DNA of 64,000 nt. Origin: Pagrus major (Eukaryota; Chordata; Actinopteri; Spariformes; Sparidae). This document shows, one piece after another, positions 1 to 64,000 of the stretch. The DNA lies in the NCBI RefSeq assembly GCF_040436345.1, contig NC_133219.1:22347458-22411457 (forward strand). The letters are read 5' to 3'. Under the pieces are notes generated by a model that had not been told where the DNA came from, did no database searches, and was given only the letters and a program-made list of their open reading frames with translations. The stretch's first letter is position 1. The number at the start of each line of letters is the position of its first letter. The position numbers and the translations under genes were made by a program.

Positions 1-2
1 GA

Positions 3-449
3 ATCCACACAGGTGAGAAGCCGTATTCCTGCAAAATATGCGGGAAAGATTTCGCACTTACTACTGCCCTGACATCCCACATGAGAACGCACACAGGTGA
101 GAAGCCGTACCTGTGCATGACCTGTGGGAAAACTTTCCGTACCATGCCACCGTTGAAAAGGCATATGAGAATCCACACGGGTGAAAAGCCCTTTGTTTGC
201 AAAACATGTGGGAAAACATTCTGTCGGACATCAGAACTGAATACGCATATAAGGATCCACACAGGCGAGAAGCCGTACTCCTGTGAAATATGTGGGAAAG
301 ATTTCAGACTCAACGGTGTCTTGAAAGTTCACATGAGAACCCACACAGGGGAGAAGCCGTACCTCTGTAAAATATGTGGCAGCGATTTCAGCTGTAGTAG
401 TGGCTTGTTGGTCCATATAAGAAGAGCCCACACTGGTGAGAGGCCATAG
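3..449 (+). CDS. Zinc-finger gene A, C2H2 array, 5' partial
   Basis: The frame is open from the window edge and ends at a TAG at 447-449. It encodes five complete C2H2 fingers joined by TGEKP linkers. The last has the H-x4-H spacing (IRRAH) that also occurs in D and E. N-terminal exon and acidic linker would lie upstream of the window, so family membership is inferred from finger similarity to B-E. Finger 4 (RLNGVLKV helix) resembles fingers in B and C. The protein is a predicted nuclear sequence-specific DNA binder. The stop falls at the tyrosine position that follows TGERP, so the array ends inside a linker and finger six is lost (next entry). Coding assignment is secure; whether this is an expressed gene or a young pseudogene is open. 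Confidence 0.85.
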
Positions 450-482
450 CCCTGCAGCACCTGTGGGGAAAAAGGTGTGTAA
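447..482 (+). pseudogene. Lost sixth finger of gene A
   Basis: Immediately after the TAG the same frame reads P-C-S-T-C-G-E-K-G-V and then TAA. The CxxCG start of a finger is recognisable, so TAG probably replaced TAC or TAT by one substitution. The rest of the finger is gone. Confidence 0.6.
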
Positions 483-1606
483 GAATGTTTACAGGCAAGT
501 AAACTGAGCAAAAGTTGTGTGCGAGTTCCTCTGATGTGATCATAGACGGACATCTTTCCTGTGTTTCAGCCCAGCGGCCCAAAGGTGTAAACACCCTTCC
601 TGTTATGCAGCCAAAAGGCCCAAATGAAAGGAAATGAAAATCTCCGCTATGTTCTCACACAATAGTGTTTGCAGGATGTTGTAGATGATAAGTCGTAGTG
701 GTTAATGGTCAAAACACATTAGAACTGACTGAAGTTAGAGGACACAAAATGGGAGCACTTGTTGGAACATTTACTCAGATTGCATACTTGAAAAACACAC
801 CAGGATCAATACTCACATGAGAAACTCATCTGTTAAATGAGATGCACTACTGAAACATCATGTGACATCAGAAGTAAAGCTGAAGTTAAAGTACGATTTG
901 ATACCTTTTTGTTAGTTTGGACAGTGAAGCTGCCTCATATTGAACGAGTATACAGGCAGCGGTGGAACTGAACTACATTGATTGTCCTCATTTGGCCAAG
1001 TTAGCATGTAAATAATCTTACAGATATGAAATCTTGAACGCTGCTAATAAAAAAAACACGTTGATTATATATTACACGTACATCTGTTTTACTAGATCTC
1101 ACAGGCAAATGTGCTTTTTAGGCCATTACATTTACTTGACAGCTCTTGTGTGTGTATTATTAGCTTATTTTATATGATGCCTCGTTAAACTGTCCCTCCG
1201 TGTGTGAACTAGGCTGAAAATAAGATAGCTCCACCTCGTCTAATTCATCCCCTCACACATCTTTGTGAACCAGGGTGCCGGCATCAGTATTTGTACAGTA
1301 CAATGAATTATAATTTGAAGGATATGTAAGTCTGAAAGACATGAATCATTGCTATTTGTACATTGTGGCCTCAGTAAAACTGAGATGGACCTCTGAGCAT
1401 AAGTGCTTTCATGTTCACATTTGTTCTGAGAGTAGTTTCACCAGTTTACTAACTTTGTGAATGCATGGTGTGTTTTTAAACTGTTGTGGTAGAAATTTAA
1501 AGAATGTTTAACTTGTGCATTAGTTTGGGAGCCTCTTCAGAGGCCTTCACACTCGACATACTTGATGTTAGGAGGCTTCGGGTGTCTGGTGTCTCAAGTC
1601 TGTATT
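483..1606. other. Intergenic, no recognised gene
   Basis: AT-rich sequence after gene A. No coding exon, RNA gene or clear repeat was recognised. It presumably contains the 3' untranslated region of A. Confidence 0.4.
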
Positions 1607-1960
1607 AAAGGGCCACTGTGTAGTTTTGGAGAAGAAGTCAAAGTCAGAATTTTAATATTTGCAATATTAACGAGGTAATAATTCAAATACACATCCCTTC
1701 CATAACTGAATAAAAAGTGTTCTCAGAGGAAAATAAGGTCGCAAGGACAGAGTTTGAAGCTAGAAAGGTGGCAGGGTCCGCCAAATATAAACAAAGCAAA
1801 ACAGTATGAAATTGTGTCGTCCTTTAAGGTCAGTTTGTTTATTCAGTTTATTCAGTCATGAAAATGAAGAGGGTTTGTTTATTTAGCTTGTTTAAGCATT
1901 AGAACAAATAGTCAATGAAGATCTTTCTCTTCCTCCCCAAAACTACATAGTGCACCTTTA
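1607..1960. mobile_element. MITE, TTAAAGG..CACTATGTAGTTTTGG family
   Basis: The left end reads TAAAGGGCCACTGTGTAG and the right end is its inverted relative (CTACATAGTGCACCTTTA). An internal end, GTCGTCCTTTAA near 1826, matches the other terminus of the 197-bp copy at 12204-12400. The locus is therefore one complete element plus a truncated second copy. A further end fragment lies in the K intron. No clear target-site duplication was found. Non-autonomous, no coding capacity. Confidence 0.7.
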
Positions 1961-2507
1961 AGCTGAGATCATGTAACACTAATTGAAGTTTTTGGACTGT
2001 GTCCATGTTTACATGCTGTGGAACAATCTCTGATCACAGATTCCTTTTGTAATAAACTTTTTTAACCAAGGCTCTTGAAGTTTGTTCTACTGTTGATCAA
2101 ACTGTTTTGCTGCGTTTACTCGCCTGTGTTAAAGTCCTCCGGCCCTGCTAACAGAAACAGCTCAAGACCACATCAATTAAACTGAGTAGTACAGAGAAAA
2201 TAACATGTGCTTTGCCTTTGGTTGAAAGCAGGAAGAAGAGCAGAAATAACCAACATATATTTAAAATGTGTTTACAGGAAAGAAGATTAGAGGAAACACT
2301 GCTGTTAAAGACTGACAGACTGATTCACATACAGTCTAATCACTTTTGTAATGAAATAATTGTTAACACGTAAACAGCCTTGTAATACTTCACCACCTAT
2401 AACTAACTTGCAGGTTAGGATTCTTTAAAAAAAAATGAATGAGCTCATAAAATGATGATGTTTTGTTAAACAATCCAAATGCCTTTTTTTTCTCCATAAA
2501 TAAAAGA
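1961..2507. other. Intergenic, no recognised feature
   Basis: AT-rich upstream flank of gene B. Nothing further recognised. Confidence 0.35.
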
Positions 2508-2594
2508 CCACCCAGTAGTTGGCGGTATGTGCCTTAAAAGTCATGATTTCAATCCGCCATAAAACGGAGAGACGAAGAAGAAGAAGAAGTCTGT
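2508..2594 (+). promoter_or_regulatory. GGCGGTA ... CCGCCATAAAA ... (GAA)n element before gene B
   Basis: TTGGCGGTATGTGCC is followed by ATCCGCCATAAAAC and a GAAGAAGAAGAAG tract, ending about 105 bp before the start codon of B. A related arrangement (GGTGGCGGTAATG ... CAATAAAATC, then GAAGAAG) lies before gene I at 31556-31660. It looks like a short dispersed element carrying or forming promoter sequence. A promoter role is inferred from position only. B lacks the CGGAAGT motif seen before the other genes. Confidence 0.4.
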
Positions 2595-2698
2595 GGCTGC
2601 TGTTTGCAGCTGGATGATCGTGACACTCTTCCAACTGAGGAGGATGGTGGTGGATGTGTCGCAGTGAGTTAGCCTCCTTGATTTGTAATTAAGCAGCG

Positions 2699-4309
2699 AT
2701 GTCTTCATTTGAGTTCCTGAGAGACTTGGTGGGAAAGCGAGTGGCTGTTACTGCTGGAGAGGAAATACTGGGAGTTTTTAAAGAAACCATCGCCGGGTAC
2801 GAGGCAGAGATCGACCGTCAGCGCAGACTGCTGGATGTCGCTCTGAAACCTGACGTAAAGTTACACAGGATAGGTTTGTGATATCGAGTTATTGTTTCTG
2901 ATTAACGTTTTACAACTCAAAACAGAGAAATCGGATATAGATATACAGACAGTTGTTTATACGCACACTCACAAACTTACAAACACACATGTATTTATAT
3001 ACTCATGCAGGTATCAACAGAATAAGGCAGAATAAGTGTTATATTTGTTTATTAATATAATATCACAAGGTAATCAGAGTTATTCGACTTTATATAATTG
3101 TATCTCAATACTCTGTCCTCTGTTCCTGCAGAGCTCCCACAGCAACATGTCTGTAAGGAGGAAGGGGAGGAGGAAGTTCTCTCTGACCAGCAGCTCTGTA
3201 TCCAGGAGAGGAACTCCAGTCTGGACCAAGAGGACTCAGAGCCTCCACAGATTAAAGAGGAACAGGAGGAACTCTGCATCAGTCAGGAGGGAGAGCAGCT
3301 TGTACTGAAGCAAGAGGACGATACCGTTATGTTGATTCCTGCTTATGAGGAAAGTGACCACAGTGAACCTGAACAAAAGAGTGACCACCAGCCTGAGCAG
3401 GCAGACTCAGGATCAACAAGATATACAGAGTCAAAACCAAAAACCAGTCAAACCAAAAGACATCGAAAGTCAAAATTGCAGGAGCACCTGAGGGTCCACA
3501 CAGGTGAGAAGCCACATCGTTGCAGCGTCTGTGGAACAAGATTCAGTCAGACATCAGAGTTGAAATCTCATTTAAGGATCCACGCAGGTGAGAAGCCGCA
3601 TGTGTGCAAAACATGTGGGAGAGCTTTCAAACATAGCAGTTCCTTAACAGTCCACCTGAGATGTCACACAGGTGAGAAGCCATATTCTTGCAACATCTGT
3701 GAGCGAAGATTCAGTCAGTTATCAACGTTGAACGGTCATTTAAGAGTCCACACAGGTGAGAAGCCGTGTTCTTGCAGCTTATGTGGAAAAAAGTTCACAA
3801 AGGGTTCAGAGCTGAAACGCCATATGAGAATCCACACAGGTGAGAAGCCGTTTTCGTGCAAAATTTGTGGCAAAGCTTTCAGACTCAACAGTGCCTTGAC
3901 AATCCACATGCGAGGCCACACAGGGGAGAAGCCACATTCTTGCAAAACATGCGGGAAAGATTTCAGATTCGGTGGGGAGTTGAAAGTCCACATGAGATCC
4001 CACACAGGCGAGAAGCCCTACAGTTGCAAGGCCTGTGGGACAAGATTCAAGATCAAGTCGCTATTGAAAAGGCATATGAAAATCCACACAGATGAGAAGC
4101 CACATTCCTGCAAAACATGTGGGAAAAACTTCCAATTTGAGGGGGACATAAAAGTTCACATGAGAATCCACACAGGTGAGAAGCCTTACCCGTGCAAAAC
4201 ATGTGGAAAACATTTCAGAAGTAGTAGTAATTTGTCAGTCCACATGAAATTACACAGATGTAACCCTGCCAAAGATGTAGGAAAAGATTCTGACGGATGC
4301 CAGACCTGA
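2699..4309 (+). CDS. Zinc-finger gene B (N-terminal helical domain, nine C2H2 fingers)
   Basis: Predicted join(2699..2873,3132..4309), 450 residues. Exon 1 gives the N-terminal domain (58 residues; [23 protein letters not shown]) and ends ATAG|GTTTGT; exon 2 follows a CTGCAG acceptor. The phase-1 junction restores Glu, giving [15 protein letters not shown], the family pattern. The linker carries IKEE and LKQE, both matching the psi-K-x-E SUMO consensus. Nine complete C2H2 fingers span about 187-437. Before them a half-finger remains ([15 protein letters not shown]) that has lost its CxxC pair; the same finger is intact in C. The domain is diverged at [11 protein letters not shown], where paralogues read NERLTAAAEE. 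The start ATG is the only one giving the family N-terminus. Predicted nuclear DNA-binding factor, probably a transcriptional regulator; target unknown. Confidence 0.9.
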
Positions 4310-4455
4310 AAAAACACTGAAGCATTCATACAAGTAAAAATCTGTATACCTGAGGGAGCTTTCAGACTTGGTGCTGCCATGACAGTCAACATGAGAAGAG
4401 CCCACACTGGTGAGAGGCTGTACCTTTGCAAGATCTGCAGGAAACAACGTGCTGA
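4310..4455 (+). pseudogene. Fossil fingers downstream of gene B
   Basis: After the TGA the same frame stays open to a TAA near 4463 and still shows GAFRLGAAMTV, then [17 protein letters not shown], the remains of one finger, a linker and the start of another. A preceding finger (CQRCRKRF) is visible in a second frame. The ancestral array was therefore longer than the present nine fingers and was cut by stops and small indels. Confidence 0.7.
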
Positions 4456-4463
4456 TGGATCCT

Positions 4464-5439
4464 AATTTATAACTTCTGAAACTGCATAGAGGCAAGAAGC
4501 CTTTGTGCTGTGGGAGATGACTGGATTCTACTGGTTCATGGTTCATTCACACAAGAAGTGAGGAGCCATATGATTGACTTTCACGTCATTCAACAAGCAT
4601 ACACACAAAAGAGACCAAAGAGCTGAAACTCCTATTTGAGCAACAGCGTTTGTCAGTTGTTTTTGTTTACTTTGATGCACAATCATTGCATAGTTCCTAC
4701 AAATGACTTGTTAAATGAGTTTCAACCTCAATTATATGAGTGGATTTCAAACTGTAATGTTTTTTGTTATTGGTTCAACTTGAAACCGAATCATCGTGAT
4801 GTCAAGCTCACAACAACAGTCACTTCTGTTGTGCTTTGGAAAACTGGACCCTGAACCCTAACTTTAACGGGTAAAGATAGATTTATGTGTCTTTGCTGGA
4901 GTCTTTGATATCTTCACAACAGCCACATCTCACACTAAATGCTAGTTTTGGTAAAATCAAGCTGTCATTTTCTATAACAGGTAAATAAGCTCTCCACACA
5001 TAACATCAGTGAAAGTGTTGTTGTTAATGAGGTATGACAAAGCATCAAACATGCATTTTAGATTAATTGTGTAAACTTACAATGTGTGATGCCAGGGTTT
5101 TCTACCAGGAAGTTTTTTGTAAACAAGCGTTGTGATTCGTTCTGTGTATATTTTGGTTTTGGGAGGCTTTAGAGGAGACAAATTAATTGTAGTTTAAATG
5201 TTACATGTACGCGTTGTGCTTTTTCTTTTGAGCTGCTACTGTTGAGGATTGTCTTTAATCTTGACAACTCAAGTGATGAAGGATACTCAGGACACTTGAT
5301 GCCTTACTTTGAAGTATTTAATGAAGCTCTATCGAGGAGAAATGGCTCAACAATACAAGTGTATGCACGGTGTAATGCCAAACCAGTTCTGAAGGACACT
5401 TCCCAGTCTCTGGGCATTTAACCCTTACAAAGAATATCC
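4464..5439. other. Intergenic, no recognised gene
   Basis: No exon or named repeat recognised; AT-rich and probably includes the 3' untranslated region of B. Confidence 0.35.
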
Positions 5440-6022
5440 ATACAACCACACACACATATAATACTGCCTGCACATTCTTATCATGTGTCCTCAGATAGCA
5501 CTGCCATTGAGCAAGTGGCCTTGCAGCAGCCTGTCTGGCCTCGAATAACCATCAAAGAAGAACCTTGGCAGATGTTTCTTATGTCCATTCCTAGTGAAGC
5601 AGATACACAGAATCATTAGACTGCTGAAGTATGATGAAACCCTGTTTACACAGCAGAACATTAGTCAAAAGTAAAAAATCCCCTCAAACCCCCTCTACAG
5701 GAAGTAAGGCAAAGGTGAAAACCTCCCCTCTTCTGGGTTAGACCCTACGACAGAGATAAGGAAACTCGTGTGATTGGCCAGCCGTGAACTGTATGAGTTA
5801 AACTGACAGGCGTCCAGAAGCGGGAGAAATGTTCCCATTGGTGGAGAGAAAGGGAAGTGTAAGCAGAAAAATCAAGTGTGTAAAGGAAACTACATTTTGC
5901 TATGTTCTCTGGTTCCATGCTCTGCAGACTGTGGTGCTTATTCTTTGCTTAATAAAGAATTGAGGACAAGCAGACTTCTCTCCGTGTTTTTCATTATTAT
6001 TGAAAGTTATTCTACTACACTA
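5440..6022 (+). mobile_element. Possible solo-LTR-like repeat, copy 1
   Basis: The segment ends with an LTR-like run: a TTGCTTAATAAAGAATTGAG polyadenylation region followed by TTATTCTACTACA. Its left part (CACATTCTTATCATGTGTCC to GATGTTTCTTATGTCC) has a diverged match at 7110-7225. No reverse transcriptase or gag sequence lies between them. Retroelement origin is inferred from the AATAAA-plus-CA end only. Confidence 0.3.
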
Positions 6023-6640
6023 TGACAGATAAATTAGGTCTCCAACCATAACATTAGTGATGCTAACTTAAGTCACATTGAGATTAATGGAGCAAGCATG
6101 AAGAAGTTCCATTACTGTCGCCATGCAGCCAAAAGTCCTGGGGACAACGAGCGCTGGCAGGATTTAATGTCAGGGTTTCATTCTGAATATCCTTTAACAG
6201 CTCTGAAAAGTGGCTTTTGTATGCTGACCTGAGACAATGACATTTAATTCATTTTTTAGTATTATCATAATCATTACATAACCTCTCTAAGATCTTTTAT
6301 ATATTTACTTATTAAGCCTTTGTAGTGTCTGAGTGTTTCTTATACCTCCTGAGCTCTGAGTGACAGGACAGGATGGGACAGGATCAAATGCTTTTCTTTA
6401 AGTATATTTGGGAAGGAGACAATGTAGAGGTCTCATGTTCAGGATAACAACACATTAGTTCTGTAGTGTGCTTCAGAGAATAGTTAAAGGAAGAGGCCCA
6501 CACCAAGGACTGAGGAATTCAGAGGTTCAATGTATACATTTCTATCTAAGGATAGGAAGAGGTTCAGGGTTGATTTAATGTACACATTTCCATTTAAGTA
6601 TATAGAGACTAACATCAACATAGTCACGCACACACCTCCA
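6023..6640. other. Intergenic, no recognised feature
   Basis: No coding exon recognised. Probably further decayed repeat sequence between the two LTR-like pieces. Confidence 0.25.
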
Positions 6641-7340
6641 TGTACACATATTCCCTTGAGAGAGAGATGTTATGCAGACCCATCCTTTTCTAATAGGATA
6701 GATGGGCCCTCAGTTCCCCAAAAAGGAAACAATTAGAGAAACAGGCGGGCCTGAGCGAATAGACTCTAAAAAGACACACACACCAGAGAACGGGGGTGAT
6801 TTTGGTTGATCTCCTAAGACTGAGGGTCTGAGAGGAGTTCTGATAGAGCAGAGGGCAAAGTATTTTGGGCATCACTTTGCCAAGATTTGAGAATACCAGG
6901 GAGTGGCCACACTCTGGTTCCGACGCTGGCTTGAAATCTGTTTCAATAAAGATTGCTCTGTCAAATCCACCCAGCCTTGCCTCCGTAGAATCTCTTATCA
7001 ACATACTACACGCCGACACCTTTCGAGGACGACAGCCCATACACTTCACCTTATTAATTACAGGTTACATTATATTAAATGTATATTCTTATCATAATTG
7101 TTACAGATAAAACTACACACACACATTCTTATTAAATGTCCTAAAATGGCCTTAGATATTGAGCAAGGCCTGATGGCAGTCAGTCTGTCCTCGAGTAGCA
7201 GGGCAGAGTGACCCAGGCAGATTTCTTATGTGTCCTTTAGATAAGGAGTACTTAAGTATTGACAGAATGCCTTGTTTTCTGCAAATTAAGGATGAGTGAT
7301 AAGCAAAAAATCTCGCAGAACCCCTAGTAGGACGTACGTT
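6641..7340 (+). mobile_element. Possible LTR-like repeat, copy 2 and relatives
   Basis: TTTCAATAAAGATTGCTCTG followed by CTTATCAACATACTACA (about 6940-7012) looks like a second LTR end and shares the terminal TACTACA with copy 1. Sequence at 7110-7225 (CACATTCTTATTAAATGTCC ... AGATTTCTTATGTGTCC) resembles 5470-5590. Boundaries are uncertain and no coding region remains. Confidence 0.25.
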
Positions 7341-7504
7341 TCAAATCCATTTCAGATGGTACGGGATGAGCTTCAAGTGTCCAAAGGCTTATCAGGAGTT
7401 GGAACCTCAGCATCTGATAAAGAATGTAGCTGTGTGGTTGCACAAGGTACAGACTTGTGTTTTATACTATAAAGATATTTGCATATATACTGTACAACTA
7501 CACC

Positions 7505-8790
7505 CGAAATTCACCCAGTATGTGACCTGTAAACCCAGAGAGGAGAAGACCCTGGACCTGCTGTATGCTAATGTAAAGGACGCATACACCGCCACGTCTC
7601 TCCCCCCGCTGGGAAGATCAGATCACAACTTGGTGCTTCTCACCCCCCTCTATGTGCCTCTAGTGAAGAGGCTGCCTGTGACCACAAAGACAGTGAGGTA
7701 ATGGTCAGAGGACTGCTATGAGGCACTGCAGGGCTGCTTTGAGGTGACTGACTGGAATGTACTCTGTGAGCCACATGGAGAGGACATTGATGGGCTTACT
7801 GAGTGTATTACTGACTACATCAATTTCTGGTGGACGGCATTGTCCCAGCAAGGACTGTGCGCTGTTATCCAAACAACAAGCCTTGGGTAACAAAAGACAT
7901 CAAAGCCATACTTAACCGGAAGAAGAAGGCTTTCAGAGGTGGCAACAGGGAGGAGCTGAGGGACATTCAGCGGGACCTGAATGTCAAGATCAAAGAGGCT
8001 AAGGACGGCTACAGAAGGAAGCTGGAGTGGAAACTCCAGCAGAATAACATGAGGGAGGTCTGGAGTGGTATGAGGACCATCACCGGTTTCAGACCAACTA
8101 GCAGTGGAGCTGATGGTAGTGTGGCCAGGACCAATGAGTTGAATCTGTTCTTCAATAGGTTTGATACTGCAGCCCTGGCCCCTGCTGGCTCTCCTGTTGA
8201 CTGTCTCCAGCCACCACCGCTTCTGACCCCCCCCCCCCCCCCCCCCCCCCCCCTCCTCCTGATAGCACCCCATCCAACTTTATGAGCCCCTCACACCCAT
8301 CCCCCACTCCTCACACCTCCTCTGGCTCCCATGCTACCTGCCCTCCTCTCACTATGGACTCCAACTCTCCCCCTCCTCGACCTGCACTGTTTACACCGCT
8401 TCATGTTAGGAGACAGCTGAGCAAACTCCCTGCCGGTAAGGCTGCAGGCCCTGACAGTGTCTGGCTGAATACAGGGCTGTGGTGGACAACTTTGTCACAT
8501 GGTGTGAGCTGAACCACCTGCAGCTCAACACAACAAAGACCAATGTGTATCTATGTATATTTCCCATATACCATATGTATATTGCACTGTATAACTGTAA
8601 ATACTTAGATTGTCTGCTTTATTATTTTATTTTACTGTCTACTTAACTATTTTATTTATATCTTTACCTTTATCTCTTGTTTCCATTCATGCCATATTTC
8701 TTTTTCTACTTTGCATGGAGCATCTGGAACAAAAACAATTCCCCCCGGGGATTAATAAAGTATTCTGATTCTGATTCTGATACACACTAT
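7505..8790 (+). pseudogene. Damaged LINE (endonuclease/reverse transcriptase) with internal deletion
   Basis: Reading frames encode the end of an apurinic-type endonuclease domain (KTLDLLYANVKDAY, LGRSDHNLVLL) and the inter-domain region (NNKPWVTKDIKAILNRKK, QQNNMREVWSGM). The coding sequence is broken by a TAA at 7699-7701 and a frameshift near 7828. After AGKAAGPDSV, where the reverse-transcriptase core should start, the sequence jumps to a C-terminal segment (VDNFVTWCELNHLQLN), so most of the polymerase domain is deleted. It ends in AATAAAGTATTCTGATT with ATTCTG repeats, a tail usual for fish L2/jockey-like elements. Clade assignment is from memory of the protein pattern. Not functional. 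Confidence 0.75.
8227..8253 (+). repeat. Poly-C run (27 C) inside the LINE
   Basis: Uninterrupted run of C, followed by a C/T-rich stretch. On the complementary strand it is a long G run. Length in an assembly may be unreliable. Confidence 0.9.
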
Positions 8791-9137
8791 CCACTTTAAA
8801 TAAAGTGAGGCCATTTGTACTTAACGGACTCGGATGGATTGTGCCTCGTTCACAAGTGTGAATAAACCAGCCTAAACTAAGATTTGACTTGTATCCTGAT
8901 TGATTTCCTCAGACTCTGCTTCAGAAATCTTCCATTCAGCAACAATATCTTTATTTGAGTATTTGAGCGAGTTTGTCAGTGACACATCTCAATTCAGTTG
9001 CGGAAAATCTGAGTTTGAATATTTCTTCTCCAAATCTACATGGTGCTCCTTTAACTTTGGACACCAAGGCATCAGGTGAAAGCGGAACGAAAGGCTTGCG
9101 CACTTTCACTGTCGGAACCTGACAGCGTGACATCCAG
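8791..9137. other. Upstream flank of gene C with a MITE end fragment
   Basis: CTCCAAATCTACATGGTGCTC around 9030-9056 is a degraded terminus of the TTAAAGG MITE family (see 1607-1960). Nothing else recognised. Confidence 0.4.
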
Positions 9138-9149
9138 CGGAAGTAAACA
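9138..9149 (+). promoter_or_regulatory. CGGAAGTAAACA element of gene C
   Basis: Exact 12-mer 110 bp before the start codon. It overlaps an ETS core (CGGAAGT) and a forkhead core (GTAAACA). The same 12-mer lies at comparable distance before D, E and I. Function inferred from recurrence and position. Confidence 0.55.
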
Positions 9150-9247
9150 ACATACACGTTAGCTAAGTAGCTAGCTTAGTAGCGGCATACGGAAGAGGAC
9201 GTGGTAGTCGTAGCACTAGTAATTTATCTAACTGTAAACAAACAACA

Positions 9248-10649
9248 ATGTTTTCAGTTGAGAGTTTGAGAGAGGTTATTAACGAGCGACTGACCGCTGC
9301 TGCTGAAGAAATATTCAGAGTTTTTAAACAAACTATCATCAATTTTGAGGAAGAGATCGATCGTCAGCGCAGACTGCTGGATGTTTTGAAACCTGAAATA
9401 CAGTTACAAAGGACAGGTGTGTAAAACATGATTATTTTAAAGGCACAAAACAGAGGAATTAAATTTTAATGTAAGCTGTTCAATTTACGTTATTCTGTCC
9501 TCTGTCCCACCAGAGTTCCCACAGCAACATGTCTGTAAGGAGACGGAGGACGAGGAGGAGGAGGAAGTTCTCTCTGACCAGCAGCTCTGTATCCAGGAGA
9601 GGAACTTCAGTCTGGACCAAGAGGACCCAGAGCCTCCACAGATTAAAGAGGAACAGGAGGAACTCTGCATCAGTCAGGAGGGAGAGCAGCTTGTACTGAA
9701 GCAGGAGGATGATACCTTCATGTGGATTCCTGCTTATGAGGAAAGTGACCACAGTGAACCTGAACAAAAAAGTGACCACCAGCCTGAGCAGCCAGACTCA
9801 GGATCAACAAGACATTCAGAGCCAAAGAAAATACATCAAAAAAACAAAACGCCCTGTAATACTGACAAAGGTGAAATGTCTCATAAATGTGACCAGTGTG
9901 GGAAAGTTTTTAAGTTCAAGTCAAAATTGCAGGAGCACCTGAGGGTCCACACAGGTGAGAAGCCACATTGTTGCAGCATCTGTGGAACAAGATTCAGTCA
10001 GACATCAGAGTTGAAAACTCATTTAAGGATCCACATAGGTGAGAAGCCGCATGTGTGCAAAACCTGTGGGAAAGCTTACAAATATAGTAGTGGCTTAATA
10101 ATCCACCTGAGAAGTCACACAGGTGAGAAGCCATTTTCTTGCAACATATGTGGGGAAAGATTCAGTCAGACGTCATCCTTGAACTTTCATTTAAGGGTCC
10201 ACGCAGGTCAGAAGCCACATTCTTGTAGCGCCTGCGGAAAAGAATTCAAAAAAGGTACAGATTTAAAAACTCATATGAGAATCCACACAGGTGAGAAGCC
10301 GTATTCGTGTGAAATTTGTGGCAAAGGTTTCCGACTTGGCAGTGTCTTGAAAGTCCATGTGAGAAGCCACACAGGGGAGAAGCCATATCCTTGCAAAATC
10401 TGTGGGAAAAGATTCTGTGACGCTTCATCGTTGAGCAGGCATATGAGAATCCACACAGGTGAGAAGCCGTATTCATGTGAAATATGTGGCAAAGATTTCC
10501 GACTTGGCAGTGTCTTGAAAGTTCACATGAGAAGCCACACGGGTGAGAAGCCATACGTTTGCAAGATCTGCGGGATGAGATTTACTGTCGGGTTTTTATT
10601 GAAAAAGCATAGGACATCTCACATAGATCAAGAGCTATATTATTGTTAA
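9248..10649 (+). CDS. Zinc-finger gene C (N-terminal helical domain, nine C2H2 fingers)
   Basis: Predicted join(9248..9416,9514..10649), 434 residues, with an intron of only 97 bp. Exon 1 encodes MFSVESLREV, ERLTAAAEEI and [12 protein letters not shown] and ends GGACAG|GTGTGT. Exon 2 begins after CACCAG and reads [10 protein letters not shown] through the phase-1 junction. The acidic linker has an extra Glu run and both psi-K-x-E motifs (IKEE, LKQE). Nine complete fingers occupy about 180-430. Fingers 6 and 8 have the same recognition helix (RLGSVLKV), which suggests internal duplication of a two-finger block. Closest relative in the window is B, whose first finger is broken while here it is intact (HKCDQCGKVFKFKSKLQEH). 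Predicted nuclear DNA-binding regulator; target unknown. Confidence 0.92.
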
Positions 10650-10836
10650 AGATTCTGTTGGATGCCCGACTGGCAAAGGCACAAAAAGCATGCTAAACAT
10701 GTGGGGGAGCTTTCAGACAAGACAAGACCACAGACAAGAAAGTAGTCTTGTTCAGTTCTAGTGATTCAATGTATAAATACACTAGATCTGAGGAGCTACA
10801 TGTCTGCAGTCCTTTTAGGGAAAAAGCACCTGAGTC
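10650..10836 (+). pseudogene. Decayed 3' finger sequence of gene C
   Basis: After the TAA the sequence still matches the fossil tail of B (GATTCTGTTGGATGCCCGAC; then ACATGTGGGGGAGCTTTCAG, the DNA for a T-C-G-G-A-F finger start). The hAT element at 10837 interrupts what follows. Confidence 0.55.
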
Positions 10837-11394
10837 TAGGGATGGGACGAAAATAAATTTAATGCCAATTGTGACAAAAAACACTCACAATTAGTTGATC
10901 TTGGATCATTTTTATCATGGGGTTAATCCTGAATCAAGATAATCGTAAAAATCCTGTCACGAATGACTTAAAAGTCTTTCTGGCCTGCTGAATTCCAGAT
11001 TTATTTTGAATTGCCTAATCCTGTCACAATGGCTGAAGGCTCGGCTTGCACTTTGTATCCCCCACAAAAACAAGTGAAATCAGATGTGTTGAAATATAAT
11101 GGATTCCAAGTGAAAAAACAACAGTGAGAGGAGGATACCAGCATTATGATTTATTATTACATTTAAGATTCTTCGATTGTTTTCCACTTTAGAAAGAAAA
11201 GATTGTGTTCTATCTGTGATGAAATAAAAATGTTTTCTAACCAAATGTAAAGTGATTTCAGTATATTTTAGTGCAATATATTTTTTTATTTTTTATTATT
11301 AAGTTTCAAGAATATTTTTTAAATTGTTGTGATAATATTGTGAATGCTGGACAGGATAATTGTCACAAGAAATTTTCATATCATCCCATGCCTA
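10837..11394. mobile_element. Non-autonomous hAT-type element with 8-bp TSD
   Basis: A 558-bp insertion flanked by the direct repeat CCTGAGTC at 10829-10836 and 11395-11402. Ends are inverted: TAGGGATGGGACGA on the left, and TCATCCCATGCCTA on the right, which is its imperfect reverse complement. The 8-bp duplication and this terminus are typical of hAT transposons. No transposase frame is present. Confidence 0.85.
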
Positions 11395-11452
11395 CCTGAG
11401 TCACACGATATATATTACTCTACTAAGTTAAATATTCTCTGTAATACTGTGC

Positions 11453-11640
11453 AGGTAAAAACTCTTTAAAATGTGACACGTGGGAAAGCTTCTGTGGCTA
11501 CATGCATGTGATCTGACAAATTGCCACCAGTGAGTTTGATATTCTGCCAAAACATTTGGAAGAGGTTTCAGTTCAGTAAAAAGGTGTACGTTCTGTGTCT
11601 CAGGTATCTTTTTCACACTGAGCACACAGTGGTGGCTATA
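11453..11640 (+). pseudogene. Fossil zinc fingers beyond the hAT insertion
   Basis: AAATGTGACACGTGGGAAAG and TGCCAAAACATTTGGAAGAG resemble the DNA coding for K-C-D-T-C-G-K and C-K-T-C-G-K-R-F finger starts in neighbouring genes, with stops and frame changes between. Probably the continuation of the decayed gene C array, displaced by the transposon. Confidence 0.45.
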
Positions 11641-11907
11641 ATTCTAACGTTGTGATGTGAAGGACCGATATCGTGTGCATAAGAGCCTTTAAAATGTCAT
11701 ACAAGTAAATCTTTTCAAAAGCCCAGCATCTTGTGGAATAACTTTTACTTAATTCACATACTTGAAACACCTGAGGACCTGTGTGTGTATGTGTGTGTGT
11801 ATATATAATATATGAACATATATAAATACTATTTACTATTCAACAGATAATCATTGTACATTTTTATTGCACTACGTTTCTTCGACAGCTATAGCTATAG
11901 TACTTCT

Positions 11908-12145
11908 AGAGCTGCAATATTTTGATTTAATTATTAATTAATTAGCTGTCAAAGATCAAATTAATCAACTATTTGATAATCGATTAATAGGACTGAGTAA
12001 TTTTTTAAGAAGAAAAGTCAAACTTCTCTGATTCCAGCTTTATAAATAGGAATATTTTCTGGTTTCTTTGCTCCTCAATGACAGTTACCTGAATATCTTT
12101 GGTTTGTAGATGAAACAATATATTTGAGGACGTCATCATGGAAGA
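11908..12145 (+). mobile_element. AGAGCTGCAA-type fish MITE, partial
   Basis: Starts AGAGCTGCAATATTTTGATT, with the family's ATAATCGATTAAT core, CTCTGATTCCAGCTT and TTTTCTGGTTTCTTTGCTCC segments, then stops near GAGGACGTCATC. I recognise this as an abundant acanthomorph MITE; only the left two thirds are here. Confidence 0.65.
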
Positions 12146-12203
12146 GAGGGATCTTCATTGATGGATTTATTAATGCTTAACAAACTGAATAAACAAACTG
12201 ACC

Positions 12204-12400
12204 TTAAAGGACAACACAATTTCATACTGTTTTACTTTGTTTATATGTGGCAGACCCTGCCACTTTTCTGGCTTCAAACAGTGTTACAGAGACCTTATTT
12301 TCCTCTGAGAACAGTTTATTCATTTAGTTATGAGTTTGTATTATTCGACAATCATATTGTAAATATTGCAAGACTCCAAGACTACATAGTGCCCCTTTAA
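12204..12400 (-). mobile_element. MITE, TTAAAGG family, full-length inverted copy
   Basis: 197 bp with ends TTAAAGGACAAC and GTGCCCCTTTAA. The interior (CATACTGTTTTACTTTG, GGCAGACCCTGCCAC, TTATTTTCCTCTGAGAAC) is the reverse complement of the left part of 1607-1960. An 80-codon frame overlapping it is accidental. Confidence 0.75.
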
Positions 12401-12639
12401 TCATCATCAGAAATCCATGAAATACAGAAGAAAAAGAAGATCGAGAGAAATGAGTTCTGACTTTTTTCAGAATCGGGTAAAAAATCCAAACTCAACAAAA
12501 CTCAACCCTAATCCTCTTCCATACTGGAGAGACAAAGGATGTAAGAAATAGTTTACCTATGTGATGATGACAGACATCTGAGCAGATTAATCCAAGTATT
12601 TTGAATATGGTCATATATGAGTCATATTCCCGTGACCAT

Positions 12640-12718
12640 TGAAGTTTTAAGAACTATTTCTCCAGCAGCAGCAGTTGGTCGCTCATTGACAAACTCTCAA
12701 ATAACCAACTGAGGACAT
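12640..12718 (-). pseudogene. Orphan first exon of a lost zinc-finger gene
   Basis: Read on the minus strand from 12718, ATGTCCTCAGTTGGTTATTT leads into GAGCGACCAACTGCTGCTGC, a clear match to the first exons of D and E. A 2-bp loss after TTGAGAG shifts the frame and gives a stop at the former Asn-Glu-Arg site; the region after GAGAAATAG is deleted or diverged. There is no donor site and no nearby second exon that is not already used. It is the remnant of a further paralogue in the same orientation as D and E. Confidence 0.75.
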
Positions 12719-13162
12719 TGCTCTTAAAGCTGCTCTGTGTAACAATTTGTAGCAATTTACGCGTATTAATCACTTTATTAATGACCGTGTGTGAGTGTCA
12801 TAAAAAATTAGGCCTTTGCGTCTCTCTCAGTTGCCTATACAAGCCTCGGGCTAACATGAACAAAAACATTTCAACACAACATTAAAGTTCGAGAGCCCCT
12901 TTAATTAAAAAATAAATAATTAGTAATGCTATGACAACAGTATTGTCATACAGCTACTTCAACTAGTGTATGCAGCTAAAGTTACTTGAACTTTGTGACT
13001 TCACAAATAAGGATTGTGCATACAATAAACAAAGAAGCAGTGGTTCAGGAAGTATTCAAGTTACTTAACTAGAAATACCACAGTGTAATTCACGGTACAT
13101 TCAAAATGTTCAGTAAAAGTACAGATATATAACCAGCAAAATATATTTTAAATAGGAAACAT
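12719..13162. other. Intergenic, 3' flank of gene D
   Basis: No exon recognised. Presumably contains the 3' untranslated region of D on the minus strand. Confidence 0.35.
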
Positions 13163-14444
13163 TCAGCTTGATGGTTCCCCCCCTGTATGTTTAATCTCGT
13201 GTATTAGACTGTGCCGTATCAATGGTTCCTCCCCCATGTTTTTATTCTCATGTATTAGACTGTGCCGTGTCAATACAGTCTTCTCAAAGTATCTCATACC
13301 GCAGATCTTGCAAACGTACGGCTTCTCACCAGTATGGGCTCTTCTCGTGTGAACTGTCAATTGAGCATTACATACGAAAGCTCTTCCACATGTTTTGCAA
13401 ATAAATGGCTTCTCACCTGTGTGGGTTCTCATGTGGACTAAAAGGGAACTGCTGAATCTGAAATCTCGACCACACATTGTGCATGAATACGGCTTCTCGC
13501 CTGTGTGGATTCTTACATGCTTTTTCAAGTCTTCTGTCCGAGCAAATCTTTTCCCACAGGTATTGCACGGATATGGCTTCTCACCTGTGTGGGTTTTCAT
13601 GTGCATATGTAATCGGGATTTAAACTTAAAAACTTTCCCACAAGCTTCACAAGAAAATTGCTTCCCCTCACTTGTGTGTGTATTATGGTCAATCTCTGAC
13701 AAGTCTGATTTGGATACATCGATACCCTGACTTGGGACTCTGGGATGTGCTTTCTTTGGTTCTGGCTCTGTATTTATCATTGATCGGGAGTCTCCATACA
13801 TGCCCCCTTTCTGATCCTGGCTCTCAGCTACATGCCAGTTCTCAAAGAGGAGCTGGTGGTCACTTTCTAATTCTGGTTCACTGTGGTCACTTTCCTTATA
13901 AGTAGGGGTCAACACACAGGTATCAGTCTCCAGCTTCAGTACAAGCTGCTCTCCCTCCTGACTGGTGCCGAGATCCCTCTGTTCCTCTTTAATCTGTGGA
14001 GGGTCTGAGTCCTCTTGGTCCAGACTGGAGTTCCTCTCCTGGTCACAGAGCTGCTGGTCAGAGAGAACCTCCTCCTCCTCCATACAGTCATGTTGCTGTG
14101 GGAGCTCTGAATGGACAGAGAACAAAATAAAAAGGACATTACTGTGATGACGAAAAGAAGAAATATGCAGACGTGAGCAAATTACAGTGCAAGTATAAAT
14201 TTAAACAACGTGGGTTACATTCATCGATTTCTTATGTTCCGTGTTATTAAATAAATAAATACGTTTACAGACCTATCCTGTGTAACTTTATTTGCGGGTT
14301 CAAAACAACATCCAGCAGTCTGCGCTGACGGTCGATCTCTTCCTCGTACTCGACGATAGTTTTAATAAAAACCCCGAATATTTCTTCAGCAGCAGCAGTT
14401 AGTCGCTCGCTAACAAAGTCTCTCAAACACTCAACTGAAGACAT
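13163..14444 (-). CDS. Zinc-finger gene D (N-terminal helical domain, five C2H2 fingers)
   Basis: Predicted complement(join(13163..14106,14273..14444)), 371 residues. Exon 1 encodes MSSVECLRDFVSERL, TAAAEEIFGVF and [12 protein letters not shown] and ends with AGGATAG|GTCTGT; exon 2 follows CCATTCAG and reads ELPQQHDCMEEEEV through the phase-1 junction. The linker keeps IKEE and LKLE (psi-K-x-E) and adds a D/E-specific stretch (HVAESQDQKGGMYGDSR). Five fingers lie at about 208-348; finger 4 has H-x4-H spacing. The C-terminus contains a short internal repeat of RHSLIHE, from a tandem duplication in the DNA. It is a tandem paralogue of E, with nearly identical first exon and promoter. Predicted nuclear DNA-binding regulator. 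Confidence 0.92.
13170..13275 (-). repeat. Two-copy ~53-bp tandem duplication at the 3' end of gene D
   Basis: TTAGACTGTGCCGTATCAAT and TTAGACTGTGCCGTGTCAAT lie about 53 bp apart with matching flanks (ATGGTTCC before each copy). The second copy encodes the repeated RHSLIHE tail of D, absent from E. Confidence 0.75.
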
Positions 14445-14550
14445 TGTTGTTTTTAATACAAATTAAATTATTATCTGAGCGGAGACTATAATACCATCTT
14501 CCAGTTACTTCAATACATTCATGCAGCTAACGCGCTACCAGCGTTTGTGT

Positions 14551-14562
14551 TGTTTACTTCCG
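14551..14562 (-). promoter_or_regulatory. CGGAAGTAAACA element of gene D
   Basis: On the minus strand this is the exact ETS/forkhead-like 12-mer, about 107 bp upstream of the ATG of D. The surrounding 250 bp closely match the upstream region of E. Confidence 0.55.
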
Positions 14563-16040
14563 CTGGGTGTCACGCTCATAAATTCCGACAGTGGAAGTGC
14601 TGGAGATTTTATTTGTTCCGCTTTCAACTGATGACATTTTATTAAAAACCCGGATGTTTAACATCAAAGCAAAGACGAAGCCTAATTTTATCGCGTTGAT
14701 AGTCCTTTGTATCACTTTTGAATAACAGACATCCTTCCACATAAAGACATTACTGAGATGTTTTCTTTCCCTTGTGTCCTCTATGTAACCTTATTTTCAC
14801 TTAGATTTGATTGCATGTGCTACTGTTTGATTTACCTGGACTCCTTGTAAATTGATCTTTCTTAAATAAAGGTTTATTCAAAACATTTTTTTTACACTGA
14901 ACCGTTTTTACACAAAACTAAGTGGTAATCTACAATCTCTCCAACAAAATGTGACTCTTGAATTGCAAAATTATCTTTTAAAAATTGACAAACATATGTG
15001 TAATTCCTTACACATTTCAAACGGGATTTTTATTTTTGCATGTCCCCATTGGCACACAATGTATAATATACAATAATATATATTTTTAATTATGTTAACC
15101 TATGAACTAACTATGGCATGTTAGCTGTCATGGTATATAAATGTTTTAGGTTAAAAAGTGGGGACTCTACTTCTCACATCTTAACAAGTATCTCATTACA
15201 AAAGTGATATTTTTAGTGTTTAGTATTGTTTCCTTGTTTTGAACTGAATTCACACTAGAACTACTGACAAAAAAAACAAAATAGTGGTCTTTTGAAAAAT
15301 GAACCTTTATTAAGTTCAGCAAACGCCCTTATCCACACGACAATCAGTCATCCACATAACAGTGTTACAGCCACTATTGTGCACCTAATCTGAACCAAAG
15401 TTGTTGTTCTGAGAAATGCTGTTGCTCCAACTTATGTTATGTGTTTAAGAACTGAGACACGGTGATGTCATACATATTTTTAGAGGCCTGAAATCTCCTT
15501 CACATGGTGTCTTGCCTGTATGGGTCATTGCTGATAATACACAACATTCCACCTGTGACACTGTGGGCAGATTAGTGAAAATTATAACACATTCATAGCC
15601 AAAAGAAAGACATGACACTCATGTTACCTAACCTGCTAACACACAATAGATGTATCTTGTGTATAGTGTGAATGGGAAATTAAAACTCTCCTTGAACAAA
15701 ACTGACTGATGATTTTAGTCATATTTAGAACATAGGGTAGTGGTGCACTTCAGCCTCTTGTGGTCAAATGATCATTACCAACACAAACACAAAGAAAAAT
15801 TAGCGTTACAGAATCAAAACAGAACAAAAAAAGTTCTCCTTCAAAAAATCTTTTTTCCCCACTTGGTTTCACTCATGTAATAGAAAAAGATAAAAATTCT
15901 CCTGCCAAAATTCTTCTCCCACCAGGTTTCAAACATGGGGGAAAAAACTTGTTTTTTTTTAAAAAAAACAAAAACATGTTTTCACAGATGAAAATTTGTC
16001 TCCTCAGGGGTTTTTAGCTGGATGGTTCCTCCCCTGTATG
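14563..16040. other. Intergenic between D and E, with a faint finger fossil
   Basis: The first ~130 bp match the upstream region of E. At 15481-15530 the minus strand reads T-H-T-G-K-T-P-C, a probable relic of a TGEKP linker. The rest is AT-rich with no exon recognised. It includes the likely 3' untranslated region of E (AATAAA on the minus strand near 15305). Confidence 0.4.
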
Positions 16041-17322
16041 TTAATTTTTGTGTTTTACGCTCATGTGCGTGGTCAATACAGACTTCTCAAAGTACCTCTT
16101 ACCACAGATTTTGCAAAGGTACGGCTTCTCACCAGTATGGGCTCTTCTCATGTGAACTGTCACCTGAGTACTACGTGCAAAAGCTCTCCCACATGTTTTG
16201 CAAATATACGGCTTCTCACCTGTGTGGGTTCTCATGTGGTCTACAAGGTTACTGCTACGTTTGAAATCTCGACTACACGTTGTGCATGTATACGGCTTCT
16301 TGTCTGTGTGGATTCTTACATGCTTTCTCAAGTCTTTTGTCCAAGCAAATCTTTTCCCACAGGTATTGCACGGATATGGCTTCTCGCCTGTGTGGATTCT
16401 TACATGCTTTCTCAAGTCTTTTGTCCAAGCAAATCTTTTCCCACAGGTATTGCACGGATATGGCCTCTCACCTGTGTGGGATTTCATGTGCATATGTAAT
16501 CGGGACTTGTACTTAAAAACTTTCCCACAAGCTTCACAAGAACACTGCTTCTTCTCACTTGTGTGCATATTCTGGTCAATCTCTGATAAGTTTGATCTGA
16601 ATACATCGATACCCTGACTTCTGCTTTTGGGATGTGTTTTCTTTGGTTCTGGCTCTGTATTTGTAGTTGGTCTGGAGTCTCCATACATGCCCCCTTTCTG
16701 ATCCTGGCTCTCAGCTACATGCCAGTTCTCAGAGAGGAGCTGGTGGTCACTTTTTGATTCTGGTTCACTGTGGTCACTTTCCTTATAAGTAGGAGTCAAC
16801 ACAAAGGTATCAGTCTCCAGCTTCAGTACAAGTTGCTCTCCCTCCTGACTGGTGCTGAGATCCCTCTGTTCCTCTTTAATCTGTGGAGGGTCTGAGTCCT
16901 CTTGGTCCAGACTGGAGTTCCTCTCCTGCTCACAGAGCTGCTGGTCAGAGAGAACCTTCTCCTCCTCCATACAGTCATGTTGCTGTGGGAGCTCTGAAGA
17001 GACAGAGAACAAAATAAAAAGGACATTACTGTGATGACGAAAATAAGAAATATGCAGACATGTGAGCAAATTACAGTTTAAGTTAAACAACCGGGGTTAC
17101 ATTCATCGATTTCTTCTGTTTTGTGTTATTAAATAAATACGTTTACAAACCTATCCTGTGTAACTTTATTTGCGGTTTCAAAACAACATCCAGCAGTCTG
17201 CGCTGACGGTCGATCTCTTCCTCGTACTCGACGATAGTTTTAATAAAAACCCCGAATATTTCTTCAGCAGCAGCAGTTAGTCGCTCGCTAACAAAGTCTC
17301 TCAAACACTCAACTGAAGACAT
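16041..17322 (-). CDS. Zinc-finger gene E (N-terminal helical domain, six C2H2 fingers)
   Basis: Predicted complement(join(16041..16993,17151..17322)), 374 residues. Exon 1 matches D except for Lys in place of Asn in VVLKPQIKLHRI. The junction is AGGATAG|GTTTGT to CTTCAG|AGCTCCC, phase 1, giving ELPQQHDCMEEEKV. The linker contains IKEE and LKLE and the same HVAESQDQKGGMYGDSR segment as D. Six fingers follow. Fingers 2 and 3 are identical in protein (RFAWTKDLRKHVRIH) and almost identical in DNA, so one 84-bp finger unit was duplicated recently; D has a single finger at this place. Finger 5 has H-x4-H spacing. Predicted nuclear DNA-binding regulator, tandem duplicate of D. Confidence 0.92.
16305..16472 (-). 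repeat. Exact 84-bp finger-unit duplication in gene E
   Basis: Two adjacent 84-bp units, each one finger plus linker, differ at most at their outer edges. This is the size expected from unequal exchange within a finger array. Confidence 0.85.
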
Positions 17323-17427
17323 TGTTGTTTTTAATACAAATTAAATTATTATCTGTGCTGAGACTATAATACCATCTTCCAGTTACTTCAATATATTCGT
17401 CCAGCTCACGCGCTACCAGCGTTTGTA

Positions 17428-17439
17428 TGTTTACTTCCG
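17428..17439 (-). promoter_or_regulatory. CGGAAGTAAACA element of gene E
   Basis: Minus-strand 12-mer about 106 bp upstream of the ATG of E, in the block shared with D. Confidence 0.55.
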
Positions 17440-18300
17440 CTGGGTGTCACGCTGATAAGTACCGACAGTGGAAGTGCTGGAGCTTTTATTTGTTCCGCTT
17501 TCAACTGATGACATTTTATTAAAAACTCGGATGTTTAACATCACAGCAAAGATGAAGCCTAATTTAAGACAAGACATTACTGTGATTTTTTTCCGTTTTG
17601 GAATAATTATTTGCCGTGTTGACGGCCATGTTGGTTTTGTTGACGTATATTGTGCGAGACGATGCAGTTTACTGAGCAGTTTTTACTCAAAACAAAATGG
17701 TATTTTACGATCTTTTCAACAAACTGTGACATTCTTGAATTGCCATATCTTTTGAATTGACTAACATCATATGTGTGATTCATGGCACAATGCAAACAGT
17801 TCATAGTAGCAGAACAGGTGTAGTGCCGAGACTGCTTGCCGAAAAACGACTGCCCCCGACGGGAACGCGCATCAGTTCAGAGGAGGTGGGCGGAGGTCTA
17901 CTACGGGTCAGCTGGCAGACGCAGCACCGAGAGAAATGTTTTTTTTACTGTGCAGTCCTGTAGCCCAAGTGAAGAGGCTACGGAAAAAGAACGGCGCAGA
18001 TAAAAAAAAGTAACCTGATGTTTCCATAATGTAGGCTAGTTGTCAACAATTGATGAGGGTAGATGCTTTACCTTGCCACTTTTATTGTTGTTGTTGTTGT
18101 TGTTGTTGTTGTTATCGTTGTTGCAATGTGATTTTACACCGCTTTGATCTATAAATAAAGTCATAATTCAATATCCCTGTTTCAGTGATTTTATAACGAG
18201 GATTAGGAAATCAATGCAGAAAAGAATGCAGGAGTGTTTCCACGTCACATTAGATAGCAATCATATAACACATACTGAGAAATTAGTAAGTGCTATCAGA
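17440..18300. other. E upstream flank and CpG-rich segment with transposon-like end
   Basis: To about 17565 it matches the upstream block of D. At 17815-17990 the base composition becomes CpG-rich. TGCCGAAAAACGACTGCCCC at 17836-17855 resembles the terminus of the satellite unit that starts 650 bp later (TGCCGAAAAGTGACTGCACC). A (GTT)n microsatellite lies at 18084-18114. No coding exon recognised. Confidence 0.4.
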
Positions 18301-18370
18301 GGTGGGTAATAAAGATTTACATGTACTTCATTACATTTACTTAAGTTACTTTTTGGATAACTTGTACTTT
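18301..18370 (+). mobile_element. Fragment of TACATTTACTCAAGTA-type fish repeat
   Basis: GGTGGGTAATAAAG followed by TTACATTTACTTAAGTTAC matches the start of a common acanthomorph repeat, better preserved in the intron of gene I. Confidence 0.5.
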
Positions 18371-18472
18371 TAAGAGCATAATTATGAATACAATAATGCA
18401 GTATATATAGAACTGTAGGCTAACTGTAACGGATTGCCTTTACATTCTGCATAACATTCTCTGTGTTTGCCA

Positions 18473-20292
18473 GGTGCATGTACAGTGAATTTGGTGAATA
18501 TCACTGTGTCACCCTGTAACTCTGGATTGGGAGGGGTTACATTCTCTGTCTTTTCAGCATTAATAGTAGAGGAAACCAGGTGCATGTACAGTGAATTTGG
18601 TCAATATCACTCCTTGCAATAAGGACTTACAGGGTGCAGTCACTTTTCGGCAGGCCCTGCCGAAAAGTGACTGCACCCTGTAACTCTGGATTGGGAGGGG
18701 TTACATTCTCTGTCTTTTCAGCATTAATAGTAGAGGAAACCAGGTGCATGTACAGTGAATTTGGTCAATATCAGTCCTTGCAATAAGGACTTACAGGGTG
18801 CAGTCACTTTTCGACAGGCCCTGCCGAAAAGTGACTGCACCCTGTAACTCTGGATTGGGAGGGGTTACATTCTCTGTCTTTTCAGCATTAATAGTAGAGG
18901 AAACCAGGTGCATGTACAGTGAATTTGGTCAATATCACTCCTTGCAATCCAGAGTTACAGGGTGCAGTCACTTTTTGGCAGGGCCTGCCGAAAAGTGACT
19001 GCACCCTGTAACTCTGGATTGGGAGGGGTTACATTCTCTGTCTTTTCAGCATTAATAGTAGAGGAAACCAGGTGCATGTACAGTGAATTTGGTCAATATC
19101 ACTCCTTGCAATAAGGACTTACAGGGTGCAGTCACTTTTCGGCAGGCCCTGCCGAAAAGTGACTGCACCCTGTAACTCTGGATTGGGAGGGGTTACATTC
19201 TCTGTCTTTTCAGCATTAATAGTAGAGGAAACCAGGTGCATGTACAGTGAATTTGGTCAATATCACTCCTTGCAATAAGGACTTACAGGGTGCAGTCACT
19301 TTTCGGCAGGCCCTGCCGAAAAGTGACTGCACCCTGTAACTCTGGATTGGGAGGGGTTACATTCTCTGTCTTTTCAGCATTAATAGTAGAGGAAACCAGG
19401 TGCATGTACAGTGAATTTGGTCAATATCACTCCTTGCAATAAGGACTTACAGGGTGCAGTCACTTTTCGGCAGGCCCTGCCGAAAAGTGACTGCACCCTG
19501 TAACTCTGGATTGGGAGGGGTTACATTCTCTGTCTTTTCAGCATTAATAGTAGAGGAAACCAGGTGCATGTACAGTGAATTTGGTCAATATCACTCCTTG
19601 CAATAAGGACTTACAGGGTGCAGTCACTTTTCGGCAGGCCCTGCCGAAAAGTGACTGCACCCTGTAACTCTGGATTGGGAGGGGTTACATTCTCTGTCTT
19701 TTCAGCATTAATAGTAGAGGAAACCAGGTGCATGTACAGTGAATTTGGTCAATATCACTCCTTGCAATCCAGAGTTACAGGGTGCAGTCACTTTTTGGCA
19801 GGGCCTGCCGAAAAGTGACTGCACCCTGTAACTCTGGATTGGGAGGGGTTACATTCGCTGTCTTTTCAGCATTAATAGTAGAGGAAACCAGGTGCATGTA
19901 CAGTGAATTTGGTCAATATCACTCCTTGCAATAAGGACTTACAGGGTGCAGTCACTTTTCGGCAGGCCCTGCCGAAAAGTGACTGCACCCTGTAACTCTG
20001 GATTGGGAGGGGTTACATTCTCTGTCTTTTCAGCATTAATAGTAGAGGAAACCAGGTGCATGTACAGTGAATTTGGTCAATATCACTCCTTGCAATAAGG
20101 ACTTACAGGGTGCAGTCACTTTTCGGCAGGCCCTGCCGAAAAGTGACTGCACCCTGTAACTCTGGATTGGGAGGGGTTACATTCGCTGTCTTTTCAGCAT
20201 TAATAGTAGAGGAAACCAGGTGCATGTACAGTGAATTTGGTCAATATCACTCCTTGCAATAAGGACTTACAGGGTGCAGTCACTTTTCGGCA
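18473..20292. repeat. 164-bp tandem satellite with palindromic junctions
   Basis: Ten essentially complete 164-bp monomers plus a truncated and an internally deleted first unit. Junction centres lie at 18655, 18819, 18983, 19147, 19311, 19475, 19639, 19803, 19967 and 20131, exactly 164 bp apart. At each junction a 28-bp arm (TTACAGGGTGCAG...GGCAGG) meets its inverted copy (CCTGCCG...CACCCTGTAA) with one spacer base. Each monomer is therefore a mini-element with terminal inverted repeats, repeated head to tail. Junctions at 18983 and 19803 share a variant (CAATCCAGAGTTACAGGG) that lengthens the arms to about 39 bp; they are five units apart. Short frames inside are not genes. Confidence 0.95.
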
Positions 20293-20961
20293 CCACACCG
20301 CCCCCGTCCGAAATGGCCCGAAGGGCGAAGGAAGAGCGCGTTCACAAAAAGCTCGCCCCCGAGCTGTTGTGCTCGTACCACAGAGGCACTGTGGAGAGAG
20401 CTAAGGTTCAAAACTTATCTGAAGATGTTGTATTGTAGAAGTGAAAGTTTAAAATGGGACAACAGCACATATGTTTGTGTTTTTATATCTTTATTAACAC
20501 AACCAACTACTGTTATTTCTATCAATAAAAAATATTATATTTGTGAGAGACTTTTCATTTTGAATATTATGGACTTTTGGACTTTTATGCTCATTCATTT
20601 ATAGGCTAAATATAAAACGCTATTTTATCATATTTGTCTTAAATCCAGCTCCATTATAGCAGGTAATAAACTCCAAGCTGTCAGGATGCGTTCCCCCTGT
20701 TGTAAATGGTCAAATTTAATGATATCAGCCTGAAAATCACAGGACTTATCTGTTGTGGGTAAAGAAGTCAGGAGTATGAATTTGAAAGATGTGTGAGCCT
20801 CCTTTCATATTGAACAGAGGGGGAACAGTATCTGACAGCAATAGTCTTTTTACAGTGTGAACACACCTTTTCAAACCTGCCGACGACGTATTTGGCACAC
20901 AGCTATAGTGTGCAATAACCAATTAGCACCACAAGATGGCAGTGTAACGCAAAAGCGTCTG
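20293..20961. other. CpG-rich flank of the satellite, then gene F upstream region
   Basis: At 20291-20390 the satellite gives way to CpG-rich sequence (CACCGCCCCCGTCCG, AAGGGCGAAGGAAGAGCGCG), similar in composition to 17815-17990. The two may be halves of one larger element or a split CpG island. No coding exon recognised. Confidence 0.35.
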
Positions 20962-20969
20962 CCGGAAGT
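20962..20969 (+). promoter_or_regulatory. ETS-like CCGGAAGT site of gene F
   Basis: CCGGAAGT 114 bp before the chosen start codon, at the same distance as the 12-mer of the paralogues. The adjoining forkhead core is not conserved here. Confidence 0.4.
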
Positions 20970-21075
20970 TCTGAGTAACATTGTTTGGAGTCCGACAGAA
21001 ACACACAATCGACGTGCGGGCGGAGATCACGGAGAACAGTGTTGTGGTGAAGCTGTCTGTGTTTTCTGTCTGACA

Positions 21076-22865
21076 ATGGAAACGTCTTCAGGTCATTGTT
21101 TGAAGAAGTTCGTCAACGAGCGTCTGACGGCGGCTGCTGAGGAGATATTTGGAATGTTTGAAAAAACTTTATTAGTATACAAAGAGGAGATCATTCGTCA
21201 CCGCAGACTGTTGGGCGGACTGACGCCCGACATAAAACTTGAGAGGACAGGTTTGTAAAATTGTGTTTTTTAAGGCTGGTTGATGAAAACTGGGATCAGA
21301 AATGTCTTTATATTCTTATTCAAGTGATTGAACTTGGAATAGTAAGAACAAGGTCAGGACAGAAAGAAGACAACACGGCCTGACAAGTAATAATACTAAC
21401 TGGGTAACACACCGAGACAGATCTACTAGCTAACAAGCTAACTTACCTTCATTAGCCGTTCAAAACAAGATAATTCAGACCTTTAACAACGAAATCCGGG
21501 AAGATGATACGATAATGAGTTTGGTGTAACATGTTCTTTATTTGTTTTTCATAGTAGAGTATTTAGACCCTTTACCTCTAACAGCATACTGTGAAAATAC
21601 TCAATTACAAGCAACAGTCCTACAATCAAAACATTACTTACGTACAATCAGCAAAATGTATTAAGGTATTAAAAGTAAAAGTACTCATTGTGCAGTAAAA
21701 TGCTCCCCACTAGTGTTCATTATTGTATCTGACTAATATAACTGCTTTATTAATGTGTATGTTGTATTTAAATGTAGATGATTAACTGGTTTTTACTACT
21801 TTATATACTGTATTTTTGTTTTGCTTCATAATAATGTATTGCCTTTTAAAACGTGTCCAAACCTGGGCACTATTACTTAATAATAATTATTAATAATATT
21901 ATATACATTATCAGTGCCATAGCACATACAGGCCTTTAAAAGATACAGTCCAGATTGCGGAGTACAGGGCGAAGAAATAAAACATGTTTAAAATTTGCAA
22001 TCTCAGTAATCTTTTGCATTGTCACCATGATACTGGATAATATGTTGAGCCATTTTCTTGATGGATGCGATTGTCCTGGGTAATTTTCAGGGTCACTTCC
22101 GTAGCTGTGGATGCATGGAGACCCTAACACTAAAGAGTACTTTCTTTATTCTTCCCCTCAGCTCTCCCACAGCCGTCAGTCTGTAAGGAAGAGGTTCTTC
22201 TTGACCTGCAGCAGTGTGACTCGGAGAAGAGCGCCAGTCTGGACCAAGAAGACTCCAAGCCTCCACTGATTAAAGAGGAACTGGAGGAACTCTGCACCCA
22301 TCAGGAGGAACAGGAGACTGAAGCGTTAAAGTTGAGTCCTGCTTTTGATGGAAGTGACCACAGTGAAAATCTGACTCTACTTTTGGACCAAAGTTGGAGT
22401 GAAGCAGAGAGAGAACCTCAGACCAGCATTCCAGATGAGGGGATGCAATCTGACTCTGAAACAAAGGAAAAAAAGAGCTCTGTAGACACAGATCCAGAGA
22501 GGGACAACGACCAGCATGTTAGAACAGGCGGGACGCAGTGCGTGTGCACCATCTGCGGGAAAAGTTTCAAAATAAGGAAATACTTACAAATACATAGGAA
22601 AATTCACACAGGTGTGAAGCCTTTCAGCTGCAAGTACTGCGGGAAGGAGTTTGTTTGTGGCTCATCTTTCAAGAGGCATCTGCGAGTGCACACTGGGGAG
22701 AAGCCTTATGAATGTTCTCTGTGTGGGAAAAGATTTAGTGTCAGCACAACGTTGAGAGTCCACTACAGAATCCACACGGGTGAAAAGCCTTTTAAATGCA
22801 AAACCTGTGAAAGAGCGTTCACCACCAGCTCAAACCTGAAGCAGCACATGACTCTACATACTTAA
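21076..22865 (+). CDS. Zinc-finger gene F (N-terminal helical domain, four C2H2 fingers)
   Basis: Predicted join(21076..21250,22162..22865), 292 residues. Exon 1 encodes METSSGHCLKKFVNERL, TAAAEEIFGMF and HRRLLGG and ends GGACAG|GTTTGT. The frame is open upstream to 20857, but this ATG aligns with the family start. Exon 2 follows CCCCTCAG and reads ALPQPSVCKEEV; the junction residue is Ala because the exon starts CT instead of AG. The linker keeps IKEE but the second psi-K-x-E site is lost (ALKLSP). Four fingers, the first two joined by TGVKP. It is the most diverged cluster member with a standard plan and the shortest intact array. Predicted nuclear DNA-binding regulator. A polyadenylation signal follows 76 bp after the stop. 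Confidence 0.9.
21553..21830. mobile_element. Fish repeat fragment in intron of F
   Basis: TAGAGTATTTAGACCCTTTACC and TAAAAGTAAAAGTACTCATT are phrases of a common percomorph interspersed repeat. Boundaries are approximate. Confidence 0.45.
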
Positions 22866-22940
22866 ATTGGAAATAGTAGACACAAATGGTTTAGGCTGTT
22901 ATTACCTTTGTTTTTTAAACTGAATGATATCATGGGCTTG

Positions 22941-22946
22941 AATAAA
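22941..22946 (+). terminator. Polyadenylation signal of gene F
   Basis: AATAAA 76 bp after the stop codon; a second AATAAA lies near 23003. Confidence 0.55.
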
Positions 22947-23440
22947 AGTCATTCTGGAAAATCTGTTCAAAAATGTTTGTTAGATATTGTTATAGAGAGA
23001 TTAATAAACCTTGGGTGTCCTTAAAAATCTGTACCTGCAGTACAGCTTGAATTACTTTGACACACAAGCATTAAGTGTAGAATAAGATGACTTATTAAAG
23101 AGATGTGCTATTATTCTTATACAGAAAAAATGTAGTTTTATAAGGTGAAATAAAAATAAAAGTGTTAAGGATTGAGCAGTATTTTCAACTACATGTAACA
23201 ATTAAGTAAAAATGCATTTTGCGAGTGAGAAAGTTTGTATGTTGGTTTCAAGTCTGTGATAATACATAAATCAGCAGAAAATAAATCAACAACTGTATAT
23301 GATAATCAATGAAGTCACGAGCAAAATTGCAGAACAGCTTATCCATTGTGAGAACTTGTTGTGTGGAGGACATGATGTAATTAAGTGCTTAGAAAATTCT
23401 GGGTTTTGACAACAAGCAGGGAGTTTACATTCAACCAAAA
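22947..23440. other. Intergenic F-G, nothing recognised
   Basis: AT-rich sequence without a recognisable exon or repeat family. Confidence 0.35.
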
Positions 23441-24126
23441 AAAAAAGGGTCTTGCACATTGTGGTTATTAAGTTGGTTTGGTATTATTAGACTGGTTTAC
23501 ATTTGATACATTACATATGCTTTTAAGTAAACAAAATAATTAATCAATAAAGGCTCCAGCTCCAGCATTGTATTCTTGGCACTGTGGAGAAGACTTGTAA
23601 CACCATTTAGACCTTGATATAAAGTTTACTAAAAAGGTCCAATATGACAAATCCGTCTTTTTCCCTCGATTAAAGAAAACTGGCCATCTTTGTGGTTTTC
23701 TGAGGATTAAGCTGTGTGTTCAGGAGGATTCATGACCTCCTTATTGCTAACATCCTTTCTATGGCTCTGCTGTGGAGAGATGTTTAAGATAACAAAAACA
23801 TGGAGTTTTATACTTTTTGAGTTACACTTTGTTAAGATGGTTTGATTCTTAAGGTTGTTTGTTAATCAACTTTTTCTTTGTATATGTCTTTTCCTTTTAT
23901 TGGTTAAATACAGGCAGTTAATTATACTTAAAAGCAAGTTTTCTTTGTGATTATTTGTAATATTTGTGGAGGTAAATTTTCACACACATTCAGTATTTGT
24001 TGTCATCTTTTACTCCCTCATGTTGTCTTGTTGTTGACTTAAATCAACATGTTGCTGCCGCAGAGGAAACTTCAACAGAAAGCGACGCGTTCCCTTTAAA
24101 TCGGAGTAACATCATATTGAGTCCGG

Positions 24127-24138
24127 CGGAAGTAAGCG
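24127..24138 (+). promoter_or_regulatory. CGGAAGTAAGCG element of gene G
   Basis: Variant of the cluster 12-mer, 87 bp before the ATG; the ETS half is kept and the forkhead half is altered. GCGTCACTTAC follows. Confidence 0.5.
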
Positions 24139-24213
24139 TCACTTACAGTATCACGGAATCAACTGGGGTGTTGAAGTGAAATGATCTGAAGTATCTTAAG
24201 TTATTCCCTCAAC

Positions 24214-25770
24214 ATGTCTTCCGTGCAGTGTCTCAGGCAGTTTGTAAATGAGCGACTAACTGCTGCGACTGAGGAAATATTAGAAGTCTTTGAAAAAACA
24301 GTGAAAGTGTACGAGGAGGAGATCAACCGTCAGCGCAAATTACTCGATATCGTTTTGAAGCCGGAGATAAAACTACACAGGATAGGTTTGTAATAATACT
24401 CTGCTCTTTGCTAATTAATTACGTGGGGGATTACGTTAAATTATAATGTCCAGCATGTTGTTATTTGAGTAACTGTAGCAGACGTTAGCTAGTAAGCTCA
24501 GTTAGCCGTGCAGCTAGAGGTTAGCTGACACTGACCGGACTGGGAGCTCGGAGCACCGGAGGATTGTTGGTGTTTTTACTATTGGACCATCACCTCTGTA
24601 GGTAGCCTCTGATGTGGGTAGTGGCTACCTAGTTAGCATGCTAACTTCATTAGATACCCCTGTAACACAATACAAAGATGTCTTTGAAATAATGTCAAAA
24701 CTGTTACTGTCTTCACATTCTGTTGATAATTTTAGTCAATTTTTGAATGTTTTAAACAAAAAGTCCCACAGATTGTACTTTTGGGTAAAATGTTTAATGT
24801 GGGCCCTGTCATGGTGTTTTCCCACTGTGGTATGGCTATGTTTACATATTCAAAGGGTCTGAGAACTTTCTCCCAACACTAGATGTGTGTAGCTATGGAT
24901 TGGAGCTGCTTTAAATGAACCACTAACAGTGCTTCTCCTGTCTTCCCTTCAGAGATATCACAGTCTGTCTGTGATGACAAGGTTCTCGATGGCCAGCAGC
25001 TCTGTGTTCAGGAGAGGAACTCCAGTCTGGACCAAGAGGACCCAGAGCCTCCACAGATTAAAGAGGAACAAGAGGAGCAGCTTGTACTGAAGCAGGAGAG
25101 CTATTTGTTTAGGCCTACTTGTGATCGCAGTGAAGATCAGACTCTACTCTTGGATCCACTGCCACTGACCAACATCTCAGTTAAAGCAATCAAATCTGAA
25201 TCTGACACAGTGGGCTCAGGTCTATCAGAACCCAACTGTGACCACCACCTTTCTCACAACTCTCACAGAGCGACGAGCCAAGACCCTGAAAGAGGAAACC
25301 AAGAGAATGCAAGTAGTGATCAGAAAACGGAGAACAAACTTTTCAAATGTGTCTTTTGCCCTGAGGAGTTTAATGATTTTTGTATGTTAAAAATTCACAG
25401 AAAGACCCACATTGATGACAAGCCTTTCAAATGTGACACTTGTGGGAAAGAATTTGCAAGGAAGATACAGTTGAAGACGCACATGATGATTCACACCGGG
25501 TTAAAGCCCTTCAATTGTGGAGTTTGTGGAAAGGAATTCTACTGGAAGTCAAACTGTGTCAGTCACATGAAAACTCACACAGGTGAGAAGCCCCACTCTT
25601 GCATCATCTGCGGGAAAAAGTTCCACCGCGGCACAGATCTGAGGAGGCACAGCCGAACTCACACACGGGAGAAGCTGGTTATTTGTTTCCACTGTGGGAA
25701 GGGGTTTTCTGACAGTTTAGCTTTCAACAATCATGTCCAACTGCACGCAGGGGAGATACTACAACTGTAG
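24214..25770 (+). CDS. Zinc-finger gene G (N-terminal helical domain, C2H2 array truncated by frameshift)
   Basis: Predicted join(24214..24385,24953..25770), 329 residues. Exon 1 (MSSVQCLRQFVNERL, EEEINRQRKLLD) predicts the same protein as exon 1 of H. The junction AGGATAG|GTTTGT to CCTTCAG|AGATATC gives EISQSVCDDKVLDG. The linker keeps IKEE and LKQE but lacks the ELC-SQEGE stretch. Five fingers remain in frame; the fourth-to-fifth linker is degenerate (HTREKLVICFHC). After GCAGGGGAGAT a 2-bp deletion relative to H shifts the frame and causes TAG at 25768-25770, removing two fingers. Either a shortened functional protein or an early pseudogene. Confidence 0.85.
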
Positions 25771-25936
25771 TTGGTGTGGTAAAACATTTGCCAAAAGCTC
25801 GACTTTGAAAAAACACAACAGAGTTCATACAGTGGATCTGTATAAATGCAACATTTGTGGGATTAGTTTTGCTCTAATCACATCAATGAGTTTACACAAG
25901 AAGAGGATCCATGTACAGGAGAAACAACAGAGCTGA
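25758..25936 (+). pseudogene. Frameshifted last two fingers of gene G
   Basis: In the frame two bases away the sequence still encodes YNCSWCGKTFAKSSTLKKH and YKCNICGISFALITSM... with both histidine pairs, ending at TGA 25934-25936. These match fingers 6 and 7 of H. Confidence 0.85.
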
Positions 25937-25944
25937 CATTTCTG

Positions 25945-25950
25945 AATAAA
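25945..25950 (+). terminator. Polyadenylation signal of gene G
   Basis: AATAAA nine bases after the ancestral stop. Confidence 0.5.
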
Positions 25951-26351
25951 GGAGTTCAAAACTTGCACAAAGTATGATTAAACTGTCAGTATTCAACTCA
26001 AACTTTTGCCATATCAGACTGGGGAGCAGAAAAGATTTTATGTCTGACCCAGTAATATTCAGGATTTGTAGGTAAAACCGAACTGGGGGCTTGTTCAGAC
26101 AGGAGATGGACATATAAAATTGAGAGAAGCTGTGGGAAAGACGGGAGGATGGGGGGATACAGCAGCCACAACAGTAATAACGTGTTTACTAATTGAGATA
26201 TGAATATTTATACAACTTTAAGTATAATAATAATGGTCATGATAGTAGGACTCAAGCAGGACCGCAGCGTAATCTTGTTTTATTTGTCTCTTTACTTTGT
26301 ATCATTATAAACTGAATACCTTGAGTATTGATTTCATCGTTAGATATACTG

Positions 26352-26485
26352 TAACAAGTTGAAGATGGCATCTTGGGCTCTGACCTTTGGTCGTACATTT
26401 CTCACTATTATACCGGCTAAAAAAGTAATCAGTTCATCAAAAAAATTAATTGATTAATTATTGACGATGATCATTAGTTGCCACC
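26352..26485. mobile_element. AGAGCTGCAA-type MITE, right-end fragment
   Basis: AAGATGGCATCTTGGGCTCTG followed by CACTATTATACCGGCTAAAA and AATTAATTGATTAATTATTG, ending ATCATTAGTTGCCA. A paralogous fragment lies after gene H at 30685-30785, inherited with the duplicated block. Confidence 0.6.
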
Positions 26486-27660
26486 CAAGAAACAAGCGCA
26501 TCCACTGAGATGACAAAACAGACTGACTGGTATTGCCCGCTCAATATTAGACATGATATCTAACGAGTAACCGTTGATGTTCATTCTTTAACTGTATTCA
26601 TCAGTTTTGAGGGGTGTTTGGGTCTACAGCATGCAGCTTTGAGGAGCATGAGACAGACGTTGTGAACCTTTTCTTACCTACACTGACTTCTACAGTCTGT
26701 TGCCTTTTGTTGCCTTTATGTTCTACTGTTGGATTACGCGTTGGATTCCCAGCAGGATCAGATTACGTTTCATTTCCAGATGTACTTCTATCATCTGGAT
26801 CTCATGTGTGAGTGTTATGTCCTCTAATCAGTCTTTGCTTTGGGGGAATTCCCAGCAATATAGAAATGTGTTAACCATCGCTGTTTGTATGTTTCTCGGA
26901 GGACATGACATGATGTGCTGCAGTCTTGTGTTTTAAATTAATATTTATTTAAGTGTTTCTACAATTAAAAGGTTCTCACACATTGCTGTTATTTATGAAG
27001 TTGACTTGGTATTATTTGACTTGTTTACATTTGACTGCTTTTAAGTAAACTAACTAATCAATAAAGGATCCAGCTCCAACGTTTCTCCCCTGGCATTTTA
27101 TTCCTTGCACTGTGGAAATGGCTTTGAGTTAGACCTTCATATAAAGTTTGATTAAACAGTTCATTGAAAAGGTCAAATTTGACCACCCATCTTTATCCAG
27201 TAGTTTAAAAAAAACCTGGACATCTTTGTGGTTTTCTGAGGATTAAGCTGTGTGTTCAGGGGGATTTATGACCTCCTTATTGCTAACATCCTTTCTATGG
27301 CTCTGCTGTGGAGAGATATTTAAGATAACAAAATTATGGAGTTTTATACTTTTTGAGTTACACTTTCTTAAGATGGTTTGATTCTTAAGGTTGTTTGTTA
27401 ATCAACTTTTTCTTTGAATATTTATTTTCCTTTTATTGGTTGAATACAGGCAGTTAATTATACTTAAGAGCAAGTTTTCTTTGTGATTATTTGTAATATT
27501 TGTGGAGGTAAATTTCCACGCACATTCAGTATTTGTTGTCATCTTTTAAACCCTCATGTTGTCTTGTTGTTGACTAAAATCAACATGTTGCTGCCACAGA
27601 GGAAACTTCCAGAAAGCGACGCGTTCCCTTTAAATCGGAGTAACATCATATTGAGTCCGG

Positions 27661-27672
27661 CGGAAGTAAAGC
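27661..27672 (+). promoter_or_regulatory. CGGAAGTAAAGC element of gene H
   Basis: Variant of the cluster 12-mer 88 bp before the ATG. Confidence 0.5.
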
Positions 27673-27748
27673 GTCACTTACAGTATCACGGAATCAACTG
27701 AGGTGTTGAAGTGAAATGATCTGAAGTATCTTAAGTTATTCCCTCAAC

Positions 27749-30487
27749 ATGTCTTCCGTGCAGTGTCTCAGGCAGTTTGTAAATGAGCGACTAACTGCTG
27801 CGACTGAGGAAATATTAGAAGTGTTTGAAAAAACAGTGAAAGTGTACGAGGAGGAGATCAACCGTCAGCGCAAATTACTCGATATCGTTTTGAAGCCGGA
27901 GATAAAACTACACAGGATAGGTTTGTAATAATACTCTGCTAATTAATAACATGGGGGATTACGTGAAATTACAATGTTCAGCTTTTTGTTATTTGAAGCT
28001 ACCGTGTAAAGTGCATAAGCTAATGCTCACTGTTGTAGGGGCAGCATATCACCAGAGCAACTGGTAACTGCTGACGTTAGCTAGTAAGCTCAGTTAGCCG
28101 TGCAGCTAGAGGTTGTATTGTGGTCATCCCAACCAAAATCCAGAACTTTTCCCAGTCCATGTCATGGATTTTCAAGAAAGAATCATGTTGAAACTGCTAT
28201 TAAATTAATGGGACCTTGTAAAATCCAGTAGCTGTGCTCAGTACTATTTAAGTCATTTTTAATTTTTACCTGAATGAAGAATGTCATTTTCAAAAATTCA
28301 TATCTCCACTAGTTTGTTACTGTCTTGCAACCAAATGTTGGTTCTGTGTATTATTAATGTAGTGCTGTCACATCTAGTTATTTGTTCCTGCATAAAAATT
28401 TGAGGGCCATAGATCTAGTTAGATATAGCTTCAGAGCTGAAAAACCCACTTTTCAGGTTATTTTGACTGTAGATTTTCCCAAGAAGGATTATTTTAATTT
28501 CCTTGAAACATTTGTATGTGAAAGTGTTGACATTAATTGTATGTATATATATAAAAAAAATGTCAGGAATGCTATATTACCCCTTCATCTTTTATGTTTG
28601 TTTTAAATTAGCTGTTTTTTCCCAATCCTTCATTGGCTGCAATGTTACATTCAGTGGTCTTATTTCATCAGTAGATATTTGTACTTGTTGACGTCAAGTT
28701 TTTCTATCTGTCTGATACCTATTGAGCCTGTTTGTCATTGGGTTCTGGAACGTTGCAAAACTTGGTTGCCTAAAAGTGAAAACTAGTGGAGATACGATTT
28801 TTTGAAAATGACAGATTCTTCGTTCCGGTTTTAAAAAAAAGAAAAAAAAAAGCCTTCCTGTTACTTTATTGATTTCTATAACAGTTCAGCAACAACTATA
28901 TAAATGAACGAATGTTGTCAAGTTTCCTTAGAGTCTCTTGGATGTTCAGGACAAATTTCAGTCCAATCCAATGAAAAATTGTGATTGGTGAAACTTTGAA
29001 TACACATACAAGAAATCACTAAAATGCTGAAATCTAGCAGATGGCCAAACTTAAAAAAATCAAAACTTAGTATCTGGAGTACAGCTACAGGATTTTTCAA
29101 GGTCCCATGAACTTAATAAAAGTTTTCACATTTATTCTATCCAGAAAATCCATGTCATGAAGTGGGAAGCCCGAGGTAAGTTGGCAAGGAATTACCCATT
29201 AGCTGACATTGCCGAGAGTGGTAGCTCGGAGCAGCGGAGGATTATTGGTGTTTTACTATTGGACGATCGCCTTATTAGATAGCCTATTTCAAAACTGTTA
29301 CTGGCTTCATATTCTGTTGATGATTTGGATAATTTTTGAATGCTTCAAACAAGAAAACTTACAAATTGAACCTGTAAGTGAAATGTTTAATGTGGGCCCT
29401 GTCATGGTGTTTTCACACTGTGGTATGGCTATGTTTACATATTCAAAGGATCTGAGAACTAAGAGTGCTTCTCCTGTCCTTCCCTTCAGAGATATCACAG
29501 TCTGTCTGTGATGACAAGGTTCTCGATGGCCAGCAGCTCTGTGTTCAGGAGAGGAACTCCAGTCTGGACCAAGAGGACCCAGAGCCTCCACAGATTAAAG
29601 AGGAACAGGAGGAGCAGCTTGTACTGAAGCAGGAGAGTGATTTGTTCAAGTTTAGGCCCACTTGTGAGGGAAGTGATTGCAGTGAAGATCAGACTCTACT
29701 TTTGGATCCAATGCCACTGACCATCATCTCAGTTGAAGCTATAAAATCTGAATCTGACACAGTGGGCTACGGTCTATCAGAACCCAACTGTGACCACCAC
29801 CTTTCTCACAACTCTCACAGAGCGACGAGCCAAGACCCTGAAAGAGGAAACCAAGAGAATGCAAGTAGTGATCAGAAAACAGAGAACAAACGTTTCAAAT
29901 GTGTCTTTTGCCCTGAGGAGTTTAATGATAATTTGATGTTAAGAAATCACAAAAAGACCCACATCAATGAAAAGCGTTTCAAATGTGACACTTGTGGGGA
30001 AGAATTCGCCCGAAAGATACGTTTGAAGACGCACATGATGAGTCACACCGGGTTAAAGCCCTTCAATTGCGGAGTTTGTGGAAAGGAATTCTGCTGGAAG
30101 TCAAGCTACATCAGTCACATGAAAATTCACACAGGTGAGAAGCCCCACTCTTGCATCACCTGCGGGAAAAAGTTCTACCGCGGCACAGATCTGAGGAGGC
30201 ACAGCCGAACTCACACAGGAGAGAAGCCGTACAGCTGCGTCCACTGTGGGAAGGGGTTTTCTCGCTTTTCAACTCTCACCATTCACGTCCGAGTGCACAC
30301 AGGGGAGAAACCTTATAAGTGCAGTTGGTGTGGGAGAACGTTTGCAGCCAACGCAAGTTTGAAAATACACACCAAAGTCCACACAGGGGAGCCGTTTGAA
30401 TGCAACCTTTGTGGGAAGAATTTTGCTCAGCACAGAAAATTGAAATTACACAAGATGATCCATACATGGGCGAAACAACAGCGCTGA
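27749..30487 (+). CDS. Zinc-finger gene H (N-terminal helical domain, seven C2H2 fingers)
   Basis: Predicted join(27749..27920,29490..30487), 389 residues. Exon 1 protein is the same as in G; donor ATAG|GTTTGT, acceptor CCTTCAG, phase-1 Glu, EISQSVCDDKVLDG. The linker has IKEE and LKQE. Seven complete C2H2 fingers; the last linker is shortened (HTGEPFEC, missing Lys). Compared with G, finger 4 is conserved at its contact positions (RGTDLRRH) while finger 5 differs at nearly every helix position (RFSTLTIH against DSLAFNNH). The intron is 1569 bp, against 567 bp in G, because of a foldback insertion. This is the intact member of the G/H pair. Predicted nuclear DNA-binding regulator. Confidence 0.93.
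28115..29198. mobile_element. 1.08-kb foldback/long-TIR insertion in the intron of H
   Basis: G reads CTAGAGGTTAGCTGACACTG without interruption. H has CTAGAGGTT, then 1084 bp, then TTAGCTGACATTG. The two ends are inverted copies: GTCCATGTCATGGATTTTC and AATGGGACCTTGTAAAATCC on the left match GAAAATCCATGTCATGAAG and GGATTTTTCAAGGTCCCATG on the right, inverted. Further inside, ATCTCCACTAGTTTG (about 28303) pairs with AAACTAGTGGAGATACG (about 28780). No coding frame. The repeated TT at the ends may be a target duplication or microhomology. Family unknown to me. Confidence 0.75.
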
Positions 30488-30684
30488 AATTTCTTTTTGG
30501 AAATGTTAAGAAAAAAAACAAAACTTAAGTAAGATTACAGTATTGGGATTCACCTCGAACTGCCATATTGGACATGTTGCAGAAAGTTTCTTTAATATAT
30601 AATTTTCTGTTTTATTTCTATCTTTTACTTTACTTTGTATCATTATGAATTTAATACCTTGAGTAATTAACTCATTGTTAGATA

Positions 30685-30785
30685 TAACAAGTTGAAGACG
30701 TCATCTTGGGTTCTGACCTTTCGTTGAACATTTTTCACTATTTAATTGGCTAAAAGAGTAATCAGTGCATCAAAACTCTAATCTC
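30685..30785. mobile_element. AGAGCTGCAA-type MITE fragment after gene H
   Basis: AAGACGTCATCTTGGGTTCTG and CACTATTTAATTGGCTAAAAG; orthologous in position to 26352-26485. Confidence 0.55.
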
Positions 30786-30885
30786 TAGTTTGATTTATTT
30801 TCTACTGTTGCATTGCTTGTTAAATTCAACATGTTAGTACATTTTCCCCTGACAGGATCAGATTACTTTTGTGTGATTGTCCAGA

Positions 30886-30939
<54 letters not shown>
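30886..30939 (+). repeat. (ATT)n microsatellite
   Basis: About 18 uninterrupted ATT units. Confidence 0.95.
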
Positions 30940-31030
30940 CTCACATTAAACATGCTGCTCAGTCTGTCCATTGCTGGATGTCATGCGTGAGGGTTTTATG
31001 TATACTAATCAATCTTTGCTCAAACGTCCC

Positions 31031-31555
31031 CAAAACATCACACTGCAGTTCATATCAAGATTACGTCATGTACAGTTATCCAATCCTACATCGAAACTGG
31101 AGTAGACTGTAGCCAGTTTCTTGATTTTAATTTTCCGATGTCCCTGATGCAGCTTACTGGATGTACCTGTCAGACTTCATTAGGGCTTGAAATCTTATCT
31201 CCAAACAAGCTTGTTTGTAATCTGTATGGTTTTGTGATCAAACTTGAATCCAATAAATTACATAATTCGTCATCTCAATTAATGTTGAACTAGTTTTTTT
31301 TTCTGTTCACATGGAAAGATTGTTTAGGGAAGTACTTTGTATTTTAACTTGTTGAATGCTGTATTTGTTTGCAGTGCAGGATCAACAAGACTAATGAATA
31401 CATTTTGAGAAATATCATCGAAACTGTAATTTGTTCATTGTGTATTACTTTTAGGTTCATTATTCTTAAGTTTTTTTTAAGCTGTTTTTTGTATTTCTTC
31501 ATGTTTTGTAGACACATTAGAAAGAGGGTAAATTATGAGTCCACATTCCAGATCA
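31031..31555. other. Intergenic H-I, nothing recognised
   Basis: No exon or repeat family recognised. Confidence 0.3.
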
Positions 31556-31660
31556 CTGGGTGGCGGTAATGAGCCCGGAAGCTGTTAGGCAAACACCAAT
31601 AAAATCAGAAGAAGAAGAACAAGAAGCCGAACAAGACGAAGAAGAAGAAGTAGAAGAAGA
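31556..31660 (+). promoter_or_regulatory. GGTGGCGGTAATG ... (GAA)n element before gene I
   Basis: Relative of the element before gene B: GGTGGCGGTAATGAGCCCGG, then CAAACACCAATAAAATC and interrupted GAAGAAG tracts. It lies directly upstream of the 12-mer of gene I. Confidence 0.4.
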
Positions 31661-31670
31661 ACTTTTCATG

Positions 31671-31682
31671 CGGAAGTAAACA
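31671..31682 (+). promoter_or_regulatory. CGGAAGTAAACA element of gene I
   Basis: Exact cluster 12-mer, 89 bp before the ATG. Confidence 0.55.
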
Positions 31683-31759
31683 GAACTGGCAAGTCCAGTT
31701 TTCGCAAATACTTTGATAAAAGTTTTTGCAGGAAGAAGTATCTCACTCAAAGTTCAACA

Positions 31760-34700
31760 ATGTCTTCAGCTCAAAGTATGAGACAGTTTGTCTGTGATCG
31801 GCTAACCGCGGCCGCTCAAGAAATACTGGGAGTTTTTGAGAAGAAATTGGAAAATTGCGAGGCAGAAATCGCTCGTCAACGCAGGCTGTTGGACTCTGTC
31901 TTCACGCCTGAGATAAAGTTACACCGGACAGGTTGGGAAAATTCATTTTTTTCCCCTCATAAAGCCAATTCTGTGTTAAACAGTCGCAGGTATTGGTCAA
32001 GTCATGTGTTATTTTTCAGCTATGTCGAGCCTCAACTTACAGGAAAAAACACTTTAACAGGTGTAACAAATCATTAGATTTCGAGAAGATACCGTGATGA
32101 GTGGGCTCAGCATGTCGCTAAATAGGCATAAATATATGTGTCCAAATTGTTAGTGACATTACACTGTATTACACTTACTGCTGTCACAAAGCGTGTTAGA
32201 CACGTGAAGCCTCGTTACATGCGGAAGTCGCCATAATACTTCGGTCCTGTCTCCTGAGGGTCGATAAAAACTTGACAATAATTGACATATCCTAAACATT
32301 GCCAGAAGCCTGAACTCGGCCATCGGTTGTTATGTTAGACAACTTTGTTAACAACAAGCAGTTGTGGAAACTAACCAGTGGTTGAATGTAACTAAGTACA
32401 TTTACTCAAGTACTGTACTATTTGTAGGAGCTATTTGTAATGTCCAGCCACCTGCTTAAAACGAATAGGGGGCAGTATTTCCTCCTTTATCAAGGTTTAG
32501 TTCAAACCCTTTTTGGCATTTATCCTATATATTTCATTTGTTTCCTTGCAAATTCAATATTGCACGTTGTTAAAATTGTGAACACCGAAATAATTACTTC
32601 TATCTATATATTTAGTTACCCATATATTCACCATTGCTCAGTTGTATCATTCTTTTGTTGCACAATAAGTGCTAAATAAAACTTTTGGAGGTTTACATTG
32701 ATTCTAAATTTTGAAAGCTCATTCAATTTGTGTAACAAAGACAGGTCTGTGTAAGCAGACATACTAAGCAACCACTGTAACCTTCATTTGAGTAAAGCTG
32801 GCACAAAAGCCTTTCCAGCAGGTTGGACTGTTTCATTTCAGTGATTGTCAACACAAAAAGCCTTTTGTGTTTTGGCATTTATCACAAACAAAAACAAAAT
32901 GTACAAAAATATCAGTGCAATAGTAGACACAGGAATATTTGCCGTGGTGTTTGGTGCATTAAAAAAATGGAGGCTAATTACTGCAGCAGTCAAGACCATA
33001 AATATAAAAAAAATAAAAATTACAATAAAAATATAAGGAAATACTATAACAGGTATGCATGTTTTAGACTTACAAAGCTGTACAGTTTTTGGGGGTGGGG
33101 GGGGGGGCTTGTTGATGAGACCAGCTGCAGATAAGAATAAAGGGCAGGGTGGTAATTCATCACTGGGGGTGGCTGGACTGGACTTTGCTTCTAAAAAGAC
33201 AAAGGTGGGGCAGGGCAGTTACTTTAGTTCAGACACCTTGTTTTTATTAAAACATGTTAGGGCTGTGTTTACTATACAGTGTGAACAGTGATGTGACCAG
33301 GCTAAGATAAATACAATGTGAACTCTGTAGCATTTTGAATGTTTTTTGTTAAGCCTTCTGTACATGTAATATATGATTAATGAGAATTTTAATTTTAATA
33401 TTACAGGGAGGATTTATTCATTATTTCACTCAGATGATGTCACTACTCATAATACATACATCACAGTGCCATCTGCCCTCTTTCAGGAAGAAAGTAAAGA
33501 ACAGTTGTGTACAAAACTAATGATTTTATACTGTCACACAGCAGAAACATGGACTGCAGAGATAAACTTGTTCATCAGACCGCCACATGGTTTTCACTGG
33601 ACACACGGTTTACAAATTACAACTAACTGAGATCTTCAGCCACCGTAGACTTACTTGTCACGGTCACTCGGTCCAATGCTTGATACAGCAGGATCTTCCA
33701 GCTCTGCAGGCCTGGTCCCACTTCATGGGAGTAGAAGCCAGAGCTGCTCCTTGTACTTTCCTGGAGCAGCAACTTGATGATTTACTGACTGTACATAATA
33801 TCTAACAGTGTCATTGCTGCAATAAGACACAAGTAATAAACCTTATAATGTCCTCAAAAATGTATAGCAAAGTTACATAACCTCAAATCTTGCCTCATCT
33901 CATGGCAGTAGTTCCAAGTGGTTAGAATATGATGAATCAAATGACATTTTTTCAGTCTGTCTACTACTGGGTCCATACAAACACAATTTACATTCACCTG
34001 CTATAAATAAAAGCAACTAATAACTGACAGCAGAGCAAGAATATGCAAAACTCGACCAAACTGCTGAACCTCCAACGGCTTGTCAAAATAAGACTTAAAT
34101 AAGCTTTCTTATGATCTTCACGTGTGGTTTTTGTGTATACAGTATGTTTACTTTTTACATTGCTGCTTTTCTCTGCACCTGACGTGGTGTCTTTTCAGGA
34201 GTTGTTGTTTGAGATGATGATAAAAGTCGTTTTTCTGGAGCTGCATCTTTGTGTTTACTGAATAACTTATGAGGCTGTTAACTTCTCTATGGTAGTTCCT
34301 CTGGTTGGCTCGACTTCTTCATCATCTCCTGCAGCACACTAGTCGCTACAGCGACTCACAATAACCCCCTCAGGCCAGGAGGACATATTACAGAATGTAT
34401 TACAGAAGAGACAGCCTGTACTTGGCTGCTTAGCAGTGGATATCTCTGCAATGCAGTACAAAGACATCTTGGACATAACACCAGAACTGCCACTTCTTCA
34501 CACTCGTTGATAGGGTTAGTTCATTTTTTTTAATGTTTTAAACTAAAATAATGCACCTTTTATGTACAAATTTGAGGTACTGGCACTCAAATGGAGTATT
34601 TTTATGTTATGCAACTTAAAATTTGTACTCCAGATGTAAATATTGCACTTTTTACTTCACTACATTTGTCCCACAGCTTTAGTTACTTTATTAGTTTTAA

Positions 34701-37700
34701 AAAATCATACCGTTTCAGTTCAGAGAAAACCATCTATCTCAAAATTCGGTGATTTTAAATTTGATTATTTCAAATTGATTATTTTATTTAACATGTGATG
34801 ATTTTATAGAATACGATCCATTGCAGATTAAATTACCCAACAGTATTTAGCTCAAATCTAAACATCTAGAGCGTTAACATACAACATACACATTAATACA
34901 GCAGTAATATTGATCCAAAAACTTAATGTTCAATAGTAAAATACTGACTGGCAAACATTGACATTTTTACTGCACAATAAGTACTTTTATTTTGGATATT
35001 TTAGAGACATTAATCTGACATACTTCCATAGTTTAACTTCAGTAAGGTTTCGACTGCCTGACTTTTACTTATGGTGGAGTACTTTCACAGTGTGGTATTG
35101 CTACTTTTATTTAAGTGAATAATCTGAATACTTCTTCCACCACTAAAAGTAACTAGCATTAAGTACATTTACTCAAGTAATTTGTAATACAATTTTGACT
35201 AAATACTGAATTTTTACGACCTGATTATTACAATTTCATGATGGTTTCACCTGTATACTGTTATTGTATTACTCAACTACTTTAATCATTCAACTAGTTA
35301 AAGCTACTTGTCTAAAGTTATAAGAAATACAATACATTTCCTCATTAAATATTAAAACTATGATTCCTAAACCTTCTGGCTTGTGATCACTTACAATAAG
35401 GTCCAGTTAGGGTCATTATACAGATGTCTTGGAGTTGTTGGTACTCAAAGACATCAAACTTCTTGCCTTGCTTTGTCAGTCCTTGAGAGGTGAACTGTTG
35501 TGTGTCTAATTAACACTGTTCATCATAGACTTTCTTAATCACAACCGTTGAATACAGGCTTATTAATGTGCAGCATTTCATCATTGTCTTATTTCTTTGT
35601 CCTTCCCTTTAGAGCTCGCACAGTTATCTGTCAATAAGGAGGGGGCAGTCCTTCGGAACAGGCTGCAGACTGGCTCCAGTTCGGTCCAACCAGATCCTGC
35701 ACGTATCAAGGAGGAACAAGAGGAAATGTGTGTCAGTCAGGAACGACAGCAGCTTGCACAGCAACAGGACACCAATGCCTCTAAGGTGACTCCAGCTTGT
35801 GAGGAAAGTGTCCACAGGGATCAATCTCAGAATTTGGACAAAGACCAGCCAAATAAAGATCCTCCATCCAGCGACTCAAATAAAGAGATATTATCTGGAT
35901 CTGACGGGGAGGGTTCTGCGGTATCAGCAACAAATGATGACAATCTCACTCACAACTCTCAAGAAGCTGAGAGTCAAGATCACATAACTTGCACCCATGG
36001 AGGTGCAACCCCAACTAGGCATAATGAGTCAACAACACATAAGACAAGTGATGACGAAAACGCATCAGCTACAAGTATGGAGCACACATCAGATAACCAA
36101 AGCAATGATGGGAACACAACATCAACTAAAATTACTGAGCCAACACCAAATGAAAAATGTAATGATAAGACCACAGCATCAACTAGAGACATTGAGTGTC
36201 CACCAACTGAGAGCGGAAATGATAACACCCCAACATCAGAAGGTAATAGTGAGTCAACAGCATCAATTAGTAGTACCAAGCTAACACCAAATGAGAACAC
36301 AACATCAATCAGAAATACTGAGCCAACACCACAGAGGAAATCAGAAACAACATCAGCTAAAAATATTAAGCCAACACCACAGAGTAAGTGCAGCGATAAG
36401 ACCACGAAATCAACTAAAGGCACCAAGCAAACACCAAATGTTGAAAAACGTAATGTTGAGGATCCAACATCAACTGAAAACACTGAGCAAACAACTAATA
36501 AGAACCGTAATGATGAGAAGACAACATCAGTTACACATACCGAGTCAGCGCCAAAGAAGAAAGGTGACGATAAGACCACAGCATCAAATGATGAGAACTC
36601 AACATCGAAAGCAAATGGTGAACCAACACAAAATAAGAAACAAAACAATGAGAAGACAACATCAGCCAAAAGTACTTTGAGTACTAAACCAGCACCAAAA
36701 AGACACAGTGGTGGTAAAACAACTTCTACTGGAAGTGTTGAGCCAACACCACGTAAGGATTGTAACAGTGAGAACAATTCAGCTACACCACAGGAGAAGG
36801 GTGATGATACAAGCACAACATCAAATGAATGCACCGAACTTACACCAAATGAGACATATAATGATGAGAACCCAACATCAGAAGAAAATAGTGAACCAAA
36901 ACTAAATAGGAAAAGCCAAGATGGGAGACCAATCTCAACTGGAAGTTTTGAGCCAGCACCAAATAAGAAACGTAACAATGAGAAGACAACATCAGCTAAA
37001 AGTGCTGATCCAACAGCAAAAAGAAAACCCAATGACGGGAAAGCAAAATTAACCTCAAGTTCTAAACCAGCACCAAACAAGAGTAATGATGGAAGCACCA
37101 CATCAACCAGAAGCAGTGAGTTGACACCAAATAAGAAACCGAAAAATGACAACACAGAGTCTACAAGCAGCAAGGGGTTGACAACTCGTAAGAGACTTAA
37201 GGAGGGAAGCGCAACATCGGTTGGAAGTAGTGAATCAACACCAATAAAGAAACGTAAGGATGAAAATACACCGACCAGAAATACAGAGCAAAAGCAAAGT
37301 GAGGAACACAACAATGAGAGCACAGGGTCAACTGGAAGTATTACAGCACCAACAGACAAGAATGATGGGAACACCTCAGGTAGTAGTAGTAGTAACGAGG
37401 GTGAAACTGACAACCCTTTCAAGTGTGAAAGGTGTGGTAAAGTGATGACTAATTTCAAAAACTACAAATTTCATATGAAATCCCACACTGTTGAAAAGAC
37501 TTACAAATGTGACGATTGTGGGAAAATGTTCAGGGAGAGTTGGGATTTGAATAAACATCTGGTGGTTCACTCTGTTGTCAAGCCTTATAAATGCACGGTC
37601 TGCGGAAACGGGTTCAACCGCCAGTATAATCTGGATCTGCATTCAAGGGTTCACACTGGAGAAAAGCCATACAAATGTGACGTCTGTGATAAAAGCTTCA

Positions 37701-38104
37701 GCTCATTGGTGAATATGAAAAAGCACAAGAGAATTCACACAGGTGTGAAGCCTTACAGCTGCAGCGAATGCGGGAAGGAGTTCGCAGATTCTTCGGCTTT
37801 CAGAAATCACCAGCGAGTCCATTCGGGGGAAAAGCCCTTCAAGTGTTCCTATTGCAAGAGAGAATTTGCTACCGGTACGACTTTGAAAAGGCACACCAGA
37901 ATACACACAGGTGAAAAGCCATATAAGTGCACTGTGTGTGACAAGTTGTTTGGTCATAAAACAGACCTGAAAGGACACATGAGGTTACATACTGGGGAGA
38001 AGCCTTACAAATGCAGCACTTGTGGAGAAAAGTTCTCCACCTGGTTAAAACACAGCAAACACAAGAGAAAGCACACAAGCGAAGCACAAAGCCCTTCTAC
38101 TTAA
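31760..38104 (+). CDS. Zinc-finger gene I (helical domain, long repeat linker, eight C2H2 fingers)
   Basis: Predicted join(31760..31931,35613..38104), 887 residues, intron 3681 bp. Exon 1 encodes MSSAQSMRQFVCDRL, TAAAQEILGVF and RQRRLLD and ends GGACAG|GTTGGG. Exon 2 follows CCCTTTAG and reads ELAQLSVNKEGAVL through the phase-1 junction. The linker keeps IKEE; the second SUMO-like site is lost (LAQQQD). Residues of about 190-655 form a low-complexity region rich in Thr, Ser, Asn, Lys and Glu, made of many degenerate units such as TEPTPNKKRNDEKTTS. No other cluster member has this. Eight fingers follow at about 660-880; the first has an unusual core (KVMTNFKNYKFH). The frame is open throughout, which argues for a functional gene. 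Polyadenylation signal candidate at 39567. Predicted nuclear DNA-binding protein with a long disordered arm. Confidence 0.9.
32376..32430 (+). mobile_element. TACATTTACTCAAGTACTG repeat, left fragment
   Basis: CAGTGGTTGAATGTAACTAAG followed by TACATTTACTCAAGTACTG is the start of a widespread acanthomorph repeat; only 55 bp are present. Confidence 0.6.
33655..33771 (-). other. Possible unassigned exon on the minus strand in the intron of I
   Basis: The minus strand has an open frame containing YSHEVGPGLQSWKILLYQAL and ending close to a consensus donor (GACAA|GTAAGT, minus-strand donor at 33654-33649). Base composition is less AT-rich than its surroundings. The protein is not one I recognise and the acceptor is unclear. 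It could be a retrotransposon-borne fragment or chance. Confidence 0.2.
34557..35300. mobile_element. TTCTTCCACCACT / ACATTTACTCAAGTA repeat copies in intron of I
   Basis: One near-complete diverged copy (ACAAATTTGAGGTACTGGCA to CTTCTTCCACCACT at 35144) is followed directly by the left part of another (AAGTACATTTACTCAAGTAA). Confidence 0.6.
35995..37410 (+). repeat. Coding Ser/Thr/Asn/Lys repeat tract of gene I
   Basis: More than twenty degenerate in-frame units of roughly 60-70 bp, each around ACTGAGCCAACACCAAATAA and GATGAGAAGACAACATCAGC. Units such as 36480-36540 and 36950-37010 are clearly related. Lack of T in key positions also leaves a 492-codon frame open on the opposite strand; this is a by-product of composition. 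Confidence 0.85.
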
Positions 38105-39794
38105 AAACAAGTCTGCATTTGATGCACAATACTGCTGATAAAGGTACATGAATTGCACTAAAGCAGAATTTCTGCTGGTATTTTAACATTTTATTTTAAA
38201 AGAACTCCCCCAATTTAGCATAGCATTTCTAAAACATTGTTGGACTTCATCACTCCAACAGAACCAGTCTTCCTTATTCCTTCTTCCTTGTTAAAATCTG
38301 GTGCCAACACTGACCAGTCAGCAATACAGTTGTGTGCGGCTAATAATGTAGCCTTGGGGCTACAGAGGCCTGTACAAAATATATATATATATTTTTTAAC
38401 TGGCTGCCGCTGCCTGGATGTCACTTAAGACAACATATCAGACTTTACACAGCTCCCTCTGAAGCCAAATGCAACTTTTTCACATACAGTATGTAGTAAT
38501 ACTCTCTAAGACCTGTAAACAGACTTTGATGTTAAAAGTGGAGTTAACTTTTAAGTTTTAATTTTCTGTTTTCTGTTTTATACTTTAAGGTCTTTCTCAT
38601 GCCTTGTGTTTGATGCGGTAACTGAGCTTAGGGTATTAGCCAGCTCGCTTTGCTCTCATTGGGCCATCCAGGGCTTAAAAATGGAGCTGCACTTATAAAC
38701 TCAAAGGGCAGCATTGGTGATGGTTTGCTGCTTCAGCTACTTTAGAGAGGATGAAATACAGTCCAGGAAGGGTGGTTTGAGTAATGGATCTATAAGCTAG
38801 CACTGCACAGAGCATTAGAATATCAAACTGACAATCATTTTTATAGACAAACAGTGGATTTATATGGTTCATGCTACAATGTAGTCCTGGATTGTGTGCT
38901 AGCATTTATTCAACTGGCCAGAGTGGTCATTTGCTGGATTAACTTGCATTGTGTTGCAGCAAAAGTCCATCTAGCTTTAAGTTTTATGTTGGATGCTTTG
39001 TTGTTTTTCTTTCTTGAGTTGTCTTTATGAAATGAATGAGCGGGCTGCACATTAGCTTGTAGCACTAATGTCAGTCTGGACACAGCCTTATCTCTGGCAC
39101 CGTCGCATGATGGTGACTCAAAATGAATATGTCATGAGTATGGTAATAAGCAAATGTGCAGGTTGTTAATGAATGTATTTCAGGGTCTAGAAAAACCTGA
39201 ATCTTGTTTAAATACAGGGTGATCTGACTGAGGTAGAGGCACTCTCACTTATAACTCTGATGGAACAAATCTATATGGATGACAAAATCAGTTTGTAATC
39301 CCACCGTTTTGGGCCTTGCTATGTTTCATGACAGTAACATACACAGAAACGGTTATTTTGATCTGCTGTATCATTGTTTTAATCAGAGAGCATGTTATAT
39401 ATTGTATTAGGAAAAGAAATGCAGCCTCTTTGTTGTCTTAATGCCTTAATGCCTTATCCTCTTGGTAATGAGTTTGTTTTCAAAAGTGCAGCTTCTAATC
39501 TACAGCACAATTTTTCTGTAAAACCCACAAAATGAATGTATTATGAATGATTTTTAATCAGTCTTAAATAAACCAAAATTTGCCTTTTTCATAAAAAGGT
39601 GTGGTTGTAATGTTGCTTGCAATTTACATTTTGGGCAGCTGATGGACAGACAGATAGGATGCCTCAGATGTAAGGCACTTGAACTGGCTTGTGTAGATGA
39701 GCACTGCTCTCTAGGTTTTATAGTAAGAAACTTTTGCTAAGATAAGTGACGAAATGAAGACAGTGTGTCTCGGAATTGCAGCTAAATTAATTAT
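38105..39794. other. 3' flank of gene I
   Basis: Probable 3' untranslated region up to an AATAAA at 39567-39572 (TTAAATAAACC). No coding exon recognised. Confidence 0.4.
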
Positions 39795-40405
39795 TTGGAT
39801 ATTATGAAAATTCAGTGTTTATTTTCAATAACTTCCGTATCATGTGACCCAGTGACTCCAAGCCAAGGCTGAATTGTATTACTAAATAGGACAAGTAAGA
39901 CACACCTATTTTTATTGGATTTTACTGCTTTTATTTTATATGAATATTTATTATGAAAATTCAGTATTTATTTCAATAGCTTCCATGTCATGTGACCCAG
40001 TGACTCCAAGCCAATGCTGAATTGTATGACTAAATGGGACAAATAAGACTCCACTCTCTTTTTATTACATTTTACTGCTTCTTTTATTTTATATGAATAT
40101 TAATTATTATTAAAATTCAGCAGTTTATTTTCAATGGCATCCATTTCATGTGACCCAGTGACTCCAAACCAATGCCAAATTGTATCACCACACAGGTCAC
40201 GTAGAACACGCCTCTTTTAATTGGAATTTACTCCTTTTATTTTTTTATGAAAATTTATTAAGAAAATTAAGCATTTATTTTCAATAGCTTCCATGTCACG
40301 TGACCCAGTGACTCCAAACCAATGCCAAATTGTGACTAAATGGGACAAATGGGACTCTTCTCTTTTATTACATTTTACTGCTTCTTTTATTTTATATGAA
40401 TCCAA
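39795..40405 (+). repeat. Four-copy ~150-bp minisatellite with an E-box in every unit
   Basis: Units are anchored by TGTGACCCAGTGACTCCAA or CGTGACCCAGTGACTCCAA, with anchors starting at 39841, 39989, 40147 and 40297 (spacing 148, 158, 150). Each has TTTTATTTTATATGAAT and AAAATTCAG(T)ATTTATTT segments. Three units carry TCATGTGACC and one GTCACGTGACC, all containing a CANNTG E-box. Lies 0.4-0.9 kb upstream of gene J. Confidence 0.85.
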
Positions 40406-40646
40406 TGTCCAGCCTAAAACTAACTTCACCTCGGTGTTTGATTAAGTACATTTAGTTATTTACTTTATTTCTTTATCTATTTACAGGTGTGAACCTTTTT
40501 TTTTTATTAATATATGTATTACTTAGCCTTGCAGTTTGCAGTATGCTTGTATTGTTTTATGCAATGCAAATTATTATTATTCCTACAAGAATTATACAAT
40601 TTATTGTTAATAAAGTTTTTTGAGGGAAAAAAAGAACATGGGCCGG
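40406..40646. other. Region between the minisatellite and the J promoter
   Basis: AT-rich; no feature recognised. Confidence 0.3.
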
Positions 40647-40697
40647 TTACGTCAGAGGCTGGGGGCGGGGTTATCGTGACCCACCGGAACATAAACA
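40647..40697 (+). promoter_or_regulatory. Proximal promoter block of gene J
   Basis: TTACGTCA (CRE-like, 40647-40654), GGGGGCGGGG (GC box, 40661-40670) and CCGGAACATAAACA (40684-40697) lie within 120 bp of the start codon. The same series is present before K (44632-44685), inside otherwise diverged sequence. Confidence 0.6.
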
Positions 40698-40764
40698 GTG
40701 TTTGTTTAGCCCACAGATTTTGTAGCCTGGCTTATTTTCAGAAGAACAAGAACAGAGTTTCACA

Positions 40765-42999
40765 ATGGAGGAGAAATGGAAGAAATGGTCCTTGGAGGAG
40801 ACGAACTGTCTCCTTGCACTGTGGTCCTCACCTGAAGTCCAGAGCAAACTAGTCGGAGCGACAAGAACAAAACCCGCGTACGAGCAGATACAACACGGGA
40901 TGTCTACAGCGGGGTACAACAGGAGCTTCGACCAGATCGTTAACAGACTCAAGAAGCTGAAAACTGAGTACAGGGAACTAAAGAAAACCCAAAGCGGCAG
41001 TGAGCAGCCACAGAGTAACCCCTATTTCAAAGTACTCGACTCGGTCCTCGGCGATAGACCTGCATGCCAGCTGACCGAGGCCTTGAACTCATCAGCAGCA
41101 ATCGTTAAGGTGATAGTGGATGATAAAGTGTTGCAAACCTTCAATGTTCCTGGTAAGTTTTATTTTTCAATTGTTTTTTTAATTTAATTTTTTTTTTATA
41201 TAAATGTTTCGCCTTGTTTCTAATCAGCTATTTATTTCCTAATGGTTCAGCGAATGAACGGTTGCTAGTTTGTCACCTCAATGTCAGGGACATGGCTGGG
41301 TTGAAACGTAGGTCCCTCTGGTGCCCCCGAAAACTCGGACTACCTTTCATTAAGAACAAAAGAAAACTTGCAATACCGTCTTCTATTTCTGACCCTAGCC
41401 CAATAGTTCCCACACAGTCCGTAAAGGATGACTGAAGTTATAGTGCAGCTTGTATTAACTTCTATATTTGACCTCTGATTTGTTGAGCTGACTTCAGACT
41501 ACTTGTACTTTTATACTCTCACAGCAGTTAAATACTGATTCATATGTTATACATAAAAGGTTGTGTGATGGAATATTTTTTTTTATAAAACCACACGCTT
41601 CATCAGGCAAAACATATTTATTTTCCCTTGTTTTGTCCATTCAGAGCTCCCACAATATGTCTGTAAGAAGGAGGAAGAAGAGGAGGAGGAGAAGGAGGTT
41701 GTTCTTGACCAGCAGCTCTGTAAGCAGGAGAGGGACTCCAGTCTGGACCAAGAGGACTCCAAGCCTCCACAGATTAAAGAGGAACAGGAGGAACTCTGCA
41801 CCAGTCAGGATGGAGAGCAGCTTGTCCTGAAGCAGGAAACTGATACTTTTATGTTGACTCCTACATATGATCAAACTGAATTCAAAGATCAATCTCTGCT
41901 TTTACATCCTGAACAAACTCTGCAAGATGCAGCAGAGGAAAATCCTCTTGACAAAATCCAGATTGAATGTGTCACATCTGAAACTGACACCTACCATGTA
42001 GCAGATAACCAGAATCACAGGGGAGAAAACCACAGAGACTCGGCACCAATGACACATACTGTGCCAGAACCAAAGAAGGACCAACCGATGAAAACTCCTA
42101 AAGAAAAACCCTATAAATGCTGCTTCTGTGAGAAAACATTTGCTCAGTCCGGTGAGTTAACTAAACACAGGAGAACTCATACGGGTGAGAAGCCGTATGT
42201 TTGCAGCACCTGTGGGAAAACATTCATCTGTGGTGCAAATATGAAGAGGCACATGAGGACTCACACAGGTGACAAGCCTCACATCTGCAGCTACTGTAGT
42301 AAAGCGTTTCTTTTCTTAAAAAACTTGAAAGTTCACATGAGAATCCACACTGGTGAAAAGCCTTATAAATGCACCTACTGTGAAAGGACCTTCATCCATC
42401 ACTCTATCCTGAAACGACACATAAAAACTCACACTGGAGAAAAGCCCTTTGAATGCCGCTTATGTGAGAAAACTTTTGCTCAGGTGGCTGAGGTAACTAA
42501 ACACATGAGGACTCACACGGGCGAGAAGCCATACGTCTGTGTCACCTGTGGGAAAAGTTTCAGCTGTGGTGCTAATTTGAATAGGCACATAAGGATTCAC
42601 ACAGGTGAGACGCCTTACACCTGCAGCGACTGTGGGAAGGAGTTTAAAGATTCCTCGTCGTTGAAGAATCATTTTCGAATGCATACAGGGGAGAAGCCGT
42701 ATGAATGCCCTGCATGTGGGAAGAGATTTCCAATCAGTTCAGCGTTGGCTAAGCACATTAGAATCCACACAGGTGATAGGCCATACAAGTGTGACACCTG
42801 TGGAGTTGGTTATATCCAAAAAACAGAATTGAGAGCACACATTATGATCCATACAGGTGAGAGACCATTCAAATGCAATGTGTGTGGAGACGGGTTCAGA
42901 AGAAAGACAACACTGAAGAATCACATGAAAGTCCATAAGGGGGTTTCACCAAGTAGCAGTTCTTTAAATGATGTACCTGTGCATGACATGAAAAAGTAG
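40765..42999 (+). CDS. Gene J: Myb/SANT-like domain joined to ten C2H2 fingers
   Basis: Predicted join(40765..41152,41645..42999), 580 residues. Exon 1 (129 residues) is a Myb/SANT-like domain of the MSANTD type: KWKKWSLEETNCLLALW, AYEQIQHGMSTAGYNRS, IVNRLKKLKTEYRELKK, then PYFKVLDSVLGDRP. It ends CCTG|GTAAGT in phase 1. Exon 2 follows CATTCAG and reads ELPQYVCKKEEEEE, the standard start of the cluster's second exon, with the IKEE and LKQE motifs. Ten fingers follow. No standard helical-domain exon was found between J exon 1 and exon 2 or upstream. The domain has thus replaced the usual N-terminal exon. MSANTD domains are known DNA-binding folds related to Harbinger transposon proteins. The stop TAG corresponds to a TTA codon in K, so J is shorter at the C-terminus. 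Confidence 0.85.
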
Positions 43000-44082
43000 T
43001 CAAATGGTAAAACAAAACAACAAAAAAAAAACTTCTCTGTAGATCTTGTTTAATGTTTTCACCTCACGTCCTTGTTTCTAGACATAACCCCAATGAACTG
43101 ACTGCTCTTGGAGGTTTTCTTCCGTGATTTTCAAGAAATTGCTGTCTGACCTTGCTTCATGATACAGGCCCCTGATCCACACAAATAAGTGTGATGTAGA
43201 TGCATAAACAATGACTCGAAAGTGGTGAAATAACTGAAATGACACCCCTGGTGGAAATGGATCTACAGATTCAGACAGAGTTCTGTTGGTGCACCCGGAG
43301 TCAGCTGCTGTCTGGGATATAACTCAATTTTAAAACAACCAATCTTTATTTGATCATATTGATACAATGTACAACATAATGAAACTGGTGCTCTGCATTA
43401 AACCCATCCTGAAGAACCAGCAACTCCAGATGTGAGCCCTGGTCACGGGCACTGACTGGAGAATTAATCTGGTGTGCATGTTTTGAAGGTGGGGGTAACC
43501 AGAGTACCCGGAGGAAACCCACGCAAGGGGAGAACATGCAAACTCTGCAGAGCACCACCGTGCTCATGGTCCTATTCTGCCATCATGTGGTTGTTAATTT
43601 ATTTGCACTATTTATTTGTTGTATTTTTAAGCAGACAACATGTAAAATTAGTTAAGTATATTGGGATATGTAATAAAAGTCAAACGTGTTGCATTATTTT
43701 TGGGGACCAAAAATATTCACAAAATAGAAAATAAAAATTCTGATATGTCACAGAATAAACAATCAAGTGAAAAATATCTCAATATCCCTAACTAATTTTG
43801 AGTAGTGTATCATGCATCCCCGGTAAATACATGTCTAAGTTGCCATTTTCGTCTTGTGCAACTGTCAGCTACCCCTGTACAGTATTTCCATTGGTATCTG
43901 ATGTGAATTCATTTTATGGGCCAACCTTTTTTTGCTCCTGTGTGTGTCTGGAAAGTGTATTATGATGCTTTCATGCAGCAGTTGGATATAATTTATCTGT
44001 CAATTTAAATTATGTTTAAAATAAATTAGACTATAACTAACATAAAGCATGAGCATTTGACCTATATTTCTAGATAGAAAGT
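43000..44082. other. 3' flank of gene J
   Basis: AATAAA at 43672-43677 is a polyadenylation candidate. GGAGGAAACCCACGCAAGG and GGGAGAACATGCAAACTC (about 43510-43550) are phrases of a common fish interspersed repeat. From about 43560 to 43990 the sequence matches the 3' flank of K (47580-48020). Confidence 0.5.
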
Positions 44083-44637
44083 TTGACCTCTTACGTTTTG
44101 TGATTGTGAGGGAGAAACTATTGAACATATTTTTACAGATTGTTTCCATACTACTGCCTTTTGGTTTGATTTACAGAAATACCTTTCAGAAATGCTTGAA
44201 AAAGATGTCACCCTAACAAAAATTGATATTTTACTAATTTTTAACAAGCCCAACTTCTCCCCAGATGAAATGTAAATAATTAATGTAATTATTATTTTAG
44301 CAAAATATTACATTCATAAAATGAAATGGCTTGAAAGATTGCCCTCCTGTCACACTTTTAAAGTGACAGATTTCAAATCATATTTGACTTCCATTGAAAA
44401 TTTTAATCTGAAAAACCAGAAATTGGCAAAAACAATTCAACTATTTAGGCATTTCAAATGTACTCTTTTTAATTAACAGACCTCTAAACTGTGTTTTGTT
44501 TTGTTTGTTGCTGTTTGGTTGTGCTGTGGGTGGACTGGAATTTTGAACTTGTATGGATTGTTTGTATGTATTAAATGTTCTTGAATAAAAAATAAAATAA
44601 TAATAAAAAAAACATTTAAAAAATTGACCTCTTACGT
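44083..44637 (+). mobile_element. 5'-truncated L1-type LINE with 14-bp TSD
   Basis: TTGACCTCTTACGT occurs at 44083-44096 and 44624-44637. Between them lie 527 bp encoding an L1-like C-terminal segment on the plus strand (CDCEGETIEHIFTDCFH, IDILLIFNKPNFSPDEM, interrupted by stops) and an A-rich tail (AATAAAAAATAAAATAATAA). The zinc-knuckle-like Cys/His pattern, 5' truncation, A-rich end and 14-bp duplication are typical of L1 retrotransposition. The target overlaps the CRE-like site of gene K. Confidence 0.85.
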
Positions 44638-44697
44638 CAGAGGCTGTGGGCGGGGTTATCGTCACCCACCGGAACAAGTAAAACTGTGACCGCCATT
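44632..44697 (+). promoter_or_regulatory. Proximal promoter block of gene K
   Basis: TTACGTCA (44632-44639), GTGGGCGGGG (44646-44655) and CCGGAACAAGTAAAAC (44669-44684) parallel the promoter of J. CCGCCATTTTT (44690-44700) is a YY1-like site present only here. The first bases of TTACGTCA belong to the L1 target duplication. Confidence 0.6.
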
Positions 44698-44766
44698 TTT
44701 AAATAAACATTGCAAATGTAGCCCGGCTAATCATATGGAGAAGAAGAAGAAGAGGAGAGTTTCACT

Positions 44767-47468
44767 ATGGAAGACAAATGGAAGAAATGGTCCTTGGAGG
44801 AGACGAACTGTCTCCTTGCACTGTGGTCCTCACCTGAAGTCCAGAGCAAACTAGTCGGAACTAGGAGAACAAAACCCGCGTACGAGCAGATACAACACGG
44901 GATGTCTACAGCGGGGTACAACAGGAGCTTGGACCAGATCGTCAACAGATTCAGGAAGCTGAAAGCTGAGTACAGGGAACTAAAGAAAACCCAAAGCGGC
45001 AGTGAGCAGCCACAGAGTAACCCCTACTTCAAAGTACTCGACTCGGTCCTCGGCGATAGACCTGCATGCCAGCTGACCGAGGCCTTGAACTCATCAGCAG
45101 CAATCGTTAAGGTGATAGTGGATGATAAAGTGTTGCAAACCTTCAGTGTTCCTGGTAAGTTTTATTTTTCAAATGTTTTTTTCTTGTTACCAACCAGCTA
45201 TGTATTTCTTAACCGTTCAGCAAGTTGGTTATTTCTCACATCAATGTTACGAACATCGGAGGACGTTTGTTTGGGATTAGGGATGAAGCTGGGTGGATGG
45301 ATGCTGAGGGGGCTGCAGCATCCCCTAAAACGAGACTATAACATATGCCGAATTTACAAGAAGGCCCAAATACTTAAGAATTTGTCAGAGACAGCGCTTC
45401 ACAAAGTTTATAAAGTTCCTCTGAACTCGACAACTCACAAAATTTAGCTTTTTTTTAAGGGAGCCTGGGGAATTTTCTCTCTCTTCATCTCCTTGCTGTT
45501 GTTGACTGTAGTTAATGTGGCTGCTTTGACCTATGATATGTTGGTGTTCAAGTTGGCTGTCTGCTGTTGTGCCAAACGCTCTCAAGTTGTAAATTATTTG
45601 TTTACAACGATCAGATACTTGTTATCCTGACCATTCAAATTAATCACCAAGGAGCTCTGCACCCCCAACTGTGAGGGACTTCCCATGTCCCTGGTTGGGT
45701 GAAACGTAGAATAAAATGTAAATGACAATACAACTTGTTTCATGTCCCTTATTGAAAATTAGAGCCTGGCCGATATGCACCGGTTGGCAGATCTTATCGG
45801 CTGTTTTTGGTCTATCATAGATATGTTGGTATTGATGTATATATTCAAGTTGCACTAATATGAAAAACATTATTATGGGGCATTATGATGCAGAAAAAGA
45901 TGCTTGGCGTAATTTGTGACTGATGTCATTTCAGACATTAAAGGTGCACTATGTAGTTTTGGAGAAGAAATTAAAACTTAGAATTTTAATATTTTAATAA
46001 TATTCTCAATAAAACCACACAGTGCTTCATAAGGCAAAACATCGTTACTGTTCCTTGTTTTGTCCATTCAGAGCTCCCACAATATGTCTGTAAGAAGGAG
46101 GAAGAAGAGGAGGTGGAGAAGGAGGTTGTTCTTGACCAGCAGCTCTGTAAGCAGGAGAGGGACTCCAGTCTGGACCAAGAGGACTCCAAGCCTCCACAGA
46201 TTAAAGAGGAACAGGAGGAACTCTGCACCAGTCAGGATGGAGAGCAGCTTGTCCTGAAGCAGGAAAGTGATACTTTTATGTTGACTCCTACGTATGATCA
46301 AACTGAATTCAAAGATCAATCTCTGCTTTTACATCCTAAACAAACTCCGCAAGGTGCAGCAGAGGAAGATCCTCTTGACAAAATCCAGATTGTATGTGTA
46401 AAATCTGAAACTGACACCTACCATGTAGCAGATAACCAGAATCACAGGGGAGAAAACCACAGAGACTCGGCACCAATGACACATACTGTGCCAGAACCAA
46501 AGAAGGACCAACAACAAATAAAAACTCCCAAAGAAAAACCCTATAAATGCTGCTTCTGTGAGAAAACATTTTCTCAGTCGGGTGATTTAACCAAACACAG
46601 GAGAACTCATACGGGTGAGAAGCCGTATGTTTGCAGCACCTGTGGGAAAACATTCATCTGTGGTGCAAATATGAAGAGGCACATGAGGACTCACACAGGT
46701 GACAAGCCTCACATCTGCAGCTACTGCAGTAAATCATATTATTTGTCCAAAAACTTGAAAGTTCATATGAGAATCCACACTGGTGAAAGGCCTTATAAAT
46801 GTAGCTACTGTGAAAAGACGTTCACCTGTCCGTCTACTCTGAAACGGCACACAAAAACTCACACTGGAGAAAAAGCCTTCAAATGCCGCTTTTGTGGGAA
46901 AATGTTCGCCCAGGTGGCTGAGGTAACTTCACACATGAGGACTCACACGGGCGAGAAGCCGTATGTTTGCGTCACCTGTGGGAAGAATTTCACCTGTGGT
47001 GCTAATTTGAATAGGCACATAATGATTCACACAGGTGAGACGCCTTACACCTGCAGCGACTGTGGGAAGGGGTTTAAAGACTCCACATCGTTGAAGAATC
47101 ACTTTCGGGTGCATACAGGGGAGAAGCCATATGAATGCCCTGCATGTGGGAAAAAATTCACTATGAGTACATCTTTGGCAAAGCACATTAGAATCCACAC
47201 AGGTGATAGACCATACAAATGTGACACCTGTGGAATCAGTTTTTTCCTAATAACAGATTTGAGAGCACACATTATGATCCATACAGGTGAGAGGCCATTC
47301 AAATGCAATGTGTGTGGAGACGGGTTCAGGAGAAAGGGAACACTGAAGAAACACATGAAAGTCCATAAGGATGTTTCACCAAGTATAAGTTCTTTAAATG
47401 ATGTACCTTTGCATGACATGAAAAAGTTATCAAATGTAAAAAAACAAAACAAAAAAAGAAGGAGCTAG
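44767..47468 (+). CDS. Gene K: Myb/SANT-like domain joined to ten C2H2 fingers
   Basis: Predicted join(44767..45154,46072..47468), 594 residues. Exon 1 is a close copy of J (MEDKWKKWSLEE, few substitutions) with donor CCTG|GTAAGT at the same codon. Exon 2 follows CATTCAG, reads ELPQYVCKKEEEEEVEKEVV and carries IKEE and LKQE. Ten fingers follow in the same order as J. By my count 13 of 40 base-contact positions (helix -1, 2, 3, 6) differ between J and K, with fingers 4, 8, 9 and 10 most changed and 2 and 6 unchanged. The C-terminus extends past the J stop into a basic tail (KKQNKKRRS). Both copies keep open frames and splice sites, which supports real genes. Predicted nuclear DNA-binding regulator. 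Confidence 0.87.
45755..46012. mobile_element. Two MITE fragments in the intron of K
   Basis: GCCTGGCCGATATGCACCGG (about 45763) is the end of a common CCGATAT-type fish element. TTAAAGGTGCACTATGTAG (45939-46012) is an end of the 1607-1960 family; it ends about 60 bp before exon 2. Confidence 0.5.
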
Positions 47469-48020
47469 AGTTCTTTTAGAGAGCTAGAGTTTATTTTGTT
47501 AAAAACACCCTCCATCATCAACAGGTTACAACCAATGCCCCAGTTGCTGTTACAAACCTTCTAGCAGCATTGCATTGCTCATGATCTCTTTCTGCCATCA
47601 TGTGGTCGTTCGTTTACTTGCACTATTTATTTTTTTATTTTTGAGCAGACAATATTGTATTTAGGTGCAAAGTATGAATTCTAGGGATGCACAATATGGA
47701 TCTTTTTTCAGCCGACATCGATAACCAATAATTACCTGCTTCTCCTGGCTGATAGAGATAACTGATCATTTCAAATTTCTGTATTTTAAAAAGAAGTACT
47801 ATGCTTTATGCACACCTTAGGGTAAGACGGGCTAAGATATAGTGAGCAAAGATGGATGATTTAATATTTCATGCATCCCTGGTGAACACATATCTAGGCT
47901 GCCAATTTCTGCTTTTTCTGCCCCTATGCAGTATTTCCATTGGTATCTATTGTGAATTAATTTATTGGCAGACCTTTTTTTGTTTTTAGTTTGTATGGGA
48001 AGTATATTATGATGCTTTCA
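47469..48020. other. 3' flank of gene K, matching the flank of J
   Basis: TTCTGCCATCATGTGGTCGT and ATTATGATGCTTTCATGCTG match 43570-43970, so the J/K duplication unit is about 4 kb and ends here. TCTAGGGATGCACAATATGG (47682) is a MITE end. Confidence 0.6.
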
Positions 48021-50561
48021 TGCTGCTAATGCCTTTTGTCTCTGTCTCACTTAATTAAGACTGTATGACTCTTTAATATAGTCCCTCATGATACATCCTA
48101 ACTTGTTCAATAATCTGCTTTTTTTAGAAATAACAGATGCTGCTCATCTGTCATTAGAAACCTCCCAGCAGCATTGAATCAATTATAACTTCATTTGGCT
48201 ATCTAGTGGGACTTTCCCCAATTAAAGTTTGTTATTTTTTAGCCTCCATAAATTTAAATACATAGTCCTTATTTTTACTTTTGGGTTCTTTTACACACTA
48301 GGGGCTGTTCTAATCCCTCTGATACGTTAATAATTATTATGTGCAAGTTATCAGGCTAACCTAAAGATTCTGCTGTTAAAGTAACCCCCAGAATTTGTAG
48401 TTATGTTGAGAGTGGTTTCGGTGCCAGACAGCCATTAAAGCTGAGATCCTCCAGACACAAAGTGTGCTTTACAGCAAGTAGCTCATTATTACCTCTTAAA
48501 CAAATATGCCATGTTAACGTTATTTTTCTACCACAGACATTATCTTCAGTATAATTTCCTCAAGAGGAGTAGCCTGAACACAGTAAAAAATTTTATTTGA
48601 GCTCTAGCTGTGGGGCTGCACTCCTGTGTTCACTGTTCACATGCACACACACGCGCGCTTTATCTATCTCTTCATCTTTCCTCCTCTTTTCTGTTATATA
48701 TACACACACAGTCAAAGGCTCACTCATTGCAAAATATTTTTGTACTGCAGAGGTTGCTGTCAGATACCAAAAGAAGTGTACATGCATATTGTTTCATTGG
48801 GATATACAAAGTGATAATAGATGATAAAAATGAAAGAAAACTGCAGGCACTGTCTCTGTCTGTCAGACCACCTACCGTCCTCTTTGTACTGTACATTTAT
48901 CAGCCTGAGCTGCAGTGGTTAATCAGTGGGTCGTGGTTCCAGAGCTCGACTATTAGCAGCTCACAGGTGGGTTCATAAATCATCTAGATTGTGTTTGCAC
49001 AGCTGGTCGCAGCCCTCCACTCTGCTTACCCCAACCTCCACCACCATATCAATTTCAAACAGGCAGATATTTGTAATCATCCTGGATGACTTGTTTTACT
49101 CTGTAAAGTTTCATAATGTGATTAATGGAGTAAGTGTGAGTAGGCCTATGGGGGGCTACTGAAAGAAAAAAAACAGCCCAAAATAAAGTACATTAAAATG
49201 CATTGTTTTCTTTCTAAATTGCTATTTGAAAGAACTATCCACCATTCATCTACAGTACCTACCATCCATCTAGCTATGGTGATTTCTACTTGATGAACAA
49301 GTAAAGTGAATCACTTACACAATGTTTCATTGCCATTTGCCTCGGGCATGGATGTATGTCGGTATATCTTATTTGACCTTTGTACTCTGCCTTATACACT
49401 TTATTTAAAGATCCCTTCCAGACATTTTAAGATGAATATTAAACACTCTACTTTGACTAATACATTTATTCTCATACAAAAAACCTGTATTGTTACAGTT
49501 GTTGAAGTTTCATCTACTCTTTCCTCATTAAAAAAGAAATCCTAAAATCTATGATCTATTCAAATGTGTGTAATTTCTGAATTTTTCCTGCTGGACAAAA
49601 GATGTCCCCCACTTCACTGTAAAGTCCATTCTCAGTTTATGTGCTTCATGCTTCCACATCACACTTGTGTATGCTGAATATAGTTGTAAGTTCACCCATT
49701 AATGAAAACCCTTAATAATCTACTCACCCTCATGCCGATCCATGAAGCCTCTGTCTCTAGTGTGTGGATGTGTGTGTGAATGCTGACTTCTAAGGCGCTT
49801 TGAGTGGTTGTCAAGACTAGAAAAGGGCAATATAGTCAATTTCCCTTTTTGTTGTGAATTTAATTTCTTTTACATTTCTTTACTGTGTTATAATATTTGT
49901 TAGCTGCTTTTATCGGATTAATATCTTAAGTGCTTGGCATTGTAATGCTGTGTACCTTCCTGTAAATAGATTATGAATACGATGATTAGGGCAGATCTTA
50001 CAAAGTATCCTCAAAAATGCATCAAATAGTTAAAGACCCCCTCCACTGAAAATCAAGGTTTTAACCTTGTTAACCTGTCAAAAAGGTGTTGTTTTTTTTT
50101 GTATTATACAAGACATATCATGGTTAAAAAAATATGAGCAACAAATAAAATTGCTCAGTGAGTTGTGTGGTTTGAAACTAATCAGAGGTCTTTGTATTCC
50201 TGATTAGACCTCAAATACTCAGGAATCATCACAGGTCAGGAGACCCGATTCCTTGGTCTCATTAAAAACATCAGTCTCCCCAACTTCTTTCTCATTAAGC
50301 ACAGCAGGCTGGAGTGGCCTGTCACTGCCTGTATTGTTCGGCTGACATTTTGTTTTTCAGTGAATCGATGTTTCTAGTTATAACACTGTGGTAATTGGAT
50401 TGAACAGCGGTCAAGACTGCGTGAAGCTGAGTTGTTTGTCTCACCCTAGTGACAGCAGAGCCCCTTATACCAAACGCCACAGTACTAAACTCAGACAATG
50501 TCTATCTTTACCTTCTGTCAGCTCTGTCAGTTCAGTTAACATCACCCTCACTCTTTCTCTC

Positions 50562-50563
<2 letters not shown>
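48021..50563. other. Intergenic, no gene recognised
   Basis: AT-rich. A phrase AAGGCGCTTTGAGTGGTTG (49792) belongs to the tail of a common fish repeat. No convincing exon. Confidence 0.4.

Positions 50564-50604
<41 letters not shown>
50564..50604 (+). repeat. (CA)n microsatellite
   Basis: About 20 CA units. Confidence 0.95.
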
Positions 50605-50607
<3 letters not shown>

Positions 50608-50774
50608 CAGAGTTTAAGTTTCATAAAGAAGTCAGTTTCAGTGGGAATTTTCCCGTCTATATCATACTTTCCAACAAGGCCAGTGTGTCTAAAATGGACA
50701 CATAAAAAGATTAAAAAGATTCTGTATATTTAACCAAATTACATAAAAGCTTAAATGGATTTGTGATGAAACCC
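50605..50774. other. Nothing recognised
   Basis: Short unique-looking stretch. Confidence 0.3.
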
Positions 50775-51065
50775 TGAGCTCAAAAACCATGTCTGCGAAA
50801 TCCATCATGGTTTTCACAAGCTTTCCCCGGTGATTAGCGTTGGCTGGAGCGTTGGCGTGCACTGCAAAATCAAAACCATATTCATTCTGGCCCGACACAC
50901 TTGTGTGCTTGCAGAAAGTGTCTCAGTCACTAACCCCGTGATTTATAAACGTTTATCTCACCGCAGAGGCCGAATCAAAGGCCTGGGAAAAGGGAGCAAA
51001 TTAACAGAAAGGTATTTAGCTTTTCTAAGAGACCTAATTTTGAAAGCCGCAGTATTCATAAAGCC
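50775..51065. other. Candidate conserved noncoding element
   Basis: Non-repetitive, balanced composition amid AT-rich DNA, with motif-rich text (CCCCGGTGATTAGCG, GTGATTTATAAACG, GCAAATTAAC, CATAATTATG). No long frame with exon-like features. The call rests on texture only. Confidence 0.25.
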
Positions 51066-51788
51066 ACAGTGCATAATTATGTTTTTATAGCTGTATAAAC
51101 TATAATGTTACCTTGTAATTTCATGGTTACCAATGTAGCAATTTTGCGACCCCAGTTTTGCTTTGGCTTTGTTTGTTTGCGTTTTTGTGTAAGAAGTTAT
51201 GCATGTTTTAGAAAACTGAGCTCTAATTTTCACAGGATGTGGGATTTTTGTAGATGTTGCATTTGTGACTAAAACGTGTAGGAATCTGGAGAGACAGGTG
51301 TGCAGTGGATTTTGGCAGGAGGTTTGATGACTCATAAGGCTGAAACTATTGATCAAAAACTGTTGGCTGTAATAATCTGAACTAACACAGTATTTAGACT
51401 GTACCAAAGCAAAAAGTATCACTATAAGAACACCATAAATACATGACCTCTTGTTGGCTGTATTTTATCTATTAAGATATAGTTTAACGGCTCTATATGC
51501 TTTGACTAAGGCCTGTGTTTTTTTTGCATTTAGGATTAGGCACTTTAATAGGTACACCTGTACGATCTAATGCAATACAACTGTTCTGCCATGATATCTT
51601 TCCCTACAAAGCACATAATATTCTTATCACTGAGGTTGTAGTCAAAGGTGGTTTTGTACTAAACTATATTATATTGAGAGGTGTTCTGATTTTTTTGTCC
51701 TTGACATTTACATGAGATGAGCAGAATATAAGAAACACATGTAAATATAAATAAGTTCAGTACAACAACACCTTATTAACACCTCCAT
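51066..51788. other. Intergenic, nothing recognised
   Basis: No exon or named repeat recognised. Confidence 0.3.
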
Positions 51789-52112
51789 ACTGTTGTCAAA
51801 AATGTTGAAAAATTGTTCAGTATCGATTCTGAATGTTTGAAACAGTTTCGATACACCAGTACTAGCTGCGATTTTTCGCTCTCCTCTCTGATAGCGAGGT
51901 TGCCACACACGCTGCTGCAGTGCCCACATAGTCCCGCGCCCTCCATAAATACATTAACTGAGAAACACAAAGTGCATAAGCCTTGTTATGTTAATCTTTT
52001 AATAAAATCAAAACTTTAATGCCCTCAATGTTGTTTCAGTATATCGAACACGTTAGTGAATATTGATATTTTTCAAGGTACTGTATCGAAATGACAGTAT
52101 CGTGACAACACT
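51789..52112. mobile_element. hAT-like MITE, ACTGTTGTCAAAA ... GTATCGTGACAACACT
   Basis: Left end ACTGTTGTCAAAAATG and right end GTATCGTGACAACACT are inverted, in the style of the CAGTGTTGTCACGATAC family. The interior repeats ATCGATTCTG/TTTCGATACACC. Flanks ACCTCCAT and ACCTCTAC may be a decayed 8-bp duplication. Confidence 0.5.
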
Positions 52113-53439
52113 AACCTCTACAGTGTCAACAGAAAAACTCTGTGCTCAAATGCTGTATTGGATTGCATTAGTTTTAGTTTGCGCAGATGTTAAAAGGACA
52201 ATAAAAAAAACCAATTGATAATAAACAATGAGTGTCAATAAATTAATTGCCTAATAATTTCATCACTCGTAAAGTGTCTCATTGTCCTTTGAGACTCAGC
52301 ACTTCAAAACAGAGTATATGTGTGTATCATTTAGAGCTGCAAGGATCAAGGATCGATCAACAGAAAATAAGTCTTAATTTTGAAGATCGACTAATAGCTT
52401 TGAGTCATTATTTAGAAAAAAGTTATGTTGCAGTTGAACTTCTGTAACTGATGAAAGACAAACACTTACGTACACGATGATGTCTCACGCAGTGTGGCAG
52501 CTGTTTCCCCACATGTGCAGGTACATTTTCACAAGCATGTAGTATATTACTGAAAATGTGAAGGACAAACATTGTGGACTGAATTATAACTCCTTTTATT
52601 TTCTTGTATTTTTACATTACACACAGCCAAATCTGTGTGACTTTCTTAGCAATCCAGTTTTTACATATCAAAGACCCCATTTATGTATGTAATTCTGCCA
52701 GAATTATATTGCTCCCAGAAGTTTGAATCTATTCCATGTCTCTGTCTACTTTAAAGACTTCTAGTGTTTTCACGCTTCAGGCCTTAAACTGATGCCGTTA
52801 TGCAGACCGCATAATCAGCACAACAACAGGACAACCTCTTTTTCCTACTTTGCTAAATTTAGAGCCAAACAATTAAAAGTATTACAATTGCCAGTACAAT
52901 ATTTCTCTAATATTTCCATGGCCTCAGTATGATATTTGAAGAGCTGTGAGAGGGGAGTTTTATGGAAACTTTTGAGTGAAAAGCAGACATGGAATCTGAC
53001 TGCTTCAAGGTGACATGAGGTAATAGTCGAGAAAGATGACTTTCTAAGAAGGAAGCGACTGCTCTTCTGATCACAGTAGGACAGTTATTCCACCATCAGG
53101 GAGCCAAGAAGGAGCAGACACATTACAGATGTGTAATAGTGGCATTACCTCTTTGCTCTTACGCTCCACCAGTTCCATCTAAGCCATAGGAGACTGATGC
53201 TCTGGTTTCAACCTGGCAGCCTGAGCTCTAACATAAATAATGACCTTTAAGTGCAGCTCAATTGTTGCAATAATTTAGACTGAATGTAGTGAGAACTTGT
53301 TTTTCTTACAGGGATAATGGCGGAGCTCTAAAGGGCCTTTAAACCTGCTGTGTAGTCTGTGTAGCTGAAGAAAAGAGAGCAGAAGAAGCATTATTCTGCC
53401 TGCTGTTAAAGTATGCGACTGCTGTTAGACATTTGAATG
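52113..53439. other. Intergenic with a MITE fragment at 52332-52400
   Basis: AGAGCTGCAAGGATCAAGGATCG at 52334 is a short piece of the AGAGCTGCAA family. The rest is unassigned. Confidence 0.35.
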
Positions 53440-53690
53440 CAGTGGCGGACTCAGGATGTTTGAGGGGGAGGGGTGAAAAAAATAAGAAGGGCACCAGCTG
53501 TGTGCGATGGGGCACCAGAACGCAGAAAGTCGTGACATATATATAGTGAAGAGAGGGCACTTTATCACATTTTCTTCACTGGAAGGGCACCCTAGAGAGC
53601 ACTTTATTATATTCTATCTTCCGTAGGGGCATCCAAGAGGGCACTTTGCAATGTTTTTTTCCAATATGGGGCACCCCCCCAATTGATTAA
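53440..53690 (+). mobile_element. CAGTGGCGGAC-type transposon end
   Basis: CAGTGGCGGACTCAGGATG is a typical start of non-autonomous hAT elements. It is followed by repeated GGGCAC..AGAG..CACTTT(A/G) phrases. The other end was not found. Confidence 0.4.
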
Positions 53691-54673
53691 TTGAGTAGTA
53701 TCAGTTCCAAACATTTCTAGTGTGAAGAAGCATGTATGCATAACTCAATACATCACTTCAATGTCAAAAAAATATGACTATGCAGGGCTAAAAAAACAGA
53801 TTAACCCTGTGACTGACCTAAATTTGCTTTTATTTTCCAACAACAAAACAACAACAACCAACAAACCATCAGTCAGCCAACAGCCAAGAACTGGTCTATT
53901 GTAAATAAAAACCACAAACTGATCAGAAATGACAGCAACATGATATAAAAAAATGCATATTGCCATATAAAACAACAATTCTTGTTACATTTATAATCAT
54001 CAGGGTAAATATTATAATAGATTTTGGTATAGATGATGGGTCATATCATCCAGACCTACCAGAAAGTATCAAAATCTCAGTTCTTAACACCTTTCGAGCT
54101 GCCAATAATAAGTACCTGCTCATATCCAGCAGGGGGCACCAGTTCACTGGCTGACTGGGCTGTCACTGCCTCACCCTGAAAATAAATCTCAAGTTTCCCT
54201 CTAACACTGGACGAGAGGTGGTCATAGCCAAAGTTTTTCATCAGGATCAGGATTTAAACCCAGACACAAATTAAGTTCAGATTTTATATTTAAACCAAAC
54301 GTGCATGAGAAAAAAGAAACAAATAAAGCCAATTATTGTAGTTTTACCATGTACAGATATGTACACGCTAGCCAAAAAAAAAAAAAAAGAAAAAGCTTGA
54401 ATCAGTAGTTGTATGCATCATTTTTAGTGAGTGTATAATGCATCACATCTACTACATTAAAAAGTGGTAGTCAGTTGTGTGTCTGGGCTGTTAGCAGCAG
54501 ATCGTGTTAATGCAGCTGTGGGAAAACAGAGATGAGCTGGAGAGGTCATAAATCTTCCTCAGCTCACAATAGTGTTGGCTCACTGACCGAGTGGCATGAC
54601 TTCAAAGAGAACCCCTGTCTTCAAATGAACTTGTTGCCTTCACTGATACAGGTTTAGCTTGGCCAGCTGTTTC

Positions 54674-54676
<3 letters not shown>
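53691..54676. other. Intergenic, nothing recognised
   Basis: No exon recognised. Confidence 0.3.

Positions 54677-54709
<33 letters not shown>
54677..54709 (+). repeat. (TG)n microsatellite
   Basis: About 16 TG units; a short second TG run lies near 54780. Confidence 0.95.
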
Positions 54710-54710
<1 letters not shown>

Positions 54711-56120
54711 TTTGTCTTTAGATTGACATCAGTGGGCCACCAACCAGGAGCAATGACACCTTTTGGATAGAGTCCTGGTATGTATGTGTGTGTGTGTGCC
54801 ATTCTGAAATGTTAAAGGGCCATACCAGTGTTTCTGCATATTGTAGTCCATTTGCTACAATACAAATCATGTATATGTTGCATTACAGTTGTAAGATCGG
54901 TTGTTTTGAAAAGAAAGATACCTAAAATATTGCTGCACACTTTTGGCAAACGTTCGCCTGGAAATACAGAGTGTACGTGATCTGCAGTATATGAGTAAAA
55001 CAGAAAAAATACTAGTTGAATCTCTCAGTTCTCAGACAGAAACCATATTTGGAATCTCGTTAAAGAACCGAACAGTCAAATCTATGAAATAATATAATAA
55101 AATGTGGTGATGGGAGCACATTTTTGTACCGTTTTTTTTCCGACTGAGTCACACCCATTGGAAAAAACACAAAATAATATCTAAAAGTGGCTGCAGCATG
55201 ACGTCTGACATCTCATGAAAGTGATTGGTGGTGGAAAAGAAAGGTTTTAGTTGTAGAATGAGGAGGAGTTTGATCTAATTTAAGATTCTAGACTGAGTTA
55301 TTATGGCGAATCTGGGGAACAATTTTTCTTTTAAAAATACATAATATTGCAGTTTTCTGTATCAAACCGTATTCTGCATTCTTTTAAGAAACAAATGAAC
55401 CTGTCAGTAAATTAAATAAAAAGCCCCTGAACACTCTTGTGACCCCAGATTAGAATTACTTAAAGCAGCTGGTGTTTGTATTTGTTAATGTTTCTCTAAA
55501 AGGGCATATGACTTTAACAAGTGTCTGACTTCCACTTGTTGTGAAAGCAGTCCAGGCTGATCATGTGTTAGGGGGCCTGCAGGGTGTTAGAGCATTCCAG
55601 TAACAGCAACGTCCTTCCAATATCTTCCTGGTATTACTCTTTCTTTATGGGATCTGTCTTTGTGCTCACTTTGATCTCTCTACTTTACCATCAGTCTTTC
55701 TCCCACCCACTATCGTCTCCTCTTTTTTCTTCCCTTTCCTCCTTTCTCTCTCTCTCCCCATCTCTTGTGTTGGTTGTCTTTCCGTGTCAGAGACTAAGCA
55801 AACAGAGTCGTGTGTGAGCGGCCTCATAACTCCACGTTCCTGAGAGACTGGGAGCTCTCAGACGAGCGCAGCTGTGTCTTCATTTGTCGGCCATGTTCGG
55901 CATTCTCCAGATATCTCCTGGAGGCTCCTGGGCTTTTTCTGTGTTCTAGTTTGACCTTGTGCCCCTGTGGAAGTCTGCGCGGAAGGGAGGCAAAGTGGGA
56001 CACATTTTCATGTACAGTTACAAGGTAGAAAGACACATGATTCAAGAAAGAAGTTTGGTTCAAGCTGTTGTGAAATTAATCATATTTTCCCAATATTCAG
56101 GTAAATTACATGTAACCGGA
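54710..56120. other. Intergenic, no gene recognised
   Basis: A GC-richer stretch at 55800-56000 has short frames on both strands without splice-site support or recognisable protein. A C/T-rich tract lies at 55690-55770. Confidence 0.35.
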
Positions 56121-56456
56121 TTTGGGGTGCAGCGAACAATTATTTTCATTATCAGTAATCTGGTGATTATTGATCATTTTTCATAGAAAATAGTCTTAAA
56201 TGACCCTAGAACCCAATAGGGCATCTTCAAATGTCTTATTTTGTTTGACAAACAGTCCAAAACCAAAAGATGTTTTCTTTTCTTCTCAAAAGATATTTGA
56301 TTTATCATCATAGGATGCAAAGAAAATTATAAATCTTCGTATTTGAGTAGATAAAACCTTTGAATTTTTGGCATTTTTGCTCAAAACTGACAAAACAAGT
56401 AATCCAATTCATTTTCTGTCAATCCATTGACTAATTATTTGATATTTTCAGCTCTA
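56121..56456. mobile_element. AGAGCTGAAA-type fish MITE, near full length
   Basis: Starts GGTGCAGCGAACAATTATTT and ends TATTTTCAGCTCTAA, with internal AAACAGTCCAAAACCAAAAG and AAAATTATAAATC phrases of the family. Confidence 0.65.
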
Positions 56457-56629
56457 ACACAAAATTTTTATTGAATGCAATGACTTTTCACATGAAAAAC
56501 AAGAACTTCCATAACTCATTAGGTCAGTTTTTGATCCTGCTGTAGTTTGCACATCAATAACATGATAAAATAAACATCATCACAATATGATTCCACTGAG
56601 AAATCCACAGTGAATGTTAAATTGCATTT

Positions 56630-56957
56630 AGGCCGCAACTGCCAATAATTTCCATTATCAATGATTGTGATGATTATTTCTTGATTAATTGAATTATAAT
56701 TTGGTCCAACAATGGAATAAAATAGTGAAAACTGTCCTTTAAAATTTCTCAGAGCCAAGCTAATTTCTATACATTGCCTGTTAAGTCCAACCAACAGTCC
56801 ATCCCCCAGAAATATGCATTTACCCATAACATGAGACGACGTATAGCACCAAATCTGTGTGAATCAGGAACGTTTTGCGGTCATGCTTGGAAAAAAAAGC
56901 TCCAAGATTTTCTGTTGATGGACTAATCAATTAATCGAGCCATCATTTCAGCTCTAA
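56630..56957. mobile_element. AGAGCTGAAA-type fish MITE, near full length
   Basis: GGCCGCAACTGCCAATAATTT to CAATTAATCGAGCCATCATT and TCAGCTCTAA. Same orientation as the copy just upstream. Confidence 0.6.
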
Positions 56958-57355
56958 TTGAATTGTCGGCCACTTGAAAAGCAAGAGGGAGAAAATGAAG
57001 AGTGGCAGTGTGGTTGCAACAGTTTGGAGCTTTCAAGAAAGGAAAAAGAAAGAGGAGGAAATTCAAGGCGGCAGAGCACAGAGCAGATGGTGTGTGTGAG
57101 TATGCGAAGAGAGTGTGTGAAGAGAGTGAGGAGACCTGTCCAGGCCAGTCTCATGGCTAACACAGATATCAGCAGGAGGCCAGCATGTGCTATCTTCTCT
57201 TTCTGTCTCCCCCTCCTCCCCTACTTGCAGTCCCCTTGACCCCTCTCTTCCTTCACCTTGCAGGCGTGAATCATCAGATACGCACACATCTGTGTTCACA
57301 CTCCTCTCTTTTCTCCTCCCTTCTATCTCTCTCTATCTTCTTTTTTACTGTTTTA

Positions 57356-57358
<3 letters not shown>
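56958..57358. other. Intergenic, C/T-rich tracts
   Basis: Pyrimidine-rich sequence before the CT microsatellite. Frames here are simple-sequence artefacts. Confidence 0.35.

Positions 57359-57389
<31 letters not shown>
57359..57389 (+). repeat. (CT)n microsatellite
   Basis: About 15 CT units, continuing as imperfect CT-rich sequence. Confidence 0.9.
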
Positions 57390-57395
<6 letters not shown>

Positions 57396-58798
57396 TCTTT
57401 GTCACTCTCTCATCTGTTTCTTGGTGCATCTGGTGAACATGAGCTGTGGAAAGACAACAGACAAGTAATGGGAGAAGTGTGTGGGCGAGTGTGTGTGTGT
57501 GTTGTGTGGGGGCGGCTGTGCACATCTGCATGTGTGCCGTATCCACAGATGACAAAGGCAACTGTGCGTCTTCGTCAACCAAATCCCATCTGAAAGTATT
57601 TTCATATGAGCTCTTGGTTCTGTATCGACACTGAACAGACACCCACAAAAACCACTGACACTTGAGTCGCTAAGCTGTCCAACAAGGATTGCTGAAATCT
57701 CTCAATATGCGCCAATTTACAATAGTAGCATGAACATGCTCTGCGTATAAAAAGCTTGGTGGTTGGGCAGTCAGTCCTGATCCGCTTGACAGCAAATGTA
57801 TCCATCTGTCTAGGTCTTCACAAGAACTGGACAAAATCATACAGGAATAAGTTTACTGGATGATTTGTGCGGGGACTAACAACTCTTGTGTAGTAGCCGT
57901 CATAACTCAAAGTGGTTTATACAGAAAGGAGTTAAAGTCAGTGCACACTGTGTTTGGCTTACATACTTTTTTTTGTTACTCAGGTACAATTAGAGACAGG
58001 TTCCAGTAGCTGCTTCCATTTCAAAGCGTCTCACCAAGGTTTATAAAGGTCTGACGCTAACAAACCTCCTACCAAACTTTTCTTTTTCTCTCCTCACTCT
58101 ATTATGCAACGCACCTCATTTTAATTAGGCTGCCACTGAAACCTGTTGTGTTTCTGCTCTCTGAGCCAACAAGAGGTGATTGAAGATGTTTTTAGCTGTT
58201 GGTTACATGCAGATGAAAAGTGGAACTAATGGGGCGCCCCTGTAGCTGATCTGGTTGTGATCATTTTCCGTACATTTTCTTATTGATACCATATGAATGT
58301 TATTAAAAAAATATGTAAAAGTGTGTGTTAAGTTTATATCAAGTTTCATGTCTGTTGGGACATAATCTCTGAAATTATGATAAAGCATTTGTTCAACATA
58401 AAATAAATTATTTCCTTTAGCGGTGATTTTAACTTAAAAAAAAATCAATAATAATTGTGTTATCTTGAGTCCTTAGCAGCAGCCCATATCTGACTCCGAC
58501 CTGTGGCCCGTGATGCATGCATTTTTGTGTATTAAAAAGAATGCAATTTTCAGAGTTCATTGTCAATGTTTAGATATCCTTTGTACATATGAAAACGCAA
58601 GTACCATCAGACCCACACTAGATTATCAAGATGCGGAGGCCGATTATCTGACAAGCTGTTACAAGTATAAAAAGCTGACACCATCATGAAACCAGTCAAT
58701 TGTATGTTCAGTATGTTAACATGAAGCTGAATTTGGTCGGTGCCTAACGTCCCTCTGCACTTTGATTCTGGCTGTGAGAACAACTTCAAAGATGTCAT
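57390..58798. other. Intergenic, nothing recognised
   Basis: No exon or named repeat recognised. Confidence 0.3.
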
Positions 58799-58985
58799 GA
58801 CTGGGGCTGTAAAAAACAATCTGTTTCATTATCAGTTAACATATAGATTGTTTGTTTGTTCTCTAAAATACCAAAAACAGCAGGAAAAGTGCTCATCACA
58901 GCTTGAAACAGTCCAAAACCAAAAGATATTCTGTTCACTCTCATGGAAGACTAAAAAACATTCATACTGAGAATATGCAGATGAC
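58799..58985. mobile_element. AGAGCTGAAA-type MITE, left part
   Basis: GACTGGGGCTGTAAAAAACAA, AAACAGTCCAAAACCAAAAG and TTCATACTGAGAATATG; diverged partial copy. Confidence 0.5.
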
Positions 58986-59864
58986 ATTTGGAGAGTTTTC
59001 TGAAATGAATTCCTTCATGTGTAGTACTGCAGTGTGAGATGTCTGTGATTTTTTAAACTTTTTGTTAAACTCTTGACACTGTGACTCTTGAGCTGAAGCA
59101 TATGAAGTGCCAGGTTGCATAAGACAGTGTTCAACTTCTGCACTTCGCATATTAACCTTCCACTGCCATGTGCTGCTAATGAATGGTGGCTTTGTGGTTC
59201 AGACCAGGCAGATGCCAAGTCCTGGATGTGCAGAGCCTGCCAGTGACCATCGGTTGCACAGTCAAGCTGCACTGAGAGTAATATGACGATCTGATGGTCT
59301 AATTCGCTAAGAAGTAACATCTGTCAAGCTAAAACATAGTCTGAAGTGTAAACAGATGAAGGTTGTATTGGTTTCTGTTGGAGGCACTCTGGTGGTTTGT
59401 ACTTTCAGCACACCTACAAAACAGCCCAAGCCACCGACCACATCGCTTCCATCTCTGGCCTCACTTTGCCTGAGGTTTCCCCTTGAAGTACCTTTGCTAG
59501 CACCTTGCAAGCCACAAAACACTAACTGACTCCGGGAAGTGACAAATTGAGGGGTTTTGGCAGTCTGCTGGCGGTAAAACATGCCTGTTTACATGGGAGG
59601 ATCCCACAGAACCACAGACATGTCTCCGACAGCCAATAAGAGGAGGAGAGGAGGGAATGAAGGCAGAGCTGTAGAGGGAGTGAAGGAGTGAAGGAGTGAG
59701 AAAGAAAAGGCAGGAATTATAACAGATAGTACCCTGCCAAGATATGAATGCACAGGAATTGTGGGAGGGTCAAACACAGAAGCACACAATTACACGTGTA
59801 CATGCATTTCCCCAAAACATATACAGCCTTCTAGCAAGTTATAAATTCAGACAATTTTGTGGCA
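58986..59864. other. Intergenic, nothing recognised
   Basis: No exon recognised. Confidence 0.3.
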
Positions 59865-60000
59865 AGCTTCAAGGGATGGACAACTGAAATATCTGGACAA
59901 CTACTGGATAGTTTTCCATAAAGTTTAGGCATTCATCAGACAGTCATGGTGCTTTGGTTATCCCCTGACTTTTTCTCTAGTGCCACCATGAGGCTGACAT
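59865..60000 (+). mobile_element. Common percomorph interspersed repeat, part 1
   Basis: ATATCTGGACAACTACTGGAT, CATTCATCAGACAGTCATGG and TTATCCCCTGACTTTTTCTC with TAGTGCCACCATGAGGCTGA are phrases of a repeat I recognise as abundant in percomorph genomes. Confidence 0.55.
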
Positions 60001-60424
60001 TTGTATTGAATGTTGTTGCATAATGAAACAAAACATTGCAAAGTCCTTCATGCTACAGAAATGTAGAAACATTTGAGTCCACCTCTTGTCCCACTTCAGT
60101 TCTGCAATCCTGGATGTTGTGATGGAGAAAGGACTCTATAATGATGTGGGCACAACAGTCTCTGATACCCCGTTGCTTGGCCAACTGGGTAATTTTCCTG
60201 TGATTGGACATTAGCAAGGAGTAGCCTTAAATCCAAGCTGGGTTAGCATGGTTTAATCGTATTAAAGTCTGCTGCTCTTAGTCCGAAACCTGCGCTTTCT
60301 TCTCCAATGTTGATGCATGTATTCTGTCATAGGTAATAGCTACTTGTTTAAACAATAAATCAGAAAAACTGATAGTTAAAAAGACAAAAATGTAGCAAAA
60401 TTTGAAGGAGCTATCAGCCGTTAC

Positions 60425-60665
60425 ATCTGTTTTTGCATGCCATAAGTCATTCATTAAACTATGTGATGAATTGTCATGAAATTTGATTTAGAGAGTCATG
60501 TCAGATGCTCTTTTTTACCCTGTAGCACCATTATCAAGTCAAAATGTAAAGGTTTTCAACAACTTTGTTTTGCTCGCATGCTAACGATAGCATTTAGCTC
60601 AATGCCCTGCTGACCCATGACTCACAGAGCTGCTACCATGGCGGCAGACTCCTTGTCTTGCTATT
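60425..60665 (+). mobile_element. Common percomorph interspersed repeat, part 2
   Basis: TGTCATGAAATTTGATTTAG, GCATGCTAACGATAGCATTT and ACAGAGCTGCTACCATGGC belong to the same repeat family as 59865-60000. Confidence 0.55.
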
Positions 60666-63284
60666 GTGATTGACTGATTAAATCCATGATGGATGCTGCT
60701 GGCACAAGAAATATTCCCAATTCAAAAATCAAACACAACTCCTCCTCTTCTATGAGACTTTAACTTTTTACACCAGACCTCTTCAAGCCAATAAATTACT
60801 GACAGCCATTGTCTTCAGCCAGTGTGTTGAGCTGCCTGTGGAGCAGGGCTCAGATTTCCCGGCCAAGACAAAACTTTAAGACGCTCTGACAGAAACGTCT
60901 GAGAGAGGAGAAACCCTATCCAGCACATGTCATTGTAATTCAGGAATATTATATGATTTAGAGGGTGGAGAGCACAGGGCTATGGAAACACAGAGCTCAG
61001 TGGCAGGGCACACAAAGGATGTCTGTTCCTTCACAATGGAAACCTTGTTGGCATCTCCTTAGTGCCTTGGAGAAAACCAAAGAATAAACAACAGTTTGCT
61101 GTCCCCCGTCTCTGACGTGATTGTATCTCTGACAGCCCTTCCCAAATGGAAATAGGGTGGATTTAAATTCATGCGAGGCAAAGTTCAGTTAGATGCGTTA
61201 TTGAATAATACTGCGTGTGGCTTCATTGTGAATTTGAGGGGTGAAATGCGCAAAAATCACCACAAGTGTGACTAAAGCTAGAGTGCAGCTGTAAAAGACA
61301 ACAAAGCAGTTGAAGCTCGAATCTGTTTATATGAAATCTATAAATGTAATTGCCAGAGGGTCACTGCTCTGTCCTTACTCTCCATCCATCTTCTTTCAGT
61401 AACAGAAATCCCTTTGCCCTACAGTAAGGTGTTCAGGTTAGCGAGAAGGATTATAGACGCTTTGTATCTCCTTAAAGTTGAAACTCACATTTGACTTGAG
61501 GAGCTGCAATTGTCACTTATGACTGCACAATGAAATTTGGACCTCAAGGTTTAATGCAGCACATTAACTGCAGCTCAGTTAAAGCTGCTGATATTAATGA
61601 TGTAGATAGTAACTGTAATATAAAAGGTAGTGATAAACCTACAGAGAATTACCACATCTATGCAGTTCCCCTCAACTCTATGGAGCATTGAACGGCTTTT
61701 AGCTATTTTTTTTTGACTGTTGGTCATGTTGGTTGGTTCTTACTCTCCTTAGCTGTTTTCAGTGAAAAAGCTTTGATAAACCCAGTGTAGGAAACACAGT
61801 GAAGGATTTAGCAGCTAGAGATGATGAAGAATATAAAGGAGGTAAAAGGTGTTTTAGTGTTACGTTTTGTCACGCTTCAGTTTTAAGCATAAAACCTTGT
61901 TTGTGTTTCATGCTATTCACAATTTATCATGATGTATTTGATATTATATGTTTTTTGTCCTTGCATGTCTTGGTGAATATTTGAAATAGTGCTATACTTA
62001 TGTTGTTTATGAGTGGTTGTGTGTGTCTTTCATACGTTGATAATGTGTCACTGTTGCACTGCCTTAAAGTGGCCAAAAAAATGCAGGTTTAATATTAATT
62101 TCATCTATTTCTTATTCAATTAAACTAAATCAAACCAACACAACTGCCGTTGCTAAGTTTGTTTAGCTAAGTCAAACAGGGTTTATCACTTTAATTACTG
62201 ATTTTTATATAAAGTTAGCTATGATTATCAGAGAACCACTGACTGCTGCTGGATATTGTGTTTGAAAGTTCTGGTGATTCCCTGTTATGGTTGCAGTCCG
62301 CTGCAGTAAACATTCACTACTCCACATTATTGCCTCTGCCAGAGGCAAGTGAAGAGTTTCATTTGAGCAAAGCTCCATAGGAAATGAATTAGATGAGATG
62401 GAAAATGTAGAAAAGATGCACATGACATTCTCCAGGCTGATTTTCTGGGGATCTGCTTTGTTCCAAGAATTGATACTGATACTGTGTGAGCACACTGCTT
62501 CACCATCTCATTTATCATCTTTGAGGTGTTCAAAATAATACAAGTGAAACACTTTAAACAGCTGGACAAGCCAAACCGGTGTTAGTTGAGGCAACAAGTT
62601 CATTTGAAGAAGGGGTTCCTCTTTGAAGAAGTGTCACCAAGCAAACAACAAGCGAACTGAGGAGGATTTATGACTTCTGGAGCTCACCTCTGCTTTCCCC
62701 ACAGCTGCCTTTACACACTCGGCTAGTGACACCCCAGCAGGAAAGCCAGGAAGAGCTGCCACACATAAACCAAACGTCCTGAAAAGCTATAGTAGGCAAC
62801 AACTTCATGGCCCTGAGGAAGCATGGAAATGTCTTTATTATGGAGGTTGCTATGTTTCCATGTGTGGTTTTCATTCAGAGCTAATCATGAAAATGGTTTA
62901 TGATGTTTTTTTCATCCTTTTTTTTTGTTGCATTTTTTTCCATATTACACAACATGGAGTTCTCAGATGATTTGGATTTGATAAAAAATTGTCCAGCATA
63001 TGTTGAAAACCTCATTAAAACCCTGTCTTGATGTCTCGTACAGTGTCTCCAGCTCTTTTATGCAAGAACCTGACAGCTAAGATGTGTGAAGGATTAGATT
63101 TGAAATAGCTATGATCTGATAACGTGTCTAATGTCCCGGTCCAACCACTTTCCCTAACATGTTCTTGTGTTGTTTGTAAAAAATGTATCTCTGTATATGC
63201 ACTGCTATCACAAAACAGACCAAAAATGATCATATTTTTCATGAAACAATCGTGTTTCTCCTGATTGCTGATTTTATGTTTTCA
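60666..63284. other. Intergenic, no gene recognised
   Basis: No convincing exon. The stretch 61105-61290 (AAATAGGGTGGATTTAAATTC, GATGCGTTATTGAATAATAC) has the texture of a conserved noncoding sequence but nothing specific. Confidence 0.3.
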
Positions 63285-63640
63285 CAGAGTGCTTGAACTT
63301 GGAGGGAACAGGCTCTCATTAAAATGACCAGCCAGGGTTTAATCAATTTGCTGCCATCTTGATTAGCCAACGATCCACCAATCTACCCGACAATCAGCAG
63401 CAATTAGCCTGACCTCGAATAAAATCTCCTCCTCAACCCCCAATGAGCATTTTGTCCAACTTATCAGTCCGGTCCGTGCCCCAATGGCAGGGGCTCGTTC
63501 AAGTTCCTGTGATTACCTTTGGCGTCATCTGAGCCGCTATCTCCTCTCCTGTGTAGAGAGGCCAAAAATGTCCAAGCATTGAAGAGGGACTAATGGGCCA
63601 AATCGTGAATGGTCCAGATGGCTGTGGAAGAAATTGGTCT
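63285..63640. other. Candidate conserved noncoding element
   Basis: Non-repetitive sequence with dense homeodomain-like cores (GGTTTAATCAATTTG, CTTGATTAGCC, AGCAATTAGCC) and TGACCTCGAATAAAATC, unlike the AT-rich surroundings. No splice-supported frame. Confidence 0.3.
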
Positions 63641-64000
63641 AAGCCGACAGTTTATCCAGGCATCCGACAATTACAGCCTCCTACTGAAATAAAAGGCAAC
63701 GTTTGGATAGTTCATTTAGATCTTAACAATAGAGGGGAAATGTCAAAACACATTCCCACACACAAATGGAACCATATGGCAGCCATCTCACCTGGCTCGT
63801 GTTCAAAACCTGCTATTCAGATTGTATGGAAAAAGTAACAACTGCAGTCCTTTACAATGTATTTCCACATTAAGTTTCAGCTTTAACTGTTATATTTCAC
63901 TATGTCAGTAATATACCGGATATACGGTATAGCAGTGAATATTTACTACTTGTTGAACTGGAAAATACTTCTCATCTTCTTCTTACTCATCTAAACTTGA
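63641..64000. other. Window end, nothing recognised
   Basis: No feature recognised. Confidence 0.3.

Follow-up and report, generated by a model that had tools for sequence, protein, structure and literature searches.

Predicted SANT-domain first exons upstream of cluster zinc-finger exons in two tandem genes of Pagrus major

Structure of genes J and K

The window, a 64,000-nucleotide stretch of Pagrus major contig NC_133219.1, contains a cluster of zinc-finger genes in which eight standard members begin with a helical exon; two further genes, J and K, begin with a SANT-like exon (Table 1). In both, exon 1 is 388 bp long, equal to 129 codons plus one base, and ends in phase 1 with CCTG before the donor GTAAGT, and exon 2 opens with AGCTC after TTCAG. 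The predicted splice rebuilds E-LPQ-YVCK and gives uninterrupted frames of 580 residues in J and 594 in K. Exon 2, with the LPQ-type linker of the family followed by ten complete C2H2 fingers, is that of a cluster gene. Exon ends, acceptors and spliced frames agree with the coordinates of the original prediction, which were correct, the splicing itself being predicted; from the DNA we infer that exon 1 is spliced to exon 2. As signals, the J and K donors and acceptors could also pair with other partners, splicing being predicted.

Table 1. Features of genes J and K, with the first exon of gene I for comparison
Feature	Position	Strand	Remarks
Gene I helical first exon	31754..31933	+	closest standard first exon
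J promoter segment	40647..40681	+	TTACGTCAG...GACC, ACGTCA and GC-box-like; common to K and MITE family
J exon 1	40765..41152	+	SANT domain, phase 1
J intron 1	41153..41644	+	cluster-like 3' end; 5' start resembles K
J exon 2	41645..42999	+	LPQ linker, ten C2H2 fingers
K promoter segment	44632..44666	+	2 mismatches relative to J segment
K exon 1	44767..45154	+	SANT domain, phase 1
K intron 1	45155..46071	+	first ~56-57 bp homologous to C14 locus intron start
K exon 2	46072..47468	+	LPQ linker, ten C2H2 fingers

The upstream regions also separate J and K from their neighbours. With up to three mismatches allowed, the promoter segment has two matches in the window against 0.00 expected. Within 300 bp upstream, ACGTCA occurs in 2/2 of the J/K genes and 0/8 of the standard genes, and CGGAAG in 7/8 standard genes and 0/2 of J/K.

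Using five helical exons as tblastn queries, we recovered eight helical first exons in the window, each at E ≤ 1.7e-11, while the next match, with E 0.083, is a short fragment at 12696. In the 32–64 kb part of the window nothing rose above chance level (best E 0.59). Because tblastn finds no helical exon near J and K above chance, the SANT exon occupies the place of the helical one; together with the domain match described below, this bears out the earlier suggestion of a substitution. The introns of the eight standard neighbours are also phase 1, as in J and K, with junctions read by eye. Gene I might supply its helical exon to exon 2 of J and K (31933 to 41645), as an additional or the sole first exon, and phase 1 is compatible, but such a transcript must skip gene I exon 2 at 35567 and jump about 10 kb, and we regard it as extremely improbable. 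It is improbable, too, that the SANT exon forms a small gene of its own, with the J/K finger exon beginning elsewhere. The unspliced SANT frames do stay open past the donor, to 41184 in J and 45444 in K; against this, the donor and first 28 intron bases are 96% conserved between J and K, unlike the intron middle, the first methionine of exon 2 comes only at residue 69, and another first exon was not found nearby.

The SANT domain and its closest relative

Exon 1 matches the Pfam family PF13837 (Myb_DNA-bind_4) with E 3.7e-17 and 62.9 bits in J and E 2.2e-18 and 66.9 bits in K, both above the curated cut-off of 27 bits. A fold model of the exon is helical (residues 10–20, 38–48 and 55–76, among others) and weak, with a mean pLDDT of 61.9; the closest PDB sequence match is the trihelix protein GT-1, at an E of 0.014. 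One protein would thus combine two different predicted DNA-binding domains, the PF13837 domain and the C2H2 array, as had been proposed. A SCAN domain was absent among the Pfam families listed for the J and K exons (for exon 2, 25 of 30 families in J and 25 of 27 in K).

The closest relative of exon 1 genome-wide is the first exon, S1, of a locus on contig C14 that encodes four SANT domains, a TINF2_N domain and C2H2 fingers, in a gene model of ordered open frames whose phase was verified for S1–S2 only. S1 is 61% identical to this exon in amino acids over residues 7–119 and 70% identical in DNA, from 26 bp upstream of the ATG, and has the same phase-1 donor, GGTAAGTTTTA. J, K and S1 form a separate group with a support of 100 in both trees. 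Between J and C14, omega is 0.28 (bootstrap 0.16–0.48, 125 codons) and differences by codon position are 31/27/54, a substitution pattern showing that exon 1 has been under constraint since the two split.

Decayed copies of this SANT exon lie on C6 and C14, and the only other intact copy found is that of the C14 locus. In the DNA flanking 19 of the 23 matches, a C2H2 array of at least two fingers in one frame occurs only beside J and K and at the C14 locus; none was found at L038–L040.

A probable junction within intron 1

Homology to the C14 locus (4764–5236, with the exon end at 5180) extends about 56 bp beyond the donor into the K intron, and the last ~25 bases of the J and K introns match standard gene D. 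We place the join within intron 1, because the C14 homology enters the K intron and, toward its 3' end, the intron resembles those of the cluster. This cluster-like 3' stretch is short, and part of it is polypyrimidine. The proposal that an exon was replaced by way of a shared intron phase is supported, and its junction is now located.

Synonymous divergence differs between the two exons. For exon 1, dS between J and C14 is 0.99 (NG86; 0.78–0.81 with other estimators), and for the first 57–75 codons of exon 2, dS (NG86) between J and seven standard genes is 0.27–0.42; this contrast suggests that the two exons of J have different histories. Gene conversion within the cluster could also produce a contrast of this kind. 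We consider it probable that J and K arose as tandem duplicates of one chimeric gene, in which a SANT first-exon unit was joined, apparently through recombination within the intron, upstream of a cluster zinc-finger exon.

A linked family of mobile elements

J and K do have a link in sequence to a transposon: a TA-flanked MITE family of ~240 candidates shares the promoter, 5'UTR and ORF start of the two genes. TA is duplicated at the target in six of eight MITE copies, with ends set by eye. The count omits L049, which shares its flanks with L047, and also L041, L044, C9 and C22, in which one or both ends are unclear. AT had been entertained as the duplication and gave way to TA once more copies were compared.

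A PIF/Harbinger source of the SANT exon, put forward in the original prediction, is not supported by tests of target duplication, transposase proximity and Myb protein kinship. A 3-bp duplication was present in 0/8 copies, again with ends set by eye. Nine of 65 genomic SANT-domain matches have a DDE_Tnp_4 transposase match no more than 3 kb away; near J, K and their nearest kin the closest transposase is 0.3 to 10 Mb off (150 scored matches of 536 candidates), and a partner beside J and K is no nearer than 4.3 Mb (150 scored matches). Two Myb proteins paired with a Harbinger transposase show 20 and 22% identity with J; two further loci yielded no frame that could be compared. We rejected a direct Harbinger origin on the TA duplication of the MITE, the distant transposases and the ~20% identity.

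How the MITE family and the exon came to share sequence can be read in two ways. The MITE family may have captured the 5' end of a host SANT gene (promoter, 5'UTR and about a dozen codons), leaving the J/K exon host-derived, which we hold tentatively as a real possibility. The similarity of the SANT loci with the L045 copy begins near one inner point of that copy, at 146 for J, 156 for K and 135 for C6; no consistent match to MITE ends was found around five SANT loci, and none around J and K; and the closest intact kin sits in a locus that itself combines SANT and C2H2 domains. Against host descent, the C14 locus is without the promoter segment TTACGTCAG, and there are weak left-end signals at C14, K and C6. 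Those with L045 (0/100 shuffles for C14-upstream, 1/100 for K-upstream) are absent with two other copies and represent 2/15 left comparisons; for C6 and C14, p is ~0.05.

Alternatively, promoter and SANT exon came from a DNA transposon with its own SANT gene, not a standard Harbinger, of which the MITEs are deletion derivatives. The MITE contains the promoter, 5'UTR and ORF start, and scattered decayed SANT copies occur on C6 and C14. Subterminal CTGGTTC-like repeats are numerous in full MITE copies, exceeding all 200 shuffles in four of seven, for a motif chosen post hoc; SANT proteins of Harbinger-type elements bind subterminal motifs, according to PMC9179366 and PMC9710019. Transposon descent is nevertheless unlikely in our judgement, given the TA duplications and the absence of 3-bp ones, the lack of a nearby transposase at SANT loci, the low identity to the Harbinger Myb proteins, and the lack of MITE ends around J and K. 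More speculative, and distinctly unlikely, is that an extinct TA-flanked transposon with its own SANT gene supplied J and K with both a promoter and a second DNA-binding domain that continues to recognise the MITEs' subterminal CTGGTTC repeats. If true, the chimera would carry a fast-changing finger array to relics of its own source element.

Divergence of J and K after duplication

The promoter, both exons and the intron ends are common to J and K, which supports the earlier proposal that duplication followed the join. Their SANT exons are 94% identical in amino acids and differ at three synonymous and eight non-synonymous codons, so that the J–K comparison alone shows no constraint. The fingers differ at 44 non-synonymous codons, and contact sites differ more often (13/40) than other finger sites (29/240; Fisher p 0.003). 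Although the finger differences might suggest that J and K are decaying, functionless copies, the open frames with ten complete fingers each, the lean of the changes to contact sites and the constraint on exon 1 relative to C14 make this very improbable.

Synonymous codon differences number 6/281 in exon 1 and the linker against 27/298 in the fingers, and the aligned intron middle is 60% identical overall, with 72–82% in better blocks. On these figures we rejected duplication and selection alone as the cause of the likeness between J and K; gene conversion limited to exons is likely to have acted between them.

Proposed origin and relation to known systems

In the chimeric origin that we favour, a unit comprising promoter, 5'UTR, SANT first exon and intron start would have been placed upstream of a cluster zinc-finger exon, equal phase 1 would have preserved the reading frame, and the former helical exon would have been lost or left behind. 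Most likely, the encoded protein would act in the nucleus as a DNA-binding regulator: its C2H2 array, whose contact residues diverge between J and K, would read sequence, and the near-unchanged SANT domain would add a second DNA or protein contact where the helical domain stood. The new promoter probably alters the timing of gene expression. Function, recruitment and expression are here inferred.

J and K would offer a single-intron example of a zinc-finger gene swapping its N-terminal module and promoter together, and it is through steps of this kind that new zinc-finger classes must originate. The join should be datable and testable in related fish, because the donor relative, the cluster side and the linked mobile element survive in one genome. 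The papers listed by our literature searches included none on a teleost cluster zinc-finger gene carrying a SANT exon, although such a report may exist.

The combination of SANT and C2H2 domains is already known, in ZSCAN20 and ZSCAN29, which have C2H2 fingers. J and K resemble these proteins, which carry SANT domains of this kind according to PMC3706607; the same paper describes UTF1, in which a ZSCAN20-like SANT domain moved into a new gene. Unlike ZSCAN20 and ZSCAN29, J and K have no SCAN domain among the families listed, a single SANT domain and a finger exon of the teleost cluster. The C14 locus is alike in its first exon, its donor and intron start and the presence of C2H2 fingers downstream, but differs in its three extra SANT exons of another clade, its TINF2_N domain, its other finger array and its lack of the TTACGTCAG segment. 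As in KRABINER and SETMAR (PMC12062965), a mobile-element-linked DNA-binding domain is fused to a host regulatory gene; in J and K, by contrast, the domain is 5'-terminal with its own promoter, and transposon origin is only a candidate. Like the FiNZ genes, as PMC10547256 presents them, J and K have one N-terminal exon followed by one finger-array exon and belong to a large cluster; unlike in those genes, the N-terminal exon of J and K encodes a SANT domain.

Architecture of the zinc-finger genes J and K

A cluster of zinc-finger genes with two exons each lies in the window, at C5:22347458-22411457 of the 786-Mb, 25-contig genome searched. In eight of these, the standard genes, a helical first exon of ~60 codons precedes a second exon opening with an LPQ-type linker; a search of the whole genome matched 150 first exons of this kind (164 candidates, 150 scored). 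J and K, the last finger genes toward the right edge, are exceptions without the helical exon. Helical-exon queries against 32-64 kb of the window gave chance-level matches (best E 0.59), and no further finger genes were found in the rest of the window or the next 10 kb. Their first exon, of 388 bp, starts with ATG, ends in phase 1 at CCTG|GTAAGT and has a product that matches the Myb/SANT-like domain PF13837 (E 3.7e-17 for J and 2.2e-18 for K); exon 2 opens with TTCAG|AGCTC, the predicted splice restoring E-LPQ. Exon 2 of each gene carries ten C2H2 fingers. A fold model of the SANT exon, itself weak, is consistent with a helical domain.

Features of the cluster and related loci (positions in the window unless a contig or extracted locus is named)
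Feature	Location	Observation
J, two exons	40765-41152; 41645-42999	
K, two exons	44767-45154; 46072-47468	
J and K compared	40765-42940; 44767-47350	Exons far closer at synonymous sites than introns and 3′ flanks
Helical first-exon fragment	12652-12696 (-)	Short, perhaps decayed; best E 0.083
Standard-gene match to J/K intron end	14132-14070	
164-bp tandem unit	18510-20292	10.9 copies, 98% matches, mid-cluster
Gene I (standard gene), exon 2	35567-38104	845-codon frame; 8 fingers after a long S/T/K/N-rich, repeat-like spacer, unlike neighbouring genes
148-bp tandem repeat	39800-40401	Directly upstream of J; 4 copies, 79% matches
Putative LINE-type 3′ end (by eye)	44060-44620	Stops right before K promoter
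Decayed SANT exon	C6, about 11839143-11839418	
Decayed SANT exon	C14, 2127722-2127888	
Second SANT-frame row	L010:2270-6760 = C14, 14654270-14658753	260 kb from the first row
Multi-copy element, intact Myb/SANT ORF	L017:4600-5058; L018:4554-5018; L040:891-1292	~25% identical to J; equal-score matches on C23 and C1
Dispersed MITE copies	L041-L051, L036, L037	Subterminal CTGGTTC-like repeats, TA duplications; internal promoter and SANT ORF start

Relatives of the SANT exon and the site of joining

The protein encoded by the J exon had 23 genomic matches at E <= 0.001. Besides J and K, the best was on contig C14 (61% over residues 7-119); the remainder reached at most 37%, except for a 50-residue piece on C6 (63%). 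The C14 locus is a row of open frames beginning with S1, kin of J exon 1, followed by SANT frames S2, S3 and S4, a TINF2_N frame, a linker and eight fingers. Like exon 1 of J and K, S1 has a phase-1 end at GGTAAGTTTTA, and the S2 acceptor fits. J, K and S1 were set apart with support of 100 in both trees; S2-S4 formed another group (92 and 96). No C2H2 array was found in L010 and L038, from the second C14 SANT row.

DNA homology between J and S1 begins 26 bp upstream of the ATG, and that between K and C14 extends 56 bp beyond the donor. Because the intron of J and K also has a cluster-like 3′ end, its last ~25 bases matching a standard gene, the SANT exon was most likely joined to the cluster finger exon inside intron 1, and the sequence points to genomic DNA as the most likely joined material, to the exclusion of a processed copy.

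Divergence and selection

Between J and S1, differences are most frequent at third codon positions, with dN 0.27, dS 0.99 (NG86; 0.78-0.81 by other estimators) and omega 0.28 (bootstrap 0.16-0.48). Exon 2 of J, compared with seven standard genes (gene I left out), gave dS of 0.27-0.42 over 57-75 codons. A chimera should show this lower dS in exon 2 than in exon 1 against C14, but conversion among the cluster genes would shift exon 2 dS the same way.

At the DNA level J and K are 96.6% identical in exon 1, 97.0% in the linker and 90.3% in the fingers, versus 60% in mid-intron and 52% on the 3′ side. Synonymous codon differences number 6/281 in exon 1 plus linker and 27/298 in the fingers (p 0.0003; codon totals entered by hand). 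So few differences beside a diverged intron suggest that the 5′ coding parts have been homogenised, with exon-restricted gene conversion a candidate process. Finger differences affect 13 of 40 contact positions versus 29 of 240 others (p 0.003), with a contact difference in eight of the ten fingers.

Promoter and origin of the SANT exon

J and K have in common a 35-base segment, TTACGTCAG...GACC, starting 118 bp (J) or 135 bp (K) before the ATG; within 3 mismatches the window held no other match, and none is expected. It recurs on C22 and C9 inside a repeat, a MITE. A search with the repeat's 232-bp left part turned up 239 candidates, of which 40 were scored, and 41 matches; the 251-bp right part gave 40 matches from 243 candidates. 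Copies that we read are about 420-600 bp long with inverted ends, with TA on both sides in six of eight; several contain the promoter, the 5′UTR and an ORF start with codons like MDAKLKQQWSED, then other sequence. Against three copies, K matched all (E 7e-12 to 5e-14), as did C6 (2e-16 to 2e-7), J two (8e-6 and 4e-7) and the C14 locus one (1e-9); reversed targets gave no matches.

MITE ends were not consistently found around J, K, C6 and the two C14 loci. Left-end tests gave p 0.05 at C6 and C14 and 0.15-0.83 elsewhere, right-end tests 0.52-0.84; at most 1 of 100 shuffles did as well in 2/15 left-end comparisons (K and C14, one copy) and 0/15 right-end ones. Since the MITE shares the promoter-to-ORF start and its ends are inconsistent around the SANT loci, either the element captured the 5′ end of a SANT gene, to which we lean, or the transposon itself carried the SANT gene, which we favour less.

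The Harbinger origin first proposed was not borne out. Harbinger elements generally make a 3-bp duplication, according to an excerpt of PMC9179366, whereas the MITE linked to J and K has TA flanks; identity to two Harbinger Myb proteins is ~20%, and no transposase lay within reach of the J/K SANT loci among 150 scored of 536 candidates. The screen recovers true SANT-transposase pairs, 9 of 65 SANT matches lying <=3 kb from a transposase match.

Predicted function and known systems

CGGAAG occurs at -87 to -115 in 7/8 standard genes, and ACGTCA in 0/8 within 300 bp upstream; J and K show the reverse, ACGTCA present and CGGAAG absent. With these motifs swapped, expression timing has probably changed too. 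The products would be nuclear proteins whose DNA sites are chosen by diversifying fingers, the SANT domain perhaps adding a DNA or protein contact in place of whatever the helical domain recruits. The analogy of FiNZ genes, as presented in part of PMC10547256, would make silencing of mobile elements the likeliest role.

Our literature search found no description of a chimera of SANT and cluster zinc-finger exons, of a SANT first exon common to the C14 locus, or of a promoter and exon start common to a MITE family, and the J/K chimera is apparently undescribed. Its ingredients have precedents. ZSCAN20/29 also have a C2H2 part, so that the SANT plus C2H2 type is already known. Sections of PMC3706607 place SANT domains in ZSCAN20/29 and report that a domain of this kind moved into UTF1, and fusion of transposon domains to host genes is likewise known (PMC12062965, in excerpt).
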